IMG/VR virus record: IMGVR_UViG_3300030110_002778
Span: 1-58,603 of that record
Length of the DNA stretch: 58,603 bases
Direction: 5' to 3' (one strand)
Origin: a virus
The position numbers were made by a program, and so were the translations under genes. Of the stretch, positions 1-58,603 are shown one piece after another; position 1 is the stretch's first letter; each line of letters starts with the position of its first letter. The notes beneath the pieces were generated by a model that made no database searches, had not been told where the DNA came from, and saw only the letters and a list, made by a program, of their open reading frames with translations.

Positions 1-115
1 ATCCCACATTTCACCACATCTTACCACTACACAAATATTTGACATATCCAAACAAACACACTGTTTTTTGTCAATAATATTGTATTTTTTTTGTTCATAA
101 ATAGTAGGCAAATTA

Positions 116-147
116 TTTGTATAATAGGAAAATATTTTGTATATTTG
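116..147 (+). promoter_or_regulatory. Bacteroidetes-type promoter, plus strand
   Basis: TTTG at 116-119, a 20-bp spacer and TATATTTG at 140-147 match the Bacteroidetes primary-sigma -33/-7 pattern. No plus-strand gene follows: transcription would run through a G-run, the first 20-bp repeat and then antisense to the terminator of the next gene. It could make a short antisense or regulatory RNA, or be a chance match in AT-rich DNA. Confidence 0.45.
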
Positions 148-174
148 AGGGGGGGAAGTTTTTTTTAGAAATTA

Positions 175-194
175 TCGCTCTGTGTGTGATAGTG
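175..194. repeat. 20-bp direct repeat, copy 1
   Basis: Sequence TCGCTCTGTGTGTGATAGTG, identical to copies at 623-642 and 666-685. Its last four bases begin a perfect 14-bp palindrome, AGTGATTAATCACT (191-204), which suggests a protein-binding site. It lies downstream of the 265-537 gene, just beyond that gene's terminator. Confidence 0.8.
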
Positions 195-211
195 ATTAAT
201 CACTTGTATAT

Positions 212-242
212 ATAAAAAAGAAAAAGGGGGAATAAATCCCCC
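212..242 (-). terminator. Intrinsic terminator of the 265-537 gene
   Basis: Read on the minus strand, GGGGG (242-238), a 7-nt loop and CCCCC (230-226) form a hairpin. A T-rich tract interrupted by a single C follows. It sits about 20 bp after the stop codon of the minus-strand gene at 265-537. Confidence 0.75.
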
Positions 243-264
243 CATTTCACACCATGAAAAATAA

Positions 265-537
265 TTAATTTAAATCTTTCAATTTTATTGTTTTGTTCTT
301 TATTCTTCGCTCAATTTCCTTTCTATTTAGACCTAGAAATTTATATAGATATTTGCTAGTTGTTCGGCTATAGTTTAAGGCTCCTTTGTCTAATATTATT
401 TTAGCTCCATAATAATCAGATTTACAAATAATAGTTTCGTAGCTTTGAAAATAGTAGGAGTCTTTTATTTTTATTATAAATTGATTAGGCACAAAATTTC
501 CGTTTGGGCTTGTCATGTTGTGTACTTTTAATTTCAT
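265..537 (-). CDS. Small conserved phage protein (DUF8033-like)
   Basis: 90 aa. The layout PNQFIIKIKD, then FQSYETII, then LNYSRTTSKYLYKFLG, then IERRIKNKTIKLKDLN matches from memory a small protein family common in phages (DUF8033-like) whose function is unknown. The protein is basic with no signal peptide or membrane segment. It has its own promoter at 564-594 and its own terminator at 212-242, so it appears to be a single-gene transcript. Two 20-bp repeats lie just upstream of the promoter and may regulate it. The open frame and conserved ending make it a confident gene; the family name is recalled. Confidence 0.8.
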   Translation of the reverse strand: MKLKVHNMTSPNGNFVPNQFIIKIKDSYYFQSYETIICKSDYYGAKIILDKGALNYSRTTSKYLYKFLGLNRKEIERRIKNKTIKLKDLN

Positions 538-563
538 AGTTTTTGTGTTTGATTAATATAATA

Positions 564-594
564 CTAATATACAAAAATTTTGCATACTAACAAA
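564..594 (-). promoter_or_regulatory. Promoter of the TATATTAG class, minus strand
   Basis: On the minus strand TTTG (594-591), a 19-bp spacer and TATATTAG (571-564) stand 26 nt before the ATG at 537. The same box at the same distance precedes the genes starting at 7140 and 55638. It differs from the TATATTTG box of the late genes in one base. Confidence 0.6.
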
Positions 595-622
595 ATATAT
601 ATAGTTTTTTTTGTGATTTTGT

Positions 623-642
623 TCGCTCTGTGTGTGATAGTG
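623..642. repeat. 20-bp direct repeat, copy 2
   Basis: Identical to 175-194 and 666-685. Copies 2 and 3 are 23 bp apart (43-bp period, about four helical turns), upstream of the promoter at 564-594. That placing fits paired operator or iteron sites. Confidence 0.8.
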
Positions 643-665
643 TTGGTAAAATGTCTGCCCTGTGG

Positions 666-685
666 TCGCTCTGTGTGTGATAGTG
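666..685. repeat. 20-bp direct repeat, copy 3
   Basis: Third identical copy of TCGCTCTGTGTGTGATAGTG. It lies between the terminator of the 738-896 gene and the promoter of the 265-537 gene, so it is entirely non-coding. Confidence 0.8.
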
Positions 686-703
686 ATAATAATATAATTA
701 TAA

Positions 704-732
704 ATAAAAAAAGAAAGGGGACCGAAGTCCCC
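704..732 (-). terminator. Intrinsic terminator with UUCG tetraloop
   Basis: On the minus strand GGGGAC, loop TTCG and GTCCCC (732-717) form a perfect 6-bp stem closed by a stable C(UUCG)G loop, followed by a T-rich run down to 704. It ends the minus-strand gene whose stop is at 738-740. Confidence 0.88.
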
Positions 733-737
733 CCTCA

Positions 738-896
738 TTACATTTCATTCTCTCTGTCCATAGCGTTTTGTTCATTTTCAACTACTTTAATAGCGTGGTT
801 CATGGCTTTAGTGTATAAGTCATAGTCCTCATTAAAAACATAGTCAATAAAAGTTTCAAACTTTAAGAACTCGAGATGGTCTGAATCACTTCTCAT
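738..896 (-). CDS. Small acidic protein, function unknown
   Basis: 52 aa, read by hand from ATG at 896 to TAA at 738. It begins MRSDSDHLEFLKFETFIDYV and ends in NEQNAMDRENEM. It is acidic and mostly helical in composition, with no signal peptide or membrane segment. The strong UUCG-loop terminator directly after the stop and the A/T leader support a real gene. The family is not recognised. Longer open frames over the same DNA in other frames cross the terminator and look spurious. Confidence 0.7.
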   Translation of the reverse strand: MRSDSDHLEFLKFETFIDYVFNEDYDLYTKAMNHAIKVVENEQNAMDRENEM

Positions 897-916
897 AGTT
901 ATTAATATTAAATTAA

Positions 917-938
917 GGGAGCGTTAAAGGTCGCTCCC
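917..938 (-). other. Hairpin in the leader of the 738-896 gene
   Basis: GGGAGCG (917-923) and CGCTCCC (932-938) form a perfect 7-bp stem with an 8-nt loop, 21 nt upstream of the ATG at 896. There is no long T-tract, so it may be a weak terminator, an mRNA-stabilising hairpin or a processing site. Confidence 0.5.
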
Positions 939-970
939 GTTTACCTGGTTTTCATAGTATAAAAATTAAA

Positions 971-1053
971 GGGGGAAATAAATTATGGCTGTTTAGGGCT
1001 TTCAACCTAAGGTCTTTTTTACTTATAATACCATATTATATATTATCTCCCCC
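971..1053 (-). ncRNA. Candidate structured RNA between early genes
   Basis: On the minus strand GGGGGAGATAA (1053-1043) can pair with TTATTTCCCCC (981-971) as an 11-bp stem with one G-U pair. It encloses about 60 nt, including a small stem TTAGG/CCTAA. The 3' side is followed by TTTAATTTTT, so the element could also work as a terminator for the gene ending at 1075. No riboswitch or tRNA family is recognised. The region 897-1074 holds no plausible gene. Confidence 0.45.
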
Positions 1054-1074
1054 AAGATTAAACATAACTAAAAA

Positions 1075-1476
1075 TTACTCTCCCAATGTTTTACTTTCTC
1101 CACTAGTAGTGGTAAAAGTAGGATTTGGTTTTTTTGATTGAGTAGGACAATACTTTTCTTTAAACTCTAATATCTGCTTATGAACACTTCTGCAATCATC
1201 AGATACTCTTGAGTCTAAATTAATATACTGGTCTGCATCATAAAGGTCAAGATTGGAAACAGCGTCCCAAACAGCGTCCTTAACATATTCTTCTAGTCTA
1301 CCGCTATCGCACTCAAACATATAATCAGGGTCATCAGCATTACGCCTGATGTCCTTTAATTGAGTTTGAATATCATCAATAAAATTATTGAACTCTTCTT
1401 TACGAATAACAACATGGTTATCTACTCGTACAAAATCTTTTATCATTTTAGTTATTTTACTTATTAAATTTTTCAT
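1075..1476 (-). CDS. Hypothetical early protein
   Basis: 133 aa, not recognised. The N-terminus is basic and amphipathic (MKNLISKITKMIKDFVRVDN), the centre is acidic and likely helical (residues 25-85), and the C-terminus is a low-complexity S/T/P tail. It contains three scattered cysteines but no zinc motif. It is the first gene leftwards from the large non-coding region 1477-1951, so it is probably transcribed early from there. A possible structured RNA follows its stop. Confidence 0.7.
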   Translation of the reverse strand: MKNLISKITKMIKDFVRVDNHVVIRKEEFNNFIDDIQTQLKDIRRNADDPDYMFECDSGRLEEYVKDAVWDAVSNLDLYDADQYINLDSRVSDDCRSVHKQILEFKEKYCPTQSKKPNPTFTTTSGESKTLGE

Positions 1477-1951
1477 AGTTATAAATTTTAAAATTAAACT
1501 TTAGTTAGTAAAGTGTCCATCTCATTCTGTCAAACCTCTCACCGAAGAGAGCGTTGTAGGACTAATATCAGTATGTCAAATAGTTACTTTCGTAACATAC
1601 TTAAAGATACAAAATATTTTACATATAAAAAAATATTACACACTTATATATGTAATTATTTTATATACTTTATTAACAATAAAATGTTGATAACTACGCA
1701 CACGATAAATATTATTTTTAGTACATAATGATTTTGATATTTGATATTTTGATTTTGTATAATGATAGTGTTTGGAATAAAACGGAGTTTGGTTTCGATT
1801 CTATAAAGTCTACAGTACGGGGGTGGGGTTGAGATATTCAATTTGGGTAGGGGGGAGGGGTGGACCTTATATGTATATTATCCCCAACCTACACATACCT
1901 CATACCTAAAAAATATATTGCCGTATTCATTTTTTTTTATATATTTGCATT
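1477..1951. other. Divergent control region, possible origin
   Basis: 475 bp with no plausible gene, between divergent transcription units. It contains small hairpins (CTCTC/GAGAG near 1540-1556, GTTAC/GTAAC near 1585), a very AT-rich stretch to about 1780, and closely spaced G-runs at 1819-1828 and 1845-1860 that could form a G-quadruplex. TTATCCCCA at 1878-1886 is one base from the consensus DnaA box TTATCCACA. A promoter for the gene at 1952 ends the region. Since the phage encodes a DnaA domain IV-like protein, an origin here is possible but unproven. Confidence 0.4.
1918..1947 (+). promoter_or_regulatory. Bacteroidetes-type promoter, nearly leaderless
   Basis: TTG at 1918-1920, a 19-bp spacer and TATATTTG at 1940-1947. 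The ATG of the next gene is at 1952, only 4 nt after the -7 box, so transcription should start at or next to the start codon. Confidence 0.7.
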
Positions 1952-2581
1952 ATGGCTGAAAGAAACTACAAAGAAGAGTATAAGAAATTTCACGCTAGTG
2001 CTGGCGCTGTAGCTAAAAGAGCGAAGCTTAATAAGATAAATAGAGAAAAAGGCACCTACGGAAATGGAGATAACAAAGATTGGTCTCACCAAAAAGATGG
2101 TGGGGTTATATTGGAGGACTCATCTGTAAATAAAGGTCATAAAGATAATAGCCCAGGGGATAGAAGAGCTAGAGGTGGTAAGGGTGATATGTTTGCTAAA
2201 AAAGGGGGTAAGGTTAAGTTAAAGAAAAAAAAGAGAAAGAAGAGAAAATCAACTAAAGGTAAAAAATCACCAGCTTGGCAAAGAAAAGAGGGTAAAAATC
2301 CTAGTGGAGGATTAAATAAAAAAGGAGTAGCATCTTATAGAAGAGCTAATCCTGGTTCTAAATTAAAAACGGCTGTTACCACAAAGCCATCTAAATTAAA
2401 GAAAGGAAGTAAGGCTGCTAAAAGAAGAAAGTCATTTTGTGCTAGAATGAAAGGTATGAAAAGAAGATTAACTAGCGCAAAAACAGCAAGAGACCCCAAC
2501 TCAAGAATAAACAAGTCTCTTAGAAAGTGGAATTGTAAGCACGGATGCACGGTTATATTAAGAAAGAAACCTAAAGACTAA
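1952..2581 (+). CDS. Highly basic protein with DUF6321-like C-terminal domain
   Basis: 209 aa, extremely rich in Lys and Arg. Residues 1-70 have the form YKKFHASAGAVAKRAKLNKI followed by a D/H/G-rich segment. A Lys cluster follows at about 90-105. Residues about 106-195 resemble a domain seen in many marine phages (DUF6321-like): SPAWQRKEGKNPSGGLNKKG, then SFCARMKGMKRRLTSAKTAR and DPNSRINKSLRKWNC. Charge suggests nucleic-acid binding, but no activity is known. It carries a GG motif (MFAKKGGKV). Its stop overlaps the next start (TAATG), so it is probably translationally coupled to the HNH gene. Confidence 0.75.
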   Translation: MAERNYKEEYKKFHASAGAVAKRAKLNKINREKGTYGNGDNKDWSHQKDGGVILEDSSVNKGHKDNSPGDRRARGGKGDMFAKKGGKVKLKKKKRKKRKSTKGKKSPAWQRKEGKNPSGGLNKKGVASYRRANPGSKLKTAVTTKPSKLKKGSKAAKRRKSFCARMKGMKRRLTSAKTARDPNSRINKSLRKWNCKHGCTVILRKKPKD

Positions 2582-2970
2582 TGTGTATAAAATCTAAGAA
2601 AACAAAGCAGTTAGGGATGAACCCTGGTACTGCTTCCAATAGACTGAAAAAAAAAATATTATTTTCATTTGCTAAAAGATTAGACCTTAACTGGTGTTAT
2701 CAATGTGGAGCCGAAATAACAGATATTCAAAAATTTACTATAGAGCATAAAAAACCGTGGTTAGACTCTAATGACCCAAAAGATTTGTTTTTTAACCTAG
2801 ATAATATAGCGTTTTCCCACGCATCTTGTAACTACGCTGCTTCTAGAGCTAGAAAAGGTATGCCTTGTCCATCAGTAACAGCTTATAGAAATGGGTGTCG
2901 ATGTGATGGCTGTAAAACTAAAAGAAGAGAATATAACGCAAACAAAAAGAAAGTTACTAAGCGATTTTAA
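2581..2970 (+). CDS. HNH endonuclease
   Basis: 129 aa. An HNH nuclease core is visible: C39-x2-C42, the H56 region (TIEHKKPW), a short loop with NLDNIAFSH and then H80-x2-C83-N84. This is the metal-binding beta-beta-alpha fold that nicks or cuts DNA. After it comes AYRNGCRCDGCKTKRREYNA (C106, C108, C111), a small Cys module often attached to phage HNH proteins. It is coupled to the basic protein upstream and converges with the minus-strand fibre block, overlapping its last gene by 14 bp. HNH genes often aid packaging or home into phage genomes; which applies here is unknown. Confidence 0.85.
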   Translation: MCIKSKKTKQLGMNPGTASNRLKKKILFSFAKRLDLNWCYQCGAEITDIQKFTIEHKKPWLDSNDPKDLFFNLDNIAFSHASCNYAASRARKGMPCPSVTAYRNGCRCDGCKTKRREYNANKKKVTKRF

Positions 2971-3268
2971 CAATACCCTTGTCACTATATAAAGTTCCAG
3001 TAGCTAAACTCTTGCTACTAAGGGGTAAAGCGCTACCAATAGCGCTAGCTGCTAACATTTCGTTACTAACTATATATCTTCTTAACTCATCTATATCTTC
3101 CTGCATTTTTTCCATTTGTAATATTAAAGCACCAAGCTCTGGTTGACCATTCTCTGCCAAATCTACAAAAGTTTGAAGGTGGCCATCGTCATAATTAGCT
3201 TGAAGTTTTGCTTTATCACTTCCTGTTTTTCCGTGTATTGTTTCTGAATTTTTGCTTGCTAATGCCAT
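2957..3268 (-). CDS. Small coiled-coil protein, last gene of fibre operon
   Basis: 103 aa, not recognised. Residues about 45-70 (LGALILQMEKMQEDIDELRR) should form a short coiled coil, and the C-terminus is small-residue rich (SALPLSSKSLATGTL). It follows the 670-aa fibre protein by 10 bp, so it may be a fibre chaperone, fibre partner or trimerisation factor. Its end overlaps the convergent HNH gene. Confidence 0.7.
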   Translation of the reverse strand: MALASKNSETIHGKTGSDKAKLQANYDDGHLQTFVDLAENGQPELGALILQMEKMQEDIDELRRYIVSNEMLAASAIGSALPLSSKSLATGTLYSDKGIVKIA

Positions 3269-3278
3269 AATTATAATT

Positions 3279-5291
3279 TTAAGATAATTCTACAGATAAT
3301 GTTGCTTGACCATATATTAAAATTCTTTGTGAGCTAGAACCCCCAGTTGTCCTCATGTGAAATGCAAAAGAATCTCCAGCTGAAAGACTAGCGTTGCCGC
3401 CAGAAAATTCAAACGTTAAATAATACGGTGCGTTTTCAGTATAAGAGCCATCGTTATCAGTAGCGGTTATACTATTCATTGTTATTGTTGCTGAGGTACC
3501 ATCTGATATAGATGTAAACTTAGAAAAAGCAAAATCAATATCAGCTGAGTTAACAGAACTAGAGCTCCAATAAAAACTAAAACAAAGTTTTTTTAATGTA
3601 CAAGCAGCAGGTGCTGTATATGAAGCTATTCTTCCTTGGTATTTACTATTACTACTGCTTAAGTCGCTAGGCGATGTACTTGACCCTAATATAGCTAGCG
3701 TTGTACTACCAGCGCTATACCAGTTGTCGTCATGAAATAAATAAAATAAATAACTACCAAAGTCTTTTATTTGAATATGGACAAGTTTATTAATATCAGC
3801 TAACACAGCTAAGGTACCGCTTGTATCTGGTAGCATACATATTCTAGCTCCAGTTGGGTCGGTAGCTAATAAAACAGTGTTATGAGCATCATCCGTTGAG
3901 CCCTCAAATCTAACTCCAGCCCCCGTGTTATCTATAAAAGAAATACCATTTGTATCTATTGTTGCTAGTGTAGCGGTGTCATCTTTAAATGTTACGCTTC
4001 CTCCATCGGCATTTAATTCTATATTAGCAGATGAATCTAATGTCATGTCACCAGTAGAATCTAATTCTAATGTTCCACCTGGCGTAAGGGTTAAATTACC
4101 AGCAACTGTTAAAGAGTCTCCATCTATATCTAAATCTCCAGCTATAGTCGTTGTTGAAGTAGAACCAAACGCTATGTCTACATCAACTATATTGCTGGTA
4201 GCGTTACCTGTACCTTTTAGCGCATTTCTAGCTTGCATTATAGAACCAGTGCTACTACCAACAACAATATGCATTGTTCCAAACTCATCACTAGCAGTAA
4301 CGCCAGTTTGCTCTACAGATATACCACCATAATACTTATTTGTACCACCATCATTTTCACCTTCCCAAATAACTTGACCCATAGAATCACCTGGAACACC
4401 ACCTGAACTAGCCCTAGCTTTTTTAAAACTTAATGTAGCTGGTTTTGCTACATCAGACGTTCCTAATAATGTAATTTGCGGTCTAGCTGTAGAGGCAGAT
4501 TCAATCAGAATGTCGTCTCCATCCCAAGTAAAATTAGCCTCAGCATTCATAGCGTCTGCACCAGTAGCTGTTACAACTCTATTATCTGAACCGTTAGTCA
4601 TAAAATCTGAAACATCTATAGTAAACTCTGTGCCACCTAAATCAAGACCAGCTCCAGCTGTGTATGTAGTGTTAGTATCCGTCCAAGGAACATTTACTAC
4701 TGCCTGCTCTGAACTATTAAGTTGTATACCATAAGTTCGACTAGCTGTTGAAGAAACCGAGTTGGCGGCTACACTTTGCTCCGTATCATCTTCTAATTTT
4801 ATTGTACCTAAAGCGCTAGATGTAGCTTTTACTATAGAAGCTGGAATATCGCTAGTCAAAGCAACAGTTCCTGTTGCATCTGGAAAAGTTATTGTTCTGT
4901 TTGCCGTAGGGTCAGTTACAACTAATGATGTTGAAAAATCATTAATAGTTGCTCCCTCCATAATTATGGTTCTTGTTACGTATATATTTCCACTATTACC
5001 TATTCTAAATATATCAGCTGTATTTGTCCTAACGTATAAGTCCCCATTTATATTTATTAAACCTATATTTTCTCCAGTAGCATAAGTTGTTGTATCTGTT
5101 CTTTTTTTAAATTGAAACATACCCCCAACCGTTCCTCTAACAAAATTAAAAGTACCTCTAACTCTAACTATTATATTATTAGCTCTTCTTGATAAATAAC
5201 TAAATATAGGAAGTCTGTTAGAGTCTTCTACAACAGTGTAGCCAGCTCTATCGCTTTCATCTCTTTTATGTTTTAGGTAATGTTCAGGCAT
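3279..5291 (-). CDS. Tail fibre / appendage protein
   Basis: 670 aa. The composition is that of a trimeric beta-rich fibre: Ser/Thr/Gly/Asp/Ala-rich, no cysteine cluster, with many short repeats of the type LTLTPGGTLELDSTGDMTLD and phrases such as TANRTITFPDATGTVALTSD found in marine phage fibres. Residues 1-75 (MPEHYLKHKRDESDRAGYTV, then an R-rich VRVRGTFNFVRGTVGG) are distinct and probably attach to the virion. The last ~150 residues are non-repetitive and may be the receptor-binding head. It has its own nearly leaderless promoter. The fibre role is inferred from composition and neighbours. Confidence 0.8.
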   Translation of the reverse strand: MPEHYLKHKRDESDRAGYTVVEDSNRLPIFSYLSRRANNIIVRVRGTFNFVRGTVGGMFQFKKRTDTTTYATGENIGLININGDLYVRTNTADIFRIGNSGNIYVTRTIIMEGATINDFSTSLVVTDPTANRTITFPDATGTVALTSDIPASIVKATSSALGTIKLEDDTEQSVAANSVSSTASRTYGIQLNSSEQAVVNVPWTDTNTTYTAGAGLDLGGTEFTIDVSDFMTNGSDNRVVTATGADAMNAEANFTWDGDDILIESASTARPQITLLGTSDVAKPATLSFKKARASSGGVPGDSMGQVIWEGENDGGTNKYYGGISVEQTGVTASDEFGTMHIVVGSSTGSIMQARNALKGTGNATSNIVDVDIAFGSTSTTTIAGDLDIDGDSLTVAGNLTLTPGGTLELDSTGDMTLDSSANIELNADGGSVTFKDDTATLATIDTNGISFIDNTGAGVRFEGSTDDAHNTVLLATDPTGARICMLPDTSGTLAVLADINKLVHIQIKDFGSYLFYLFHDDNWYSAGSTTLAILGSSTSPSDLSSSNSKYQGRIASYTAPAACTLKKLCFSFYWSSSSVNSADIDFAFSKFTSISDGTSATITMNSITATDNDGSYTENAPYYLTFEFSGGNASLSAGDSFAFHMRTTGGSSSQRILIYGQATLSVELS

Positions 5292-5298
5292 ATAGGGG

Positions 5299-5329
5299 CA
5301 AATATACGAATTTTCTACTTCTTAGCAAA
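5299..5329 (-). promoter_or_regulatory. Bacteroidetes-type promoter for the 670-aa fibre gene
   Basis: On the minus strand TTTG (329-326 of 5300s), an exact 19-bp spacer and TATATTTG (5306-5299) stand 7 nt before the ATG at 5291. It lies over the 3' end of the upstream gene, so the fibre gene has an independent promoter inside the minus operon. Confidence 0.75.
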
Positions 5330-5605
5330 GCGTTCTGAAAATCCTGCCCTAAAAGAACCACCTTCGGTGGTTTCGGATGAACTATCTTCATCTCCAGATA
5401 ATTGTTTTTCTATTTTGTTTATAGCCATCAGAATCTCTTGCGCATCCATAAAGCATTCTTTTTTAGCCTTCATAGCATTTCTAGCTTTATCGTCTTGTAG
5501 CTCAGGGTCAACAGGTTTTTTTACTTCTTCTAAAAGTAAATCAAAGGCCTCGGTTCCTGACCTTATTAATTCTTTTAATTTTTCTTCTACATTTAATTTC
5601 GCCAT
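5315..5605 (-). CDS. Hypothetical helical protein
   Basis: 96 aa. Residues 1-70 are helical and charged (VEEKLKELIRSGTEAFDLLL, KARNAMKAKKECFMDAQEIL) and the tail is acidic and Ser/Glu-rich. Similar small proteins seem to occur in other marine phages but no function is known. It overlaps the end of the upstream gene by 65 bp. ATG at 5605 is kept because the sequence is protein-like from its first residue. Its 3' end contains the promoter of the fibre gene. Confidence 0.65.
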   Translation of the reverse strand: MAKLNVEEKLKELIRSGTEAFDLLLEEVKKPVDPELQDDKARNAMKAKKECFMDAQEILMAINKIEKQLSGDEDSSSETTEGGSFRAGFSERFAKK

Positions 5606-5870
5606 CTTTCTTTAATTTTAATAGTTTAGCGCATTTTTCATAATCTTCTAGTTCTTCAAAGTAATCAATCATACACTCTAGAACATCTATTATAGCTATA
5701 TCTCCAGCAACGACATTCCATAGGAAATAAGGCGTTTCATTCTCATCTATTAATTCATCAATAGTTTTATTGCCTGTTATAACCTCATAAGAATTGTGCA
5801 TACAACTGTCAATAATCTCCTCTTGGAACATTGGTTTATGGTATTCTTGGTAATTAAAATATTCTTCCAT
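5541..5870 (-). CDS. Small protein with UVR-like motif
   Basis: 109 aa. Acidic and helical up to residue ~85, then strongly basic. Residues about 68-85 read DYFEELEDYEKCAKLLKL, close to the UVR motif of UvrB/UvrC/ClpC, a helical hairpin for protein contact. Another gene here (55696-56001) shares EDYEKCA at the same relative place. Function unknown; a protein-protein adaptor is a guess. It ends inside the start of the next gene and follows the GroES-like gene by one base. Confidence 0.7.
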   Translation of the reverse strand: MEEYFNYQEYHKPMFQEEIIDSCMHNSYEVITGNKTIDELIDENETPYFLWNVVAGDIAIIDVLECMIDYFEELEDYEKCAKLLKLKKDGEIKCRRKIKRINKVRNRGL

Positions 5871-5871
5871 A

Positions 5872-6498
5872 CTATTCTACTTTAGCTAAAATGTCAGCAT
5901 TTCTCATTCTCATTAGAGTTTTGCCTTCTATTTTCATATTATACTCAGAGTTTTCAGAAAACATTATTTCGTCTCCTTTTTTTATTCCTTGTTCTTTCAT
6001 CCAGTCGCTTAAATGCTCTATGTATCCATGTAAAGTTATGTCTTCTTTTTCAGACTTCAAATAAATACCACTCTTTGTTTTTATATCATCATCAGTTTCT
6101 GTCTTTTGTTTTACAAAATTCCAGTGATGTAACATTTTTAATTTTCCTTTTCTTACTCTAGCATATATATGTTGCCAGTGTACTTTATATATATTCTTTT
6201 TACCTATCCACTCAACCAAATGGTTACTTTTATAATCCTCATCAGTAATCTCCTTGTTGGAAGCGTTAGAAGAACTAGCTGTAATAAGATGATGGAAATA
6301 TATTTTATCTCCTTTTTTAACATCAAACTCAAGCCCTTTTGGTAAAGAAACAGGTGTTTCGTAAATCACACCATATTGCCTAGCTAACACAAGAGGATTA
6401 TAAGTTATATTTATTTCTATTTCAACACCATTAATTTCTACAGTGTCTTCATACGGTTTTTCTACTTCTACTAGAAAAAAGTTTTTTGGTATTTGCAT
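5872..6498 (-). CDS. GroES-like co-chaperonin with two tandem domains
   Basis: 208 aa. The second half matches GroES: a mobile-loop-like segment at 139-148 (IKTKSGIYLK, compare GGIxL of GroES), a short GYI strand at 158-160, GIKKGDEIMF at 171-180, and YNMKIEGKTLMRMRN then ADILAKVE at the end, as in GroES (..KIDGxE..xxxRxxDILAVxE). The first half has VKKGDKIYFHHLI and a domain-like layout suggesting a diverged second copy. GroES caps the GroEL chamber; T4 gp31 is a phage version needed to fold the capsid protein. This one lies in the fibre operon, so it could help host GroEL fold fibre or capsid proteins. The tandem form is unusual; single GroES is about 97 aa. Confidence 0.75.
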   Translation of the reverse strand: MQIPKNFFLVEVEKPYEDTVEINGVEIEINITYNPLVLARQYGVIYETPVSLPKGLEFDVKKGDKIYFHHLITASSSNASNKEITDEDYKSNHLVEWIGKKNIYKVHWQHIYARVRKGKLKMLHHWNFVKQKTETDDDIKTKSGIYLKSEKEDITLHGYIEHLSDWMKEQGIKKGDEIMFSENSEYNMKIEGKTLMRMRNADILAKVE

Positions 6499-6499
6499 G

Positions 6500-6775
6500 T
6501 TATTTTACTTCGTAGTGTTCCCTTTCTTCTATATCATACTCTATAGCTGTGGGTTGGTCAAAAAAACGTTTCCATGGTTTTGAGAACTCAGAACCTTTTT
6601 CTTTTATGTAAACGTCATAAACAACCTGTTGGTGTTTATACCAGGCTGGCTCATCTTGAATAATCGCAGTAACGGTTAATCGGCCCCCTAGCATTTCTTG
6701 ACCTACCCTATAGCTTAATCCTTGTTTTAAATCTCCTATAGTTATTTTTCTTATTATCGGATTTATAGCTTCCAT
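6500..6775 (-). CDS. Hypothetical protein
   Basis: 91 aa, not recognised. It looks like a small beta-rich domain (ITIGDLKQGLSYRVGQEMLG, LTVTAIIQDE, QQVVYDVYIKEKG) with no signal peptide or cysteine. It sits one base before the GroES-like gene and overlaps the stop of the upstream gene by one base, so it is translated as part of one tight operon (7140 to 5315). Confidence 0.65.
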   Translation of the reverse strand: MEAINPIIRKITIGDLKQGLSYRVGQEMLGGRLTVTAIIQDEPAWYKHQQVVYDVYIKEKGSEFSKPWKRFFDQPTAIEYDIEEREHYEVK

Positions 6776-7140
6776 TATTTTTTCTTTTTTTTCGTCTTAA
6801 AAATATAATTTACAGAATCATAAGCCTCTAAAATAGATTTATCTATATCTATAGATTCATAATATTCACTTTCGCAATCTCCTTTTATCATAGCTACTTT
6901 TAATAAAACTAAATATCCTATTAAATCAGTAACAGTATCTTCTGTTTCATCATTTATACCCACATTTTTTATGCGCATAAGCTTATCATCTATTCTTGCG
7001 CAAATAGAGTCTACAGCTGATAATTTGCAGAAAATATTAGAAGGACTAATCGCAGAATCTCCGTAATTTTTATTTTTTTGTATTAGTAATTTTTGTACAG
7101 ATTTGCACACCTCTTTTATGAGGGACTCGGTTTCTTTCAT
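6775..7140 (-). CDS. DUF1599 / Nmad1-type all-helical protein
   Basis: 121 aa. The pattern KNKNYGDSAISPSNIF, then ICARIDDKLMRIKNVG, then EDTVTDLIGYLVLLKVA corresponds to the DUF1599 (nucleotide modification associated domain 1) family, a MazG-like helical domain found in many phages. Conserved acidic residues in RIDDK and EDTVTDL probably bind metal or nucleotide. The family has been linked by comparative genomics to modified-nucleotide pathways, but its reaction is not established, and no other base-modification gene is recognised here. First gene of its operon, with a TATATTAG-class promoter 27 nt upstream. Confidence 0.75.
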   Translation of the reverse strand: MKETESLIKEVCKSVQKLLIQKNKNYGDSAISPSNIFCKLSAVDSICARIDDKLMRIKNVGINDETEDTVTDLIGYLVLLKVAMIKGDCESEYYESIDIDKSILEAYDSVNYIFKTKKKKK

Positions 7141-7166
7141 TATGATTAAATTTAATTAGTTTAATG

Positions 7167-7197
7167 CTAATATACGTCATTAAAACGTTTATTCAAA
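7167..7197 (-). promoter_or_regulatory. Promoter of the TATATTAG class, minus strand
   Basis: On the minus strand TTTG (7197-7194), exactly 19 bp, then TATATTAG (7174-7167), 26 nt before the ATG at 7140. Same box and same leader length as before the genes starting at 537 and 55638. Confidence 0.65.
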
Positions 7198-8820
7198 CAT
7201 TACCCTACTAATTTTTTCATGATGTAAATAAATATGTCTTGCTGAACCTGATAAACACTGAACACCAACATAAGGTATTAAGTCTATATCATCTGTAAGT
7301 ACCGCAGAAAGGTCTGTTGTAGCGGCAGCTTTTCTTCCATATACTCGTAATTCTTCATCGTCAGAAACTGCTCTACCTATATTACCAGTAAATGTTATAG
7401 TAGTTGCAGTAAGAGAAGCGATGGTTCCTATTAATTGTTGCGAGCTATTTACAACAACATCACCAGCAACAAATTGAGTAGTAGCATCAACACCATCTAC
7501 AGCAACATTATTTGTTGTTCCTGAACCATACCCACTACCATTATTAATTAACACCCCAGTTTGGAAATGATTATCTACAGTTGTGGTTACACCATCAGTA
7601 CCCATATATGTTTTTTGAGTTAAACCATATTGAGTTCCGTTTATGTAAACAGCTACTTTACGGTTTGCATCAATAGATATTTTTAACCTATATGTTTGGG
7701 TAAGAACTGTTGGAGATATTCCTAAATCAGTTACATACTGTGCATCACCTATACTATAAGCAAAGTGTAAGTTTCCATTAGCATATATCTCTCCTAAATC
7801 ATCATCGCTAGCTAAAAAGAAATAAGCTTGGTTAGCATCAGTTGCAACTACTGATGTATTGGTTAGTTTTAATCCAGCCCAGAAAGCTGCGTTTGATTTC
7901 ATGTTTGTTCCAAACGAAACACAACACTCCCATGTAACTTGATTTTCTGTTCCCCATAAAATACCAGACCAAGCAGAATCAGCTTGAGAATCTCTTTTAG
8001 TATCTAAATGTGGAGCAACTATAATCTGGTCATTATCTGTTCCTGCTGTAGTTAATTTAACACCCGCATAAGCACCGCCCCAATCACAATTATTACTAGC
8101 AGCATTAGTACCAACTAATTCAAAATGCTTATTTGTAGGAACGTAAGAAGCTTCTGTATCTGTATCATCTATAAGGGCGTTAAGGCCAGGTCTTTTATAA
8201 AAGTATTCTTCTAGATAATATCTATTAGCTGTTTCTAAATTTCCTTCAACAATTAAATCTGTTGTTACTGTTGTAATATTATTAGTAGTGTCTACAATTA
8301 TTTTATCTCCTGTTGAGCTAGTAACCACAAAAGCAGTAGTGCTAGAAGATAAACCAAACTTAGCTGTAGCATCATTATTACCTACATGTAAAGTATGAGT
8401 AGGTGTAGCCTGGTTTATACCAAAATAAGTAGCTTTAGCATAAATTCTATTACTACTATCTATAATAGACATATAAGAATTGTTTCCACCAGAAGCAGAA
8501 TCTATATCACCTATAGCTACGTTATATTGAGATGTGGAATTACCGATTTGTAATAAATCGTATCCTGATGAGTTTTCTATAAGAGCAGCAGCACTTACAT
8601 TACCAACTACATGTAGTGTAGCTCCAGGTTTTTCTTGATTAGATATATTAGCAGATATACTACCTTTTACATCTATGTTTGAGGTTCCTACGTATAAAGA
8701 ACTTGCTGTACCTGTGCCATCCTCAATGTTTGTTGGGTTTCCTGTAAACCCTGTAGCGTTAGATGTTTTTAATAACATCTTGTATGTACTAGCAACCGTA
8801 GCTCCTGTTAATGTACTCAT
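7189..8820 (-). CDS. Tail fibre / appendage protein with possible lectin-like domain
   Basis: 543 aa, beta-rich and Ser/Thr/Asn/Gly-rich. The N-terminal ~200 residues contain fibre-like repeats (TLHVVGNVSAAAL, HTLHVGNNDATAKFG). About 205-430 looks like a jelly-roll or concanavalin-like lectin domain (NNCDWGGAYAGVKLTTAGTD, WSGILWGTENQVTWECCVSF, QTYRLKISIDANRKVAVYIN), a layout common in carbohydrate-binding phage appendages. The C-terminus forms further beta strands. It should be a receptor-binding or accessory fibre. Domain names are inferred from pattern, not from a search. Confidence 0.75.
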   Translation of the reverse strand: MSTLTGATVASTYKMLLKTSNATGFTGNPTNIEDGTGTASSLYVGTSNIDVKGSISANISNQEKPGATLHVVGNVSAAALIENSSGYDLLQIGNSTSQYNVAIGDIDSASGGNNSYMSIIDSSNRIYAKATYFGINQATPTHTLHVGNNDATAKFGLSSSTTAFVVTSSTGDKIIVDTTNNITTVTTDLIVEGNLETANRYYLEEYFYKRPGLNALIDDTDTEASYVPTNKHFELVGTNAASNNCDWGGAYAGVKLTTAGTDNDQIIVAPHLDTKRDSQADSAWSGILWGTENQVTWECCVSFGTNMKSNAAFWAGLKLTNTSVVATDANQAYFFLASDDDLGEIYANGNLHFAYSIGDAQYVTDLGISPTVLTQTYRLKISIDANRKVAVYINGTQYGLTQKTYMGTDGVTTTVDNHFQTGVLINNGSGYGSGTTNNVAVDGVDATTQFVAGDVVVNSSQQLIGTIASLTATTITFTGNIGRAVSDDEELRVYGRKAAATTDLSAVLTDDIDLIPYVGVQCLSGSARHIYLHHEKISRVMFE

Positions 8821-8831
8821 ATTATTTTATT

Positions 8832-9398
8832 TTAAAATTCAAAGGTAAACTCAAGAGTTAATCCTGTTAAAGTATATGTTTTTGTTGCCGTAGCTATACC
8901 CATAACATATATTGAAGAAGGTAGGCTTTCACATTCTTCTGCGTTAGTTGTTAAATTACCTGGATTTACAAAAAAGTTTAAACCTCTAACTATATGTAAT
9001 CGGTTATTAGTATAATCAAGGGTTTCATAAAAAACACCATCTTGACTACTTACAGCAGTTCCAGCTGGACCACCAGATACATCCACAAGTATCGTTCCTA
9101 AAGGGTTAGCTGATTCCACGGAAGAATCAGTATCGCTTCCTCCTGTGCTAATAAATTTTACAGCAGCAGACCCCGTAGCCTCACTTTTTGCTTTGTTTGA
9201 AAAAAACAATAATTCAATATCTGCGTCAACATCATTAGTATTGTAAACCTTAATTTGTCTTAACATCGATGTTCCATTTTTAGGACAAGCGTTAGGTATT
9301 TCTACTGGACTAAAAATTATGTCCCCATCGTCTACAGCCCCACCTGCGCATACTGGTGAAACCCTTACTGTATGAAACTTGCTTTTATATTCTCTCAT
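8832..9398 (-). CDS. Probable virion structural protein
   Basis: 188 aa, beta-rich, starting MREYKSKFHTVRVSPVCAGG. It contains RQIKVYNTNDVDADIELLFF and ends in TYTLTGLTLEFTFEF, a pattern of marine phage virion proteins of unknown role. It is the first gene of the fibre block, 11 bp before the 543-aa fibre, so it may be its baseplate or neck partner. A promoter and operator-like palindromes lie in the intergenic region upstream. Confidence 0.7.
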   Translation of the reverse strand: MREYKSKFHTVRVSPVCAGGAVDDGDIIFSPVEIPNACPKNGTSMLRQIKVYNTNDVDADIELLFFSNKAKSEATGSAAVKFISTGGSDTDSSVESANPLGTILVDVSGGPAGTAVSSQDGVFYETLDYTNNRLHIVRGLNFFVNPGNLTTNAEECESLPSSIYVMGIATATKTYTLTGLTLEFTFEF

Positions 9399-9435
9399 TT
9401 TGTATATTTTTTATTATATAGTATATATTGATTCA

Positions 9436-9484
9436 CAAATATAATGAAATATTTCATATTTATGAAAAGAATTGCTTATATTTG
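9436..9484. promoter_or_regulatory. Divergent promoters with two overlapping palindromes
   Basis: A minus-strand -7 box TATATTTG (9443-9436) faces left and a plus-strand TATATTTG (9477-9484) faces right. Between them are TGAAATATTTCA (9445-9456, perfect 12-bp palindrome) and TTTCATA-TT-TATGAAA (9452-9467, perfect arms). They share TTTCA, so binding at one may exclude the other. Neither promoter has a good TTTG -33 box, consistent with activator control. The winged-helix-like gene just downstream is a candidate regulator. Confidence 0.65.
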
Positions 9485-9509
9485 CGTTAATATAATTAAA
9501 TTTAATTAA

Positions 9510-9845
9510 TTGGAAAAATCTAATTACCTAAAAAATTATAGACCTACTCTGTATTTTTTTAGAGATAGATACGGGTTAAAGGTATCTGAAATAGAGTTTT
9601 TGTTCTTTGTGTACGATTTAAAATATTTTACGTATATGTACGTAAATGATAATTATAGGTCGTCAAGAAATTTTGTAGATAGGAATATTCCTAAAATAAA
9701 AGATAGGGGTTATATTTACATTTACCAAGAACAATACATGAAAAGAGTTAGAAAGTATGCTATATCCCAAAAAGGAAAAATGTTAGTATCTAGGTTCTAT
9801 AGAATATTAGAGGGAAAAGAATCTATAAATAAAAATTATTTATGA
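9510..9845 (+). CDS. Winged-helix (MarR-like) protein
   Basis: 111 aa from a TTG start at 9510; the first in-frame ATG is ~40 residues in and would destroy the fold. Residues 20-95 read as a winged helix: VSEIEFLFFVYDL (helix), SSRNFVDRNIPKIKDRGYIY (helix-turn-helix end) and the wing YIYIYQEQYMKRVRKYAISQ leading to KGKMLVSRFYRILEG, close to the MarR C-terminal pattern. It is first in the late plus-strand block and next to operator-like palindromes, so a switch or late-gene regulator is likely. It overlaps the next gene by 4 bp. It could also be a structural adaptor with this fold. Confidence 0.6.
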   Translation: MEKSNYLKNYRPTLYFFRDRYGLKVSEIEFLFFVYDLKYFTYMYVNDNYRSSRNFVDRNIPKIKDRGYIYIYQEQYMKRVRKYAISQKGKMLVSRFYRILEGKESINKNYL

Positions 9846-12799
9846 AAATATTACAAAAATATGCAAACGGAGGTAACGTTGCAACTGAGAAACGTGATAG
9901 TGCTGGGGGTAACACAGTCTATAATTTCTTAGATTTATCAAACGACTTAAAAGGAAAGAACGGAAAGAATAGAGTTTACAATAGAGGTGATGGAGCTGGC
10001 TTTTCTTCTAACATAGTTTTTCTTGAAAATGAAATCAAATTTAAAAGCGGTAGTCAGTTTAACAACATTTTATCAAACCTTTCCAGGAAAGGTTCAGGTA
10101 ACGCTTTGATTGGCCCCTCATCTGGTGGGCTGGGCTCTACAAATATTGTTGCTGTTAGAACAAAAACTAATTCTGAGGGTCAAATAGAAATAGTTTCAGT
10201 TATTACTGACGCATCATTAAAGGATGGTGCTGGAGATTATCAAAAAGGGGGTTATTATTCAGAAATAACAAACCCTGCTGTAACAGGGAAGCCAATAGAG
10301 GTTTTTCAATTTGAAGTACAGAAAGGAGCTAAAGAGGGACTGTCAGACCGAAGAGGGTACAATCAGGTTGATTTAGATAGAACTTTTGGGAGATATGGAA
10401 ACTATAACCCTAAGACTATAAGCACTGAAATATTTAAAAGTTTATCTAATAAATTAACAGTATTAAACGAAGACCAATGGTACAGTGATGAATTAAAAGA
10501 TGATTATTCTATTCAAAAGTTAAACTACACAAATTATTTTATGCCAACTTCTAATGAAAAAAGAAACGTTAGTGTAGATAGACCTTTTACAACTGCGGCA
10601 AAAATTCCACTAAACAGAAAATTTGATATAAATGACCCAAGAAACATGGATAGGTTTATGAATTATTTAGCTGTAAATCAATTTGGGTATAAATCATCAG
10701 TGGATAATAAGTTTTTTAGGCAATATTTTTCTCATAATGATGTAAATCTAAGAAAAATATCTAGAGAAATGCACAATCAGATGAACGGAGGTTTTCAAGG
10801 GTTTATTTACAAAAAACAATCATATAAAGATATTCCTAGAGATTATCAATATGCGTTAGACACTATGATAAAACAAATCATTGGGGCTTATGGCGCTTCG
10901 GGTGAGCTGCAAGGAATGTTAAATGAAAATGGAGAGTGGAACAGAGAAGTTTTAGATAAGGTTTTTCAAATTAATAATGTAGATGGGGTAAACTACCTTA
11001 CTTTAAACACAGGTGGATATATGGGGGCAGGAGAAAGTAAGGGTAGGGCTAAAAATACAATTTACAATTTTAAATTAGATGGTAGTGGAGTGGGTGAATA
11101 TATAAAAGAGTCTTTAAATAATCATATAATAAAGCACAGCCCTATAATGACACAATCTTTATCAAAAGCCAATTCTGGTGAAGGAAATAATTTTACGGCA
11201 GAGGGGCCAAATTTAGCTTTTAATATTAAAACAACTAGCCCAGTTGACGGCACACCTGTAATTTCTAGGCATTTTGTAGGAAACTTTAACACTGAATCTG
11301 AAGCAGCTATTATAGCAGAAAATTACAACAACAAGCCCCTTGAGGAAAGAATCCGTGAATACAAAAATAATGAAAACAAATATATTTCTGTTGCTGATGT
11401 TACTGAAGACACAAATGGCACTGTTGTTAATGTTGTTGATTTTAACTCTGGCTCACAAAAAATTAATCCACTTTCTTACCAAAAGCCAGGTGGATTTAAA
11501 TATTTTAAACCAACTAATACTATTTTTATTTCTTCTAATGTAGAGCTTAACAAAAGGAAAATGCAAGAAACATTAAAGATAGATAAGATTACAAATTTAG
11601 ATAGCAAAGTCCAAACTCATGATAATACACTTTTACCTACTATTGGAACTTACGAAAAAGTTGAAAATGGTACGGGTATTGTAACTGAAGAAGAAGTTAC
11701 GGGTTCAATGGGAGACTGGACTAATGAAGAGTTAGCTGCCACACAGGAAGAATTTCCTTATAATCAAACAGTTTCTAAAGGTAGTTCTTATAATATACAA
11801 AAAGGAGATACTCTAACTAAAATAGCTAGAGATAATAACACCACCATTGAAAATATAATGGACTTGAACCCTTTTATAAAGGACCCAAATAAAATATACG
11901 CTGGAGATAATATAACTTTAAAGCTAGAAACAAAAGACGGACTTCCTTCTTATCAAAGTGTTACTAAAGAAAATCCTTTTGGGGGTATTCCAGCTGGAAC
12001 AGAACAAGAAAACAAACAAATATATTTAGATGGTCAGTTGCAAAATTGGGATAGTCAAAATAAAAGATGGTCTCCTGCTACTGAAACAAAAAGAAATAAA
12101 GAAAATTTAGTTGATAGCACTTTGAGTCAAAATAATGATAAAAACATTATGTTGGATAATTTAAACCAAAGTGGTAATCAAGTTGTTGAGGAAATTAGCT
12201 CAGAGGCTGGTAATGTTTCTGGTGTAACAAATGTTGCTGGAAATATTATGAAAAAATATTTTGAAAATCAAAAGAAAAAACAAGAAGAAAAAGATAATAA
12301 AGAAGAGGAAAGTAAAGATTTGGTTAATAATAAAGATAACAAAGAAGAAGAAGAAGAAAGAAAAGTTCCTATGGCTACACAAAAAAGTGCTGGCGTTTAT
12401 GTTGATGAGCAAGGTGAAAGAATACCTCAAACTCAACTACATAACTATGAGATACAAGAAATGGATGAAGGTGGAGTTGTGAGGCCTATGTTTGCGGCTG
12501 GTTATTCTTATACTAAAAAAGAAAAAGAAGAAGAGGAAGGGGAAGATGATGATAAAAAAACAAAAGAATCTGATGACAATGACCCAAGTGTGCCAAAGAA
12601 ACCAAAATTAACTATAAGGCAAAGAATAGATGAGATGTTAAAAAGAAAGGCTAGAAAACAAAGAACAAAAAAAGAATTAAAAGAATCAGGAGAATGGAAG
12701 AATTTAAGTTTTGCTGAAAAAAGATTAACTTTAAAAAAAGCAAAAGAAGAAGGGGACTATAAAAAAGGTGCAATATATAAAAACCCAAACGTAAAATAA
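9842..12799 (+). CDS. Large LysM-containing protein, probably virion-associated
   Basis: 985 aa. Only one domain is recognised: LysM at about 648-695 (YNIQKGDTLTKIARDNNTTI, then IMDLNPFIKDPNKIYAGDNI), which binds peptidoglycan. The first ~640 residues are mixed alpha/beta with no known family. The last ~200 are low-complexity Lys/Glu-rich coil with DEGGVVRPMF. The N-terminus KILQKYANGGNV carries the recurrent aromatic-xx-GG motif. It sits upstream of terminase with the EF-hand protein. A virion wall-binding or entry protein is plausible, but nothing shows catalysis. Confidence 0.7.
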   Translation: MKILQKYANGGNVATEKRDSAGGNTVYNFLDLSNDLKGKNGKNRVYNRGDGAGFSSNIVFLENEIKFKSGSQFNNILSNLSRKGSGNALIGPSSGGLGSTNIVAVRTKTNSEGQIEIVSVITDASLKDGAGDYQKGGYYSEITNPAVTGKPIEVFQFEVQKGAKEGLSDRRGYNQVDLDRTFGRYGNYNPKTISTEIFKSLSNKLTVLNEDQWYSDELKDDYSIQKLNYTNYFMPTSNEKRNVSVDRPFTTAAKIPLNRKFDINDPRNMDRFMNYLAVNQFGYKSSVDNKFFRQYFSHNDVNLRKISREMHNQMNGGFQGFIYKKQSYKDIPRDYQYALDTMIKQIIGAYGASGELQGMLNENGEWNREVLDKVFQINNVDGVNYLTLNTGGYMGAGESKGRAKNTIYNFKLDGSGVGEYIKESLNNHIIKHSPIMTQSLSKANSGEGNNFTAEGPNLAFNIKTTSPVDGTPVISRHFVGNFNTESEAAIIAENYNNKPLEERIREYKNNENKYISVADVTEDTNGTVVNVVDFNSGSQKINPLSYQKPGGFKYFKPTNTIFISSNVELNKRKMQETLKIDKITNLDSKVQTHDNTLLPTIGTYEKVENGTGIVTEEEVTGSMGDWTNEELAATQEEFPYNQTVSKGSSYNIQKGDTLTKIARDNNTTIENIMDLNPFIKDPNKIYAGDNITLKLETKDGLPSYQSVTKENPFGGIPAGTEQENKQIYLDGQLQNWDSQNKRWSPATETKRNKENLVDSTLSQNNDKNIMLDNLNQSGNQVVEEISSEAGNVSGVTNVAGNIMKKYFENQKKKQEEKDNKEEESKDLVNNKDNKEEEEERKVPMATQKSAGVYVDEQGERIPQTQLHNYEIQEMDEGGVVRPMFAAGYSYTKKEKEEEEGEDDDKKTKESDDNDPSVPKKPKLTIRQRIDEMLKRKARKQRTKKELKESGEWKNLSFAEKRLTLKKAKEEGDYKKGAIYKNPNVK

Positions 12800-12814
12800 T
12801 TTAAATAATTTAAA

Positions 12815-14308
12815 ATGAAAAAAACTTATAAACCAGAATATTTTTTAGGAGGAATAATAGAAAGGGGTAGAGAAAGAAGAGAGGCTAGAAGTGACTTTAG
12901 AGCTGAAAAAAAGAGATTTAGAGAAGATGCTAGAGACGCTAGAAAAGAAGCTAGACGTTCTAAAAAAGATGATATAAAAAAGATTAATCAAGCGAAAAAA
13001 GATACTATAGCTGAAATAAGGGGAAATAAAGACTTAACCCCAGCAGAAAGAAGAACAGCTATAAGAGAAGCTAGACAGGGCTCTAGAGAAGATAAAAAGG
13101 TGAGAAGAAAAGTTAAGAGAACTGAGATGAAGGGTATTAGGGCCGCTAAGAAACTAGATAAAAAATACGCTAAATCTGACAAGCTTAGAACAATAAAAAA
13201 TATTGGTGGTATAAGAGGAAAAATAGCGGGTATTAGAGAAAGAAAATTAGACGACAGGCTAAGAGATGGTAGAGGTAGAATTGGAAGATTACAAGATAAA
13301 GTTTCTGATAGCTATTATGCAGAAGGATTTGAGGATACAGGGGGATACGCAAGACAAAATGTAGCAGCAAGAGACGAATTACGTAAAGATATAATAGCAG
13401 AAAGAGCAGAAAGAAATGACGCAGGAGAACAACAAAGTGATGTAGAGGACAGAAATGAATATGGAAATGTTGCTTCAGAGACTACAGAGATGAACACTGG
13501 TAATGAAAATACTGAAGGTAACGAAAATGATGAAGGTGGTGAAAATGAAGAAAATGAAAACAATGAATTTGCTGGAGGAGGTTTTAACATTAAGTATGAT
13601 GAAGGTGGTATGACTATAAAACTTTTAAAGAAGTTAAAAGGTAAAACTAAAAATGAGAAAAGAAAGAAGTTAATACAGGCTAGGATAGAAAAAAAAGAAG
13701 CTAAAAAGAAAATTAGAAGTCAAAAAAAAGCAGGTAAAATAACAAAGGAAGATGCAAAGAAGTTTAAAGAACAAACAAAAACAACGCATGATGAAGAAAC
13801 AAAATCCATAAAAGAAAAATATAGTGATAACAAACAAATAGAAAAAATGAAAAAAATGAACAAAGGGGGTAATATGACTATCCCAAATTATTTAGTAGGA
13901 GGTCAAGTTAAACTTGACAAAAACAAAGATGGTAAAATATCAGGCGCTGATTTTAAAATGATGGATGAGGGAGGGACTGTAAACGATAACGATAACAATA
14001 AAGTTAACAATGATACTACATCTTATAAACTAAACAAAAAAGACGCTTCTTTTATAAATTCAATAATTACACAAAAAGAAGCTGGTAAAGGAACTTATAC
14101 CATAGATGATTTAATGAATGATTTACCAGATAGTTTTAAAAAAGATTCAACGAAATTGGCTGATTTTAAAAATAAAATTAAGAGTTACAATCAATTTTAT
14201 AAAAGAGAGGGTGGTAGAGTTTACAAACACGGAGGTGAACATAAAAAAGCAGCAGACGGTTTACTTATAATGCTAAAGAAAAAAAGCGACAAGAAAAAGA
14301 AAAAGTAA
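12815..14308 (+). CDS. Basic coiled-coil protein with EF-hand-type loop and GG motifs
   Basis: 497 aa. Residues 20-160 are an Arg/Lys/Glu-rich coil; 215-250 is Asn/Glu/Gly-rich linker. At about 367-379 lies DKNKDGKISGADF, an EF-hand/dockerin-type calcium loop (acidic or polar at 1, 3, 5, 9 and 12). GG motifs recur: EYFLGGIIE at the N-terminus, YDEGGMTI, NYLVGGQVKL, MDEGGTV, and EGGRVYKHGG near the end. The charge suggests DNA or capsid-interior contact. It precedes terminase by two bases, so it belongs to the packaging/virion operon. Function unknown; an internal head or scaffold-like role is a guess. Confidence 0.65.
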   Translation: MKKTYKPEYFLGGIIERGRERREARSDFRAEKKRFREDARDARKEARRSKKDDIKKINQAKKDTIAEIRGNKDLTPAERRTAIREARQGSREDKKVRRKVKRTEMKGIRAAKKLDKKYAKSDKLRTIKNIGGIRGKIAGIRERKLDDRLRDGRGRIGRLQDKVSDSYYAEGFEDTGGYARQNVAARDELRKDIIAERAERNDAGEQQSDVEDRNEYGNVASETTEMNTGNENTEGNENDEGGENEENENNEFAGGGFNIKYDEGGMTIKLLKKLKGKTKNEKRKKLIQARIEKKEAKKKIRSQKKAGKITKEDAKKFKEQTKTTHDEETKSIKEKYSDNKQIEKMKKMNKGGNMTIPNYLVGGQVKLDKNKDGKISGADFKMMDEGGTVNDNDNNKVNNDTTSYKLNKKDASFINSIITQKEAGKGTYTIDDLMNDLPDSFKKDSTKLADFKNKIKSYNQFYKREGGRVYKHGGEHKKAADGLLIMLKKKSDKKKKK

Positions 14309-14310
14309 TA

Positions 14311-16338
14311 ATGGAAGGTGTTATAGAAGTTAATGGTTTACAATTTAAACTTCCACCAAAACCTAAAAAAAAGGATATTCTTTTTTCTAATCTAAAGAAA
14401 AAGGAACAGAAATGGAAGAGGACCGAGGTGCCCGAAACTTTGTATGAAGAAACAGCGGCACAACACGCTTCTTTTATACAGCAAGAGTTTGACAGAAGAA
14501 AGAATGGTGTTTGGTTTATGAATAACGGTGAGCCAACTTATATAACTGGAGAACATTATTATTATTTAAACTGGTGTAAACTAGATATAGGATACCCTGA
14601 ATATAGAGACAGGGATAGAAGATTTTTTATTTTTTGGGAGATATGTAAGCAGGATGATAATTCCTTTGGAATGGTTATGGTTAAACACCGTAGAGAAGGG
14701 GCTTCCTATAAGGGGGCCGCTATGTTACTTAATGAAATAACCTCTAGATATAATTCACATGGGGGCATTATAAGTAAAACAGGTGTGGATGCTAAAGCGT
14801 TATTTACAGATAAGCTTGTATATATGTTTAGGCAACTACCTTTCTTTTTTCAACCTATTATAGATGGTAGTGACAATCCTAAAAGCACATTAAGTTTTAA
14901 CGCTCCTGGACAAAAAATATCTAAGAATTTTAAAAAGATAGTAAAGTCAGAAGCTTTAAATAGTAAGGTGGATTGGAGAAATACAAAAGATAACTCTTAT
15001 GACTCTGTAAAGTTGGTTAGATATTTGTGTGATGAGGGTGGTAAATGGGTAGATGCAAACGTAGAAAAGAACTGGCAGGTAGTTCGTTCTTGTTTAACGT
15101 TAGGTGATAAAATTATAGGAAAGTGTTTTATGCCAACTACAGTAAATGAGATGGCTGATTCTGGAGGAGAAAATTTTAAGAATATATGGGATGATAGTGA
15201 TATAGAAGAGAGAGATGGTAATGGTAGAACTAGGTCTGGTATGTATAGTTATTTTACTCCAGCTTATGATGGGTACGAAGGGTTTATAGATGAGTATGGT
15301 ATGTCTGTTATAGATACACCAACAAAAGAACAGGCTAAGTTTATAGGAAAAGATATAGGAGCAAAAGAATATCTTCAAAATATTAGAGAGGCTTATAAAG
15401 GTAATACAACTAAATTATCTGAAGAGAAAAGACAAAGACCATTTTCAGTAGAGGAGGCTTTTAGAAACGATTCTTTACATAGCCCATTTGATGTTGAGAG
15501 AATATATCAACAAATGGATTATAATGAGGTTGCTGAAAACATGACTGTTAAAGGAGATTTTGTTTGGAGTAAAGGTGTTCAAGACACAGAGGTTAAGTGG
15601 ATACCTAACGCTAAAGGTAAATGGGAAATGGCTTGGTTGCCACCAGATGAAAGAAGAAATAATATAAAAATAAAGGGAACTAGAAAGTTTCCTGGTAATG
15701 ATATAGAGCTGGTTGCTGGCTGTGACCCTTATGACCATGACACAACAACAGATGGTAGAAGGTCAGATGCAGCTTGCTATGTATATAAAAAATTCACAAT
15801 GATGGATGATTTTTCAAACGTCTTTGTTTGTGAATATATAGCTAGACCTCCTAAAGCAGAAATGTTTTATGAGGATATGGTAAAAACTTGTATTTATTAT
15901 GGTTGTTCTATATTAGTAGAAAACAACAAAATAGGTATAATAAAATATTTTGAGAGAAGGGGGTATGGAGAGTATTTAATGGAAAGACCAGAATCTACTC
16001 ATACAGACTCAAGTAGAAAGCAACAAGCTAAAGGTATACCGAGTACGGGTGTTGCTGTATTGAACGCACAAACAGAAGCTGTGGCTTCTTATGTGTATGA
16101 TTATGTGGGTTTAAACCCAGAGACAGGAGATATGGGTAGATGTTATTTTAATAGGCTATTAGATGATTGGAGTAGATTTGAGCCAGATAATAGAACAAAA
16201 TATGATGCTACGGTAGCTTCTAGTTTAGCTTTATTAGCGTCTCAAAAACACGTATTAAAAAAAGAAATAAAAGTTGTACCTTTGACTTTTATAAAAAGAT
16301 TTAGCAATAGAGGGTTAACATCAAAAAGAATTAAATGA
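14311..16338 (+). CDS. terL: Terminase large subunit (packaging ATPase-nuclease)
   Basis: 675 aa. The motor cuts concatemers and pumps DNA into proheads. N-terminal ATPase: YITGEHYYYLNWCK at 77-90, a variant Walker A in HRREGASYKGA (126-136, no canonical GKT/S), Walker B RYLCDEGGKW with D241-E242, and the motif-III-like CFMPTTVNEM (272-281). C-terminal RNase H-fold nuclease: AGCDPYDHD with D472, E537 in LVENN, and KYDATVAS with D632. It overlaps the portal start by 4 bp (ATGA). No small subunit is recognised. The overall motif order makes the call firm despite the odd P-loop. Confidence 0.9.
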   Translation: MEGVIEVNGLQFKLPPKPKKKDILFSNLKKKEQKWKRTEVPETLYEETAAQHASFIQQEFDRRKNGVWFMNNGEPTYITGEHYYYLNWCKLDIGYPEYRDRDRRFFIFWEICKQDDNSFGMVMVKHRREGASYKGAAMLLNEITSRYNSHGGIISKTGVDAKALFTDKLVYMFRQLPFFFQPIIDGSDNPKSTLSFNAPGQKISKNFKKIVKSEALNSKVDWRNTKDNSYDSVKLVRYLCDEGGKWVDANVEKNWQVVRSCLTLGDKIIGKCFMPTTVNEMADSGGENFKNIWDDSDIEERDGNGRTRSGMYSYFTPAYDGYEGFIDEYGMSVIDTPTKEQAKFIGKDIGAKEYLQNIREAYKGNTTKLSEEKRQRPFSVEEAFRNDSLHSPFDVERIYQQMDYNEVAENMTVKGDFVWSKGVQDTEVKWIPNAKGKWEMAWLPPDERRNNIKIKGTRKFPGNDIELVAGCDPYDHDTTTDGRRSDAACYVYKKFTMMDDFSNVFVCEYIARPPKAEMFYEDMVKTCIYYGCSILVENNKIGIIKYFERRGYGEYLMERPESTHTDSSRKQQAKGIPSTGVAVLNAQTEAVASYVYDYVGLNPETGDMGRCYFNRLLDDWSRFEPDNRTKYDATVASSLALLASQKHVLKKEIKVVPLTFIKRFSNRGLTSKRIK

Positions 16339-18863
16339 AAATACTAGACAATAACTCTGAGTTCAAAACTATAGGCGGGTATCCTAGCCCATTTGTTTCT
16401 AATGAAGAAAAACTAAAACCTGAATATGGTTTACAATATTTTAAGAAAATGTATTCTGATTGGGATAAAAGTAGTCACTACAACTATGCCGATAAAAGAA
16501 AAACATATAACATGTGTAGACAATATGCTGAAGGTAATCAAGGTATAGCAAAATATAAAGATTTATTAGATGTACAAGGAGATAGTTCTTATATGAATAT
16601 AGACTGGACTCCAGTTTCTATTATTCCTAAGTTTGTTGATGTTATATGTGGAGAGATGATTAATCAAGAGTATGAGATTAAAGCTAGTGCTATTGACCCT
16701 GTATCTGAAGATAAAAAGCAAAAAGATGAGTCTAGTTATCGTGTTAATATGATGAATAAAGACCACATGAAAAGAGCTGGTGAGATAATGGGTGGTGATT
16801 TTTCAGCTAAAGGATTTACTCCTGAAAACGAAGATGAGTTAAATCTTTACATGAATCTTAATTATAAGCAAGCGCATGAAATAGCTTTAGAGCAAGGAAT
16901 AGAGTTTGTTTTAAATTTAAACGATTTTAAAGAAACTAGAAAAAGAATAATAAGGGACTTAGTTGTAGTTGGTCAAGCTGCATTAAAAACTTACATAGAC
17001 CCTTCTACTGGTGTTAAAGTAAAATATGTAGACCCAGAAAATTTAATAACTTCTTATACAACTTCTCCAGACTTTAAAGATATAAAGCATGTAGGAGAGA
17101 TATATTCTGTAACTATAGGTGAATTAAAAAGAATGGCAGGCGACCAGTTTACTGATGAGCAATATGAAGAGATAGCAGAGAGTTATGGTAAAAAGCCTAA
17201 AAACACAGAGTTTCAAGGTTTTAGCGCTACAGGAATGTATGGTCAAGAATACGATAGATTCTCAGTGCAAATACTTGACGCAGAGTTTATTACAACTTAC
17301 GATGTAAATTACGAAAAGAAACAAAATGTTTTTGGTGGTTATTCTGTAAGAAAAAGAAAATCAAACTACGAGCCATCTAAAAAATCTAAAACAAAAAGAG
17401 AAAAAGTAAACGGCACAGTTAAGATAGTTTATTCTGGAAAATATATAGTAGGCACAGATTATATATTTGATTATGGTTTAGCTAAAAATATGATGAGGCC
17501 TAAATCAAATTTAGCAGAAACAAAGTTGTCTTATATGATATATGCTCCTAATATAAGAGACATGAAAGTAGTTTCATTGTGTCAAAGAATGATTCCTTTT
17601 GCGGACCAGATACAATTAGCTCACTTAAAACTACAGCATGTGTTAGCAAAAGCTAGGCCAAAAGGTGCTGCTTTTGAAATAGGAGCTTTAGAAAATGTAT
17701 CAAAAGGAGATGGAGGAACTTTTACTCCTTTAGAGCTACAAGAGATATATGACCAAACAGGTAATATATATTATAGAAGATTAGATGATGATGGTATGCA
17801 GACATCTACTATGCCTATACAAGAATTAGAAAATGGTATAGGTAGAGAGATGATGCAATTAATACAAGTTTACAATCATAACTTACAACTAATTAGAGAT
17901 GTAACTGGTATAAACGAGGTTAGAGAGGGAGCGAAGCCATCAAGTGAAGCTTTAGTAGGTATACAAAAACTACAATTATTAGCGTCTAATAACGCTACTA
18001 GACAAATAAATGAAGGTTATTTAAATATAGTAAAATCTTTAGGAGAGTGTGTTTCTATGAGACTACAAGATATATTTCAATTTAAAAAACCATTAAAAGG
18101 ATATACTTCTGCATTAGGAGATAATACTATACAAAAAATAAAAAAAGGTAAAGATTTATCTATTTATGATTTTGGTATAACTCTTGAAGTTGCTCCAGAT
18201 GAACAAGAGAAACAAATACTAGAGCAAAACATTCAGATGTCTATATCTCAAAAAGAGCTTAGAATTGAAGATGCTATTTTAATAAGAGGCCTTAAGAATG
18301 TTAAATTAGCTAATCAAATGTTAATTCTTAGAAGAAAGAAATATCAAGAAGAGTTAATGCAACAAGCTCAAAAGAACTCACAAATGCAAGCTCAACAGCA
18401 ACAACAAGCTACTATGGCTGCTTCACAAGGAAGACAACAAGAGGAGCAAGTTAAGGCTCAATTAGAGCAAGTTAAAATGAAAGCTAAATTACAATCAGAA
18501 CAAGAATTGTTAAAACTAGAATATAAGTTAAAAGCAGATTTTGAGAAGCAAATGCACCAATTTAAAATGGAGCAAATGTCTTTAGCTAATGAAGGTAAAG
18601 TTGATGCTAATGAGGTAATGGGTGAATCTAGACAAAAGTCTATTGAGTCTAGTGCTCAGTTTCAATCAAAAATGATTGAGCAAAGAAAAGGACAAGGTGG
18701 TATTATAGGTTCTGGTAGAGATAAAGACTCTATGTATAGTGGAAGAAGGGCGGCTATGGATAAAGGTGAAGAAATGAGGCCACAAATACCTGGTTCTTTT
18801 TTAATGGGAGGAGAGCCTGGTGATATGGAAAACATGGATAAAGAAACTCCTATTTCGGGGTAA
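16335..18863 (+). CDS. Portal protein
   Basis: 842 aa. It follows terminase with a 4-bp overlap and precedes scaffold and capsid genes, the standard portal position. The core shows portal-type segments: WTPVSIIPKFVDVICGEMIN near 92-111, DVTGINEVREGAKPSSEALV near 520-540 with the conserved TGI..xxG turn, and long helices around it. Residues about 650-790 are a Gln-rich coiled coil that would form the barrel or crown. The C-terminus has GSFLMGGEPGDM, again an aromatic-xx-GG motif. The dodecameric ring would form the DNA channel and dock the terminase. Confidence 0.85.
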   Translation: MKILDNNSEFKTIGGYPSPFVSNEEKLKPEYGLQYFKKMYSDWDKSSHYNYADKRKTYNMCRQYAEGNQGIAKYKDLLDVQGDSSYMNIDWTPVSIIPKFVDVICGEMINQEYEIKASAIDPVSEDKKQKDESSYRVNMMNKDHMKRAGEIMGGDFSAKGFTPENEDELNLYMNLNYKQAHEIALEQGIEFVLNLNDFKETRKRIIRDLVVVGQAALKTYIDPSTGVKVKYVDPENLITSYTTSPDFKDIKHVGEIYSVTIGELKRMAGDQFTDEQYEEIAESYGKKPKNTEFQGFSATGMYGQEYDRFSVQILDAEFITTYDVNYEKKQNVFGGYSVRKRKSNYEPSKKSKTKREKVNGTVKIVYSGKYIVGTDYIFDYGLAKNMMRPKSNLAETKLSYMIYAPNIRDMKVVSLCQRMIPFADQIQLAHLKLQHVLAKARPKGAAFEIGALENVSKGDGGTFTPLELQEIYDQTGNIYYRRLDDDGMQTSTMPIQELENGIGREMMQLIQVYNHNLQLIRDVTGINEVREGAKPSSEALVGIQKLQLLASNNATRQINEGYLNIVKSLGECVSMRLQDIFQFKKPLKGYTSALGDNTIQKIKKGKDLSIYDFGITLEVAPDEQEKQILEQNIQMSISQKELRIEDAILIRGLKNVKLANQMLILRRKKYQEELMQQAQKNSQMQAQQQQQATMAASQGRQQEEQVKAQLEQVKMKAKLQSEQELLKLEYKLKADFEKQMHQFKMEQMSLANEGKVDANEVMGESRQKSIESSAQFQSKMIEQRKGQGGIIGSGRDKDSMYSGRRAAMDKGEEMRPQIPGSFLMGGEPGDMENMDKETPISG

Positions 18864-18903
18864 AATAATTTTATAAAATTTACAGATATATATAAATATT
18901 TTA

Positions 18904-18911
18904 TATATTTG
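18904..18911 (+). promoter_or_regulatory. -7 box upstream of the scaffold/capsid genes
   Basis: TATATTTG, 33 nt before the ATG at 18945, in the gap after the portal gene. No good TTTG is found 19 bp upstream. The leader is built of TTTAA repeats, as before several strongly expressed genes here. It would boost capsid-gene expression. Confidence 0.55.
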
Positions 18912-18944
18912 CAAAAATAGAAGTTTAATTTAATTTAATTTATT

Positions 18945-20111
18945 ATGGTAAAAGATGATATTGGGGACATCATAACGGAAGGTTTCGGAGGTGAAATCGT
19001 TCCTGGTGGTAGTTCAGAAGAGCAAAAGTCCAACGTTGTTGACCTTTCTGCTAACACAGAAAACACAGCTAATGTTGAACAAACCCCCGAACCAGCTCAA
19101 CAAGAAACTGAACCAGCTATCGAAAAAGAAAGTTCTTTAAATAATGAATCCGCTCAAGAACAAGGGCAACAACCTGAGGAAACAGTTAAATCTGAACCTG
19201 AGGCTGAATCAGAGAGTGAGTCTGAAAGTTCGGAAGAACCTACAGAACCAGTTAGTGATGAAGAGTTATTAGAGGTGCTTAACGAGGAGTTTAGTACGGA
19301 ATTTAAAACTTTATCAGATTTTGATGAGGCACTAGATAACAAAGGAGTTACATTTGCTAGCGAACAGTTAGAAAAAATGAACGAGTTTGTTCAAAAAACA
19401 GGTAGAAGTGTTTCTGATTATATCAGAACGCAGGAAGTTGACTATAAAGAAATGGAAGATGCTGTTTTAATGAAGGAATATTTAAAAGTAAATAATCCTG
19501 AATTAAACGAAAAAGAAATTGATTTATATTACAACTCTACCTACAAGACGAACAAAGATAAGTTTTCTGAAGATGACGTTGCACTTGGTAAAATTCAACT
19601 TAAGAAGGACGTAAAAGCGGCTAGGAAAGAAATGATGGATTTGCAAGAATCTTACAAAATGCCAGTTCCTGATGAAGAAACAGGCATGACTCAAGAGGAA
19701 GCAAGTAAATTAAGAAGTGACTGGCTTACTGATATGGACGAACAAGTTGAAGACCTTGATTCTGTGTCTTTCGCAATAAACGATACAGGAGAGCAGTTTG
19801 ATTTTAAACTAACTTCTGAACATAAGAAGCAAATTAAAAGTCAAAACAGCAATCTTGATAAGTATTTCGATAGATATATTGATGCAGAAACTGGCAACTG
19901 GGACTACGATAAACTAAACCTAGATATGTTTATACGAGATAATTTTGATGAAATTATTAGAAGTGTAGCAAATCAATACAGGTCAAAGGGTACCGAACAG
20001 GTCATAACTGAAATTAAAAACCCATCCTATAACGTAGAACAAAAGAGGCCAACTGTTGAGAAAAAGTCTATTATGGAACAGATTCAGGATAAAATATTTG
20101 GAGAAGACTAA
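18945..20111 (+). CDS. Probable scaffolding / capsid assembly protein
   Basis: 388 aa, very acidic. Residues 20-110 are low complexity (Glu/Gln/Ser/Pro, e.g. EPEAESESESESSEEPTEPV), followed by helices (residues ~110-260) and a C-terminal segment that ends basic. It lies between portal and major capsid protein with its own promoter. The position, acidity and helicity are those of scaffolding proteins, which fill the prohead and leave before DNA entry. No protease domain is visible. Direct family recognition is lacking, so the call rests on context. Confidence 0.75.
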   Translation: MVKDDIGDIITEGFGGEIVPGGSSEEQKSNVVDLSANTENTANVEQTPEPAQQETEPAIEKESSLNNESAQEQGQQPEETVKSEPEAESESESESSEEPTEPVSDEELLEVLNEEFSTEFKTLSDFDEALDNKGVTFASEQLEKMNEFVQKTGRSVSDYIRTQEVDYKEMEDAVLMKEYLKVNNPELNEKEIDLYYNSTYKTNKDKFSEDDVALGKIQLKKDVKAARKEMMDLQESYKMPVPDEETGMTQEEASKLRSDWLTDMDEQVEDLDSVSFAINDTGEQFDFKLTSEHKKQIKSQNSNLDKYFDRYIDAETGNWDYDKLNLDMFIRDNFDEIIRSVANQYRSKGTEQVITEIKNPSYNVEQKRPTVEKKSIMEQIQDKIFGED

Positions 20112-20142
20112 TTAAAATAATAATAACTTAAAAATTTAAAAA

Positions 20143-21600
20143 ATGGCAACAGTAAATTTAGCTTCTGGTATGGTCCTTCAGCCTACCTCTGTTATGCAAG
20201 CGACTACAGAAAACTACGTTAGTTCGCTTACAGCAACATCAGGTGAGTTACATAAAAGAGACGTATCAGAAAAATTAATTAAAAGATATGGAGACCAAGG
20301 TATTACAGGTCTTCTAGAGTTAATGGGGTCAAAAGCTCCAGTTTCTCAAACAAACTTTGAACACTACGAAGAGGCTTTTCGTCATAACGACTTAACAGTT
20401 CAAATCGTAGCTTCAGGTGGTAACGCAGGTGCTTCAGCAGGTGGTACAGACGCTATAGATGTGGATGAAATCACTAATACAGACACAAACGACTTTTCAA
20501 ATCATCACCCATTAAGAGTTGGTGACATCGTTTTGTTTGCTGATGGAGATATGGCATACGTAACAGTAAGAGGTGCTCAAGGCACTGAGACTGCTACAAT
20601 GATTCCTTTAACTACTTGGGGATATGATAAGGCGGTTAACACTGATTATGTAATTAGTATTATTGGTAACGCTTATCCAGAAAAATCTGGACAACCTGAA
20701 TCAGTTATGCCTTTATTACACGAATACAAAAACAATGTAATGATTCTTAAAGATTCATTTGAAGTTTCAGGTTCTGAAGCTACAAACGTTGTTTACGTAA
20801 AAGTTGATAATGAAAAAATGGGCTCAGGATACCTTTGGTACTTAAAAGGTGAAGCTGATACATACAAAAGATTTTTAGACTACTGTGAGTTACAACTTAT
20901 CTTAGGTAAGAAAATAACTAACACAACTGCTCTACAAAACTCTTCTGTTTCAGCTACTATTGACGGTGTGTCTCAATCATTAGAAACTCTTAGAACTACA
21001 GAAGGTTTATTTGACTTTGTAGAAAATAAGGGACAGTCAATGGATTTAGGTTCATCTTCAATCACTATGGCTGACTTTGATGCGATGGTAAAATCATTAG
21101 ATAAATATAGAGGTGCAAAAGAATACTGTATATATGCAGGTATTAATTTGTCTCTAGATATTGATGATTTATTAGCTTCTCAAGGTGCTTATGCTGCGGG
21201 TGGTGCTAACTATGGTACTTTCCAAAACAGTAAAGATATGGCGTTAAATCTAGGATTTAATTCATTCTCAAGAGGTGGATATACATTCCATAAGAAAACT
21301 TATGATTTGTTAAATCACCCTAAGTTAACTGCTATGACAGGTTCTAATTATCCAGGATACGGTATTTGTATTCCTATGGATATGCAGAAAGACGCTAAGA
21401 GTGGAGATAAAATTCCTTCATTAAGAATGCGTTATAAAGCTGCTAACGGTTATTCAAGAGAGATGGAACACTGGTTAACAGGTTCTGCGATTCTACAGAA
21501 TAAAACAGAAACAATGGATAGACTTAAATCTCACTATAGAACTGAGAGAGGTTTTGAAGGGTTTGCTGCGAATCGTTACATGTTAATCAAGAAATCTTAA
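20143..21600 (+). CDS. Major capsid protein
   Basis: 485 aa. Near the N-terminus KLIKRYGDQGITGLLELMGS followed by QTNFEHYEEAFRH resembles the start of crAss-like and Cellulophaga phage capsid proteins, as recalled. The rest is beta-rich with an inserted region at about 90-160, then helix-rich segments (FDAMVKSLDKYRGAKEYC) as in HK97-fold proteins. It follows the scaffold-like gene and is followed by a small capsid-sized protein. No cleavable delta domain is obvious. The HK97 fold is inferred. Confidence 0.85.
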   Translation: MATVNLASGMVLQPTSVMQATTENYVSSLTATSGELHKRDVSEKLIKRYGDQGITGLLELMGSKAPVSQTNFEHYEEAFRHNDLTVQIVASGGNAGASAGGTDAIDVDEITNTDTNDFSNHHPLRVGDIVLFADGDMAYVTVRGAQGTETATMIPLTTWGYDKAVNTDYVISIIGNAYPEKSGQPESVMPLLHEYKNNVMILKDSFEVSGSEATNVVYVKVDNEKMGSGYLWYLKGEADTYKRFLDYCELQLILGKKITNTTALQNSSVSATIDGVSQSLETLRTTEGLFDFVENKGQSMDLGSSSITMADFDAMVKSLDKYRGAKEYCIYAGINLSLDIDDLLASQGAYAAGGANYGTFQNSKDMALNLGFNSFSRGGYTFHKKTYDLLNHPKLTAMTGSNYPGYGICIPMDMQKDAKSGDKIPSLRMRYKAANGYSREMEHWLTGSAILQNKTETMDRLKSHYRTERGFEGFAANRYMLIKKS

Positions 21601-21627
21601 TTATTAACCTTATAAACTTTATATAAA

Positions 21628-22014
21628 ATGGAGAAATATTTTTATTTTAGAAAAGATGCGACAGTCTCAAATGATGATGACCAAGTTGCTGGTTCAAATG
21701 CTGTCAAAGTCTCAGACTTGATTAGTATGGAATCTAGTGCTGATGGTGCAATTATTATGAGATTCAACCCAAGAATGAACGCTTTTGCTGCTGGAGGTAA
21801 TGCTGCTGCAGATGCAGATAACATAACAGATACGTTAACGTTATCTTGTGCTGACTTCACGCAGAGAACAGTAATGGAAAACATTCTTAATGCTATTGCT
21901 AAACCAACTATTGCTGGTCATTCAAACTTAATTGTTTTGTTTGATGCTAGAGTTGGTGATGGTATAGATGGCATAACAGATGTTGTTACTGCTGTAGCTG
22001 CTGCTCAAGCATAA
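21628..22014 (+). CDS. Small virion protein, possible capsid auxiliary
   Basis: 128 aa, Ala/Asp-rich with alternating beta-like segments (MEKYFYFRKDATVSNDDDQV, SNLIVLFDARVGDGIDGITD). It follows the capsid gene by 27 bp and ends before a strong hairpin, so it is made with the capsid protein. A decoration or minor capsid role is likely from position only. Confidence 0.65.
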   Translation: MEKYFYFRKDATVSNDDDQVAGSNAVKVSDLISMESSADGAIIMRFNPRMNAFAAGGNAAADADNITDTLTLSCADFTQRTVMENILNAIAKPTIAGHSNLIVLFDARVGDGIDGITDVVTAVAAAQA

Positions 22015-22069
22015 TTCTAATTAACAACTGTCTTGAAATGATATATAGGCAGAATAAAGAACACATTAA

Positions 22070-22092
22070 GGAGGGGGAGTTTCTCCTCCTCC
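22070..22092 (+). terminator. Strong hairpin after the capsid genes
   Basis: GGAGGGGGAG (22070-22079), loop TTT and CTCCTCCTCC (22083-22092) pair over 10 bp with one G-U. The following tract is AAAATGTTTTAATTTT, not a pure T-run, so it may be a partial terminator or an mRNA-stabilising 3' hairpin that keeps capsid mRNA abundant. Confidence 0.6.
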
Positions 22093-22131
22093 AAAATGTT
22101 TTAATTTTAATTTAATTTAATTTTTAATATA

Positions 22132-23040
22132 ATGACAAAAGAAAAAAATACTACAACAAAGACTGCGGAGCCAATGTCGATAAAGACAGTTGTAAACCCC
22201 GTAGCAGATAAGCCGAAAAAAACAAATACTCACGGCATAAAAAATCTTAATATATCTAGAAAAAAAGAATCTAAACCAGCTATGTATCAGTTAATGAAAA
22301 ATGGTGGTAAGGATAGTAGAGGTAAAATAATATATCCAGTTGTTTATATGGTAAAGGCTGAGGATATTATTTATGACCCAGAAAAAGATATAAATAGAAA
22401 AATTAGATATATACCTGGAGAAGTTTCTATATTTGAAGATGAACAAAAAGATGATGCAAAAGTAAAATCTCCAATAACTTTTAGTAATGGGTTTTTAATG
22501 GTAGATAAAACCAACCCTACTTTAAGAAAGTATTTAGACATGTGTAATGCTAATTACAGTAACCCTAATAGAAGTAAAAATTCTGGGGCTGCTTTTAAAT
22601 TACTTAATAGTGAAGAAAAAGCTAAAAAGAACATTGATAAAATGATGGTAGAGCTTGATGCTGTAAGGTCATCTTTAGAAATGCCTCTTGAAAAATTAAT
22701 TGGTTACGCTAAAGTTTTAGGTGTGAATACAAACAAATCAACTGATGAAATCAGATATGATATGAAGATGTTAGCCCAAAAAGACCCACATGGTTTCATG
22801 GGGGGCATGAACGACCCTAAAACAGAGTTAAAAGAAATTTTATTAAAAGCTAATGAATATAGAATTATTAGTTTAGGTAAAGGTAATGTATCATGGATAA
22901 AGGGAGACCAGAGACCTGTTATAACTCACGTTCCACTAGGTGTAAAAGCTATTGACCACATGGCTGAATATTGCATGTCTGGCAAGGGTGAATCTGTGTT
23001 GGAGCACATAAAACTTCAACTAGAACGCTTAGAGGGATAA
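22132..23040 (+). CDS. Conserved virion-module protein, function unknown
   Basis: 302 aa. The N-terminal 50 residues are basic and disordered. The middle has IRYIPGEVSIFEDEQKDD followed by ITFSNGFLMVDKTNPTLRKY, a beta-rich module of a type I recall next to phage capsid genes. The C-terminal half is helical (SLEMPLEKLIGYAKVLGVNT). It lies between capsid and connector genes and is closed by a strong terminator. A head-completion or internal role is possible. Confidence 0.65.
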   Translation: MTKEKNTTTKTAEPMSIKTVVNPVADKPKKTNTHGIKNLNISRKKESKPAMYQLMKNGGKDSRGKIIYPVVYMVKAEDIIYDPEKDINRKIRYIPGEVSIFEDEQKDDAKVKSPITFSNGFLMVDKTNPTLRKYLDMCNANYSNPNRSKNSGAAFKLLNSEEKAKKNIDKMMVELDAVRSSLEMPLEKLIGYAKVLGVNTNKSTDEIRYDMKMLAQKDPHGFMGGMNDPKTELKEILLKANEYRIISLGKGNVSWIKGDQRPVITHVPLGVKAIDHMAEYCMSGKGESVLEHIKLQLERLEG

Positions 23041-23061
23041 TCGGTATTACCCTAATAAAAG

Positions 23062-23092
23062 AGGAGGTTCGTTTGCGACCTCCTTTTTTTTT
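23062..23092 (+). terminator. Intrinsic terminator after the capsid operon
   Basis: AGGAGGT (23062-23068) and ACCTCCT (23078-23084) form the stem, with an inner CG/CG pair around a TTTG loop, followed by a T-run to 23092. It ends the capsid operon and overlaps the next promoter. Confidence 0.9.
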
Positions 23093-23102
23093 GTTATATT
23101 TG
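23072..23102 (+). promoter_or_regulatory. Promoter whose -33 box is the terminator loop
   Basis: TTTG (23072-23075), a 19-bp spacer and TATATTTG (23095-23102), 15 nt before the ATG at 23118. The -33 TTTG is the apical loop of the terminator hairpin, so termination and re-initiation use the same 40 bp. Confidence 0.75.
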
Positions 23103-23117
23103 TTTAAAATTAACAAT

Positions 23118-23810
23118 ATGACAATAAACGAATTGTATCAATGGGTTCAGTTTATGGCTAACAAAGAGCAAAGGGGTTTTATAAAACCTTCTGAGTTTAA
23201 TTTATTAGCAGGGCGTGCTCAACTTGATATTATACAGGATAGATACGGGAAGTATACTTTGTCTGGAAACCCAGCTACTGGTGGTTATTCTCAGACTCAT
23301 TCAGCTATGGATGATATAAGAACTGTTGTAGAAAGAGCTGATTTGTCTTTTTCTTCAGCAAATAATGGTGCTTGGTCTTATCCTTCTGATATGTTATATT
23401 TTTTAAAATTAGAATACGAAGGTAATACTGTTGAGATACTAACTCAAGACCAGTTAAGGTCTAGATTAAACAGTGAGTTGTTACCACCTACATTTCAAAG
23501 TCCTGTAGCTGCCATGATAGATGATGGTTTTGAAATATTTACGACAGATACTTTAGAGGCTTCTGGAGGTAATGTTAGGTGTACATATATAAAAAACCCA
23601 AACACAAACTCTGCTCCTAACTGGACATTTACTGTTGTTAACGGAATGACTGTGTTTGAATCTACATCTCAAACTCAAAATTTATTATTACCAGAACATA
23701 CTCATAATGAGATAGCTCAAAGAATGTTATCTTATATAGGAATAAACTTAAGAGAAACAGCTGTAAGTCAATACGGAGACGTAAAAACAAAAGATAAAGA
23801 AATTTCATAA
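23118..23810 (+). CDS. Head-tail connector / ring-type protein
   Basis: 230 aa from ATG at 23118. A longer upstream frame would run through the terminator and promoter, so it is rejected. It begins MTINELYQWVQFMANKEQRG and ends with LLLPEHTHNEIAQRMLSYIG and INLRE, a layout seen in connector or ring proteins of crAss-like podophages. It is first in a four-gene set leading to the giant hub protein, which fits a neck protein that seals the portal. Function inferred from position and style. Confidence 0.65.
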   Translation: MTINELYQWVQFMANKEQRGFIKPSEFNLLAGRAQLDIIQDRYGKYTLSGNPATGGYSQTHSAMDDIRTVVERADLSFSSANNGAWSYPSDMLYFLKLEYEGNTVEILTQDQLRSRLNSELLPPTFQSPVAAMIDDGFEIFTTDTLEASGGNVRCTYIKNPNTNSAPNWTFTVVNGMTVFESTSQTQNLLLPEHTHNEIAQRMLSYIGINLRETAVSQYGDVKTKDKEIS

Positions 23811-25177
23811 TGGCATCAAAAAAGAAAATAGCAGAACAAATACTTAGAATAGTCCAGGGTGGAAATGTTTCAGACGACTCTACAATAGACATAAGAGAGG
23901 TAATGGCTCTAGTAGACCAAGAAAGAGACGCTATTATCAAGAGAGAAATAATGAATAGAATCTATGCAAAAAGCACTACAACTAATACAGCTGAACTAGA
24001 AATTACTGGTGACTTTTTAACAAGAGAGGTTTTTCCTGTAATTGACAATTCATTTATTACATTAAAAAGCATGCCTATAAACCTTCCTAATGACATGGGT
24101 GTTTATAGAGTAGAGGCTATAAGTAAAAATTACACAAAACAAAAAACAGTAGTTCAAATTTTAACTGGGGTTACTGCTCCAAACACTACTCCTGAGATAG
24201 CTATTGTAACTTTTTCAGATGGACCTCAGGTTTTAGATTCTATTTATAATATATCTTTTACTTTTAATGACGGAGACACTGACCATGAAATAAAACTAAA
24301 AGTAGATACTCAAAACCAAAACGAGTCTTTATATAACGCTCAAAATATAACATCGGCCATAGCAAGTAGCCCAGATTATAAAGATTTTTTAAAAAGATTT
24401 AAATTAAGAAATTATCCTGTAGCAGCTGCTGAAGCAGTTGAAAATCTTGGTTTTAAAGGATTTTATAGTTTTAATTTTAGCAACTTTAAAATAAACGGAA
24501 AAGAAAGCGCTGACTCCTCTCATGGTTTTACGTATTCTTTTTCTACTTTAAACTTATTTAGTCAATCTAATATTTCTGACACTCAGCTGCAAATAGAAAT
24601 AAATGATGTTTTTTATGATTTAAATTATTCAAATGAAGATTATGATGCCGCTTCTGCTCTTCAAGTAGCTAGAAATTTTGTAGATAAATTTTCTCACGAA
24701 ATAGCTATGAAACATAATATATCTGTAACCTGTGAACCTGGTTCTGACTTAATAGTTTTTGAAGAAATGGAAGATTCTGGTGGCTTTAATATATCTGCAA
24801 CAAGTCCAGGTGAAATAGACGAAACAACTCCTGGTAGCTCTCAAGTTGCTCCAGATATGTTTGGTAAATTTAAAAAAAGAAGAATATTAACAAGAATACC
24901 TAGTGGAGGTCATCACAATAGCCTTTTTCATAAATCTGCTGTTATGAGTGGTAGAGAGTTTTACTACCTAGAAGCGAATAGAATTTATATGTATAAAAAC
25001 AATCAATTTACTACTGGATTAGAGGTGCATTACATAGCATCATCTAGAGGTATTAATCCTGATGAAGAGTATCCTGTTCCAGCTGATTTAGAAAAAGAAA
25101 TAATAGTTAATACAGTAAATTTATTTGGTTTAATGAAAAAAGCTAAAGAAGATTTAGTAAATGATAATATAGGATAA
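23810..25177 (+). CDS. Probable head-tail connector / tail structural protein
   Basis: 455 aa, mixed alpha/beta. The N-terminus is helical (VMALVDQERDAIIKREIMNR); the centre (110-340) has long beta segments with Asp/Asn turns (FTFNDGDTDHEIKLKVDTQN); the end is helical (VPADLEKEIIVNTVNLFGLM). It shares its first base with the stop of the preceding gene and is 1 bp from the next. It likely builds the neck or short tail. No family is recognised with certainty. Confidence 0.65.
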   Translation: MASKKKIAEQILRIVQGGNVSDDSTIDIREVMALVDQERDAIIKREIMNRIYAKSTTTNTAELEITGDFLTREVFPVIDNSFITLKSMPINLPNDMGVYRVEAISKNYTKQKTVVQILTGVTAPNTTPEIAIVTFSDGPQVLDSIYNISFTFNDGDTDHEIKLKVDTQNQNESLYNAQNITSAIASSPDYKDFLKRFKLRNYPVAAAEAVENLGFKGFYSFNFSNFKINGKESADSSHGFTYSFSTLNLFSQSNISDTQLQIEINDVFYDLNYSNEDYDAASALQVARNFVDKFSHEIAMKHNISVTCEPGSDLIVFEEMEDSGGFNISATSPGEIDETTPGSSQVAPDMFGKFKKRRILTRIPSGGHHNSLFHKSAVMSGREFYYLEANRIYMYKNNQFTTGLEVHYIASSRGINPDEEYPVPADLEKEIIVNTVNLFGLMKKAKEDLVNDNIG

Positions 25178-25178
25178 A

Positions 25179-25919
25179 ATGACAGAAGCTCAAGTTATAA
25201 CATTAGACGAAGTAATACAAAGTCTTCTTGTAGAAGAAGGCAAGTCAAGCGAACATGAATATTTAAGATATTTTAATCTTGGATTAAAAGGTTTAAAAGA
25301 ATTAAATTTTGACACAGTAAGACAAATAAAAGCTGCGGAACTTTCTTTAGACTCAAAAAATACAATTACATTACCTTCTGATTATGTTAAGTATGTAAGA
25401 ATAGGAGCTCCTGATTCAGATGGTAAAATACAATACTTAGGTTATAAAAAAGATATAAATTTAGTTCCAGGTTCTGTTTCAACAGATAGCTCTTCTGATG
25501 ACACTACAGACCCCCCTGTATTTCATTATAACGCATACAATGATGGTTTGTGGGGTAGATATGGTCAAGGTGGAGGAAATAATTCTAATGGTTATTATAG
25601 AGTAAATTTTGATGCAGGAACTATAGAATTTTCTGATTTAGGTGTTTCTACTATAATATTAGAATATATATCAGATGGTTCTACTGGACTTACTGGTGAG
25701 GATATAAGAGTTCATGTATTTGCAGAAGAAGCTTTACGCTCTTATATATATTGGAAATCTATTTATAGAAAAAGAGGAATTAACATGAATGAAAAGCAAC
25801 TAGCTAAAAGAGAATATTATAATCAAAAAAGATTAGCTAGAGCTAGAATGCAATCATTTAACAAAGATGAGGCTTTACAAACAACTAGAAAGGCGTTTAA
25901 ACAGTCTCCTAAATTTTAG
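25179..25919 (+). CDS. Tail adaptor (P22 gp4-like) protein
   Basis: 246 aa. The start (ITLDEVIQSLLVEEGKSSEH, EYLRYFNLGLKGLKELNFDT) and ITLPSDYVKYVRIGAP match helical adaptor proteins that bind the portal in podophages and crAss-like phages. A beta-hairpin middle and a C-terminal basic helix (LAKREYYNQKRLARARMQSF) follow. It sits just before the hub protein, consistent with a portal-hub adaptor. Family assignment is from recalled patterns. Confidence 0.7.
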   Translation: MTEAQVITLDEVIQSLLVEEGKSSEHEYLRYFNLGLKGLKELNFDTVRQIKAAELSLDSKNTITLPSDYVKYVRIGAPDSDGKIQYLGYKKDINLVPGSVSTDSSSDDTTDPPVFHYNAYNDGLWGRYGQGGGNNSNGYYRVNFDAGTIEFSDLGVSTIILEYISDGSTGLTGEDIRVHVFAEEALRSYIYWKSIYRKRGINMNEKQLAKREYYNQKRLARARMQSFNKDEALQTTRKAFKQSPKF

Positions 25920-25922
25920 AAG

Positions 25923-28900
25923 ATGGCTAAGCAAATTAAGAAAAGTTTTACAGGTGGTTTAGACCGAGACACTAGCGAAAGGTTAATGGCTCAAGGAGAC
26001 TATAGACACGCTCTTAATGTTCGTAACATAAGTTCAGAGTCTAATCAAGTTGGTGTTATAGAAAATGTAAAAGGTAATAAAATACCTGATACAAATTATA
26101 TTTTTCCTAATCTCAGTCAGTCAGCTAGTCAAGAATTATGGTTTGCTCCAGGATTAGGAATTAATGACACTGTTACACTTTGGGTTATTTTTTCAGATAC
26201 TATTTACGAAGACACAGCTGACCTTGCTCACACAGATGCAAACGCCAATAATATACCTGATACTTATTATACAGCTGGCGGGGCACCTTATGCAGAAACA
26301 AACAACGGAGAGAAAATGTATCCTGTAACAGGAAATAGTTCTACTAGATGGGGTAGAGCAAAAATGTGGGTAGATTTTGTGAATAATTATAAAGCAGATT
26401 TATTAACAAATATGTCTATAGAGGTGACGTTTTGGGAAAACTCTGTTGCTGTACAAGAAAATGTTGTAACATATAATGCTGCTACAGATTTATGGGAAAT
26501 AGAAGATTTTGATGTAAATAATTCAATACATACTTATAGTTGGGGTGGTAATGGCTATGGTGGTAGCAACTTCCCTATTGTAAAATTTAAAAGAGATAAT
26601 ATAACAGGAGAAGATGGATTTTTTTACTCTTATTTAGCTCCTGGAACTTTTGCTCCTGTACCTTTAGGTACCGAAGGAACTAACACAACCGTTTCAACCG
26701 CACAATTATCTTCAGATTATCAATCCCCAGATATTAGTATTAATAATTATGATTATGATGTGTCTGCTGGAGGCGGGGAGTTTTCTTTATTTCTTCAAAA
26801 GGCAGGAACTTATAATGTTCCTGATTATGGAGATGATTATGATATATTGGTTAATTATAATTGCATAGGTGCTTATGAAGATACGCAACAAGATAAAATA
26901 TACTATTTTGTTGCTAGTAAAATAGCAAACACAAATGAAAACGCTTATTTGGCTCACATATTAGAATATGATTTACAAACAGACGCTGTTTCGGTAGTAT
27001 TTAGAGACACAGCTAACGAACAAAGTTATTTTTTTGATTGGGAATTTGAACACAAAATAACCAATATAAATAAAATGGGAGATGTTTTATACTGGACCCA
27101 TGAGTTATATGGTAACGCAAAAAAATTAAATGAAGAAAGTAAAGATAAAGGAAAAGTGTGGGGAGGTGGAGAGCCTTGTTCTATAAATGTAAAAAAAGCT
27201 AAAGCAACGCTAGAAATTTTTGACGGAAATGGCGTCTCTTATTTTCCTCAATCTAAATACTATCCAGCTTGGTTTTATGCACCCTTATCACCTTTTTTAG
27301 ACCCTCATCCAAACGATTTAATTAGCGCTAGAGAAAGAAAGTTAGAGTTTGTACAGGTTATAAAAAGAATGCCTAAGTACAAGCCTATATATAGGTTTGA
27401 TACAGATGCAACAAGAGATAAAAACAATGTATTTGGATTCTCATGGCAATTTAAATATAGATACCATTATTGGGATGGAGAGGTTAGTTCTTGGTCTCCT
27501 ATTAGTGATGTTAACGCATCGTTAAACTTAATGACTAATAGTAATATACAAGACCCTGCAATAATATCTACATCTAATAAAATAAATGTTTTTGTTAGAA
27601 ACGCATCCCAAATGGTTGAGTTTATAGAAGTTGCTGCCAGAAAATGTAAAGACTTAGGAGAAATACCTTTTGGTAATAGAGGTGAGTTTTTTAGTATAGC
27701 AAAAGTAAAAAATAGCGCTGCTAATTGGCAAACAACTTATTCTACAAATGATGCTGCTTGGACAGACGCAATTCTATACACAAAGATAGAATTTTATAAT
27801 GATAAAATATACACTTATACAGACCCTATAGAGGGAATGAATTTGTTTGATAAAGTTCCTAGAAGAGCAAAAACTCAAACTGTTATTGGAGATAATAGAT
27901 TAGCTTACGCTAATTATATAGATGGTTTTAATTTACCAGATAACCCTATAATAAAGGTTAATCCTAGGTATCATGAAAACTCACAAATAGAAGAATCTAC
28001 TATTATAAACAATGAAATAATACTATATCCATTTTGGACAGATTTAAGAGATAGTACAAGTAAAGCGGGAGCTTATTCTTTTAATGATGACCAATATGGT
28101 GGTGATTCTAGTGGTTGGAGTAGAGATTTATCAACCGCAGGCACAAGAAGGTGGGTGAATGGTAATAATTATTATAATGGTAATGGTCAATACTTTCCTA
28201 GTTTTGATGATGATGCGTTTCTTGAGTATTTTTCTGGACCATCTTCTATAGATAGTAATGGAAATCAAGTTTATTGGTCTCCAGCTCAATACGCAGGTCA
28301 AGGACTAGAGAACCCTATATTAACTGGTGGTTTGGAGTATTCTGGAGGAAACTCTAACTCTGTAAGTGACTGGGCTGTTAATGATGATAGTGATTGGGAT
28401 AGTGGTTACAATTTAGCTACAGTAAGAAAAAATCCAAATTATGTTGGTATACATAATGACGAAAGTAATATGAATTCTTTTGAGGGACCTGGCTTTAATG
28501 TTGAAGACGGTGGTAATTGGAAAAGAGGAGTAGATTGGGATACTTCATCTGTAAAAAATCAATATGGAGCAAGTCAAACGGGGCATTTTTATATGTGGAA
28601 TCCTTTAGCTAGATTTCATACAAGTAATTATGGTCAACCTAGTGGCCCTAGACATGAACAGTCTAGTTATTATTGTGGAACAAATGCTGGTGGCAAAAAT
28701 GGTTATGCTAGAATAAGATTTAATTTTAATTACGAAAGTTTAGAGCAAGAGTTTGAACCAGGAGCATCAATAGTATTGACTATGAATTTTAAATCATCTG
28801 TTTGGTTAGAGGATGATGGTGGTTCTACTGGAGTTTACAATAAAGACCGTTATGAATTAAATGAACTGGGAGACTTTAAAAAAACATGGATAATTAGATG

Positions 28901-31900
28901 TCCTGAATCTTTAGACAGTATATACGAGCAAATGAAATGGGTAACTCACGTTCTTTCAGATTGGGGAGAGGGAGAAGGAAATATTGGCGGTGGCGGTCCT
29001 GGAACAGATAATGACAGTGTAGCTAGTCAAGCTCAAGGTGTTTTTAGAGATGCTACAGGAAATGATGGAGTGGGTTTACCTTTTTGGAATGAATATTCTG
29101 ATGATGCTAAAAATAATAGTAGCTATAAATCTGTATGGACATGGACAAACAGACCAATGGCTTTACAGTATTCAAAAATACTTACTATGGAACTGTCAGC
29201 TGATAATAAAAATAATTTTGAAGACTTAAATTTACATAACAATCCTTCAGATGACGGAGACACAAGGTTAACAACAGATGAAAGAGGTGTGTCTTTAGCT
29301 TTTAATGTAGATGCAGATATAGTAAATGGAATGGGAGACCCTGGTGATGGTCACTTAATATCTAATAAAGCTGCAACCATGAAACAAGTATCAAATCAAG
29401 TTACTTTAGAATACAAAAAAAGTACAGCTCTTATGCTAGAAGGATTAGCAGACAATGTTTCTCAAACATTTAAAACAGGAGCATACCATGATTTTGGTGT
29501 TATATATTATGATTTAGAGGGCAGATGTTCTACTGTAGCTATTGACACAAATAATTCTACTTACGTAAAATTTGTACCTGAAGACAAATCAGAAGAAGAA
29601 ATAGTTGAAAATGGCGGTATTGGTAATGGCCCAGTATCTATGGAATGGGAGATAAATCATAGGGCTCCAACATGGGCTAGGTTCTTTAGGTGGGCTTATG
29701 GTAGAAACTCATCAGTAGATGATTTTATACAGTTTTTAGGTAGAAAACCTTTCTGCGCACCTAGCTCTAGTGATGATACAAGAATATATTTAAGCTTTAA
29801 TTCTTTTAGGGGTAATGAAGAAAGTTATGTTGAAATTGATGACCCATTAATACAATACCAATTTGTTAAAGGAGACAGAATAAGATTTTTATATAAAAAA
29901 GAAGGTGGTGGTTATGTTGTTTATAATAGTTATATAGATTTAAAATTATCAGGCATGAACTATTACGATATTAATATGTCACCTGATGAATGTCCTTTTG
30001 TGGCAGACTTAGACCCAAATGGTGCTGATGATGGTTTTTATTTAGAGTTTCATGAAGTTTCTGATGGTGTTGAGGCTGCCGTCATGAGTAAGGCGGCTGT
30101 ATTATCTGATACTCATATTTATAAAGATGTTATGTTTGAAGTTTATAGACCCAAGAAATCTGTAGACCCAGATAAAACAATATACTATGAGTACGGTCCT
30201 TTATATAGAATTGTTCCCAATCTTCATTTACATACAGGAGATATACAAAATCAAGGTTTGGCTAACCTAATAGATAATAACGGAAATTATTATTCGGCAA
30301 CTGGAGCAAAAGGAAAATTTACATTAGGTGACGTGTGGTATAAACCTAGAATAATGAAAGCTGCTGATGATGGCACTACAGTAATTAATTTTGTAGAAGA
30401 TTATTTTTTAAATGATTTTTACGAAACAAACCACTTTAGTATAGGTAGAATAAATGTTTACTCTCCTTACGCAAAAGAAAGACATCACATAGCTGGAGTT
30501 ACTTGGTCAGAAGTATATAATCCAGAAATGAGTTATAATGGACTTAGTACATTTTTACCAGCTACAGTAAATTACAAAACTTATGAAATTACTGATGGCG
30601 CTATACAAAAAATTGTAGGTAGAGATACTGATATGATTATGATTCATGAAGACAGGACTCACAGGGTGGCTGTCAATAAAGATATTATGGTTAACGCTTC
30701 TGGTCAAGGTAATATGGGTTTATCTAATAATGTTTTAGGTAATGCTTTACCTTTTCCTAATTACTTTGGTATAAGTAAAAATCCTGAGTCATGTGTTAAA
30801 GAGGGTAATGTGTTGTACTGGATGGATGTAAAAAGAGGAGCTGTAGTTAAGTTAACAAATGGTATTAAGGTTATATCAGAAATGAAAATGACTGATTACT
30901 TTAGAGATAAATCAGTTTTATATAATCCTTATAACCCTGAATACGGATTTTATGATGCAGACCTAGAAATGGGAGAACGTGAAGATAATAAAAAATTTAG
31001 ATTACTTGGTGCATACAATCCTAAACATTTAGAGTTTATGATTCAGCACCCACAAATATTAGTTTTAGCTGGCTCTTATGGTCAAATATCAACATTGTGG
31101 GAGAACTCAACAAATACTTGGAATGCTGATTTATCAGGAGGTGACACAACAACTATTGAAGCAGAAACTGTATCTTGGACAGATAGGGCTAATAGATGGA
31201 CCGCTTTTTATTCTCACAACAACGCAGATTATTACGGAAAAATAAATAGAACTTTTGTTTCTTGGAGAAAAGGACAAATATATATTCATGACGCAGATGT
31301 TAGTAACTATTGTTCTTTTTACCCAGCTGTTGATGGAACTTTAACGATATATAATACAGAGTTAGAGTTTCCTTTTACACAAGGACCATCTTCTGTTAAA
31401 ACATTTAAGTCTATGTCTATAGAGGGAAATCAGGCTAAAACTTGTTCAACGGCTGGTGTCAATGAAAGCGATAACTCAGCATACGATGTTACGCTCACAA
31501 CAGAACTCATTGATACACAGATAGATAGAAGGAGTTTTGATGAGAAAGAAAGAATACAATATGCGCAAGTTCCTTTTGGTTCTCCAACAACAGAATCAGG
31601 TTTAATTTCTTCTGGCTCAGAATGGATTGGTCTTGGTCAGTGCGCTGTTGCTACAACAAATGTTACTGGAACAAACACTACTTTTGTTTCTATGAATTTA
31701 ATAACAGCAGGAACCACTCCTGACCCTGTGTATATATTTATAAATGATGTAGCTTATCAACTATGCACATCAGCTGGAACTTTAATAACTGTGTCTTCTG
31801 TAACAACACAAACAGCCTTAGTATTAAGTGGTAATCCTGTATCAGGAGATTTTCTTATGTATTTAAATAATGGTACTGTAGTAACTTCTACCCAGGCAGC

Positions 31901-32060
31901 AAACAGCGTAAAATTATTTGTAAAAAGGTCTGGTATTGCAGAAGGTGATACAGTTAAAGGTACTTTTGCTAAAGCGCATTTAAGTAAAAAAACAAAAGAA
32001 AAAGTAGAAATTATTGCAGTCAACTCTATTATAAGCAAGAGTGAGTTGAGTGACAGATAG
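25923..32060 (+). CDS. Giant tail hub / stabilisation protein
   Basis: 2045 aa. The first 60 residues (IKKSFTGGLDRDTSERLMAQ, GDYRHALNVRNISSESNQVG, VIENVKGN) are a clear match in style to the stabilisation/hub proteins of crAss-like phages and, more distantly, P22 gp10. Those proteins average under 1000 aa. The remainder is a very long beta-rich body, aromatic and Gly/Asn/Asp-rich, probably extra domains that form the short tail or carry appendages. No enzymatic motif was spotted. It ends before a palindrome and a new promoter. Confidence 0.75.
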   Translation: MAKQIKKSFTGGLDRDTSERLMAQGDYRHALNVRNISSESNQVGVIENVKGNKIPDTNYIFPNLSQSASQELWFAPGLGINDTVTLWVIFSDTIYEDTADLAHTDANANNIPDTYYTAGGAPYAETNNGEKMYPVTGNSSTRWGRAKMWVDFVNNYKADLLTNMSIEVTFWENSVAVQENVVTYNAATDLWEIEDFDVNNSIHTYSWGGNGYGGSNFPIVKFKRDNITGEDGFFYSYLAPGTFAPVPLGTEGTNTTVSTAQLSSDYQSPDISINNYDYDVSAGGGEFSLFLQKAGTYNVPDYGDDYDILVNYNCIGAYEDTQQDKIYYFVASKIANTNENAYLAHILEYDLQTDAVSVVFRDTANEQSYFFDWEFEHKITNINKMGDVLYWTHELYGNAKKLNEESKDKGKVWGGGEPCSINVKKAKATLEIFDGNGVSYFPQSKYYPAWFYAPLSPFLDPHPNDLISARERKLEFVQVIKRMPKYKPIYRFDTDATRDKNNVFGFSWQFKYRYHYWDGEVSSWSPISDVNASLNLMTNSNIQDPAIISTSNKINVFVRNASQMVEFIEVAARKCKDLGEIPFGNRGEFFSIAKVKNSAANWQTTYSTNDAAWTDAILYTKIEFYNDKIYTYTDPIEGMNLFDKVPRRAKTQTVIGDNRLAYANYIDGFNLPDNPIIKVNPRYHENSQIEESTIINNEIILYPFWTDLRDSTSKAGAYSFNDDQYGGDSSGWSRDLSTAGTRRWVNGNNYYNGNGQYFPSFDDDAFLEYFSGPSSIDSNGNQVYWSPAQYAGQGLENPILTGGLEYSGGNSNSVSDWAVNDDSDWDSGYNLATVRKNPNYVGIHNDESNMNSFEGPGFNVEDGGNWKRGVDWDTSSVKNQYGASQTGHFYMWNPLARFHTSNYGQPSGPRHEQSSYYCGTNAGGKNGYARIRFNFNYESLEQEFEPGASIVLTMNFKSSVWLEDDGGSTGVYNKDRYELNELGDFKKTWIIRCPESLDSIYEQMKWVTHVLSDWGEGEGNIGGGGPGTDNDSVASQAQGVFRDATGNDGVGLPFWNEYSDDAKNNSSYKSVWTWTNRPMALQYSKILTMELSADNKNNFEDLNLHNNPSDDGDTRLTTDERGVSLAFNVDADIVNGMGDPGDGHLISNKAATMKQVSNQVTLEYKKSTALMLEGLADNVSQTFKTGAYHDFGVIYYDLEGRCSTVAIDTNNSTYVKFVPEDKSEEEIVENGGIGNGPVSMEWEINHRAPTWARFFRWAYGRNSSVDDFIQFLGRKPFCAPSSSDDTRIYLSFNSFRGNEESYVEIDDPLIQYQFVKGDRIRFLYKKEGGGYVVYNSYIDLKLSGMNYYDINMSPDECPFVADLDPNGADDGFYLEFHEVSDGVEAAVMSKAAVLSDTHIYKDVMFEVYRPKKSVDPDKTIYYEYGPLYRIVPNLHLHTGDIQNQGLANLIDNNGNYYSATGAKGKFTLGDVWYKPRIMKAADDGTTVINFVEDYFLNDFYETNHFSIGRINVYSPYAKERHHIAGVTWSEVYNPEMSYNGLSTFLPATVNYKTYEITDGAIQKIVGRDTDMIMIHEDRTHRVAVNKDIMVNASGQGNMGLSNNVLGNALPFPNYFGISKNPESCVKEGNVLYWMDVKRGAVVKLTNGIKVISEMKMTDYFRDKSVLYNPYNPEYGFYDADLEMGEREDNKKFRLLGAYNPKHLEFMIQHPQILVLAGSYGQISTLWENSTNTWNADLSGGDTTTIEAETVSWTDRANRWTAFYSHNNADYYGKINRTFVSWRKGQIYIHDADVSNYCSFYPAVDGTLTIYNTELEFPFTQGPSSVKTFKSMSIEGNQAKTCSTAGVNESDNSAYDVTLTTELIDTQIDRRSFDEKERIQYAQVPFGSPTTESGLISSGSEWIGLGQCAVATTNVTGTNTTFVSMNLITAGTTPDPVYIFINDVAYQLCTSAGTLITVSSVTTQTALVLSGNPVSGDFLMYLNNGTVVTSTQAANSVKLFVKRSGIAEGDTVKGTFAKAHLSKKTKEKVEIIAVNSIISKSELSDR

Positions 32061-32061
32061 T

Positions 32062-32092
32062 TTTGTTTAACAAAATAAAAGAATTATATTTG
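32062..32092 (+). promoter_or_regulatory. Promoter overlapping a 15-bp palindrome
   Basis: TTTG (32062-32065), 19 bp and TATATTTG (32085-32092), 5 nt before the ATG at 32098. The -33 box is inside the inverted repeat TTTTGTT-T-AACAAAA (32061-32075), which could be an operator or a small terminator stem. The transcript should be almost leaderless. Confidence 0.75.
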
Positions 32093-32097
32093 TAATC

Positions 32098-33219
32098 ATG
32101 GGTAAAAATAAAAAAACATACAAACCTAAATTTAATAAAGGGGGACTGCCAGGTCTTTGGGCTAATATACGTGCTAAAAGAAAGAGAGGTGAAGCGCCAG
32201 CTAAACCAGGAGATAAAGGATACCCAGATAAAAAGCAGTGGAAAAAGTTAACAGCTGAAAAGGGAGCTATGATAAAACCTAAGGTAAAACCTAAAGCTTA
32301 TTTTATTGGAGGTATAGTTAGTGGAATTGGTGGATTGATTGCTGGTGGTCAACAAAAAAGAGCTGGGAGAGCCCAAACCGCTGAGGCTGAAGCTATGAGA
32401 AAACAATTTGAAGCTGGTGGATATGAGCTTTCAGATTCAGAAAAAAACTTGTTACAAAAGAAATCAAGTGAGCTTCAAAAGCTACAAAGAATGGACTACA
32501 AAGATATGGTTGGTGGTTCGTTAGAAGCTAGAGAAGAGCAGAGACAATCTAATATGGCTCAAGCTATGTCTGCTGCTGGTAGAGGTGGTAACGCTGCTAC
32601 AATGATGCAACAGTTATTAAGACAACAAGAACAAGTAGGAGCTCAAGAGTTTGCTAATCTACAAAAAGCAGAGGCTGGTTTCCAAACTGATGTGTCAGGT
32701 AAAGTAATTCAAGAGCAGCAACAAATAGCTCAACAAGAAGCTTCTATGAAACAACAAAAACTTCAAGAGATAATGGCTCAAAAACAAATGGGTCAACAAA
32801 TGGAATTTGAAGGAAAACAAGCACAGCTTGAAGCTGGAACATCCATGGTTAGTAGTGCTGCTAGCGCTATATTTCCTGGTTTTGGAAAAAAAGGAATGAA
32901 GGTAAAAGCGGGTGAGCCAGAGCTTACTCCTGGAGAAGAAAGTCACGAAACCAATCCTATAGACTTATTACAAGGTCAAACTAAAATAGGAGAGATGACA
33001 GGGGGTGAGGTTATAATGCCTTCTAAAGATGTAAAAAAAGTAAAAGAATTTATAGATAGTAATAATCAAAAAGCTTTATTATCTTTAATGAAAAAATTAT
33101 TTACTAAGTGGGAGAGAGAAGCTGGAGAGCATAAAGACAAAAACTTAAAAGCTGGTAAAGGCGCTAAAGTTCCAAAGTCTTTTGATGGAAGTAAAAAACA
33201 AACTAAAATAAAATATTAA
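32098..33219 (+). CDS. Internal virion protein (T7 gp14-like layout)
   Basis: 373 aa. The N-terminus carries two GG motifs (YKPKFNKGGLPG and KAYFIGGIVSGIGGLIAGG), the second also a short hydrophobic glycine-zipper-like segment. Residues ~95-250 are a Gln/Ala/Glu-rich helix. The C-terminal part has GEMTGGEVIMPSKDVKKV. A short hydrophobic segment plus an Ala/Gln coil resembles small ejection proteins such as T7 gp14, which inserts in the outer membrane. First of three internal-protein genes. Role inferred. Confidence 0.65.
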   Translation: MGKNKKTYKPKFNKGGLPGLWANIRAKRKRGEAPAKPGDKGYPDKKQWKKLTAEKGAMIKPKVKPKAYFIGGIVSGIGGLIAGGQQKRAGRAQTAEAEAMRKQFEAGGYELSDSEKNLLQKKSSELQKLQRMDYKDMVGGSLEAREEQRQSNMAQAMSAAGRGGNAATMMQQLLRQQEQVGAQEFANLQKAEAGFQTDVSGKVIQEQQQIAQQEASMKQQKLQEIMAQKQMGQQMEFEGKQAQLEAGTSMVSSAASAIFPGFGKKGMKVKAGEPELTPGEESHETNPIDLLQGQTKIGEMTGGEVIMPSKDVKKVKEFIDSNNQKALLSLMKKLFTKWEREAGEHKDKNLKAGKGAKVPKSFDGSKKQTKIKY

Positions 33220-33221
33220 TA

Positions 33222-35237
33222 ATGTCAAAGCAAGCGTTTAACAGTAAGGGCTTTATGTTCTTGTCTCCATACTATGGTAAATCTAAAACTACAGAGATTT
33301 TAAATAGAGGATTGGAGTTAGATAAAATTAATGCTGCTAGAAAGAAAAAATTAACTGACGCAAAGGCTCCTAAGCCTAATAACTGGCAACCCTCTAAAAA
33401 TACTAATAAAGTTCACGCTAAATTCTCAAATGCTTTTAATAATGTAGTTTCCCAAAACTATGACTGGGCGGTATCTCAGGGTCAGCAATTAAACAAAAAC
33501 CATGAAGACTATAATCCTCAAGCTTATGCTACATGGATGAAAATGAAAAATGAGGAAACTCAATTAGCTAAATTTTTTAATGACCAAATAGCAGAGGTGG
33601 ATGCTTTTCAAGAACAGTTTTCTGAAACTGATGAAGCAGGTAATCCTGTTTATGACCGTTCATCTTTAGCTTACGCTCCACTTGATGTTACACTTTCTGA
33701 TTGGGAGCAACAAAAAAGAATGTTTGGAAGTGGAGAATGGGAATCAGATTATTTTAAAGACCAACAAATATTACGTGGTGAGGATGGTTTACCTATACCA
33801 ATGAATGATGGAACAAATAGATTACAAACAGTAAACGGAACTCCAGTAAAAGGTTATGATGGTTTTGGGGAGGTTATTGAAGATTCAAGAAATGAAAGAT
33901 TGGTTTATAATATGAGGTGGGATGCTGTTAACAACATGAATCCTAATGATTGGACAACAAACCCAAGTAATGGAGAGATTTTTTACAAAGGAGGTGATTA
34001 CCATAATAACCCTGATTTTGACTTTGGAGAAACTTTATATAAAAAGAACTTTATGGGTAATCCAACTACAGCTTTTCTTAAAGATATGCCAGCATGGAAA
34101 GAGGGTGATGTTCACGCAAAGAGCGGTAGAATAAAAACATCTTTTTTAAAAGACTTTGCTAATCAAGTAAACGCAAGTTTAAATTATAGAACAGAAACTG
34201 TAGGAGGAGAGAAACAACAGAATTTTAAAAATACTTTTGCTCCTAAAATGTATAATCATTATGCTAATGAATATTTTAATGAGCAAGGAAATCAAAACCC
34301 TAGCGCTGCTACTGTAATGAATATGACCACAAATGCAGATAAAGCTAGATTAGAGCCTAATCAAAAGTGGACAGCGTTTATACAAGCTATGGGATGGGAT
34401 GAAGATGGAAGTGGTTATGGAGACTATACTTTCCAAAACTATGTTTTATACAAAACAATGGATGAGTATTTAGACCAACTAGGAACCAAGAATCCAATAG
34501 ACAATGCAAATGAAGCTGAAATGTTTACTAGGTTTTTTAACTTCCCTACAAACAAACTTGGAAACACTTCTTATGGTGTTTATGGTCTGGGTGGTAGAGG
34601 TGAAGACTCTGATTACACAGATACTCCTACGCAAGAATATGGATATAATAATATATACAACCACGGTAAAAAAATATCTACTCAGTTTAGTATTCAGCCT
34701 AATGAAAACCAAAAACCTAATGTATATATAGAGGGCTTCCCTACTCCTTTTTCTAGAAATGGTCAAAGTTTAATAGCAGATATTGGCGGATTAAATATAA
34801 CATTAGAGGGCTCTTGGCAAAATATACAAGGAATGGTATTAAGAGAAACAGAAGCTGGAACTGGAAACATGCAGTTTGTACCAGCTGGCTCTGATTATGA
34901 TAATGATGATACATACGTACCTATGGTTAAAATGTTAGTTAAGAGTGACCAAATTAGCAGACTAATGGAGAAGTATCAAGAAAAAGCTGGAGGTGAAGAT
35001 GGCATGAGTGATGAAGACGCTGAACTTTATGATGTATTAAAGAAATTACAAGATAGCGGTAATCACGCTACAATATGGGTTCCTTTTTATGATGTGTATG
35101 ACCGTAAGGCAACAGATATAGGTAGTGACTTCTACAACTCTAAAGGAGGTAGACATGTTAGAAAATTCAATGAGTATTTAGGTGGCCTTTCGGACAATAC
35201 AGGTGCAGGGTCTGTAAACCTTGAAGACGAAATGTAA
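33222..35237 (+). CDS. Probable internal virion / ejection protein
   Basis: 671 aa, not recognised. Asn/Asp/Gln-rich mixed protein without signal peptide, membrane segment or enzyme motif. It starts MSKQAFNSKGFMFLSPYYGK and is separated from its neighbours by 2 and 21 bp. In podophages the middle of three internal-core genes (compare T7 gp15) sits here, which supports a core or ejection role. Confidence 0.6.
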   Translation: MSKQAFNSKGFMFLSPYYGKSKTTEILNRGLELDKINAARKKKLTDAKAPKPNNWQPSKNTNKVHAKFSNAFNNVVSQNYDWAVSQGQQLNKNHEDYNPQAYATWMKMKNEETQLAKFFNDQIAEVDAFQEQFSETDEAGNPVYDRSSLAYAPLDVTLSDWEQQKRMFGSGEWESDYFKDQQILRGEDGLPIPMNDGTNRLQTVNGTPVKGYDGFGEVIEDSRNERLVYNMRWDAVNNMNPNDWTTNPSNGEIFYKGGDYHNNPDFDFGETLYKKNFMGNPTTAFLKDMPAWKEGDVHAKSGRIKTSFLKDFANQVNASLNYRTETVGGEKQQNFKNTFAPKMYNHYANEYFNEQGNQNPSAATVMNMTTNADKARLEPNQKWTAFIQAMGWDEDGSGYGDYTFQNYVLYKTMDEYLDQLGTKNPIDNANEAEMFTRFFNFPTNKLGNTSYGVYGLGGRGEDSDYTDTPTQEYGYNNIYNHGKKISTQFSIQPNENQKPNVYIEGFPTPFSRNGQSLIADIGGLNITLEGSWQNIQGMVLRETEAGTGNMQFVPAGSDYDNDDTYVPMVKMLVKSDQISRLMEKYQEKAGGEDGMSDEDAELYDVLKKLQDSGNHATIWVPFYDVYDRKATDIGSDFYNSKGGRHVRKFNEYLGGLSDNTGAGSVNLEDEM

Positions 35238-35258
35238 ATTATAATTAAAATTAAATAA

Positions 35259-38200
35259 ATGCAAGACGATAACGGATATAAAATTTTAGACACTCTCTTA
35301 AAAACTAAAAAGGCTAAAGAGAATGACTTATCTATGACTCCAGACCAAATGTATAAATACGCTGAGCCTTATGGTGATGATTACGATGGTCTTCTTAGAG
35401 GCTTTGCTAAAGAGTTCTATGATAAAGAATTGACAGATGACTTTGTCAATGGAGTTCTTAAAAGTTTTTACGATGATGGTTACATATCGGTAAAAAAAAA
35501 ATCCAAAAACCAAGAAAACCAAAATCCACCTATGGATTCTACATCAGGTTTGGACGATGGTGTTTCGGATTCTGGAAACCAGAATAATGAAATAACTGGA
35601 GACCCTATACAGGATAGTTATTTTTATGGATTTGAACATAATTTACCATTACAAGATGATGATAATAGTTGGCCTTGGAAAAAAATAGAATATGACCAAG
35701 ACAGACACATCTCCTTTAACTACGAGAATGGAGACTACTATATAAATGGAAAATTAGCCACAGAAGAAGAGATTACGGGCTTTTCTATAGAAGACTATGA
35801 ACAAGCTTGGGTAAATAGTTACAATGAAATGTGGCAAGGTGTACCTAAAACTGAGACTCAGTTAATAAGTAAAGATTATGGTATATTTAAAGATATTGAT
35901 TCAAACACACCAGGTATAAGGATAAATCATCCTGCTCAAATAAAATATTCTATTGATGGAAACTTTGATGTACAAGCTAATACTGGTCAAGCTTACATTA
36001 ACAACGAAATTGGTCAAGTAAACCAATACACTAAAAACAGCATACCCTCTTTTGATATTATATCTTCTTTAGGTAATGGAGATTCTTATAAACATTTTTA
36101 TGAAACCAAAACTTATAAAAATGTGTATGATGATAAAATAAAAAGCCATGAAGTAAAAAACCCTTATTATGAAGATGGAAATTACAATATATCCAATCTT
36201 GATAATATGATGGGAGACCTGTTTTATTCAAACACTGAGTTTGATAAAAACTTTAAAAGAATAAACGAAATAGTTAAAACTTTAAATGACGATAAAAACA
36301 AAAAGTTTTCTGAAAGAAAATATTATGACTACACATCAGAGCCCGCTGGTGGTTTTGATAAAGCTGTAGGTGAAAGAGAGCACACATTATATCAAGGTAG
36401 TTTAAATGAAGAAGGGGAAAAATTGTATGAAGAGCTTGTTGGTTATTATCAAGAATTAGAAAATAATATTCTAGATGCAGAGCTTGCTGTACTTATGTCA
36501 AAAGAGCAATTTTTTCACAGCTCTAACCCAGGGGGAAACCCATTTGCTGACAATGTAGTATTAGGAGACCCTATTATAAATGACACCTTTATGTCTGGTA
36601 TAGGTGAAGAAAGTTCTGTAGCAAATGATGTTATGTCTTATTATTTATCTTCCGAGGGAGATAAGTTTAGCCCTGTTGGTAGATTTTTAAAAAATGAGTC
36701 TGATAGAAGGGGTTTAAGTAAAACGATGCACTTAGCCGAATATTTAAGTCTTATTAAAAACGATGACCAATTACAGAAATTTTATGATGAGGTTGAGCTG
36801 TATATGGATGATAGTGAATTGATGTTTTTGAAAACCGACAGAAAAGGTTGGGGAAAAACAGCAGAAGAAGAGGAGTTTAAGTTGTTTTATTTAAATAGAA
36901 AATGGATAAATTCTACAGAAGAAGAAAGGCCTAAAATAGAAAAAGAAATAGAAGAGTTAAGGGCTACTATGGACTGGATAGGCTCAGAGATGTTTGATAT
37001 TGATGGAAGTAGAATTAATAAACCTGATTACGAAAAAATGCCTGAGTCTGATAAACAAAGGATAGATAAGTTTACATCAGAGTTTAATGCTGTTTACGAA
37101 GAAATAGCTGGTAATACAGATAGAACAGAGCTTCTAAGTCTATATCACCAAGTGGCCTCAGAAAAAAGATACTTAAGTAACTTAAAAAATAGCTATAAAG
37201 TAACCCTTGATAATGGGGTGTCCATATCAATGGATGAGCTTGTAAATAATATTCGTGAGTGGATGTTAGAGACATCTAAAGAAAGCACTTTTATTAAAGA
37301 TATTATATCAGCTCCAGCTAATGCTCTTAAGGATATTGCGGTATATTTTTTAGGAGAAGGGGCTAATGCAGAAATTGACAACCTCGAATATACAGATAGA
37401 GATAGAAAAAGAATAGCTGATTTATTTGAAAACTACCAAGAACATGAAGAGACTTTAAACACAAGGCTATTGGCTTTAGGTAGATTTTTATTTTTAAACT
37501 CAGACCCAGGCACCATAGATGAGGCAAAGAGAGATGGATACTTTAGGGAGAATGCTTTCGGTGAGGGTTTAGTAGAAGGGCTTTTTAATTTAGCGCCATG
37601 GAACTGGGAGACCATGGGTCAAGAAAGATATGATTACGAAAGTAGTAGAGATATTTTACAAGACATGATAACCACAGCAGAGGAATTAGGATATGAACTA
37701 ACGGAAGACCAAAAGAAAGCAGCAGAGCAAAGTATAGCATCTCAGGTTATGTATGGAACAGGTAGCGCCATACCTTTAATTGTAGCTATTTCAGTTGCTA
37801 CAGGACCGCTTTCTGGATACTTAATAAGAAGTGGTGTTGGGGCTGGCTCTAGAGGTATGTCCTGGGCCCGTTCACGTTTAGGTAGCACATCAACATGGGT
37901 TAAAAATGTTGCAAAAGTAGACAGTAATAAAGCGGCTTATTATGTAACACGTAAAGCTATTCAAGACTCTGGTAAAATGGGTCAATTCACATTTAGATTT
38001 GCAGAAGAAATTGCTAAAGGTTACATGAGTTTTGAGATGGCTGGAGCTCACGGTGAAATGGGGGCTGGTATCCACGGTGGTACAGTTTTATTTCAATCTA
38101 TATTTCCTCAAACAAAATTATCTAGAAAGATATTGTGGAGTGATGATTGGAATACATCTTTAAAACCTAAAGATTTAAAATTAGTTCAAAGAGGAGAACA

Positions 38201-41200
38201 GGTTGGGGTGTATGACTGGATAGATGACGCAGGTAATATAGTAAAATCTTTTAAGCCATCTATAGCAGATATTCCTAAGGCTACTGTGTTTACTGAAAAA
38301 GGAATGCAGTTTCTTGCTAACACAACAGGTGGTACTTTTGGTATGTACCTGGGTGAGATTTTTCAACACTGTGCTGATAATGGCATTGATTTAGAAGCTA
38401 TTGGTAGAGACGTTTTTGGTATAAGTATGGAGGGTGAAGAAGGTAGGGCTATTGAAAAATTACTTGTGACCACATATATGTCTGCTCTTTTTTCTGGATT
38501 TCAAGCTGTAAAAACAAATAGTGTATGCGAGAGAGCTTTAGTAAATATGTCTTTAAATCCAAAGGTTCCAGAACAAACTAGAAATGAGATAAAGCATTAC
38601 TTGGATATGTTTGAATACTACAAAGGAAATCAATCTTTTCAAGGAAACAGATATAACAATATGTCTGCTAAACAAATTTTTGAGAACGACCCTTTTGCTT
38701 CTTTGTATAACATTGAAATAGATAAAAATGGTAATGTTGCGCCCAAAGACAATAACGTTAACAATGGGTATTTTACTAAGGAAAGCTTTAAGTTTAACAA
38801 AGATAAAAATATTTATGAGGCAGAAATGCCAGACTCCAATGTTAAGTTTATGATAAAAAGAAACTCTAAAAAAAATGGAGGGGAATTTTACATAGAAGTT
38901 GGTGGTGAAAAACAAATTTTAGGTAAAAACCTAACTGAAGCTACTAAATATTTAAATGATTTTATACTTCAAAGAGAAAAAGGCATCATAGACACTCAAG
39001 ACCCTAGAGCTGGAATGTTTGAGCAAATAAGGTCTTTTAATAGGGAATCTGTAAACAAAGAACAGGCCTCACAGCATAAGAGTAAAAAAATATCTGTATT
39101 TAATGATATGGCTGGTAATATGCTAGGTAAGGATGGATACATGTTAAAGTTGTTTCCAGAGTTAAGGGTAGAAATAAAACCAGAAAGAAAAGAAGGCGCT
39201 TATGAATGGGGCGTGCAATCTATTGAAATAGAGCAAGCTATATCTAATTATAAAAATAGTATTAAAGAAATATTAATAAGAAATCCACACCTAGATGTAG
39301 TTACTTATCAACAAGGAGGGAAAACTTATATAGAATTAATGGCTAGAACTGAAAGTATTTCAAACGCACAAAGACTAGCTAAACAATATAATATTGGAAA
39401 CATATTAAACTTAAAAGATGGTAAAGATATAAAGGTAGAAATCAATGGTCCAGATATAAATAATTCTAAAACAGAAAGCATATATGATAAAAAATCTAAC
39501 ATGTATGACTTTACTAAATCTGGATTAAGTGGTATAGATAAAAACAACTCATACTTTGGTAAAAGTATAATAGATAGAGTAACTGATGTTGCTGATATGA
39601 CCTTTATACAAACGCAAAGAGCTGGGGCTATTAAAAATATAGATGGAATATTAACAAATTTAAGTAATTCTAAAACGGGTCTTAACCCAAATACTAGCAA
39701 AAAATTCTGGAGCACTCTGCAAAAAGAATTAAAGAACGAAGATAATCTATCAATGGTAGATGCGTATAATAAAACTATTGAGATACTAAGAGAGAAGGGT
39801 GTAAGTAAAAAGTTCTTAGACCAAATGGAATATGTAGGGGCTGAGAAAATGTTAAATTCAGTAACCCCATATCAAACTAGAATAGATTTTGACCCTAATT
39901 TATTAAGAACTGATGGAATGGTTTATGACTTAAATCAAATGTTTTCTTATAGAGAAGCTCCTCCAGGAAAAACAAACACTAAACAAAGTAATTTATTTGA
40001 GTTAGATATTAATGGAAATATTGTAAGAAAAGATAAACAAACAATATATGAGTCAATTAATGAGTCTCTAAATAATAGATATAACCTACGGCAAGCCGTC
40101 AAATTTCTTCCAGAAAAAATGTGGGAAATGATTGGAAAAAACTTTTGGACAAGGGACAAGGCTTTTAAAGATGCTTTTAAATATAATAACAGATGGTTTC
40201 AGGGCATGTATGATAAAGTGTATAAAGACAATCCACAGCTAGCGGCATATTTAAAAAACTTGGGTAATCAAACTATAATGTTTAAGGAAAACTCAGCAGG
40301 TTCTTCTGGTATAACAAAAATAGAAACATTTAAAATGAGACAAATGTTTGCTAAAATGACGGCACCAGAATTAAGGTTGTTTGAAAACATTATGTTTAAT
40401 AGGCATGTTATAAGTATGGATAAAGCTAGAGATTCTAAGAAAGTAGACTTAGATAAAACTATAGCTCAAATAAACCTTCTTCTAAAATCTAACGCTATTC
40501 CTAGGCCTAAAGCTGAAATAGAGTCTTTAGTAGAAAAAGCAAAAGCAGAGGCGGAGAGCATGGGTATGGTTTTACAAGACCCATCTTTCATTTATTCAGG
40601 TAAAAAAGGTTATGGAGAATATAGTCTTTCTACAAAAGAAAATATATTAATAGAGAAATCTCAATTACTAGAGAATGGTAATATAGATGTACAACTACAC
40701 ACAAAAAACATTGATGGAAAGTTAATAACAGAAACTCCTTGGAGATTAAAACATGGTGATAAAGGAGAGATTGTTCAATTAGAACAGGCTTTAATTTTTA
40801 TGGAGCAATCCAAAGAACTTCATAATGGAAAAACTAATGAAGGTAAAAGTGGTAATATAAATATTTTTGACAAATACAATACTCTAAGCTTTGATAAAGT
40901 GAATGCTAAAGTTGATAAATACTTTGAGCACTTTCAATATATTGCTAGAAAAATGTATGACTCAGGTATTATAAATAAAGATGCTTACGAAACAATGATT
41001 TCTAGAGAGTATTTACCTAGAGAATTTGTTGATTATGTATCTACATTAAAAAATGGAACAACTAGCGGTGGAAACGTAGAAAATATCTTTGAGCCCTTAC
41101 AATCTTTAAAAGGTGGCTTTGACAACGGCCCTTTAAATATGGATGCTAAAAACATGGTGTTAAACAAAAACGCTGCTGTAAATACTATGATTTGGCAAAA

Positions 41201-43778
41201 CAATGTAAGGAGAAGTATTGCTGATAATTTAATATATCAAGAAAAGCTTGCATCTAAATATGGAAAACCTAATGAGTATAAAGACTTTGGTTTTATGTTT
41301 GATAAGACAAAAAATCAAACCTTAGAAAGCAGAGCAAAAGAATTAGGTATAGACAAAGATTTAATAAAAGATTATATAGAGATAGAATATAGGATTAATG
41401 GAGAATCTAAAACATTTGCTTTACATAAAGATATGCATGGTAGTATGATTAAAAGTAATTTTTGGTCTAGGTTTCCAGCTGCTCAAAAACTAATTGAAAT
41501 TGCATCAGGAAGTACGGCAACAAGAATGACTACTACTATTTTAGAATGGTCGTTTATGCCTGTTAACTTTATAAGAGACTCCCAAAATATATTATTTAAC
41601 AGAAATATTTATTCTCCTCATATTCCTGAGGCAATTAGAAATTACACTGGAGACATTAATAATGTTGCTGGTGCGGCATTCTCATTTAATAAATCTGCAA
41701 ATCCACTAATACAAAAATATTATCAAAGGGGAGGGGCTCTTGATTTTTTATCTTTAGAAGGTAGAAGAATAGGCACCGAAGAAAGCCCGTTTTTAAGTTA
41801 TGGGTGGTATCAAAAAATGAAAAAAAATAATAGTTGGTTATTCGAGGCGGATAGAGTTCTTTCAAACGCCAATAAAAAAACATTTGATGCTTTGACTTAC
41901 CTTGGTGAGTCTAGTGAGTTGTTAACGAGATTAGCTGTTTTTGAGAGACAAATTACAAATAGAACAAAAGAATTTGAGCAACAATACAAAAGAAAACCTA
42001 ATGAAAAAGAATTAATTGAAATAGAACAATTTGCAGCCAACGATGCTAGAAACAATATTGACTTTAGTCAAGGTGGTACTATTACAAAATTCTTAGATTC
42101 TTTTATACCTTACACAAACGCAAGTGTTCAAGGTTTTAGAGTTTTCTCCAAAAACATGATTAAAAACCCTAAGCAAACTGCTTATAAATATGCTCAATTT
42201 GCATCTTATGTTGGAGGTTTACAAATGTATAATTGGCAAACTTATCCTGATGAAATGCAAAAATTATGGGAGGACCGACCTTATGAGTTTATGAACAACC
42301 ATGTTTTCTTTTTACCATATAAGGATAAAGCTGGAAACCCAATGTATATAAAGTTAGCAAAAGAACATTCTCAATTAGGTATGTCTGCTATGATTGAAGG
42401 ATATATAGCTGAGGCTTTCACAGGCACAAATTATGTTACTCAGGGAGATTATGGTGTTTTTGTAAGTGAAGAAAATAAAAACTTGTTACAAAAATCTATT
42501 CAATCTGGAACTCCATTTGGAGCAGGACTTGATGTATTAAATTTTGATATGTTTTATGATATACCTTTATTTAAAGGAATGAGGGGTTATCAAGATAATT
42601 GGGACTCCTTCAGACACAGAAGAATTTATTACAAAGACGAACAAGACCATAATGCAGATTTATCAATAGAGTATAACCAACCTGGTTCTTATAATGCCAC
42701 AAATCCTATGTTTAAAGATTTAGCAACTGGCCTAGAGATGATTACTGGAAGTGATATATCCCCATCAAGATTACAATATATGCTAGAAGCTTTTGGTGTT
42801 AAGGGTTCTATATTTGAGGGGGGGATGTTTGGTTACAATGAGTTTTTTGACCAACCAAACGCCAACGAACTCAAATATACTGTAGACGGAATGATTGAAA
42901 TGGGATTACTGGACGCTCTTGGTCAAAAATCTTATAATAAGATTATTGGTAGCGTTGATATGAATGCAGAGTCAAGCGAAATAACACTGGATTGGCAAAG
43001 ACAACTACAGGAGAGTGAGAAGCTTAATAATACTGTTAGAGAATTAGAAAATAAAAACATTAGATACCTTACAAATGAATATTTAAATATTTACAAGAAA
43101 AAAGGTAAGCCTGGTTTTAAAGATGACCCAAGGACTTTAGATGTGGATGAGTTTGAAGAAATTTTAAAAGAAAAGAGATTGCAACTAGAGAATTATTTTC
43201 TCAGTAGGTATAAAGAGGTTGATGGCATAACCATTGAACAGTTGACAAAAAACATGGACCGTATTATAAATAACTGTCAAGAAGAAGCTATGTTAATCTC
43301 TTCTGGAGTTACTTATGACATAAGAGATATAAGAGATATAAAAAACTTTGACCCTGAGCAAGCTGCGGAAAAATTCTACGCCTTAATGAACTCAGTTAGC
43401 CCACTTAGGCAAGAAGAGTTAATGAGACAAGCTACTATTTGTAATTTATTCACTGGTAAAAAAGGTTCAAAAACATTTGAAAAAACTTTTTATTCACTAA
43501 ACGAATACGGGTGGGAAGCTTATAGAAAAGATTTAACCGAACAAGAAAGATATGTTCTAGATGTTCAAGCTGCTATTTTAAAAGATAGAAAATATGAGGA
43601 AATGTGGCTACAAGGACTGGTCTCTGTTCAGGGGGGTATTAGTTTAAATAAAGTTCAGCTTATAGCGCCTTGGCATGAACTGGCAGAAGAGAGTATGGAT
43701 GAAAATGGTAATATAGACAAAGAAAGATTAATGGAAATAGCCAAACAATATATTGAGTTGGAGTTTGGAAATGAATAA
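35259..43778 (+). CDS. Giant polyvalent / ejection protein (LPD38-like C-terminal region)
   Basis: 2839 aa, the largest gene. The N-terminal ~800 residues are acidic and helical. A hydrophobic stretch near 830-865 (GSAIPLIVAISVATGPLSGY, LIRSGVGAG) could insert in a membrane. Around residues 2180-2350 the series FDALTYLGESSELLTRLAVF, NDARNNIDFSQGGTITKFLD and FIPYTNASVQGFRVF resembles the LPD38 domain of phage polyvalent proteins. No DxDGD RNA-polymerase motif was seen. It probably is packaged and ejected, like T7 gp16. The early hydrophobic region fits passage through the cell membrane. Only the LPD38-like part is recognised. Confidence 0.65.
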   Translation: MQDDNGYKILDTLLKTKKAKENDLSMTPDQMYKYAEPYGDDYDGLLRGFAKEFYDKELTDDFVNGVLKSFYDDGYISVKKKSKNQENQNPPMDSTSGLDDGVSDSGNQNNEITGDPIQDSYFYGFEHNLPLQDDDNSWPWKKIEYDQDRHISFNYENGDYYINGKLATEEEITGFSIEDYEQAWVNSYNEMWQGVPKTETQLISKDYGIFKDIDSNTPGIRINHPAQIKYSIDGNFDVQANTGQAYINNEIGQVNQYTKNSIPSFDIISSLGNGDSYKHFYETKTYKNVYDDKIKSHEVKNPYYEDGNYNISNLDNMMGDLFYSNTEFDKNFKRINEIVKTLNDDKNKKFSERKYYDYTSEPAGGFDKAVGEREHTLYQGSLNEEGEKLYEELVGYYQELENNILDAELAVLMSKEQFFHSSNPGGNPFADNVVLGDPIINDTFMSGIGEESSVANDVMSYYLSSEGDKFSPVGRFLKNESDRRGLSKTMHLAEYLSLIKNDDQLQKFYDEVELYMDDSELMFLKTDRKGWGKTAEEEEFKLFYLNRKWINSTEEERPKIEKEIEELRATMDWIGSEMFDIDGSRINKPDYEKMPESDKQRIDKFTSEFNAVYEEIAGNTDRTELLSLYHQVASEKRYLSNLKNSYKVTLDNGVSISMDELVNNIREWMLETSKESTFIKDIISAPANALKDIAVYFLGEGANAEIDNLEYTDRDRKRIADLFENYQEHEETLNTRLLALGRFLFLNSDPGTIDEAKRDGYFRENAFGEGLVEGLFNLAPWNWETMGQERYDYESSRDILQDMITTAEELGYELTEDQKKAAEQSIASQVMYGTGSAIPLIVAISVATGPLSGYLIRSGVGAGSRGMSWARSRLGSTSTWVKNVAKVDSNKAAYYVTRKAIQDSGKMGQFTFRFAEEIAKGYMSFEMAGAHGEMGAGIHGGTVLFQSIFPQTKLSRKILWSDDWNTSLKPKDLKLVQRGEQVGVYDWIDDAGNIVKSFKPSIADIPKATVFTEKGMQFLANTTGGTFGMYLGEIFQHCADNGIDLEAIGRDVFGISMEGEEGRAIEKLLVTTYMSALFSGFQAVKTNSVCERALVNMSLNPKVPEQTRNEIKHYLDMFEYYKGNQSFQGNRYNNMSAKQIFENDPFASLYNIEIDKNGNVAPKDNNVNNGYFTKESFKFNKDKNIYEAEMPDSNVKFMIKRNSKKNGGEFYIEVGGEKQILGKNLTEATKYLNDFILQREKGIIDTQDPRAGMFEQIRSFNRESVNKEQASQHKSKKISVFNDMAGNMLGKDGYMLKLFPELRVEIKPERKEGAYEWGVQSIEIEQAISNYKNSIKEILIRNPHLDVVTYQQGGKTYIELMARTESISNAQRLAKQYNIGNILNLKDGKDIKVEINGPDINNSKTESIYDKKSNMYDFTKSGLSGIDKNNSYFGKSIIDRVTDVADMTFIQTQRAGAIKNIDGILTNLSNSKTGLNPNTSKKFWSTLQKELKNEDNLSMVDAYNKTIEILREKGVSKKFLDQMEYVGAEKMLNSVTPYQTRIDFDPNLLRTDGMVYDLNQMFSYREAPPGKTNTKQSNLFELDINGNIVRKDKQTIYESINESLNNRYNLRQAVKFLPEKMWEMIGKNFWTRDKAFKDAFKYNNRWFQGMYDKVYKDNPQLAAYLKNLGNQTIMFKENSAGSSGITKIETFKMRQMFAKMTAPELRLFENIMFNRHVISMDKARDSKKVDLDKTIAQINLLLKSNAIPRPKAEIESLVEKAKAEAESMGMVLQDPSFIYSGKKGYGEYSLSTKENILIEKSQLLENGNIDVQLHTKNIDGKLITETPWRLKHGDKGEIVQLEQALIFMEQSKELHNGKTNEGKSGNINIFDKYNTLSFDKVNAKVDKYFEHFQYIARKMYDSGIINKDAYETMISREYLPREFVDYVSTLKNGTTSGGNVENIFEPLQSLKGGFDNGPLNMDAKNMVLNKNAAVNTMIWQNNVRRSIADNLIYQEKLASKYGKPNEYKDFGFMFDKTKNQTLESRAKELGIDKDLIKDYIEIEYRINGESKTFALHKDMHGSMIKSNFWSRFPAAQKLIEIASGSTATRMTTTILEWSFMPVNFIRDSQNILFNRNIYSPHIPEAIRNYTGDINNVAGAAFSFNKSANPLIQKYYQRGGALDFLSLEGRRIGTEESPFLSYGWYQKMKKNNSWLFEADRVLSNANKKTFDALTYLGESSELLTRLAVFERQITNRTKEFEQQYKRKPNEKELIEIEQFAANDARNNIDFSQGGTITKFLDSFIPYTNASVQGFRVFSKNMIKNPKQTAYKYAQFASYVGGLQMYNWQTYPDEMQKLWEDRPYEFMNNHVFFLPYKDKAGNPMYIKLAKEHSQLGMSAMIEGYIAEAFTGTNYVTQGDYGVFVSEENKNLLQKSIQSGTPFGAGLDVLNFDMFYDIPLFKGMRGYQDNWDSFRHRRIYYKDEQDHNADLSIEYNQPGSYNATNPMFKDLATGLEMITGSDISPSRLQYMLEAFGVKGSIFEGGMFGYNEFFDQPNANELKYTVDGMIEMGLLDALGQKSYNKIIGSVDMNAESSEITLDWQRQLQESEKLNNTVRELENKNIRYLTNEYLNIYKKKGKPGFKDDPRTLDVDEFEEILKEKRLQLENYFLSRYKEVDGITIEQLTKNMDRIINNCQEEAMLISSGVTYDIRDIRDIKNFDPEQAAEKFYALMNSVSPLRQEELMRQATICNLFTGKKGSKTFEKTFYSLNEYGWEAYRKDLTEQERYVLDVQAAILKDRKYEEMWLQGLVSVQGGISLNKVQLIAPWHELAEESMDENGNIDKERLMEIAKQYIELEFGNE

Positions 43779-43793
43779 AAAACGTTATATTTG
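43764..43793 (+). promoter_or_regulatory. Promoter of the envelope cassette, inside the giant gene's end
   Basis: TTTG (43764-43767), 18 bp and TATATTTG (43786-43793), 4 nt before the ATG at 43798. It overlaps the last codons of the 2839-aa gene. This spacing decides the start of the next gene at 43798, which gives a clean signal peptide and a nearly leaderless mRNA. Confidence 0.75.
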
Positions 43794-43797
43794 TAAA

Positions 43798-44829
43798 ATG
43801 AGAAATTTAATAACTATATTTTTATTGTTCTTTTTTGTGTCTGAAGCGCAAATAAAAGACTTTTTTAAGTATTCCACTGTGTATACGTCTTCGTCAATGA
43901 GCACACCTTTCTCTGAAAGAGAAGATTACATAGCGATTGATAAAGGTTATGAAAATGTTACACAGATTCATCCTTATGATTATAATATAACTTTCGGAAT
44001 ACGAAAAATAGCAAGATTTGATTATGAATACAAAGTTAAAACATGGTATTACGGCACTGAAAAAGCCGTTGCAGATAACGTTACTATTGGTAATGCTAAT
44101 GGTTGGGAGTATCTACTTAATTATTCGTTTATACGTAATCGTGGCAATAGCTTTACTGAGCAAAATTTCTGGCTTAGATACTTGGGAACTAAAAGTGTAA
44201 CTAAACTACAGTACACAGATAACCAAAGAGTAGATTTAAGGTACAGTTCCTTTGACACTAGATACAGAATTAATAAAGGTAATTGGGATTTTACAGCTGG
44301 TGTTTGTTTTAGAGTACACAACCCTTATGGTATTAATCCTATAGAAGATTTCTGGACTCCAGGTGAATCAACTTTTAATCAATTAGCTGGTGACTTTGGG
44401 TATTCTACTCAGTATGTAAACGGTAGATGGCACTGGTTTAATAGTGATAGTGAATTGATAGCAACATCTAATGATGAGTTTTTTAAACATTATTTTGGTG
44501 ATGCTGTAGCTAGCTTTAATGAAAGAGAATTAGAAAAACTAGGCTTACAAAAAGAATTAAGCGCTGTTTTTGGCGTTGCTTATTATAAATATCAAAACAA
44601 CTTTTGGTTACATGTTTGGGGTAATATACTACCTCTTCATTATGGTTTAGATGAATATTCTTACGAATACGGCCAAGATGATTTTGATTTATTTGAATGG
44701 GATGCTGGTATAGTTTTAGGTGTAAGACTTAATAAACACTTAGGTTTGTTTGTTGAGGGAACTCACATGAAATACTGGATGAAGCCTGTTTTTGATGTTA
44801 AGTTTGGGTTTAATTATTTAATATTTTAG
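43798..44829 (+). CDS. Outer-membrane beta-barrel-like protein with signal peptide
   Basis: 343 aa from ATG at 43798. Signal peptide MRNLITIFLLFFFVSEAQ with cleavage likely at or before Q18. The mature part alternates aromatic and polar residues in ~10-residue strands with Asn/Asp turns (YDYNITFGIRKIARFDYEYK, RYRINKGNWDFTAGVCFRVH) and ends KFGFNYLIF. A terminal Phe is the typical beta-signal for outer-membrane insertion by BAM. It would sit in the host outer membrane. Possible roles: superinfection block, receptor masking, or help in lysis. Barrel assignment is from pattern. Confidence 0.65.
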   Translation: MRNLITIFLLFFFVSEAQIKDFFKYSTVYTSSSMSTPFSEREDYIAIDKGYENVTQIHPYDYNITFGIRKIARFDYEYKVKTWYYGTEKAVADNVTIGNANGWEYLLNYSFIRNRGNSFTEQNFWLRYLGTKSVTKLQYTDNQRVDLRYSSFDTRYRINKGNWDFTAGVCFRVHNPYGINPIEDFWTPGESTFNQLAGDFGYSTQYVNGRWHWFNSDSELIATSNDEFFKHYFGDAVASFNERELEKLGLQKELSAVFGVAYYKYQNNFWLHVWGNILPLHYGLDEYSYEYGQDDFDLFEWDAGIVLGVRLNKHLGLFVEGTHMKYWMKPVFDVKFGFNYLIF

Positions 44830-44832
44830 CGT

Positions 44833-45606
44833 ATGAAAAAGTTACTACTATTATTTGTTTTTATAAGTTCATTTGTTTTTAGTCAAGAGTATGACTACCA
44901 GCAATTATGTTTAGATTGTGCTGAAGCCAATGGTTATTATTGTGGTGACGACCCTTCTAATTGGACGCAATATGCACCACTTGGATGTGTACAAACTTCA
45001 TGGCTAAATGATGGATGGGTCGATTGTATTGATGAGGGCGATGAAAATGGTGCGGTACCAACATCACCTATGGATTGTGTGCCCCCTCCTCCAGACTGTG
45101 ATACAGTTTATGTAGATGTTATAGAATATATATTTGAAACAGATACTGTAGAAATAGAAGTTCCTTTTTATATATACGAAACTATATTCCAAATAGATAC
45201 TGTATACAACACAGAATATATTACACAAATAGTTGTAGACACTGTACAGATAGAAACATTTATTCCTGAGTTTATATATATAACTGACACAGTATATGTG
45301 TATGAAGATGTGCTTGACACATTGTTTGTAGATGTTATTGAGTATGTAGATGTAATTGTATTTGACACAATAGTAGAAGTTGAATACGTAGAGTTTTTTA
45401 CTACAGATACAATAGTAGAATATATTGATGTTGTAATAACAGAATATTTAGATTGTGACACGGGACTTCCTTGCTCATCTAATATTCCTGAAATTATAGA
45501 GCAATCTAAAAAAGATAATAAGTTTTATAACTTGTTAGGGCAAGCCATCAAAGAGCCTAATGGTATTTACATTGAAGATGGTAAGGTTAAGTATAAATTA
45601 AAATAA
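44833..45606 (+). CDS. Secreted repeat protein with T9SS-like C-terminal signal
   Basis: 257 aa. Signal peptide MKKLLLLFVFISSFVFSQ. Residues ~22-90 are Cys-rich with TSWLNDGWVDCIDEGDEN, which recalls a calcium-binding LDLa-type turn. Residues ~95-215 hold about eight repeats of D-T-[VIL]-x-hydrophobic, a beta-rich stalk. The last ~29 residues (KFYNLLGQAIKEPNGIYIED then GKVKYKLK) resemble the type A C-terminal sorting domain of the Bacteroidetes type IX secretion system. It could be exported across the outer membrane and displayed. Two lines of evidence, the SPI signal and the C-terminal domain, agree. Function unknown. Confidence 0.7.
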   Translation: MKKLLLLFVFISSFVFSQEYDYQQLCLDCAEANGYYCGDDPSNWTQYAPLGCVQTSWLNDGWVDCIDEGDENGAVPTSPMDCVPPPPDCDTVYVDVIEYIFETDTVEIEVPFYIYETIFQIDTVYNTEYITQIVVDTVQIETFIPEFIYITDTVYVYEDVLDTLFVDVIEYVDVIVFDTIVEVEYVEFFTTDTIVEYIDVVITEYLDCDTGLPCSSNIPEIIEQSKKDNKFYNLLGQAIKEPNGIYIEDGKVKYKLK

Positions 45607-45612
45607 TTATTT

Positions 45613-45828
45613 ATGAAAATTTTTAAAGATGATAATAATTGGAACGAAAAATCTATTATAGGTTTTATAGCGTTTCTTATCATGGTTATTGTAATGATAA
45701 TCGACTTAGTAACTGGGGCAGTAGGATATGACTTAGTTATTAATAAATTTGTGTATGACTCATTTGTTTGGGTTGTGCTAGGTTGCTTTGGTATAAGCGG
45801 AGTAGAAAAATTTGCAAAGAAAAAATAA
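45613..45828 (+). CDS. Holin-like two-TM protein
   Basis: 71 aa with two hydrophobic helices (IIGFIAFLIMVIVMIIDLVT and FVWVVLGCFGISGVEKF) joined by a short loop, and a basic C-terminus (KFAKKK). Size, topology and placing beside a spanin-like and a lysozyme-like gene fit a holin that opens the inner membrane. A second holin-like gene occurs at 49358-49747, so one may be an antiholin. No family assigned. Confidence 0.65.
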   Translation: MKIFKDDNNWNEKSIIGFIAFLIMVIVMIIDLVTGAVGYDLVINKFVYDSFVWVVLGCFGISGVEKFAKKK

Positions 45829-45829
45829 A

Positions 45830-46174
45830 ATGGCAAAAGAATTATCAGAGGATAGTAAATTTAACATAAGTATTAAAACCCTTGCTTGGATTGTGGCAGG
45901 AGTAGCTACAGTAATAGCGGGTTATTATGGGGTTCTTAGTAATATAAATAGTAAATTCATGGAATTAGAACAAAAGGTTGAGGAAGCTTTAGAAAAACCT
46001 AAACCAGGAACAGGAACTTATACTATAGATATGGGAGACCCAGCCGCATCACAAACGTGGCCACCTACAAGAATGGAGTTCAACATGAAAGATGAAATGG
46101 CTAGACAGAAAATTGACAACATTATAAAAGAGCTAGATGAACTTAAAGAAGAACTTAAAGAATTAAAAAAATGA
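45830..46174 (+). CDS. Single-TM coiled-coil protein, spanin-like
   Basis: 114 aa from ATG at 45830 (an upstream non-ATG start is rejected because it overlaps the holin-like gene). TM helix at about 18-38 (IKTLAWIVAGVATVIAGYYG), a coil, a Pro/Thr-rich segment, and a C-terminal coiled coil (IDNIIKELDELKEELKELKK). An N-terminal anchor with a long periplasmic coil matches an inner-membrane spanin, but no partner lipoprotein is certain; the next gene may supply it. Stop overlaps the next ATG (ATGA). Confidence 0.55.
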   Translation: MAKELSEDSKFNISIKTLAWIVAGVATVIAGYYGVLSNINSKFMELEQKVEEALEKPKPGTGTYTIDMGDPAASQTWPPTRMEFNMKDEMARQKIDNIIKELDELKEELKELKK

Positions 46175-46572
46175 CAAGAAGAATTAATATTACAAGCTTT
46201 GTTTATATATTAATAATGATATTGATATTTGCTTGTGGCACCACCTTCGGTCAAGAGTTTGTATCCTCTGATAATTTTAAAAATAAAATAGCTAAAGATA
46301 TTGTTGTCGTAGAATTTTGGGCTGGATGGAACGCTCAGAATGAATTTAAAGAATTAACAAAATTAAATGATTGTATGGTTTATAGAATAGATATATCAAA
46401 ACACATGGATATTCAAATGAAGTATGATGTGTCTGCTATACCTACAGTTATTGTATTTGATAACGGAATAGAAAAAGAAAAGTTTGGAGCCACTGTTATG
46501 TTTCAGCTAGATGCTGACAAAAAAACTGTACAGAACTCCATTGATACATTATTACTAAATAAATTTAACTAG
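46171..46572 (+). CDS. Exported thioredoxin-fold protein without active-site cysteines
   Basis: 133 aa. The N-terminus is a hydrophobic signal (FVYILIMILIFAC) with a possible lipobox at C22, or cleavage after FGQ28. The mature protein follows the thioredoxin fold: IVVVEFWAGWNAQNEFKEL (44-62) where WCGPC is normally found, and cis-proline in SAIPTVIVFDNG (P91). The CxxC pair is replaced by A51-G52-W53-N54, so it cannot be a normal oxidoreductase. As a redox-dead thioredoxin it may act as a binding or chaperone domain in the periplasm. Neighbours are lysis or envelope genes. Confidence 0.7.
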   Translation: MTRRINITSFVYILIMILIFACGTTFGQEFVSSDNFKNKIAKDIVVVEFWAGWNAQNEFKELTKLNDCMVYRIDISKHMDIQMKYDVSAIPTVIVFDNGIEKEKFGATVMFQLDADKKTVQNSIDTLLLNKFN

Positions 46573-46574
46573 AT

Positions 46575-46748
46575 ATGAATTGGATAAACTCTTGGAAAAA
46601 AGGAAATAAAAAAAACAAACTTGATATTAAATTAAGATTTGGAATGTTAACAATATTTGAATTACATCTTTGTTTTGAAATGTGTGAGAAATCATGTCAA
46701 TGCAAAAAAATGAGATTTATGATATTAAATTTTGGATTTGAGATATGA
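46575..46748 (+). CDS. Small Cys-containing protein
   Basis: 57 aa, read by hand from ATG at 46575 to TGA at 46748, overlapping the next gene by 4 bp (ATGA). Basic start (MNWINSWKKGNKKNKLDIKL) and a C-terminal hydrophobic/Cys region with CFEMCEKSCQCKKM (four Cys). No family is recognised. The tight overlap on the 3' side and the 2-bp gap on the 5' side argue for a real gene. It could bind metal or be disulphide-bonded. Confidence 0.55.
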   Translation: MNWINSWKKGNKKNKLDIKLRFGMLTIFELHLCFEMCEKSCQCKKMRFMILNFGFEI

Positions 46749-47611
46749 AAATAAAAAAAAGAATAAAGCCAGAAACTAAGGTAAACAAATACAACATGGG
46801 AGGAATGCCTCAAGGAGCACCGCCACCTGGAATGCCAGGAATGGGAGGAGGTGGAGCGCCACAAAACATGCCACCAGAATTAATGGCCGCTCTAATGGGT
46901 GGAGGAAAAGGTGAACCAGAGCCAGGCGAAGGTGGCTCTATGGATGATGTAGCTGAAGAAGGAGCATCGAAAGAAAAAAACGCAAAGTTTAAAAAAGCTA
47001 TTAATTTTGTTGAAGCCTCTGGTAATATGGATTATTCTTTAGGTAATAAAGCTGGCTCATCGGCAGTAGGCCCTTATCAAATAATGTTTTCCGTACACAA
47101 AGATGAGTTAAAGAAAATGTTTGGTATAAATAGCCGTGAAGAATTTATGGGTAATGAAGAGGCTCAAGAGGGTTATATGGATTATCTTGTAAATGAAGCT
47201 TATCCTAGACAAATAAACGCTATTAAAAAATATTACGGTCCTGGAGGAACTAAATTAAAAGACAACCAAATGGATATGGGTGTTATAGGAGATTTAACTG
47301 ACGAAGATTTAATGGCTTTAGAACACTTTTTAGGGCACCGTGATTTAATGAATTATTTTGCTCACATTAGAGAAGGAAAGAAAAAAGATTTTAAAGTAAA
47401 AGGTAAAAACCTTTCTGTTGATGAATACTTAAAAAGATTTAATTCTTCTCTTAAGTCAACAAAAGAAAGGCCAGCTACTGAAGAGGCAGGACCAACAGGA
47501 ATGGGGCCAGGTGGACCTCCTATGGGGCCAGGTGGACCAGGTGGACCAGGCGGACCTCCAATGCAATTTATGGGTGGTGGTCAGGAATTACCTCCAGGCT
47601 TGTCTGTTTAA
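46745..47611 (+). CDS. Lysozyme/transglycosylase-like protein with Gly-Pro-Met linkers
   Basis: 288 aa. N-terminal GG motif (VNKYNMGGMP), then Gly/Pro/Met low-complexity to residue ~75. The catalytic-type domain starts at ~80 with INFVEASGNMDYSLG (E90 candidate) and GSSAVGPYQIMFSV at 104-117, the pattern of SLT/lysozyme-fold glycosidases, and continues helical to ~240. The C-terminus is another Gly/Pro stretch. It would cut peptidoglycan, either as virion lytic enzyme for entry or as the endolysin. The GG motif shared with internal proteins favours the virion role. Confidence 0.65.
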   Translation: MKIKKRIKPETKVNKYNMGGMPQGAPPPGMPGMGGGGAPQNMPPELMAALMGGGKGEPEPGEGGSMDDVAEEGASKEKNAKFKKAINFVEASGNMDYSLGNKAGSSAVGPYQIMFSVHKDELKKMFGINSREEFMGNEEAQEGYMDYLVNEAYPRQINAIKKYYGPGGTKLKDNQMDMGVIGDLTDEDLMALEHFLGHRDLMNYFAHIREGKKKDFKVKGKNLSVDEYLKRFNSSLKSTKERPATEEAGPTGMGPGGPPMGPGGPGGPGGPPMQFMGGGQELPPGLSV

Positions 47612-47630
47612 TAAATTTTTAGTATATTTG
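47600..47630 (+). promoter_or_regulatory. Promoter for the terminal late genes
   Basis: TTG (47600-47602), 20 bp and TATATTTG (47623-47630), 16 nt before the ATG at 47647. It overlaps the end of the lysozyme-like gene. Confidence 0.65.
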
Positions 47631-47646
47631 ATAAAATTATAATAAT

Positions 47647-48009
47647 ATGGCAACAGTAACAGCGGCATTAACATTAACAAGTACAACAGCTACTACAGAT
47701 GATTTAAAACTATCTGTATCAAGTAATTTAACTACAGTGGAACCTTCGGTTGGTATATCAAGAATATCTCTAGTTGGAGACGCAGCTGCTACAACTATAT
47801 TTGAGAATAACACAACAACAACGTATGTATATTTAAAGAACATGGACAGTACAAATCACATAAAGTGGTTTAATGATACTGATGATGGGGTTGGGATTTT
47901 GTGGCCAGGTGAATTTGCTTTCTTCGCTGTAATAGATGCAGAGGGTTTAAAAGTACAGGCCAATACGGGTAATTGTATCTTAGAATACGCATATTGGACT
48001 AAAGGATAA
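47647..48009 (+). CDS. Small beta-rich virion protein
   Basis: 120 aa. Beta-sandwich-like: Thr/Ala-rich start (TVTAALTLTSTTATTDDLKL), a TYVYLKNMDS core strand, and ending in ILEYAYWTKG. The core layout (YLKNMDSTNHIKWF.., then WPGEFAFFAV) parallels that of the 157-aa protein at 48504 (RITNLDNENFVSLLF, YGQSFIYN), so the two are probably diverged duplicates. Such small proteins are often capsid or tail decorations. Role inferred. Confidence 0.6.
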   Translation: MATVTAALTLTSTTATTDDLKLSVSSNLTTVEPSVGISRISLVGDAAATTIFENNTTTTYVYLKNMDSTNHIKWFNDTDDGVGILWPGEFAFFAVIDAEGLKVQANTGNCILEYAYWTKG

Positions 48010-48014
48010 TTAAA

Positions 48015-48500
48015 ATGAAATTAGAAGTAATTAGATTTTCAAGTGAGGCCGATAGTACATCGGGCCTATTATTTGATGTAACAAACGGAAGAAAATTCCT
48101 AGCTTATACACTAGAAGATGAATACAGAGACAGCGAAAATGCGAAAGTTATGGCAGAGACTAGAATACCTGCTGGCACCTATCAAGTTATTCTTAGAACG
48201 ATTGGTAGAATACATACTAATTATACTAAGCGTTTTGCTGATATTCATAAAGGTACTCTTCATGTTATCAACGTTCCTAACTTTAAGTATATCCTTATTC
48301 ATTGTGGTAATACTGATGAACACACGGCTGGGTGTTTACTTGTGGGGGACACACAAAAAAACAACCAAATAGATAAGAACGGATTTATAGGTAGCTCTAC
48401 AAAAGCTTACTCTAGAATATATCCTCCTATTGCTGAGGCGTTGGAATGTGGAGAAGAAGTTACAATTACTTACGTAGACTTTGACGATATAAAAAAATAA
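48015..48500 (+). CDS. DUF5675 family protein, possible lysis enzyme
   Basis: 161 aa. Shows the DUF5675 pattern: TRIPAGTYQVILR at 49-61, HVINVPNFKYILIHCGNTDE at 83-102, and TAGCLLVGDT at 104-113. H96 and C107 with G98-N99 look like a His/Cys pair of an L,D-transpeptidase-like hydrolase fold. The family is common in phage lysis regions and its reaction is not established. Between two virion-type genes and near a lysozyme-like gene, it may be the endolysin. Call firm, function tentative. Confidence 0.75.
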   Translation: MKLEVIRFSSEADSTSGLLFDVTNGRKFLAYTLEDEYRDSENAKVMAETRIPAGTYQVILRTIGRIHTNYTKRFADIHKGTLHVINVPNFKYILIHCGNTDEHTAGCLLVGDTQKNNQIDKNGFIGSSTKAYSRIYPPIAEALECGEEVTITYVDFDDIKK

Positions 48501-48503
48501 AAC

Positions 48504-48977
48504 ATGGCAAGAACATTAACATCATCTACGCTTAGGGTAACAATAGAAGAGGACTTAACTCTTAATGGTGTTCAGCAAGGAACAAAAAACACTTTAACTA
48601 TACCTTCTATAACGGAGGTTTCTAAAAGAATTATTAATGTTCCAGCTAGTGAGGTGATAGTGGTATCTATGGATACAGCTGTTGCTGCTGGTACTTTTTC
48701 TGAAACTGATGTTAGATATATAAGAATAACTAATTTAGATAATGAAAACTTTGTATCATTGTTATTTAAAAATGAAAACAATGATGAGTTTGCTGTTAAA
48801 TTAGATTACGGACAATCCTTTATTTACAATGCTGACCTAGTAGGTGGGGTTGTGGATACAATGGATGCTGTAGACAACGCAGGATTAACCCCAGGTACGT
48901 TTGGAGACCTAGTAAACATTACAGCTACAGCCAACACAGCTGCTGTAGATTTAGAAGTTTTTGTAGCTTCTGCATAA
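48504..48977 (+). CDS. Small beta-rich virion protein (paralogue of 47647 gene)
   Basis: 157 aa. Thr/Val/Asp-rich, with DVRYIRITNLDNENFVSLLF and VKLDYGQSFIYNADLVGG, then an Ala/Thr end (NITATANTAAVDLEVFVASA). It resembles the 120-aa protein two genes upstream in strand order. Last gene of the late block, followed by a strong terminator. A decoration or fibre-base protein is plausible. Confidence 0.6.
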   Translation: MARTLTSSTLRVTIEEDLTLNGVQQGTKNTLTIPSITEVSKRIINVPASEVIVVSMDTAVAAGTFSETDVRYIRITNLDNENFVSLLFKNENNDEFAVKLDYGQSFIYNADLVGGVVDTMDAVDNAGLTPGTFGDLVNITATANTAAVDLEVFVASA

Positions 48978-49038
48978 AACCCCTTGTATTATAAAATATT
49001 ATTTGTATATTGAACTGTGTTTTTCATAGTTTTGATTA

Positions 49039-49073
49039 GTGAGTCAGACGCTCTGTTTGGCTCACTTTTTTTT
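49039..49073 (+). terminator. Terminator between convergent blocks
   Basis: GTGAGTCAGAC (49039-49049), loop GCTCT and GTTTGGCTCAC (49055-49065) pair over 11 bp with two G-U pairs, followed by eight T. It ends the plus-strand late block just before the stop of the convergent minus gene at 49072. Confidence 0.88.
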
Positions 49074-49356
49074 ACTTCTGTTCGTTAGGAACAAAGACTC
49101 CTTTCTCTAGGTTTATAAAACCATCTCCATACTTTTGATTTAGTTTACCTGCAATCTTTTGCTCTTTACTTACATTACCTTTGTATTTTGCTTTCATATC
49201 TGATTCTATTTTATCTAGCTCAGACATTCTCTGCTCAAGGTTTATTCTTTCTAATTTAATTTTACCGAAATCAAACATCATCTTACTGTTCTCTTCTCTA
49301 TTTTCTTTAATTTGTTTAATTTCTTTTTCGTCTATTTTAATTTCTTTTGTTTCCAT
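49072..49356 (-). CDS. Coiled-coil protein, last gene of early block
   Basis: 94 aa, almost wholly a charged coiled coil (residues 5-65, IKLERINLEQRMSELDKIES) ending in LNQKYGDGFINLEKGVFVPN. Similar short coil-plus-YGDG proteins are, from memory, frequent in Bacteroidetes phages, with no known role. It follows the holin-like gene by one base, so both may act together at the membrane. Confidence 0.65.
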   Translation of the reverse strand: METKEIKIDEKEIKQIKENREENSKMMFDFGKIKLERINLEQRMSELDKIESDMKAKYKGNVSKEQKIAGKLNQKYGDGFINLEKGVFVPNEQK

Positions 49357-49357
49357 T

Positions 49358-49747
49358 TTATTTACTTTTATTATTAGATTTTAATTTTTCGATTGACCTT
49401 CCTCCAAAATAAGAACCCACTATTGTTATCAAAACTAATTGTAACAAATCCGTCCATTTTTCTTCGACATGAAACTCTATAGTTCCAGCGTCTATAAATA
49501 TTAACAACATGGTGCAAACTAACATAAATATAAGAGTCATGGGCCTCACATTTTTACTCAACCAGCTATCTGATTTCATGTCTGCGGTCCACCTATCTGT
49601 TACATTCTTTTGCAAGTCTGCCTCTGAATCTAGAAGCATCTTTTTTAATTGGTTTTTTAAAACCATTTTTTCTTCCTTAGTTGTAACTACCTGGTCTATT
49701 ATATTTCCTGCGTCACCAACTATTTTATTTAGTAGTCCTTTTAGCAT
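49358..49747 (-). CDS. Holin (3TM/GTA-type) candidate
   Basis: 129 aa from ATG at 49747 (a TTG two codons upstream is less likely). N-terminal helix GLLNKIVGDAGNIIDQVV, a coil, then SDSWLSKNVRPMTLIFMLVC and two hydrophobic segments (TLIFMLVCTMLLIFI, LLQLVLITIVGSYFGG), ending in a basic tail. WLsxNVRPmtl before the first TM is typical of the 3-TM holin family. Placed at the end of the early block, it would be made before the other holin-like protein at 45613. Membrane topology is clear; holin function is inferred. Confidence 0.7.
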   Translation of the reverse strand: MLKGLLNKIVGDAGNIIDQVVTTKEEKMVLKNQLKKMLLDSEADLQKNVTDRWTADMKSDSWLSKNVRPMTLIFMLVCTMLLIFIDAGTIEFHVEEKWTDLLQLVLITIVGSYFGGRSIEKLKSNNKSK

Positions 49748-50192
49748 AACCAAATTTATTTTTAATTAATTGTACAGTTACTAAAACTTGTTTTTTAGTT
49801 CCTGGCATATAAAGGTCGTAATTTAAATCATTCTTTACAAGATAGTTTTTAAATAACTTCCAGCGCAAGTTAAACGCCTCTGTTCTTAGACCCTTACATT
49901 CTATTATCCAACCATCCTCTGTGTTAGTAAAGTCTGGTAAATAGGTCGCTTGAGATATTTTATTACTAACCTTTACAAAGCTGTTTTTACCCTTTCTTTT
50001 TTTCTTCTCATGACAATCAGATTTGTACGTAAAAGAATCGATAACTATAAATCTATCTTTCTCGTAACTAAAAGGGATTGAATTTAATTTAAGTTGGTTG
50101 TAAGTAAATAACTCAAGCTTTGACCTAAACTTTAACGAACCTTTACTAACTTTGGTTGCGTTTCTTACTTTTTTGTTTATTGTTTTCTTCAA
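49725..50192 (-). CDS. PD-(D/E)XK endonuclease (DUF1064 / phage endonuclease I-like)
   Basis: 155 aa. FRSKLELFTYNQLKLNSIPF gives the E of an N-terminal helix; TYLPDF then WIIECKGLRTEAF carry PD...ExK, the metal-binding nuclease core. This layout fits the DUF1064/endonuclease I group, which includes Holliday-junction resolvases. It would trim recombination or replication branches for packaging. The start overlaps the upstream secreted-protein gene by 47 bp and the end overlaps the holin-like gene by 23 bp. Confidence 0.75.
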   Translation of the reverse strand: MKKTINKKVRNATKVSKGSLKFRSKLELFTYNQLKLNSIPFSYEKDRFIVIDSFTYKSDCHEKKKRKGKNSFVKVSNKISQATYLPDFTNTEDGWIIECKGLRTEAFNLRWKLFKNYLVKNDLNYDLYMPGTKKQVLVTVQLIKNKFGYAKRTTK

Positions 50193-50577
50193 AATTTATT
50201 TTTTTAACATTTCTATATTCTACTGATTTTCTATACCAATGACTCTCTTTATCTAAATCATAGAACAAAATTATACCCTGAAAGTCATCCGACCAAACGG
50301 CTCTGTTTCTATTGTGTAATAGATATGAATGGTGTTCCTGTTCTATTCCTATATATATCCAGGGATAATATTGACCTATTAATTCATCATTAAATATTCT
50401 TATACCATTTTCACTTACGGTTATATAAAAATACTCTCCCTCATTGTAACTTTCGTGTTCAACAGTACCTTCCCATATATCACAGTATATAACTTCTTCT
50501 GAGTAATAAGTTCCTTCTTCAATTTGTCCGTATAGCTGAATCGACAGCAATAAGGATAATAAAAATAATTGTTTCAT
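50146..50577 (-). CDS. Exported early protein of unknown function
   Basis: 143 aa with a clear signal peptide MKQLFLLSLLLSIQLYGQ (flavobacterial YGQ end). The mature part is acidic and beta-rich with many aromatic residues (YYPWIYIGIEQEHHSYLLHN) and a basic C-terminus. No family recognised. It lies amid replication genes, so an exported protein here is unexpected: early superinfection exclusion or host-envelope change is possible. The leader holds no clear promoter. Confidence 0.65.
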   Translation of the reverse strand: MKQLFLLSLLLSIQLYGQIEEGTYYSEEVIYCDIWEGTVEHESYNEGEYFYITVSENGIRIFNDELIGQYYPWIYIGIEQEHHSYLLHNRNRAVWSDDFQGIILFYDLDKESHWYRKSVEYRNVKKINFEENNKQKSKKRNQS

Positions 50578-50592
50578 AATATTTAATTTAAG

Positions 50593-51096
50593 TTAATAAT
50601 CGTATTTAGCTGGGTGGTGTTTCGCATTAAACATATCTATATGAAAATGTTTTTTAAATTTTTCTCTAGGTATTAAAACCATCTCACTTTGGTTGTCATC
50701 TCCCCCCATAACTACTTTTAAGTTTTTTATTTCTGATTTTATTAAATCTTTTAATTCTTTTATCTTTATCATCCATACATTATCTTCATTGAAGTATGGG
50801 AAATAATACATCAACACATCAGATTCACTTGCTGATATACCACTTGGCCTTCCTTTATATCTTATTTCTATAGCTAAGTTACCTGTGTCAGATTTTTCAT
50901 CTTTACATAAGAAATCAGATTTTATCTCAAAGAAAGTCATCATGCCAGTTTTGGGACTTATACTTTTTATATCCCATTTAGCGTCATTATTAAAATGTAG
51001 AGTTTTAAAACCCTTATCGCTAAGATATACGGCCATATCATATTCTCCCCATTGTCCTTTTATTAAATCCTTTTTAAATTTTTCTTTTTTATCCAT
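50593..51096 (-). CDS. PD-(D/E)XK nuclease, resolvase-like
   Basis: 167 aa from ATG at 51096; the longer frame would start with an unlikely non-ATG codon. Motifs: E in GQWGEYDMAVYLSDKGF, D in KWDIKS, FEIKSDF (E-x-K), and then SGISASESDVLMYY. These are the PD-(D/E)XK catalytic elements. It may resolve junctions or act as restriction-like nuclease. The start overlaps the helicase stop by 8 bp, so it is coupled to replication. Confidence 0.7.
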   Translation of the reverse strand: MDKKEKFKKDLIKGQWGEYDMAVYLSDKGFKTLHFNNDAKWDIKSISPKTGMMTFFEIKSDFLCKDEKSDTGNLAIEIRYKGRPSGISASESDVLMYYFPYFNEDNVWMIKIKELKDLIKSEIKNLKVVMGGDDNQSEMVLIPREKFKKHFHIDMFNAKHHPAKYDY

Positions 51097-52828
51097 AATG
51101 TACTGAGTGTGTATTACTAAAGTTATCAAGAGGGCATATATTCATTTCATCCAAAAACCTGCCTGACCTCCTATCGTATTTAAGCATACCCTCACCAGGT
51201 ACACCAACAAGCTTTTGAAACTTAACTTTTTGAACATTAAATCTAACTGATGTGTCGTATATATCCATGGGATTAACTCTGTGAACACACACAACGTTAT
51301 CAGCCTTATTAAACCAGTTCTGACTACCACTTATATCATAAGCTGTAGGCATCTTATAATGAGCCCCAGACTCATCTCTATCCATTTTTCTAGGGTGAGC
51401 TATGACTATAAACTTTAAGTCATTCATTTGCTCAAACCTTCTTATAGTTGTTAGACATTCTCCTATGTAAGTTGTTTCATCTCTTCCCTGAAACTTATGG
51501 TCCAGTTGATTAAACGGGTCCAATAAACATCCTTTTATACCATGCCTCATGACTAGATGCTTGAACTTTGAGATGATATTCTCTAGAGTAAAATCATCCT
51601 CTGGGTATATTGCGTAGAAGTGTTCATGCAAAAACTCTATTGCCTTTTCGTATTCATGTATTGTCATTCTTCCATTTTTCTCTATATCAGAAGTATTACC
51701 TATAAGCATTTCTGCTAGGGTGTCGAACAAGTCGCCAATAGGATAATTTTCTGGAGAAAAAACTCCCCATTTCCACCCGTACATGAGTGAAGAATTTAAC
51801 ATGATTTGAAAGGCCATCATTGTTTTACCACTTCCTGGTACGCCAGTCCAAACATCTAGTTCAGAGGTCCTTAATTTATAATGATTATCTAAACATTTAT
51901 AACCTGTAGTTATTCCTTTTTTCTTTCCTCTGTTGAAAACGTCAATCATATATTCCCTCTCTGAATTAACAGTAAACACTCCCTCTACTGGATATGGCTC
52001 AGACATTTCTATATACTTTAACATTTCTTCTCTTCCGTAATTAAGAAGCATATCATTAGCATCTTTTATTTCATCAGGAAACCTTACAATATAACAACGT
52101 TCACGTCCTAGTCTTCTACTAAGCTCTTCTAACAATATCCTACCATTAGTATCGTTATCCACGCATATATATATTCTTTCTCTCTCTTTAAAATATTCCC
52201 AACAATTATCTATATATGAGAATTTATTATTAAAGTTTTTTGTACCTGGGTTTGGCGCTCCATCAGGAACAGATACACAATTTTTTATACCTATCTCCTC
52301 TAGTGATAACTTATCCATTTCACCCTCAACAATAAAAACATCATCATTGTTATTTATATCATCTAAACCATAAAATATCTTTTCTGCTCCCTTATGTTGT
52401 TTAAAGTTCTTCTCTCCGTCTCTGTATTTTATATTTATTAATTCTTTATCTCTATAATAGTTAAAACAAATTACATTTCTTTTTGTTTCTACTTGAGGCA
52501 TGTATTCAATGCTCTGTGTTATTTTATTTCTATTTATAACCCCCTGAGAAATACCTCTTGTCCTAAACCAGTTTACAGTATTTTGTGATAGTGACGTACT
52601 GTTGATGGGCTTTGGTCTTTCGTAAATAATTTCTTTCTTTTTCATTGTTTTGTGTGAATCTAAAATACCTGAATCGCCACAATGATGACACAAGTAGGTG
52701 CCCGTGTACGTGTTTACAGCTAAGCATTTTTCTTTTTTCTTAGTTCTGTCATGGGAACAGACATGGCAAACCATTCTTACCTCCCCCTCTGCTTTATTTA
52801 CTGTTATTTTATCGTTTTGTGTGCTCAT
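51089..52828 (-). CDS. Primase-helicase (T7 gp4 / DnaB-type)
   Basis: 579 aa. Zinc ribbon with C21-x2-C24 and C47-x2-C50; TOPRIM primase with E168 in IVEGEMDKL and D224 in ICVDNDTNGR; linker; then the RecA-like helicase: Walker A GVPGSGKT at 329-336, E360 in FSPEN, Walker B with D437 in GCLLDPFNQL, and FIVIAHPRK with H478. It primes lagging strands and unwinds DNA as a ring. All key residues are present. It is one base from the loader-like gene upstream. It is the only replication enzyme found; no polymerase is encoded. Confidence 0.92.
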   Translation of the reverse strand: MSTQNDKITVNKAEGEVRMVCHVCSHDRTKKKEKCLAVNTYTGTYLCHHCGDSGILDSHKTMKKKEIIYERPKPINSTSLSQNTVNWFRTRGISQGVINRNKITQSIEYMPQVETKRNVICFNYYRDKELINIKYRDGEKNFKQHKGAEKIFYGLDDINNNDDVFIVEGEMDKLSLEEIGIKNCVSVPDGAPNPGTKNFNNKFSYIDNCWEYFKERERIYICVDNDTNGRILLEELSRRLGRERCYIVRFPDEIKDANDMLLNYGREEMLKYIEMSEPYPVEGVFTVNSEREYMIDVFNRGKKKGITTGYKCLDNHYKLRTSELDVWTGVPGSGKTMMAFQIMLNSSLMYGWKWGVFSPENYPIGDLFDTLAEMLIGNTSDIEKNGRMTIHEYEKAIEFLHEHFYAIYPEDDFTLENIISKFKHLVMRHGIKGCLLDPFNQLDHKFQGRDETTYIGECLTTIRRFEQMNDLKFIVIAHPRKMDRDESGAHYKMPTAYDISGSQNWFNKADNVVCVHRVNPMDIYDTSVRFNVQKVKFQKLVGVPGEGMLKYDRRSGRFLDEMNICPLDNFSNTHSVHYG

Positions 52829-53316
52829 TAGAATAAATTATCTATATCAAAGTTTTGTTTTTTTACACTTTCTGTTGCGCTCATGTCATCATTCCAGTGC
52901 TCTCCATTCAACCAAGTTAAAGGGTTTTTTCTGTATCTAACGTTTGGTGTTTTCTTTACGTATTCTACAACAACCTCATTTATCTTTATCATGGTGTCTA
53001 TATTCAATCTAAAGAATTTTTGTTTACATTTTTGCATACCAACTTTTTTGTCGTAAGTATCCCAAAACTTATTAAACAATTTCTCTACCTCCTCTCCCTC
53101 TTGTTTTGTTTTTATTTTTGTGTTTTTTGTAAGGTCTTTAGCCTTAAAATGTTTTAATATATTTTCATATATAAAAAGTATCTCTGTGTCTTTATAGAAT
53201 ACCTCTATAGGTTTCTCGCTATACTTAACTCGTATTACTATTTTAGACTCTTCTAACTCACAACTATATATTGAGTTACTGTCTATTATTATGTCTTCTT
53301 TTAGTTTTAAATACAT
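52828..53316 (-). CDS. Probable helicase loader / replisome protein
   Basis: 162 aa. The C-terminal half matches a motif of phage replisome-organiser/loader proteins: LFNKFWDTYDKKVGMQKCKQ, then NPLTWLNGEHWNDD. The N-terminal half is a beta-rich unknown domain. The tail DIDNLF resembles the acidic SSB-type tip. Overlap of one base with the primase-helicase (TAATG) supports a loader. Its ATG stands only 5 bp after a terminator-like T-run, so expression probably depends on an attenuator upstream. Confidence 0.65.
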   Translation of the reverse strand: MYLKLKEDIIIDSNSIYSCELEESKIVIRVKYSEKPIEVFYKDTEILFIYENILKHFKAKDLTKNTKIKTKQEGEEVEKLFNKFWDTYDKKVGMQKCKQKFFRLNIDTMIKINEVVVEYVKKTPNVRYRKNPLTWLNGEHWNDDMSATESVKKQNFDIDNLF

Positions 53317-53321
53317 AGTCT

Positions 53322-53409
53322 AAAAAAAAGGGGGCTCTCATTACACTTCGTGTTATCCCCCAGTGCAAACCTCTGAGAATAGCTTAATCTACTTACGAGG
53401 AGCACCCCC
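53322..53409 (-). ncRNA. Attenuator-like structured leader of the loader/helicase operon
   Basis: On the minus strand: GGGGG (53409-53405), a stem GUGC-CCUC/GAGG-GCAC with an inner AGUAG/CUAUU helix, a second GGGGG (53361-53357), a CAC/GTG hairpin (53350-53342), then CCCCC (53334-53330) and eight T (53329-53322). The single CCCCC can pair with either GGGGG, giving an intrinsic terminator or an alternative fold. The T-run ends 5 nt before the ATG at 53316. No known riboswitch family is recognised. Confidence 0.6.
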
Positions 53410-53427
53410 TTAATTATTTTTCATCAA

Positions 53428-53700
53428 TTAAAATGGTAAGTCGCTTTCTTCTTTTTTAGCCTTTGATGAATCTGGCTTATAATCATTAATCTTAACGTAA
53501 TGAGTCTTACCGTACTCGTTTGCACCATCTTTATTAGCGCACATTGTTAGATTAACATACTTAGCTCCATTAAAATCATAAACATGTTCTTTAATTTTTG
53601 CTAGGTTTAGTGTGAAGTGAACGACTGAACCTCCGTCTTCAAACTTGTGCTCCTTTCCATTACCGCAGTAAACTGGAGCGTCTTTTGTTTTTGTTTCCAT
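53428..53700 (-). CDS. Small single-stranded-DNA-binding-like protein
   Basis: 90 aa. A compact beta-rich domain (SVVHFTLNLAKIKEHVYDFN, KYVNLTMCANKDGANEYGKT) with a tail ending KKEESDLPF. A short OB-like core plus an acidic tip ending in -PF is the mark of SSB proteins (DDDIPF), which recruit partners. Shorter than bacterial SSB (about 110-180 aa), with HYVKIND close to OB strand patterns. It sits between the DnaA-like and loader genes. Fold not proven. Confidence 0.6.
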   Translation of the reverse strand: METKTKDAPVYCGNGKEHKFEDGGSVVHFTLNLAKIKEHVYDFNGAKYVNLTMCANKDGANEYGKTHYVKINDYKPDSSKAKKEESDLPF

Positions 53701-53711
53701 AAGAATTTTTA

Positions 53712-54140
53712 TTATTTAGTTAAACATTTTTGTAAATTAACTACCTTTTTTTCTAAGGCAGTTATCCTTTTAATAATGTCTTGCATTAAGTCACCTTCTA
53801 CTGAGCCTTCTAGCTCACTTATAGCTCCGTTATACACAGACACATATCTTTTATCAAACCCCATATCTATTTCGTGCATTTTAATAGCATGTAAAACAGA
53901 TGCGTGGCTTTTATAACCAACCATTTGTGCTATTTCATGTAACGTATGAGAATCATTTCCATTTAGTATTGCGCAAACCATATTTCTAGCTTGTACATTC
54001 TTTTTCTTTCTTCCTGAGTTCATACCTATTTTGTTTTTATGTATCATCATGTGTTTACATACATGAGAACACAACTCCTTAAAATAGCCCTCTGACCTTA
54101 ACTCTCTTTTATCTGAATAACTTTTCAAACGCATAATCAT
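53712..54140 (-). CDS. DnaA domain IV-like DNA-binding protein
   Basis: 142 aa. Residues ~43-95 (RKKKNVQARNMVCAILN, HTLHEIAQMVGYKSHASVLH, AIKMH) match DnaA domain IV, the helix-turn-helix that reads DnaA boxes (bacterial RDHSTVLHA becomes KSHASVLHA). No AAA+ ATPase domain is present, so it binds DNA but cannot form the ATP-driven origin filament. The C-terminus is a coil (IKRITALEKKVVNLQKCL) suited to dimerise. It may mark the phage origin or compete with host DnaA. Start at 54140 or the ATG two codons later. Confidence 0.8.
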   Translation of the reverse strand: MIMRLKSYSDKRELRSEGYFKELCSHVCKHMMIHKNKIGMNSGRKKKNVQARNMVCAILNGNDSHTLHEIAQMVGYKSHASVLHAIKMHEIDMGFDKRYVSVYNGAISELEGSVEGDLMQDIIKRITALEKKVVNLQKCLTK

Positions 54141-54303
54141 TATCTACTTTTAATAGTTCTGCAATCTCTCTAGCTTTCTTTACAGAAAACAAATCTGGTT
54201 GCTTTAAATATTTTCTAACTGTTGGTTTTGATATACCAATTTCACTTGATAATTTATTTCTGCTGATGTTTTTTTCAGCCATTTCTTTTATTAATTTATT
54301 CAT
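54109..54303 (-). CDS. Cro/Xre-type HTH protein
   Basis: 64 aa. A single HTH: LIKEMAEKNISRNKLSSEIG, ISKPTVRKYLKQPDLFSVK, then AREIAELLKVD, the Cro/C1 pattern. Size and lone domain suggest a dimeric repressor or antirepressor. Its end overlaps the DnaA-like gene by 32 bp, so both are co-expressed. It may control the early promoter region; no operator is identified with certainty nearby. Confidence 0.75.
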   Translation of the reverse strand: MNKLIKEMAEKNISRNKLSSEIGISKPTVRKYLKQPDLFSVKKAREIAELLKVDNDYAFEKLFR

Positions 54304-54323
54304 TGTTTTTTATTTTATTTAGT

Positions 54324-55118
54324 TTATAATAGTCCTTGATGTATGTGTTCGTAAGGGTCTTTAACTTTATCAACAAAGTATTGTTTATAATCTGATAAAA
54401 GTTTACCATATTTTTCTCTACCTTCTTCAATAAACTCTGCGCTACATTCGTATATACCTATGTTATAAGGAGCAACTTTTTCTATGACTATAAAAACAAA
54501 TCTCTCCGCACCAAATCCATCTCCGTAAAAAGCCGCTTGTCTATCGTACCCATACTTATATGCACTACCTTTAAAAGCATAGAAACTAGAGTCTTGTGTG
54601 GTTTTTATATCAACAATAGTTTTATCTTTTTCTCTCCAATAATCTGCTTTACATTTACACAAAATACCCTGTTCTTTATCTTTCCAAACTTGCACCTGTT
54701 CGCTTTTACCATTAGATAAATAATCCATGCACTCATGCGAAGAGAATAATCTGTTTCTCATTCCTATTAATGAATAGTAAGCTTTTGGCTCTAGAATTAT
54801 ATTATCCTGATTCTGCATTTTAAACATAGCAATCTCCTCTCTTCCCGCTTTTGTCCTTTTATTTATACCCTCAGGCTCACAAATAACCCTTTCTTTAAAC
54901 TTATCTACCTCTAGCATACACATGTGGAAGGCTCTACCAAATTCTAAAGCTTTTGTTTCAGGCCTTAAATCAGGGTTTTCTTTGTAGTGTTCGTATACAG
55001 CAGGTCCCTTTTTTATGAGTCCTAATTGAGAATTAGTTACAAAATCAAAGTCACCGTAGTAAGCCTCATCTGACTTAAACTTGTCGATGAAGTGTTGTGT
55101 TTCCTTTTTGTTTTTCAT
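54324..55118 (-). CDS. RecE-like PD-(D/E)XK exonuclease (DUF3799 type)
   Basis: 264 aa. FGRAFHMCMLE with H65 near residue 60; E140 in SEQVQVW; D159 in CKADYW; D170 and K172 in IVDIKTTQD; and YDRQAAFYGDG with Q194. These are the motifs of phage exonuclease VIII/RecE-type 5'-3' exonucleases (PDDEXK_12), which digest one strand to feed recombination. It is one base after the annealing-protein gene, so the pair forms a Red-like recombination module. Confidence 0.85.
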   Translation of the reverse strand: MKNKKETQHFIDKFKSDEAYYGDFDFVTNSQLGLIKKGPAVYEHYKENPDLRPETKALEFGRAFHMCMLEVDKFKERVICEPEGINKRTKAGREEIAMFKMQNQDNIILEPKAYYSLIGMRNRLFSSHECMDYLSNGKSEQVQVWKDKEQGILCKCKADYWREKDKTIVDIKTTQDSSFYAFKGSAYKYGYDRQAAFYGDGFGAERFVFIVIEKVAPYNIGIYECSAEFIEEGREKYGKLLSDYKQYFVDKVKDPYEHIHQGLL

Positions 55119-55119
55119 A

Positions 55120-55638
55120 TTATCCTAGCTTTTCTAGTAATGTTTTTCTTTGCGCATCTGTCATATCGTATTTACCCATGTGTTCTCTAACTAGGTTACT
55201 ATTACCCTGCTCTATAGATTCTAACATAGAATTAAATACTTTTGAGGTTGCTTTTTTCTTCGCAGGTTTTACAGGTATAGGTGATATTGAATTTGTTTTT
55301 GCTATAGCCATACTAACCTCTTCTGCTGATGCAACTGACTTTTTAATACCTATACCAAAATTAGCCAATGCTCTACCCCAAGCTGATGTTTCACAGTTTT
55401 CTACAAAAGATGTTTTGTTAATATAACTTGAGTCTTTTGTTTCATGAGCAATCCCAGTAGCTATAACAAAGCCATTCTCATCTGTAATGGTTGCTTTTAT
55501 AACACAAGCCCCATCGTCATAATGAATTAAATCTGTTGATAGTGAGTGGCCGTTGAAGTTAGACCTGAAGTATCTAAGTCGCTCATTAACTTCGACATAG
55601 TCCTTCCCTTTGATTTTAATTGTTTTTAAGTTTTCCAT
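55120..55638 (-). CDS. Single-strand annealing protein (Erf/Rad52-type)
   Basis: 172 aa. YVEVNERLRYFRSNFNGHSL at the start and INKTSFVENCETSAWGRALA followed by NFGIGIKKSVASAEEV at ~73-108 match the Erf-like annealing proteins. The motif E/CETSAxGRAL is diagnostic. It anneals ssDNA produced by the RecE-like partner downstream, repairing and concatenating phage DNA. A basic linker and a C-terminal helical domain follow. It has its own TATATTAG-class box. Confidence 0.82.
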   Translation of the reverse strand: MENLKTIKIKGKDYVEVNERLRYFRSNFNGHSLSTDLIHYDDGACVIKATITDENGFVIATGIAHETKDSSYINKTSFVENCETSAWGRALANFGIGIKKSVASAEEVSMAIAKTNSISPIPVKPAKKKATSKVFNSMLESIEQGNSNLVREHMGKYDMTDAQRKTLLEKLG

Positions 55639-55663
55639 AATTTTAATTTAATTTAATTTTAAT

Positions 55664-55671
55664 CTAATATA
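55664..55671 (-). promoter_or_regulatory. -7 box of the TATATTAG class
   Basis: TATATTAG on the minus strand, 26 nt before the ATG at 55638. No TTTG is seen at 19 bp (the site reads TTTT). Supports a promoter for the recombination operon, weaker than the other two of its class. Confidence 0.5.
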
Positions 55672-55695
55672 CAACTTTTTTTGATATAAAAAAAA

Positions 55696-56001
55696 TTATC
55701 CTGTGTTTTTTTTCTTAATTTTATCCCAATTAACTATTATTCTATCTAGCACTGCGCACTTCTCATAGTCTTCTTCCTCTGCAAAGTGATTAATTAATTC
55801 GTCTACCATTCTTAAAAAACTTTTTTCTTGCTTGATTATTTTTTTAGGTAATTTCTCTACGTTTTCTAATATATAATCAAACAGTTCGTTTTCCTCTTTT
55901 ATCAAATACACGTTGCTTTCTGTGTCTGATAATCTTTCTAATACAAGCATAAACATTACTGCTCTTAACTCTTTTAATATAGTTTTCAATCTCTTCGCCA
56001 T
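55696..56001 (-). CDS. Small protein with UVR-like motif
   Basis: 101 aa. Helical, basic N-terminus, and VDELINHFAEEEDYEKCAVL near residues 66-85, sharing EDYEKCA with the gene at 5541-5870. ATG at 56001 is used, though it lies 125 bp inside the upstream frame; internal ATGs at 55956 or 55950 are alternatives. Function unknown. Two copies at opposite ends of the genome make it more than chance. Confidence 0.65.
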   Translation of the reverse strand: MAKRLKTILKELRAVMFMLVLERLSDTESNVYLIKEENELFDYILENVEKLPKKIIKQEKSFLRMVDELINHFAEEEDYEKCAVLDRIIVNWDKIKKKNTG

Positions 56002-56248
56002 CTAATTTTGGTATTTTATAATCAATAACATTAATAAGGTTCTTTCTTATTGTGTTTTTTTTAGCGCCCATTGTTTTTGTTTTAGAAAATTTTTCAATAA
56101 CATCATCATCTATTAATGATTTTATTTTTCTTATTAATTTTCTTTCATTTACATAATCTTTACATGGGTTTCTTTTAGATACAGAACCTCTTTCGCTACC
56201 ATACAAGTTACGAAAATTAGCCGACATACTATTAAATTGTGTTTCCAT
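55877..56248 (-). CDS. Hypothetical basic protein
   Basis: 123 aa from ATG at 56248 (METQFNSMSANFRNLYGSER); the longer frame starts upstream without a proper leader. Lys/Arg-rich helical (RKLIRKIKSLIDDDVIEKFS), ending in RHRKQRVFDKRGKR, so it may bind nucleic acid. It overlaps the next gene by 125 bp in a different frame. Both frames look protein-like; this overlap is unusually long. Confidence 0.6.
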   Translation of the reverse strand: METQFNSMSANFRNLYGSERGSVSKRNPCKDYVNERKLIRKIKSLIDDDVIEKFSKTKTMGAKKNTIRKNLINVIDYKIPKLDGEEIENYIKRVKSSNVYACIRKIIRHRKQRVFDKRGKRTV

Positions 56249-56252
56249 TTTT

Positions 56253-56375
56253 TTATTTTTTATTAATTTCTTTAAATACATTTGTGAAAAAAGCTTTCAG
56301 AAATATAAATAACAATACGGCCCAAATTCCAACTGGAGTCCATATATGCCTTACTATATATCTTATCTCATCCAT
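56253..56375 (-). CDS. 40-aa single-TM protein
   Basis: Read by hand from ATG at 56375 to TAA at 56253: MDEIRYIVRHIWTPVGIWAV followed by LLFIFLKAFFTNVFKEINKK. One hydrophobic helix (about 14-33) with a basic tail. The start shares a base with the stop of the upstream gene (TAATG) and the next gene starts 5 bp later. A membrane-acting early peptide or antiholin-like protein is possible. Confidence 0.65.
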   Translation of the reverse strand: MDEIRYIVRHIWTPVGIWAVLLFIFLKAFFTNVFKEINKK

Positions 56376-56755
56376 TATTCTTCTTTTTTTATTATGTGAG
56401 AAACGTAACTATATGCCTGACTTTCTGTTTCAAACAATTTAATATGAGGATTTTTTCTGTAAACTTCTTCACTTATATTATCCCAAACACTTTCTTGCAC
56501 ATCATATCTATCCCCACTTCTTATTACTGTATAATATGTATCACCCTCTTTAAATGGGTATACAATATGGTCTCTTATTTCTGACAAAAAGTGTTCAAAT
56601 AATCTTGTTGCATCTGATAAAACTTCTTTTTTATATTTTCTTCCATAAAATTCATCAATAGTATCCTCCCATATAGCATCTTTACCATATATTTCTATTA
56701 ATTTGTTGTTTGCTAGTCTTCTTGCTAGTGCTTTTGTTTTAATTTTTACTTTCAT
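56375..56755 (-). CDS. Hypothetical protein
   Basis: 126 aa, not recognised. Basic start (MKVKIKTKALARRLANNKLI) then acidic/aromatic mixed alpha-beta (YPFKEGDTYYTVIRSGDRYD), ending in SYVSHIIKKEE. No membrane segment or zinc motif. Part of the tightly packed early cluster, coupled to the 40-aa membrane protein. Confidence 0.65.
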   Translation of the reverse strand: MKVKIKTKALARRLANNKLIEIYGKDAIWEDTIDEFYGRKYKKEVLSDATRLFEHFLSEIRDHIVYPFKEGDTYYTVIRSGDRYDVQESVWDNISEEVYRKNPHIKLFETESQAYSYVSHIIKKEE

Positions 56756-56773
56756 TTTATTTATTTTTAATTA

Positions 56774-56896
56774 TTATTCTTCTTCGTAATATATATCGCA
56801 GTGTTCACCACACTCTGTGCAAATAGGCACGTCTGAGTTTGTTGGTGCGCTACAACAGTCGCTCACACAATCTAAAAGTTCTCTGTATTTATCCAT
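56774..56896 (-). CDS. 40-aa zinc-ribbon-like protein
   Basis: Read by hand from ATG at 56896 to TAA at 56774. MDKYRELLDCVSDCCSAPTN then SDVPICTECGEHC: Cys pairs at 14/15 and 26/29 plus C33 form a zinc-finger pattern (CCSAP...CTECGEHC) common in small phage proteins. The ATG overlaps the upstream stop (TAATG). Likely a metal-binding adaptor or transcription modulator; role unknown. Confidence 0.75.
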   Translation of the reverse strand: MDKYRELLDCVSDCCSAPTNSDVPICTECGEHCDIYYEEE

Positions 56897-57246
56897 TATA
56901 AATGCCCTCCATATTTTTCTCCCTCTATATCGTACCTCGTTTCGCTTTCTGATTCCCTTTCGTTAAAGTTAGATTTGTGATAATTATTTGCGTCATAATC
57001 TAGCCCAAACCCAAAGTGATAGTGTGATTCGTGTAATCGTTGGTCTAAATCATCTACATATAAATTCTCATTTTCAAATAACCACTCTGCTACATCTTCT
57101 TGTTTGATGTGTTTAGGTATAGGTATAGTTACCTCTGCGTATTTATGATATACACTTCTATTTGATATTGTTACTAATCTTTCTTTTTCTAGTTCATTCT
57201 CATTTGGTTGAGAATTTGCATAGTCTAAATCATTTCTTGTTTCCAT
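56896..57246 (-). CDS. Hypothetical protein
   Basis: 116 aa, acidic. Residues 28-65 (SVYHKYAEVTIPIPKHIKQE, DVAEWLFENENLYVDDLDQR) suggest a small alpha/beta fold; the rest is Asn/Glu-rich. Not recognised. First of several genes with the common AAAATTATGG start. Confidence 0.65.
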   Translation of the reverse strand: METRNDLDYANSQPNENELEKERLVTISNRSVYHKYAEVTIPIPKHIKQEDVAEWLFENENLYVDDLDQRLHESHYHFGFGLDYDANNYHKSNFNERESESETRYDIEGEKYGGHL

Positions 57247-57250
57247 AATT

Positions 57251-57385
57251 TTATTTTTTATACTTAATTAATTCATTTAATCTTTCCATTAGTTCATCAT
57301 TTTGTAGATTTGCTAATTCTGTTATATTATTTCTACCCATACAATTAATCTTTTGTATTTGGTTTATTACTCTTTCTCTATCCAT
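57251..57385 (-). CDS. 44-aa protein
   Basis: Read by hand from ATG at 57385 to TAA at 57251. MDRERVINQIQKINCMGRNN then ITELANLQNDELMERLNELI, basic to acidic and helical. It has the shared start context AAAATTATGGA, 4 bp after the stop at 57390. Probably a genuine small gene; function unknown. Confidence 0.55.
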   Translation of the reverse strand: MDRERVINQIQKINCMGRNNITELANLQNDELMERLNELIKYKK

Positions 57386-57389
57386 AATT

Positions 57390-57650
57390 TTATTTATTTA
57401 AGTATTTATCTATTAATTCTTCTTTTGTTGGGTATGTATCATTATCTTTCAAAACATAATCATAACCATACCATAGTAAATAGTTTCTTATTAAGCATCT
57501 TTTCATACTATCGCTATTATCATCTTCCATTTCATCTTCACAACCAACTGTTGTTTCCATAAACCCCTCATCAAATACAGAATTATAAAACCACTTACTA
57601 CAAAAATCAGTTAGTATTTCTTTTATTCTCTTTTGTGTTAATTTTTCCAT
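57390..57650 (-). CDS. Hypothetical acidic protein
   Basis: 86 aa. Helical basic N-terminus (MEKLTQKRIKEILTDFCSKW), acidic centre (CEDEMEDDNSDSMKRCLIRN), aromatic end (YLLWYGYDYVLKDNDTYPTK). Not recognised. Shared AAAATTATGG start. Confidence 0.6.
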   Translation of the reverse strand: MEKLTQKRIKEILTDFCSKWFYNSVFDEGFMETTVGCEDEMEDDNSDSMKRCLIRNYLLWYGYDYVLKDNDTYPTKEELIDKYLNK

Positions 57651-57669
57651 AATTTTATTTGTTTAAAGT

Positions 57670-57885
57670 TTATATTATTTCGTATGCTTTGGAGTAACAT
57701 TTATTTCTGCCCAAGTCACCCCAATAAAAACCTTCTTCATCATTTGAGTCATATAACCCATTGTCTTCTCCTATCTGTATTGCTAACTCTATTATATCCT
57801 CATTGTCATAATCTCCGTCACTATTTGGTTTAATATTTTTTGCTATAATTTTAGCATAATCTGATATTGTTAATTCTTTTTCCAT
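57670..57885 (-). CDS. Hypothetical acidic protein
   Basis: 71 aa, strongly acidic (NIKPNSDGDYDNEDIIELAI). Acidic small early phage proteins can mimic DNA or bind host polymerase, but no motif shows this here. Shared AAAATTATGG start. Confidence 0.6.
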   Translation of the reverse strand: MEKELTISDYAKIIAKNIKPNSDGDYDNEDIIELAIQIGEDNGLYDSNDEEGFYWGDLGRNKCYSKAYEII

Positions 57886-57889
57886 AATT

Positions 57890-58015
57890 TTATAATTTAT
57901 TTATTAATTTTTCTAATTTTTCTAAATCACCTACCATTATTATACTATCGTTGGTAGATAATTTTCTGTGTTTAAAAAGAGATACTAATTCTTTTAATTC
58001 TTTAATTGTTTCCAT
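57890..58015 (-). CDS. 41-aa protein
   Basis: Read by hand from ATG at 58015 to TAA at 57890. METIKELKELVSLFKHRKLS and a C-terminal Leu/Lys helix (MVGDLEKLEKLINKL). Short amphipathic helices; no family. Shared start context. Confidence 0.55.
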   Translation of the reverse strand: METIKELKELVSLFKHRKLSTNDSIIMVGDLEKLEKLINKL

Positions 58016-58019
58016 AATT

Positions 58020-58244
58020 TTATTCGTTTATTATTTTTAAATTATTTTCTTTTATAACTCTGAATCTTTCTTCATCTGTTTCAAACCATTCTACATCTAT
58101 AATATCTCCACACCAATTATCCTCATCAAAATCATCTATAAGATAAAGTCCATATATAAGTCCATTATTATTATCTTCTTTTGGGTACTTGCAATCTTGC
58201 CTTACTTGTTCCCACATTACTATTTCTGCTAATTGTTGTTCCAT
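58020..58244 (-). CDS. Hypothetical acidic protein
   Basis: 74 aa, acidic with Trp/Asp-rich centre (YGLYLIDDFDEDNWCGDIID) and a helical end (EERFRVIKENNLKIINE). Not recognised. Shared AAAATTATGG start. Confidence 0.6.
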   Translation of the reverse strand: MEQQLAEIVMWEQVRQDCKYPKEDNNNGLIYGLYLIDDFDEDNWCGDIIDVEWFETDEERFRVIKENNLKIINE

Positions 58245-58248
58245 AATT

Positions 58249-58401
58249 TTATTTTTTAGATTTGTTATACATTAATTCACAACATTTTTTAAAGTATTCT
58301 TTTTCTTGTTTGGTCATGAATACCCATTCAAATTCTTTTGATTTGTTGCCGATATTCCACATTTTTTTTAAATCGTTTAGTGTTTTTTCTGTTTTTTCCA
58401 T
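58249..58401 (-). CDS. 50-aa protein
   Basis: Read by hand from ATG at 58401 to TAA at 58249. MEKTEKTLNDLKKMWNIGNK, then KEFEWVFMTKQEKEYFKKCC. Basic and helical with a CC pair. Start context AAAATTATGGA. Function unknown. Confidence 0.55.
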   Translation of the reverse strand: MEKTEKTLNDLKKMWNIGNKSKEFEWVFMTKQEKEYFKKCCELMYNKSKK

Positions 58402-58406
58402 AATTT

Positions 58407-58603
58407 TTAAGGTTTTTGTTTATAAATAGTTTCGTTTTTGTTTGCTATATTGCTTTTTTCTGCTATATAGTAATTCCAGTATGCAGTTATACTACATTTA
58501 TTTTTATATTTGTCGGGCATAGCTTGGGGTGGTTGTGTAAATTCTGTTCTAGGCATATTAGTTGGTAACTTCCATAGATGTTTACACTTTGTAATAGATA
58601 GAT
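58407..58603 (-). CDS. Partial small protein at the window edge
   Basis: The frame ends at TAA 58407-58409 and stays open to the window edge. An internal ATG gives 49 aa beginning MPRTEFTQPPQAMPDKYKNK. The true start may lie beyond the window, or across the join if the genome is circular. Other frames are also open here, so this call is tentative. Confidence 0.35.
   Translation of the reverse strand, partial: LSITKCKHLWKLPTNMPRTEFTQPPQAMPDKYKNKCSITAYWNYYIAEKSNIANKNETIYKQKP

Follow-up and report, generated by a model that had tools for sequence, protein, structure and literature searches.

A conserved envelope module of uncultured marine flavobacterial viruses, with a cargo protein that may reach the cell surface by type IX secretion

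In marine Bacteroidota, the type IX secretion system (T9SS) is the export route for surface adhesins and enzymes. Phages, for their part, can encode outer membrane proteins, Lom of phage lambda being one such beta-barrel. T9SS signals are usually 70 to 100 residues long (PMC11285876), and in P. gingivalis the final 22 residues of the CTD of HBP35 suffice for secretion of GFP (PMC4804311). Known flavophages adsorb via T9SS-exported surface adhesins and gliding proteins (PMC13288928). Cryophages encode proteins with T9SS sorting domains, and the authors of that work propose that the host T9SS is hijacked (PMC7468147). The locus described here lies in a 58,603-nucleotide stretch of viral DNA (IMG/VR record IMGVR_UViG_3300030110_002778), referred to as the window, and places an apparent T9SS-type cargo gene next to a barrel gene (Table 1).

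As originally predicted, six contiguous open reading frames occupy one strand from 43798 to 46748. They are separated by +3, +6, +1, -4, and +2 nt, in that order, with the start of T overlapping the stop of K by 4 nt. The predicted end of the unit at 46748 did not hold: tightly packed genes continue to 48977, so that the transcription unit runs past the module into lysis-like genes, up to the strong terminator at 49038-49066. The six-gene boundary is not supported as a general feature. What about the single, nearly leaderless promoter proposed for the six genes? Its parts are present before the barrel ATG at 43798 (TTTG at 43764 and TATATTTG at 43786-43793), but it is not conserved in relatives: the full motif was found in 0/90 upstream regions of related barrel genes, and TAnnTTTG alone in 5/90. 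A general cassette promoter is therefore rejected as unsupported. The window holds nine promoter-type motifs, against about three expected by chance.

Table 1. Features of the barrel-cargo locus and the genes downstream (positions in the window).
Feature	Position	Strand	Basis or remark
Bacteroidetes-type promoter motif TTTG-N18-TATATTTG	43764..43793	+	4 nt 5' of barrel ATG
B, 343-aa predicted outer-membrane beta-barrel	43798..44829	+	AlphaFold2 model, Foldseek, SP+Q
C, 257-aa predicted exported cargo	44833..45606	+	signal peptide, LDLa-like head, stalk, mini-tail
Mini-tail of C, KFYNLLGQAIKEPNGIYIEDGKVKYKLK region, short, T9SS type-A-like	45523..45603	+	
H, 71-aa protein, holin-like in size alone, with two hydrophobic segments	45613..45828	+	
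K, 114-aa protein with a single N-terminal TM segment ahead of a long, charged, coiled-coil-like stretch	45830..46174	+	
T, 133-aa predicted periplasmic thioredoxin-fold protein, NxxN for CxxC	46171..46572	+	
y, 57-aa conserved Cys protein, accessory, positionally mobile	46575..46748	+	
L, 288-aa protein, lytic-transglycosylase-like motif EASGN...SSAVGPYQI	46745..47611	+	sequence motif only
D, DUF5675 protein	48015..48500	+	PF18925 3.3e-24; PHROG 1501 1.5e-25
Intrinsic-terminator-like hairpin, 13 pairs, T7 tail	49038..49066	+	closes transcription unit

Is this grouping peculiar to one virus? In a non-redundant set of 98 barrel-bearing phage contigs, the cargo gene lies downstream of it in 97, K accompanies it in 93, and T in 89, while the two-TM gene H is found nearby in 42. 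K is directly upstream of T in 79/80 cases. Across marine viral contigs the five families recur in the fixed order B-C-(H)-K-T, and the cassette is therefore not due to chance. The core of barrel, cargo, optional two-TM protein, TM-coil protein, and thioredoxin is a conserved module of uncultured marine flavobacterial viruses. The small Cys protein y, originally counted as a sixth member, does belong to a real and conserved family, yet it is positionally mobile, often located elsewhere, and no part of the core. L is near the module in only 4/98 contigs and falls outside it. The module is known from uncultured viral contigs alone. Searches with tblastn found no relatives of B or C in named cultured phages, the examined parts of Flavobacterium phage elemoE and MW202828 (the closest terminases) contain no such module, and no occurrence of the barrel in bacterial genomes was confirmed.

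The products are mostly exported or membrane proteins, as expected from the original prediction. B, C, and T carry predicted Sec/SPI signal peptides of the Bacteroidetes "Q-rule" type, a pattern (hydrophobic N terminus plus small residue-Q) that recurs in 52/52 relatives of B, 62/62 of C, and 59/59 of T; H and K have TM segments. In B, the signal peptide MRNLITIFLLFFFVSEA is followed by Q, and the protein ends in ...FNYLIF. An AlphaFold2 model (pLDDT 76.6, pTM 0.71) has about 12 long strands, and all 29 Foldseek matches in the PDB with E<=0.001 are outer membrane barrels (NanC, FapF, OmpG, and autotransporters). B is thus, on its model, an outer-membrane-barrel-type protein with the anticipated C-terminal Phe. 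The family is conserved at 72% identity. Related phage barrels occur in BFVD, one at 31% identity (E 6.7e-28); a PDB sequence search with B gave nothing useful.

T matches the thioredoxin family (Pfam PF00085, 2.2e-9) and PDB thioredoxins; when named relatives in cultured phages were sought, it matched generic thioredoxins only. NxxN replaces CxxC in 132/132 distinct homologues, bearing out the proposed fold without CxxC; because of this replacement T cannot perform disulfide chemistry. Its groove is intact and the cis-Pro conserved. Two hydrophobic segments are present in 22/24 members of the H family, and a single one in 33/33 of the K family, where a charged, coiled-coil-like tail follows, again as foreseen. 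The holin and spanin-like labels, by contrast, are not supported: H has no holin family match in PHROG or Pfam, and K, despite its i-spanin-like layout, has as its best spanin-type PHROG match an Rz-like one at E=0.078. No o-spanin lipoprotein partner for K was found, since T, encoded by the overlapping gene, is an SPI+Q thioredoxin-fold protein and not a lipoprotein.

Could the module nevertheless serve lysis, with H acting as a holin, K as an i-spanin, and B and C opening or weakening the outer membrane together with the lytic L and D? The segments of H and K would suit such roles, and the DUF5675 gene D adjoins the module, on either side, in 33/98 contigs. In the window the module shares one dense transcription unit with lysis-like genes, an arrangement that fits lysis equally well. 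However, no holin or spanin family match is better than the one just given, T appears to be SPI-cleaved, H is absent near the barrel in over half of the contigs and L in 94/98, and barrels and surface-displayed proteins are not among known lysis parts. L has no Pfam or PDB match, and PDB sequence searches with L and the DUF5675 protein returned nothing useful. A role in lysis is thus unlikely.

The cargo, C, consists of a signal peptide, a head (about residues 18 to 89), a DT-repeat stalk of about 118 residues, the sequence DCDTGLPC, and a mini-tail of 27 residues. The head is Cys rich, acidic, and LDLa-like. PF00057 scores 16 bits in the window protein, below the cut-off of 24.1, and gives sub-threshold matches in 52/62 members (best E 4e-4), while a fold search with the head has LDLa modules as its top matches, but at E of about 1. 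The mature protein has exactly nine Cys in 62/62 relatives. C is otherwise the most variable part of the module (46% mean identity, with a stalk of 22 to 174 residues), and this variability beside a conserved barrel fits what is expected of a surface-exposed protein. The same head is found in hosts. An 1,138-aa protein of a Crocinitomicaceae MAG has two copies (E 5e-28 and 4e-27) and also bears a canonical TIGR04183 tail (35.5 bits), and a second Flavobacteriales MAG protein combines the head with a T9SS-type tail. Among 399 genomes of the first MAG's order, the head occurs only in that MAG.

How would such a protein reach the surface? The T9SS-like tail originally ascribed to C shows some resemblance to part of host T9SS tails, but it is confined to the last 27 or so residues and no standard model matches it. 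The original prediction was to fall on two joint findings, no T9SS-CTD HMM match and a non-barrel model for the 343-aa protein; TIGR04183 and PF18962 match 0/62 members and nothing in the window's own record, but the model is a barrel. Against 28 host T9SS tails, the mini-tail has an hhalign score of 19.2, equalled in 0/100 column shuffles. Taken singly, its first block (YNxxGQxI) reaches significance, whereas GIYI does not (7/100 shuffles). The mini-tail sits at the extreme C terminus of several host protein families that begin with a signal peptide plus Q, and it also ends phage proteins with different heads. Finding it in hosts required a combined host and phage profile (A9), as the tail profile A7 alone had no matches among the 114 genomes from the MAG's family. 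A phylum-wide set of 345 genomes gave one weak match, which suggests that the mini-tail occurs mainly in Flavobacteriales. Host genomes sharing the head or mini-tail encode SprA (17/18) and TIGR04183 cargo (16/16). Two further phage contigs that carry the barrel and a mini-tail protein encode, just upstream of the barrel, proteins of 1,103 and 1,337 aa whose T9SS tails are canonical (TIGR04183 scores of 36.9 and 45.0 bits against a cut-off of 23).

Alternatively, the tail might be no secretion signal, and C a periplasmic or barrel-bound protein with a short C-terminal folding or docking hairpin. The missing TIGR04183/PF18962 matches would agree with this, as would the C model, in which the stalk has low confidence and the tail forms a short hairpin only. 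It is nonetheless quite unlikely, given that unrelated secreted proteins of hosts, as well as phage proteins with other heads, finish in the same mini-tail and that the C head is found in host T9SS proteins. Export through the host T9SS is retained despite the HMM failure because of the host head joined to a canonical CTD, the mini-tails of T9SS-bearing hosts, and the canonical phage cargo beside the barrel; as originally suggested, it is the likely route of C across the outer membrane.

What might the module be for? Since many viruses share the same set of exported proteins, the exterior of the infected cell is probably redecorated, which possibly keeps rival phages off. B would sit in the outer membrane. 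C would likely cross it through the host T9SS by means of its shortened type-A-like tail and display its Cys-rich head on a beta-rich stalk. More tentatively, T may act as a periplasmic non-redox adaptor or chaperone with K, its TM and coiled-coil partner. Most speculatively, a late change of the surface may stop adsorption or injection by additional phages or by progeny of the infecting one. The reading as a whole, in which lytic phages of marine flavobacteria share a conserved envelope module that acts late and gives a T9SS-decorated cell surface for the purpose of exclusion, has slightly less than an even chance of being right. The narrower proposal, that it exports a receptor-like surface protein by a minimal signal of about 27 residues, helped by the NxxN pseudo-thioredoxin and the membrane coiled-coil protein, and blocks superinfection or T9SS/gliding-dependent adsorption, is somewhat unlikely. 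Very unlikely is interference with the T9SS and gliding themselves, in which C would load or jam the translocon, T would bind, without resolving them, the periplasmic Cys proteins that power the T9SS and gliding (SprF/PorG-GldK disulfides), and T9SS-exported receptors would be shut off: the mini-tail resembles a T9SS signal, the Cys number of C is odd and invariant, the groove of T is intact behind its NxxN, the GldK-SprF and GldK-PorG disulfides are essential for gliding and secretion (PMC12635249), and phage resistance arises from gliding/T9SS mutations (PMC13288928), but neither T nor C has a direct link to GldK, SprF, or PorG, mixed disulfides are impossible for Asn, and the full-length canonical cargo of the two other phages resembles export rather than jamming.

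A core phage module apparently using the host T9SS would add a new level to the conflict between phages and abundant bacteria of the ocean. If true, a minimal class of T9SS signal, common to phages and hosts, is missed by current HMMs and annotation. In addition, at least 132 distinct viral proteins make up a redox-dead thioredoxin family in which NxxN is fixed.

How does the module compare with known systems? T shares with thioredoxins (PF00085) the fold, the Trp before the active site, and the cis-Pro (IPT), and differs in that all its homologues are NxxN and not redox active. The C head shares with the LDL-receptor class A module (PF00057) the acidic/Cys pattern W..DG..DC.D..DE and has it as the best match of its AlphaFold model, but scores below threshold and has altered Cys spacing. 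Like the outer membrane proteins of Aeromonas phage phiAS5 and Vibrio phage nt-1 (BFVD), B appears to be a phage-encoded outer membrane beta-barrel, although of a different, larger family (about 12 strands) inside a conserved multigene module. An outer membrane barrel gene adjoining a T9SS-type cargo gene recalls the PorV and PorP-SprF shuttle pairs (PMC12618676). B, however, has no NCBIfam match to PorP/SprF or PorV up to E=10, its family alignment has no invariant Cys where SprF has a twin-Cys motif, and its fold matches are 12- to 14-strand porins rather than FadL/PorV. With T9SS type A cargo (TIGR04183/PF18962), C has in common the signal peptide, the C-terminal position of the tail, a YNxxGQxI ... 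GIYI ... K pattern, and a head domain that occurs on canonical host cargo; its tail, unmatched by those HMMs, is about 27 rather than 70 to 100 residues long and lacks the N-terminal half (YPNP...). The cryophage proteins (PMC7468147) are likewise phage-encoded T9SS-type cargo, but they are variable accessory enzymes and PA14 proteins with full tails, whereas C has a short tail, and its gene is a syntenic core gene linked to the barrel and to the K-T pair.

The six ORFs that the original prediction grouped together proved real, running in one direction and densely packed. The source record is an IMG/VR virus contig of 59,697 bp whose terminase shares 38-41% identity with those of Flavobacterium elemo phages and an environmental podovirus, and portal and other virion genes lie near the module. 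Judging by these phage relatives and by signal peptides following the Bacteroidetes Q-rule (Q just after the cleavage site), the host would belong to the Flavobacteriales. Viral-contig searches returned 80 loci in one case and 13 in another; 98 contigs were counted once near-identical barrels had been removed. All encode the barrel and 97 the cargo, every time on the same strand and downstream of the barrel. The TM-coil protein is found in 93, the thioredoxin in 89, the two-TM and 57-aa Cys proteins in 42 each, a DUF5675 protein in 33, and the 288-aa lytic-transglycosylase-like protein in 4, contig ends explaining part of the absences. Upstream neighbors vary (a gene for a 2839-aa protein in 9 fetched loci, terminase in 13), so the module stays together while its surroundings change. 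It is a new, conserved multi-gene phage module.

Locations of the module and of neighboring or related features
Feature	Sequence	Positions	Strand
Six ORFs of the original prediction	Window	43798-46748	
57-aa Cys protein (profile A6)	Window	46575-46748	
985-aa protein, transglycosylase-like domain (PHROG 4602, 1.2e-11)	Window	9842-12799	
~120-aa paralogues	Window	47647-48009, 48504-48977	
~120-aa paralogues	L343	125-698	
~120-aa paralogues	L345		
~120-aa paralogues	L348		
Pro-rich ORF	L343	4921-5109	
Pro-rich ORF	L344	5758-5943	reverse
Tag-bearing proteins (examples)	L343	7750-8568, 9164-9814	
Tag-bearing protein (example)	L344	7611-8675	reverse

The 343-aa protein is, as predicted, an outer-membrane barrel. 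Its AlphaFold2 model (52 aligned members; pLDDT 76.6, pTM 0.71) has about 12 long strands, with segment 74-98 poor, and a fold search of the PDB gave 29 matches at E<=0.001, every one an outer-membrane barrel. Because TM-scores stay modest (0.25-0.37, by query length), no specific family can be assigned with the security of the class. Phage-encoded barrels are already known; in BFVD a viral protein is 31% identical, and further phage barrels rank lower.

The 257-aa cargo has four parts: a signal peptide, a head (C..C...C...C.W.NDGW.DC.D..DE), a DT-rich stalk built of beta-type repeats (118 residues in the window, 22-174 among members), and a 27-residue tail preceded by YIDCDTGLPC. By sequence, 52 of 62 members have a head similar to LDL-receptor class A (LDLa) modules (best E 4e-4, under the curated cut-off), and LDLa modules form the majority of 33 weak Foldseek matches (E ~1) to the head's predicted fold. 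A Marinimicrobia MAG protein (L096) has the cargo's head with the canonical LDLa Cys pattern (ICDGYGDCADASDEAGC), then more LDLa-like repeats. Mature cargo has exactly nine Cys in 62/62 members; with an odd count, one Cys is left unpaired or bonds to another chain.

Does the tail act as a T9SS signal? The predicted likeness escapes standard models: TIGR04183 and PF18962 matched none of the 62 members, and by HMM the cargo is outside the type A family. Against 28 T9SS tails from two marine MAGs, the tail profile outscored 100/100 column shuffles, with only the YNxxGQxI block significant by itself. Such tails, 0-8 residues from the stop, also close several host protein families with an N-terminal signal peptide plus Q, in genomes carrying SprA and canonical T9SS cargo; TIGR04183 fails to detect these too (best 0.33). 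The cargo head recurs in two copies in a 1138-aa Crocinitomicaceae MAG protein with a canonical T9SS tail at its end, and a Flavobacteriales MAG protein whose C-terminus is a T9SS-type tail carries the head as well. Other phage proteins have different N-termini but keep stalk and tail. T9SS CTDs normally span 70-100 residues (PMC11285876), and in P. gingivalis the last 22 residues of the HBP35 CTD suffice for GFP secretion (PMC4804311). The short T9SS-like tail common to phage and host proteins is new, and T9SS export of the window's cargo is predicted and likely. Several secreted families of 170-217 aa in Flavobacteriales genomes (L236-L248, L251, L252, L256) end in KIYDLLGREL.EAP.GQ.YIQNGKK; TIGR04183 does not detect these short tails, possibly a missed class of T9SS signals.

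The thioredoxin fold of the 133-aa protein is clear and, as foreseen, lacks CxxC: N..N occupies that position in all 132 distinct viral homologues (WN..N 128, FN..N 4). The cis-Pro motif is matched in 128, a strict pattern missing the other 4. With both nucleophiles replaced by the same invariant residue and the groove kept, the sequences point away from decay and toward selection for binding without redox chemistry. Invariant Q28 suggests export. The TM-coil gene is immediately 5' in 79 of 80 fetched loci with a thioredoxin, and the two overlap by 4 nt in the window. This is a new NxxN pseudo-thioredoxin family partnered with a membrane coiled-coil protein.

What of lysis? A rival reading is that the module assists it. 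The gap-free stretch between the module and a strong terminator downstream contains the DUF5675 gene and a gene that resembles a lytic transglycosylase by motif only, which makes late expression, together with virion and lysis genes, probable. The two-TM and TM-coil proteins have two and one hydrophobic segments, respectively; neither significantly matched a holin or spanin family, which leaves those labels unsupported, and the TM-coil family matched PHROG 20984 (function unknown) in 22/33 members. The proposed promoter has a Bacteroidetes-type motif 5' of the barrel in the window that is absent from relatives. The Cys protein is conserved and mobile, lying beside DUF5675, 5' of the barrel, or 3' of the thioredoxin. 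Runs of paralogous ~120-aa proteins near the module (MATLTA..., ...LYIKNTD...WAFFPW...) are possible decoration proteins.

Phage-type genes on contigs L343 and L344 (apparently family-B-like DNA polymerase, ribonucleotide reductase, and others) mark another phage lineage with the same module. Both contigs encode the barrel and a mini-tail protein. Ahead of the barrel, at a distance of one to three short genes, each also has a gene for an exported protein (1103 and 1337 aa) whose canonical T9SS tail scores above cut-off, which speaks for the T9SS reading of the window's tail. Between this T9SS cargo and the barrel are 62-63-aa Pro-rich lipoprotein-like ORFs (MRYLAILWVLIVVGCGIFNP...), candidate o-spanin-like or outer-membrane lipoproteins. 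On these contigs at least eight consecutive genes encode different small, basic phage proteins that share a C-terminal tag, ...GGAVGPNGIL (variants GPNKIL, GPNRIL, GPNGVL), which looks like a sorting, packaging, or cleavage tag.

We favor late surface remodeling of the infected cell: the barrel would insert in the outer membrane, the cargo would be displayed via the host T9SS, and the TM-coil and thioredoxin proteins would work in the periplasm, leaving less superinfection or readsorption. Receptor blocking of the T5 type is known, and the cargo is the module's most variable component. Flavophages use gliding/T9SS-dependent surface proteins (PMC13288928), and all three points lend remodeling indirect support. 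Besides assistance in lysis, the rival is interference with T9SS/gliding, whose outer-membrane partners were recently described as linked by disulfides (PMC12635249). The searched literature holds one report of phage-encoded T9SS cargo, Cryophage, where it consists of variable accessory genes (PMC7468147).
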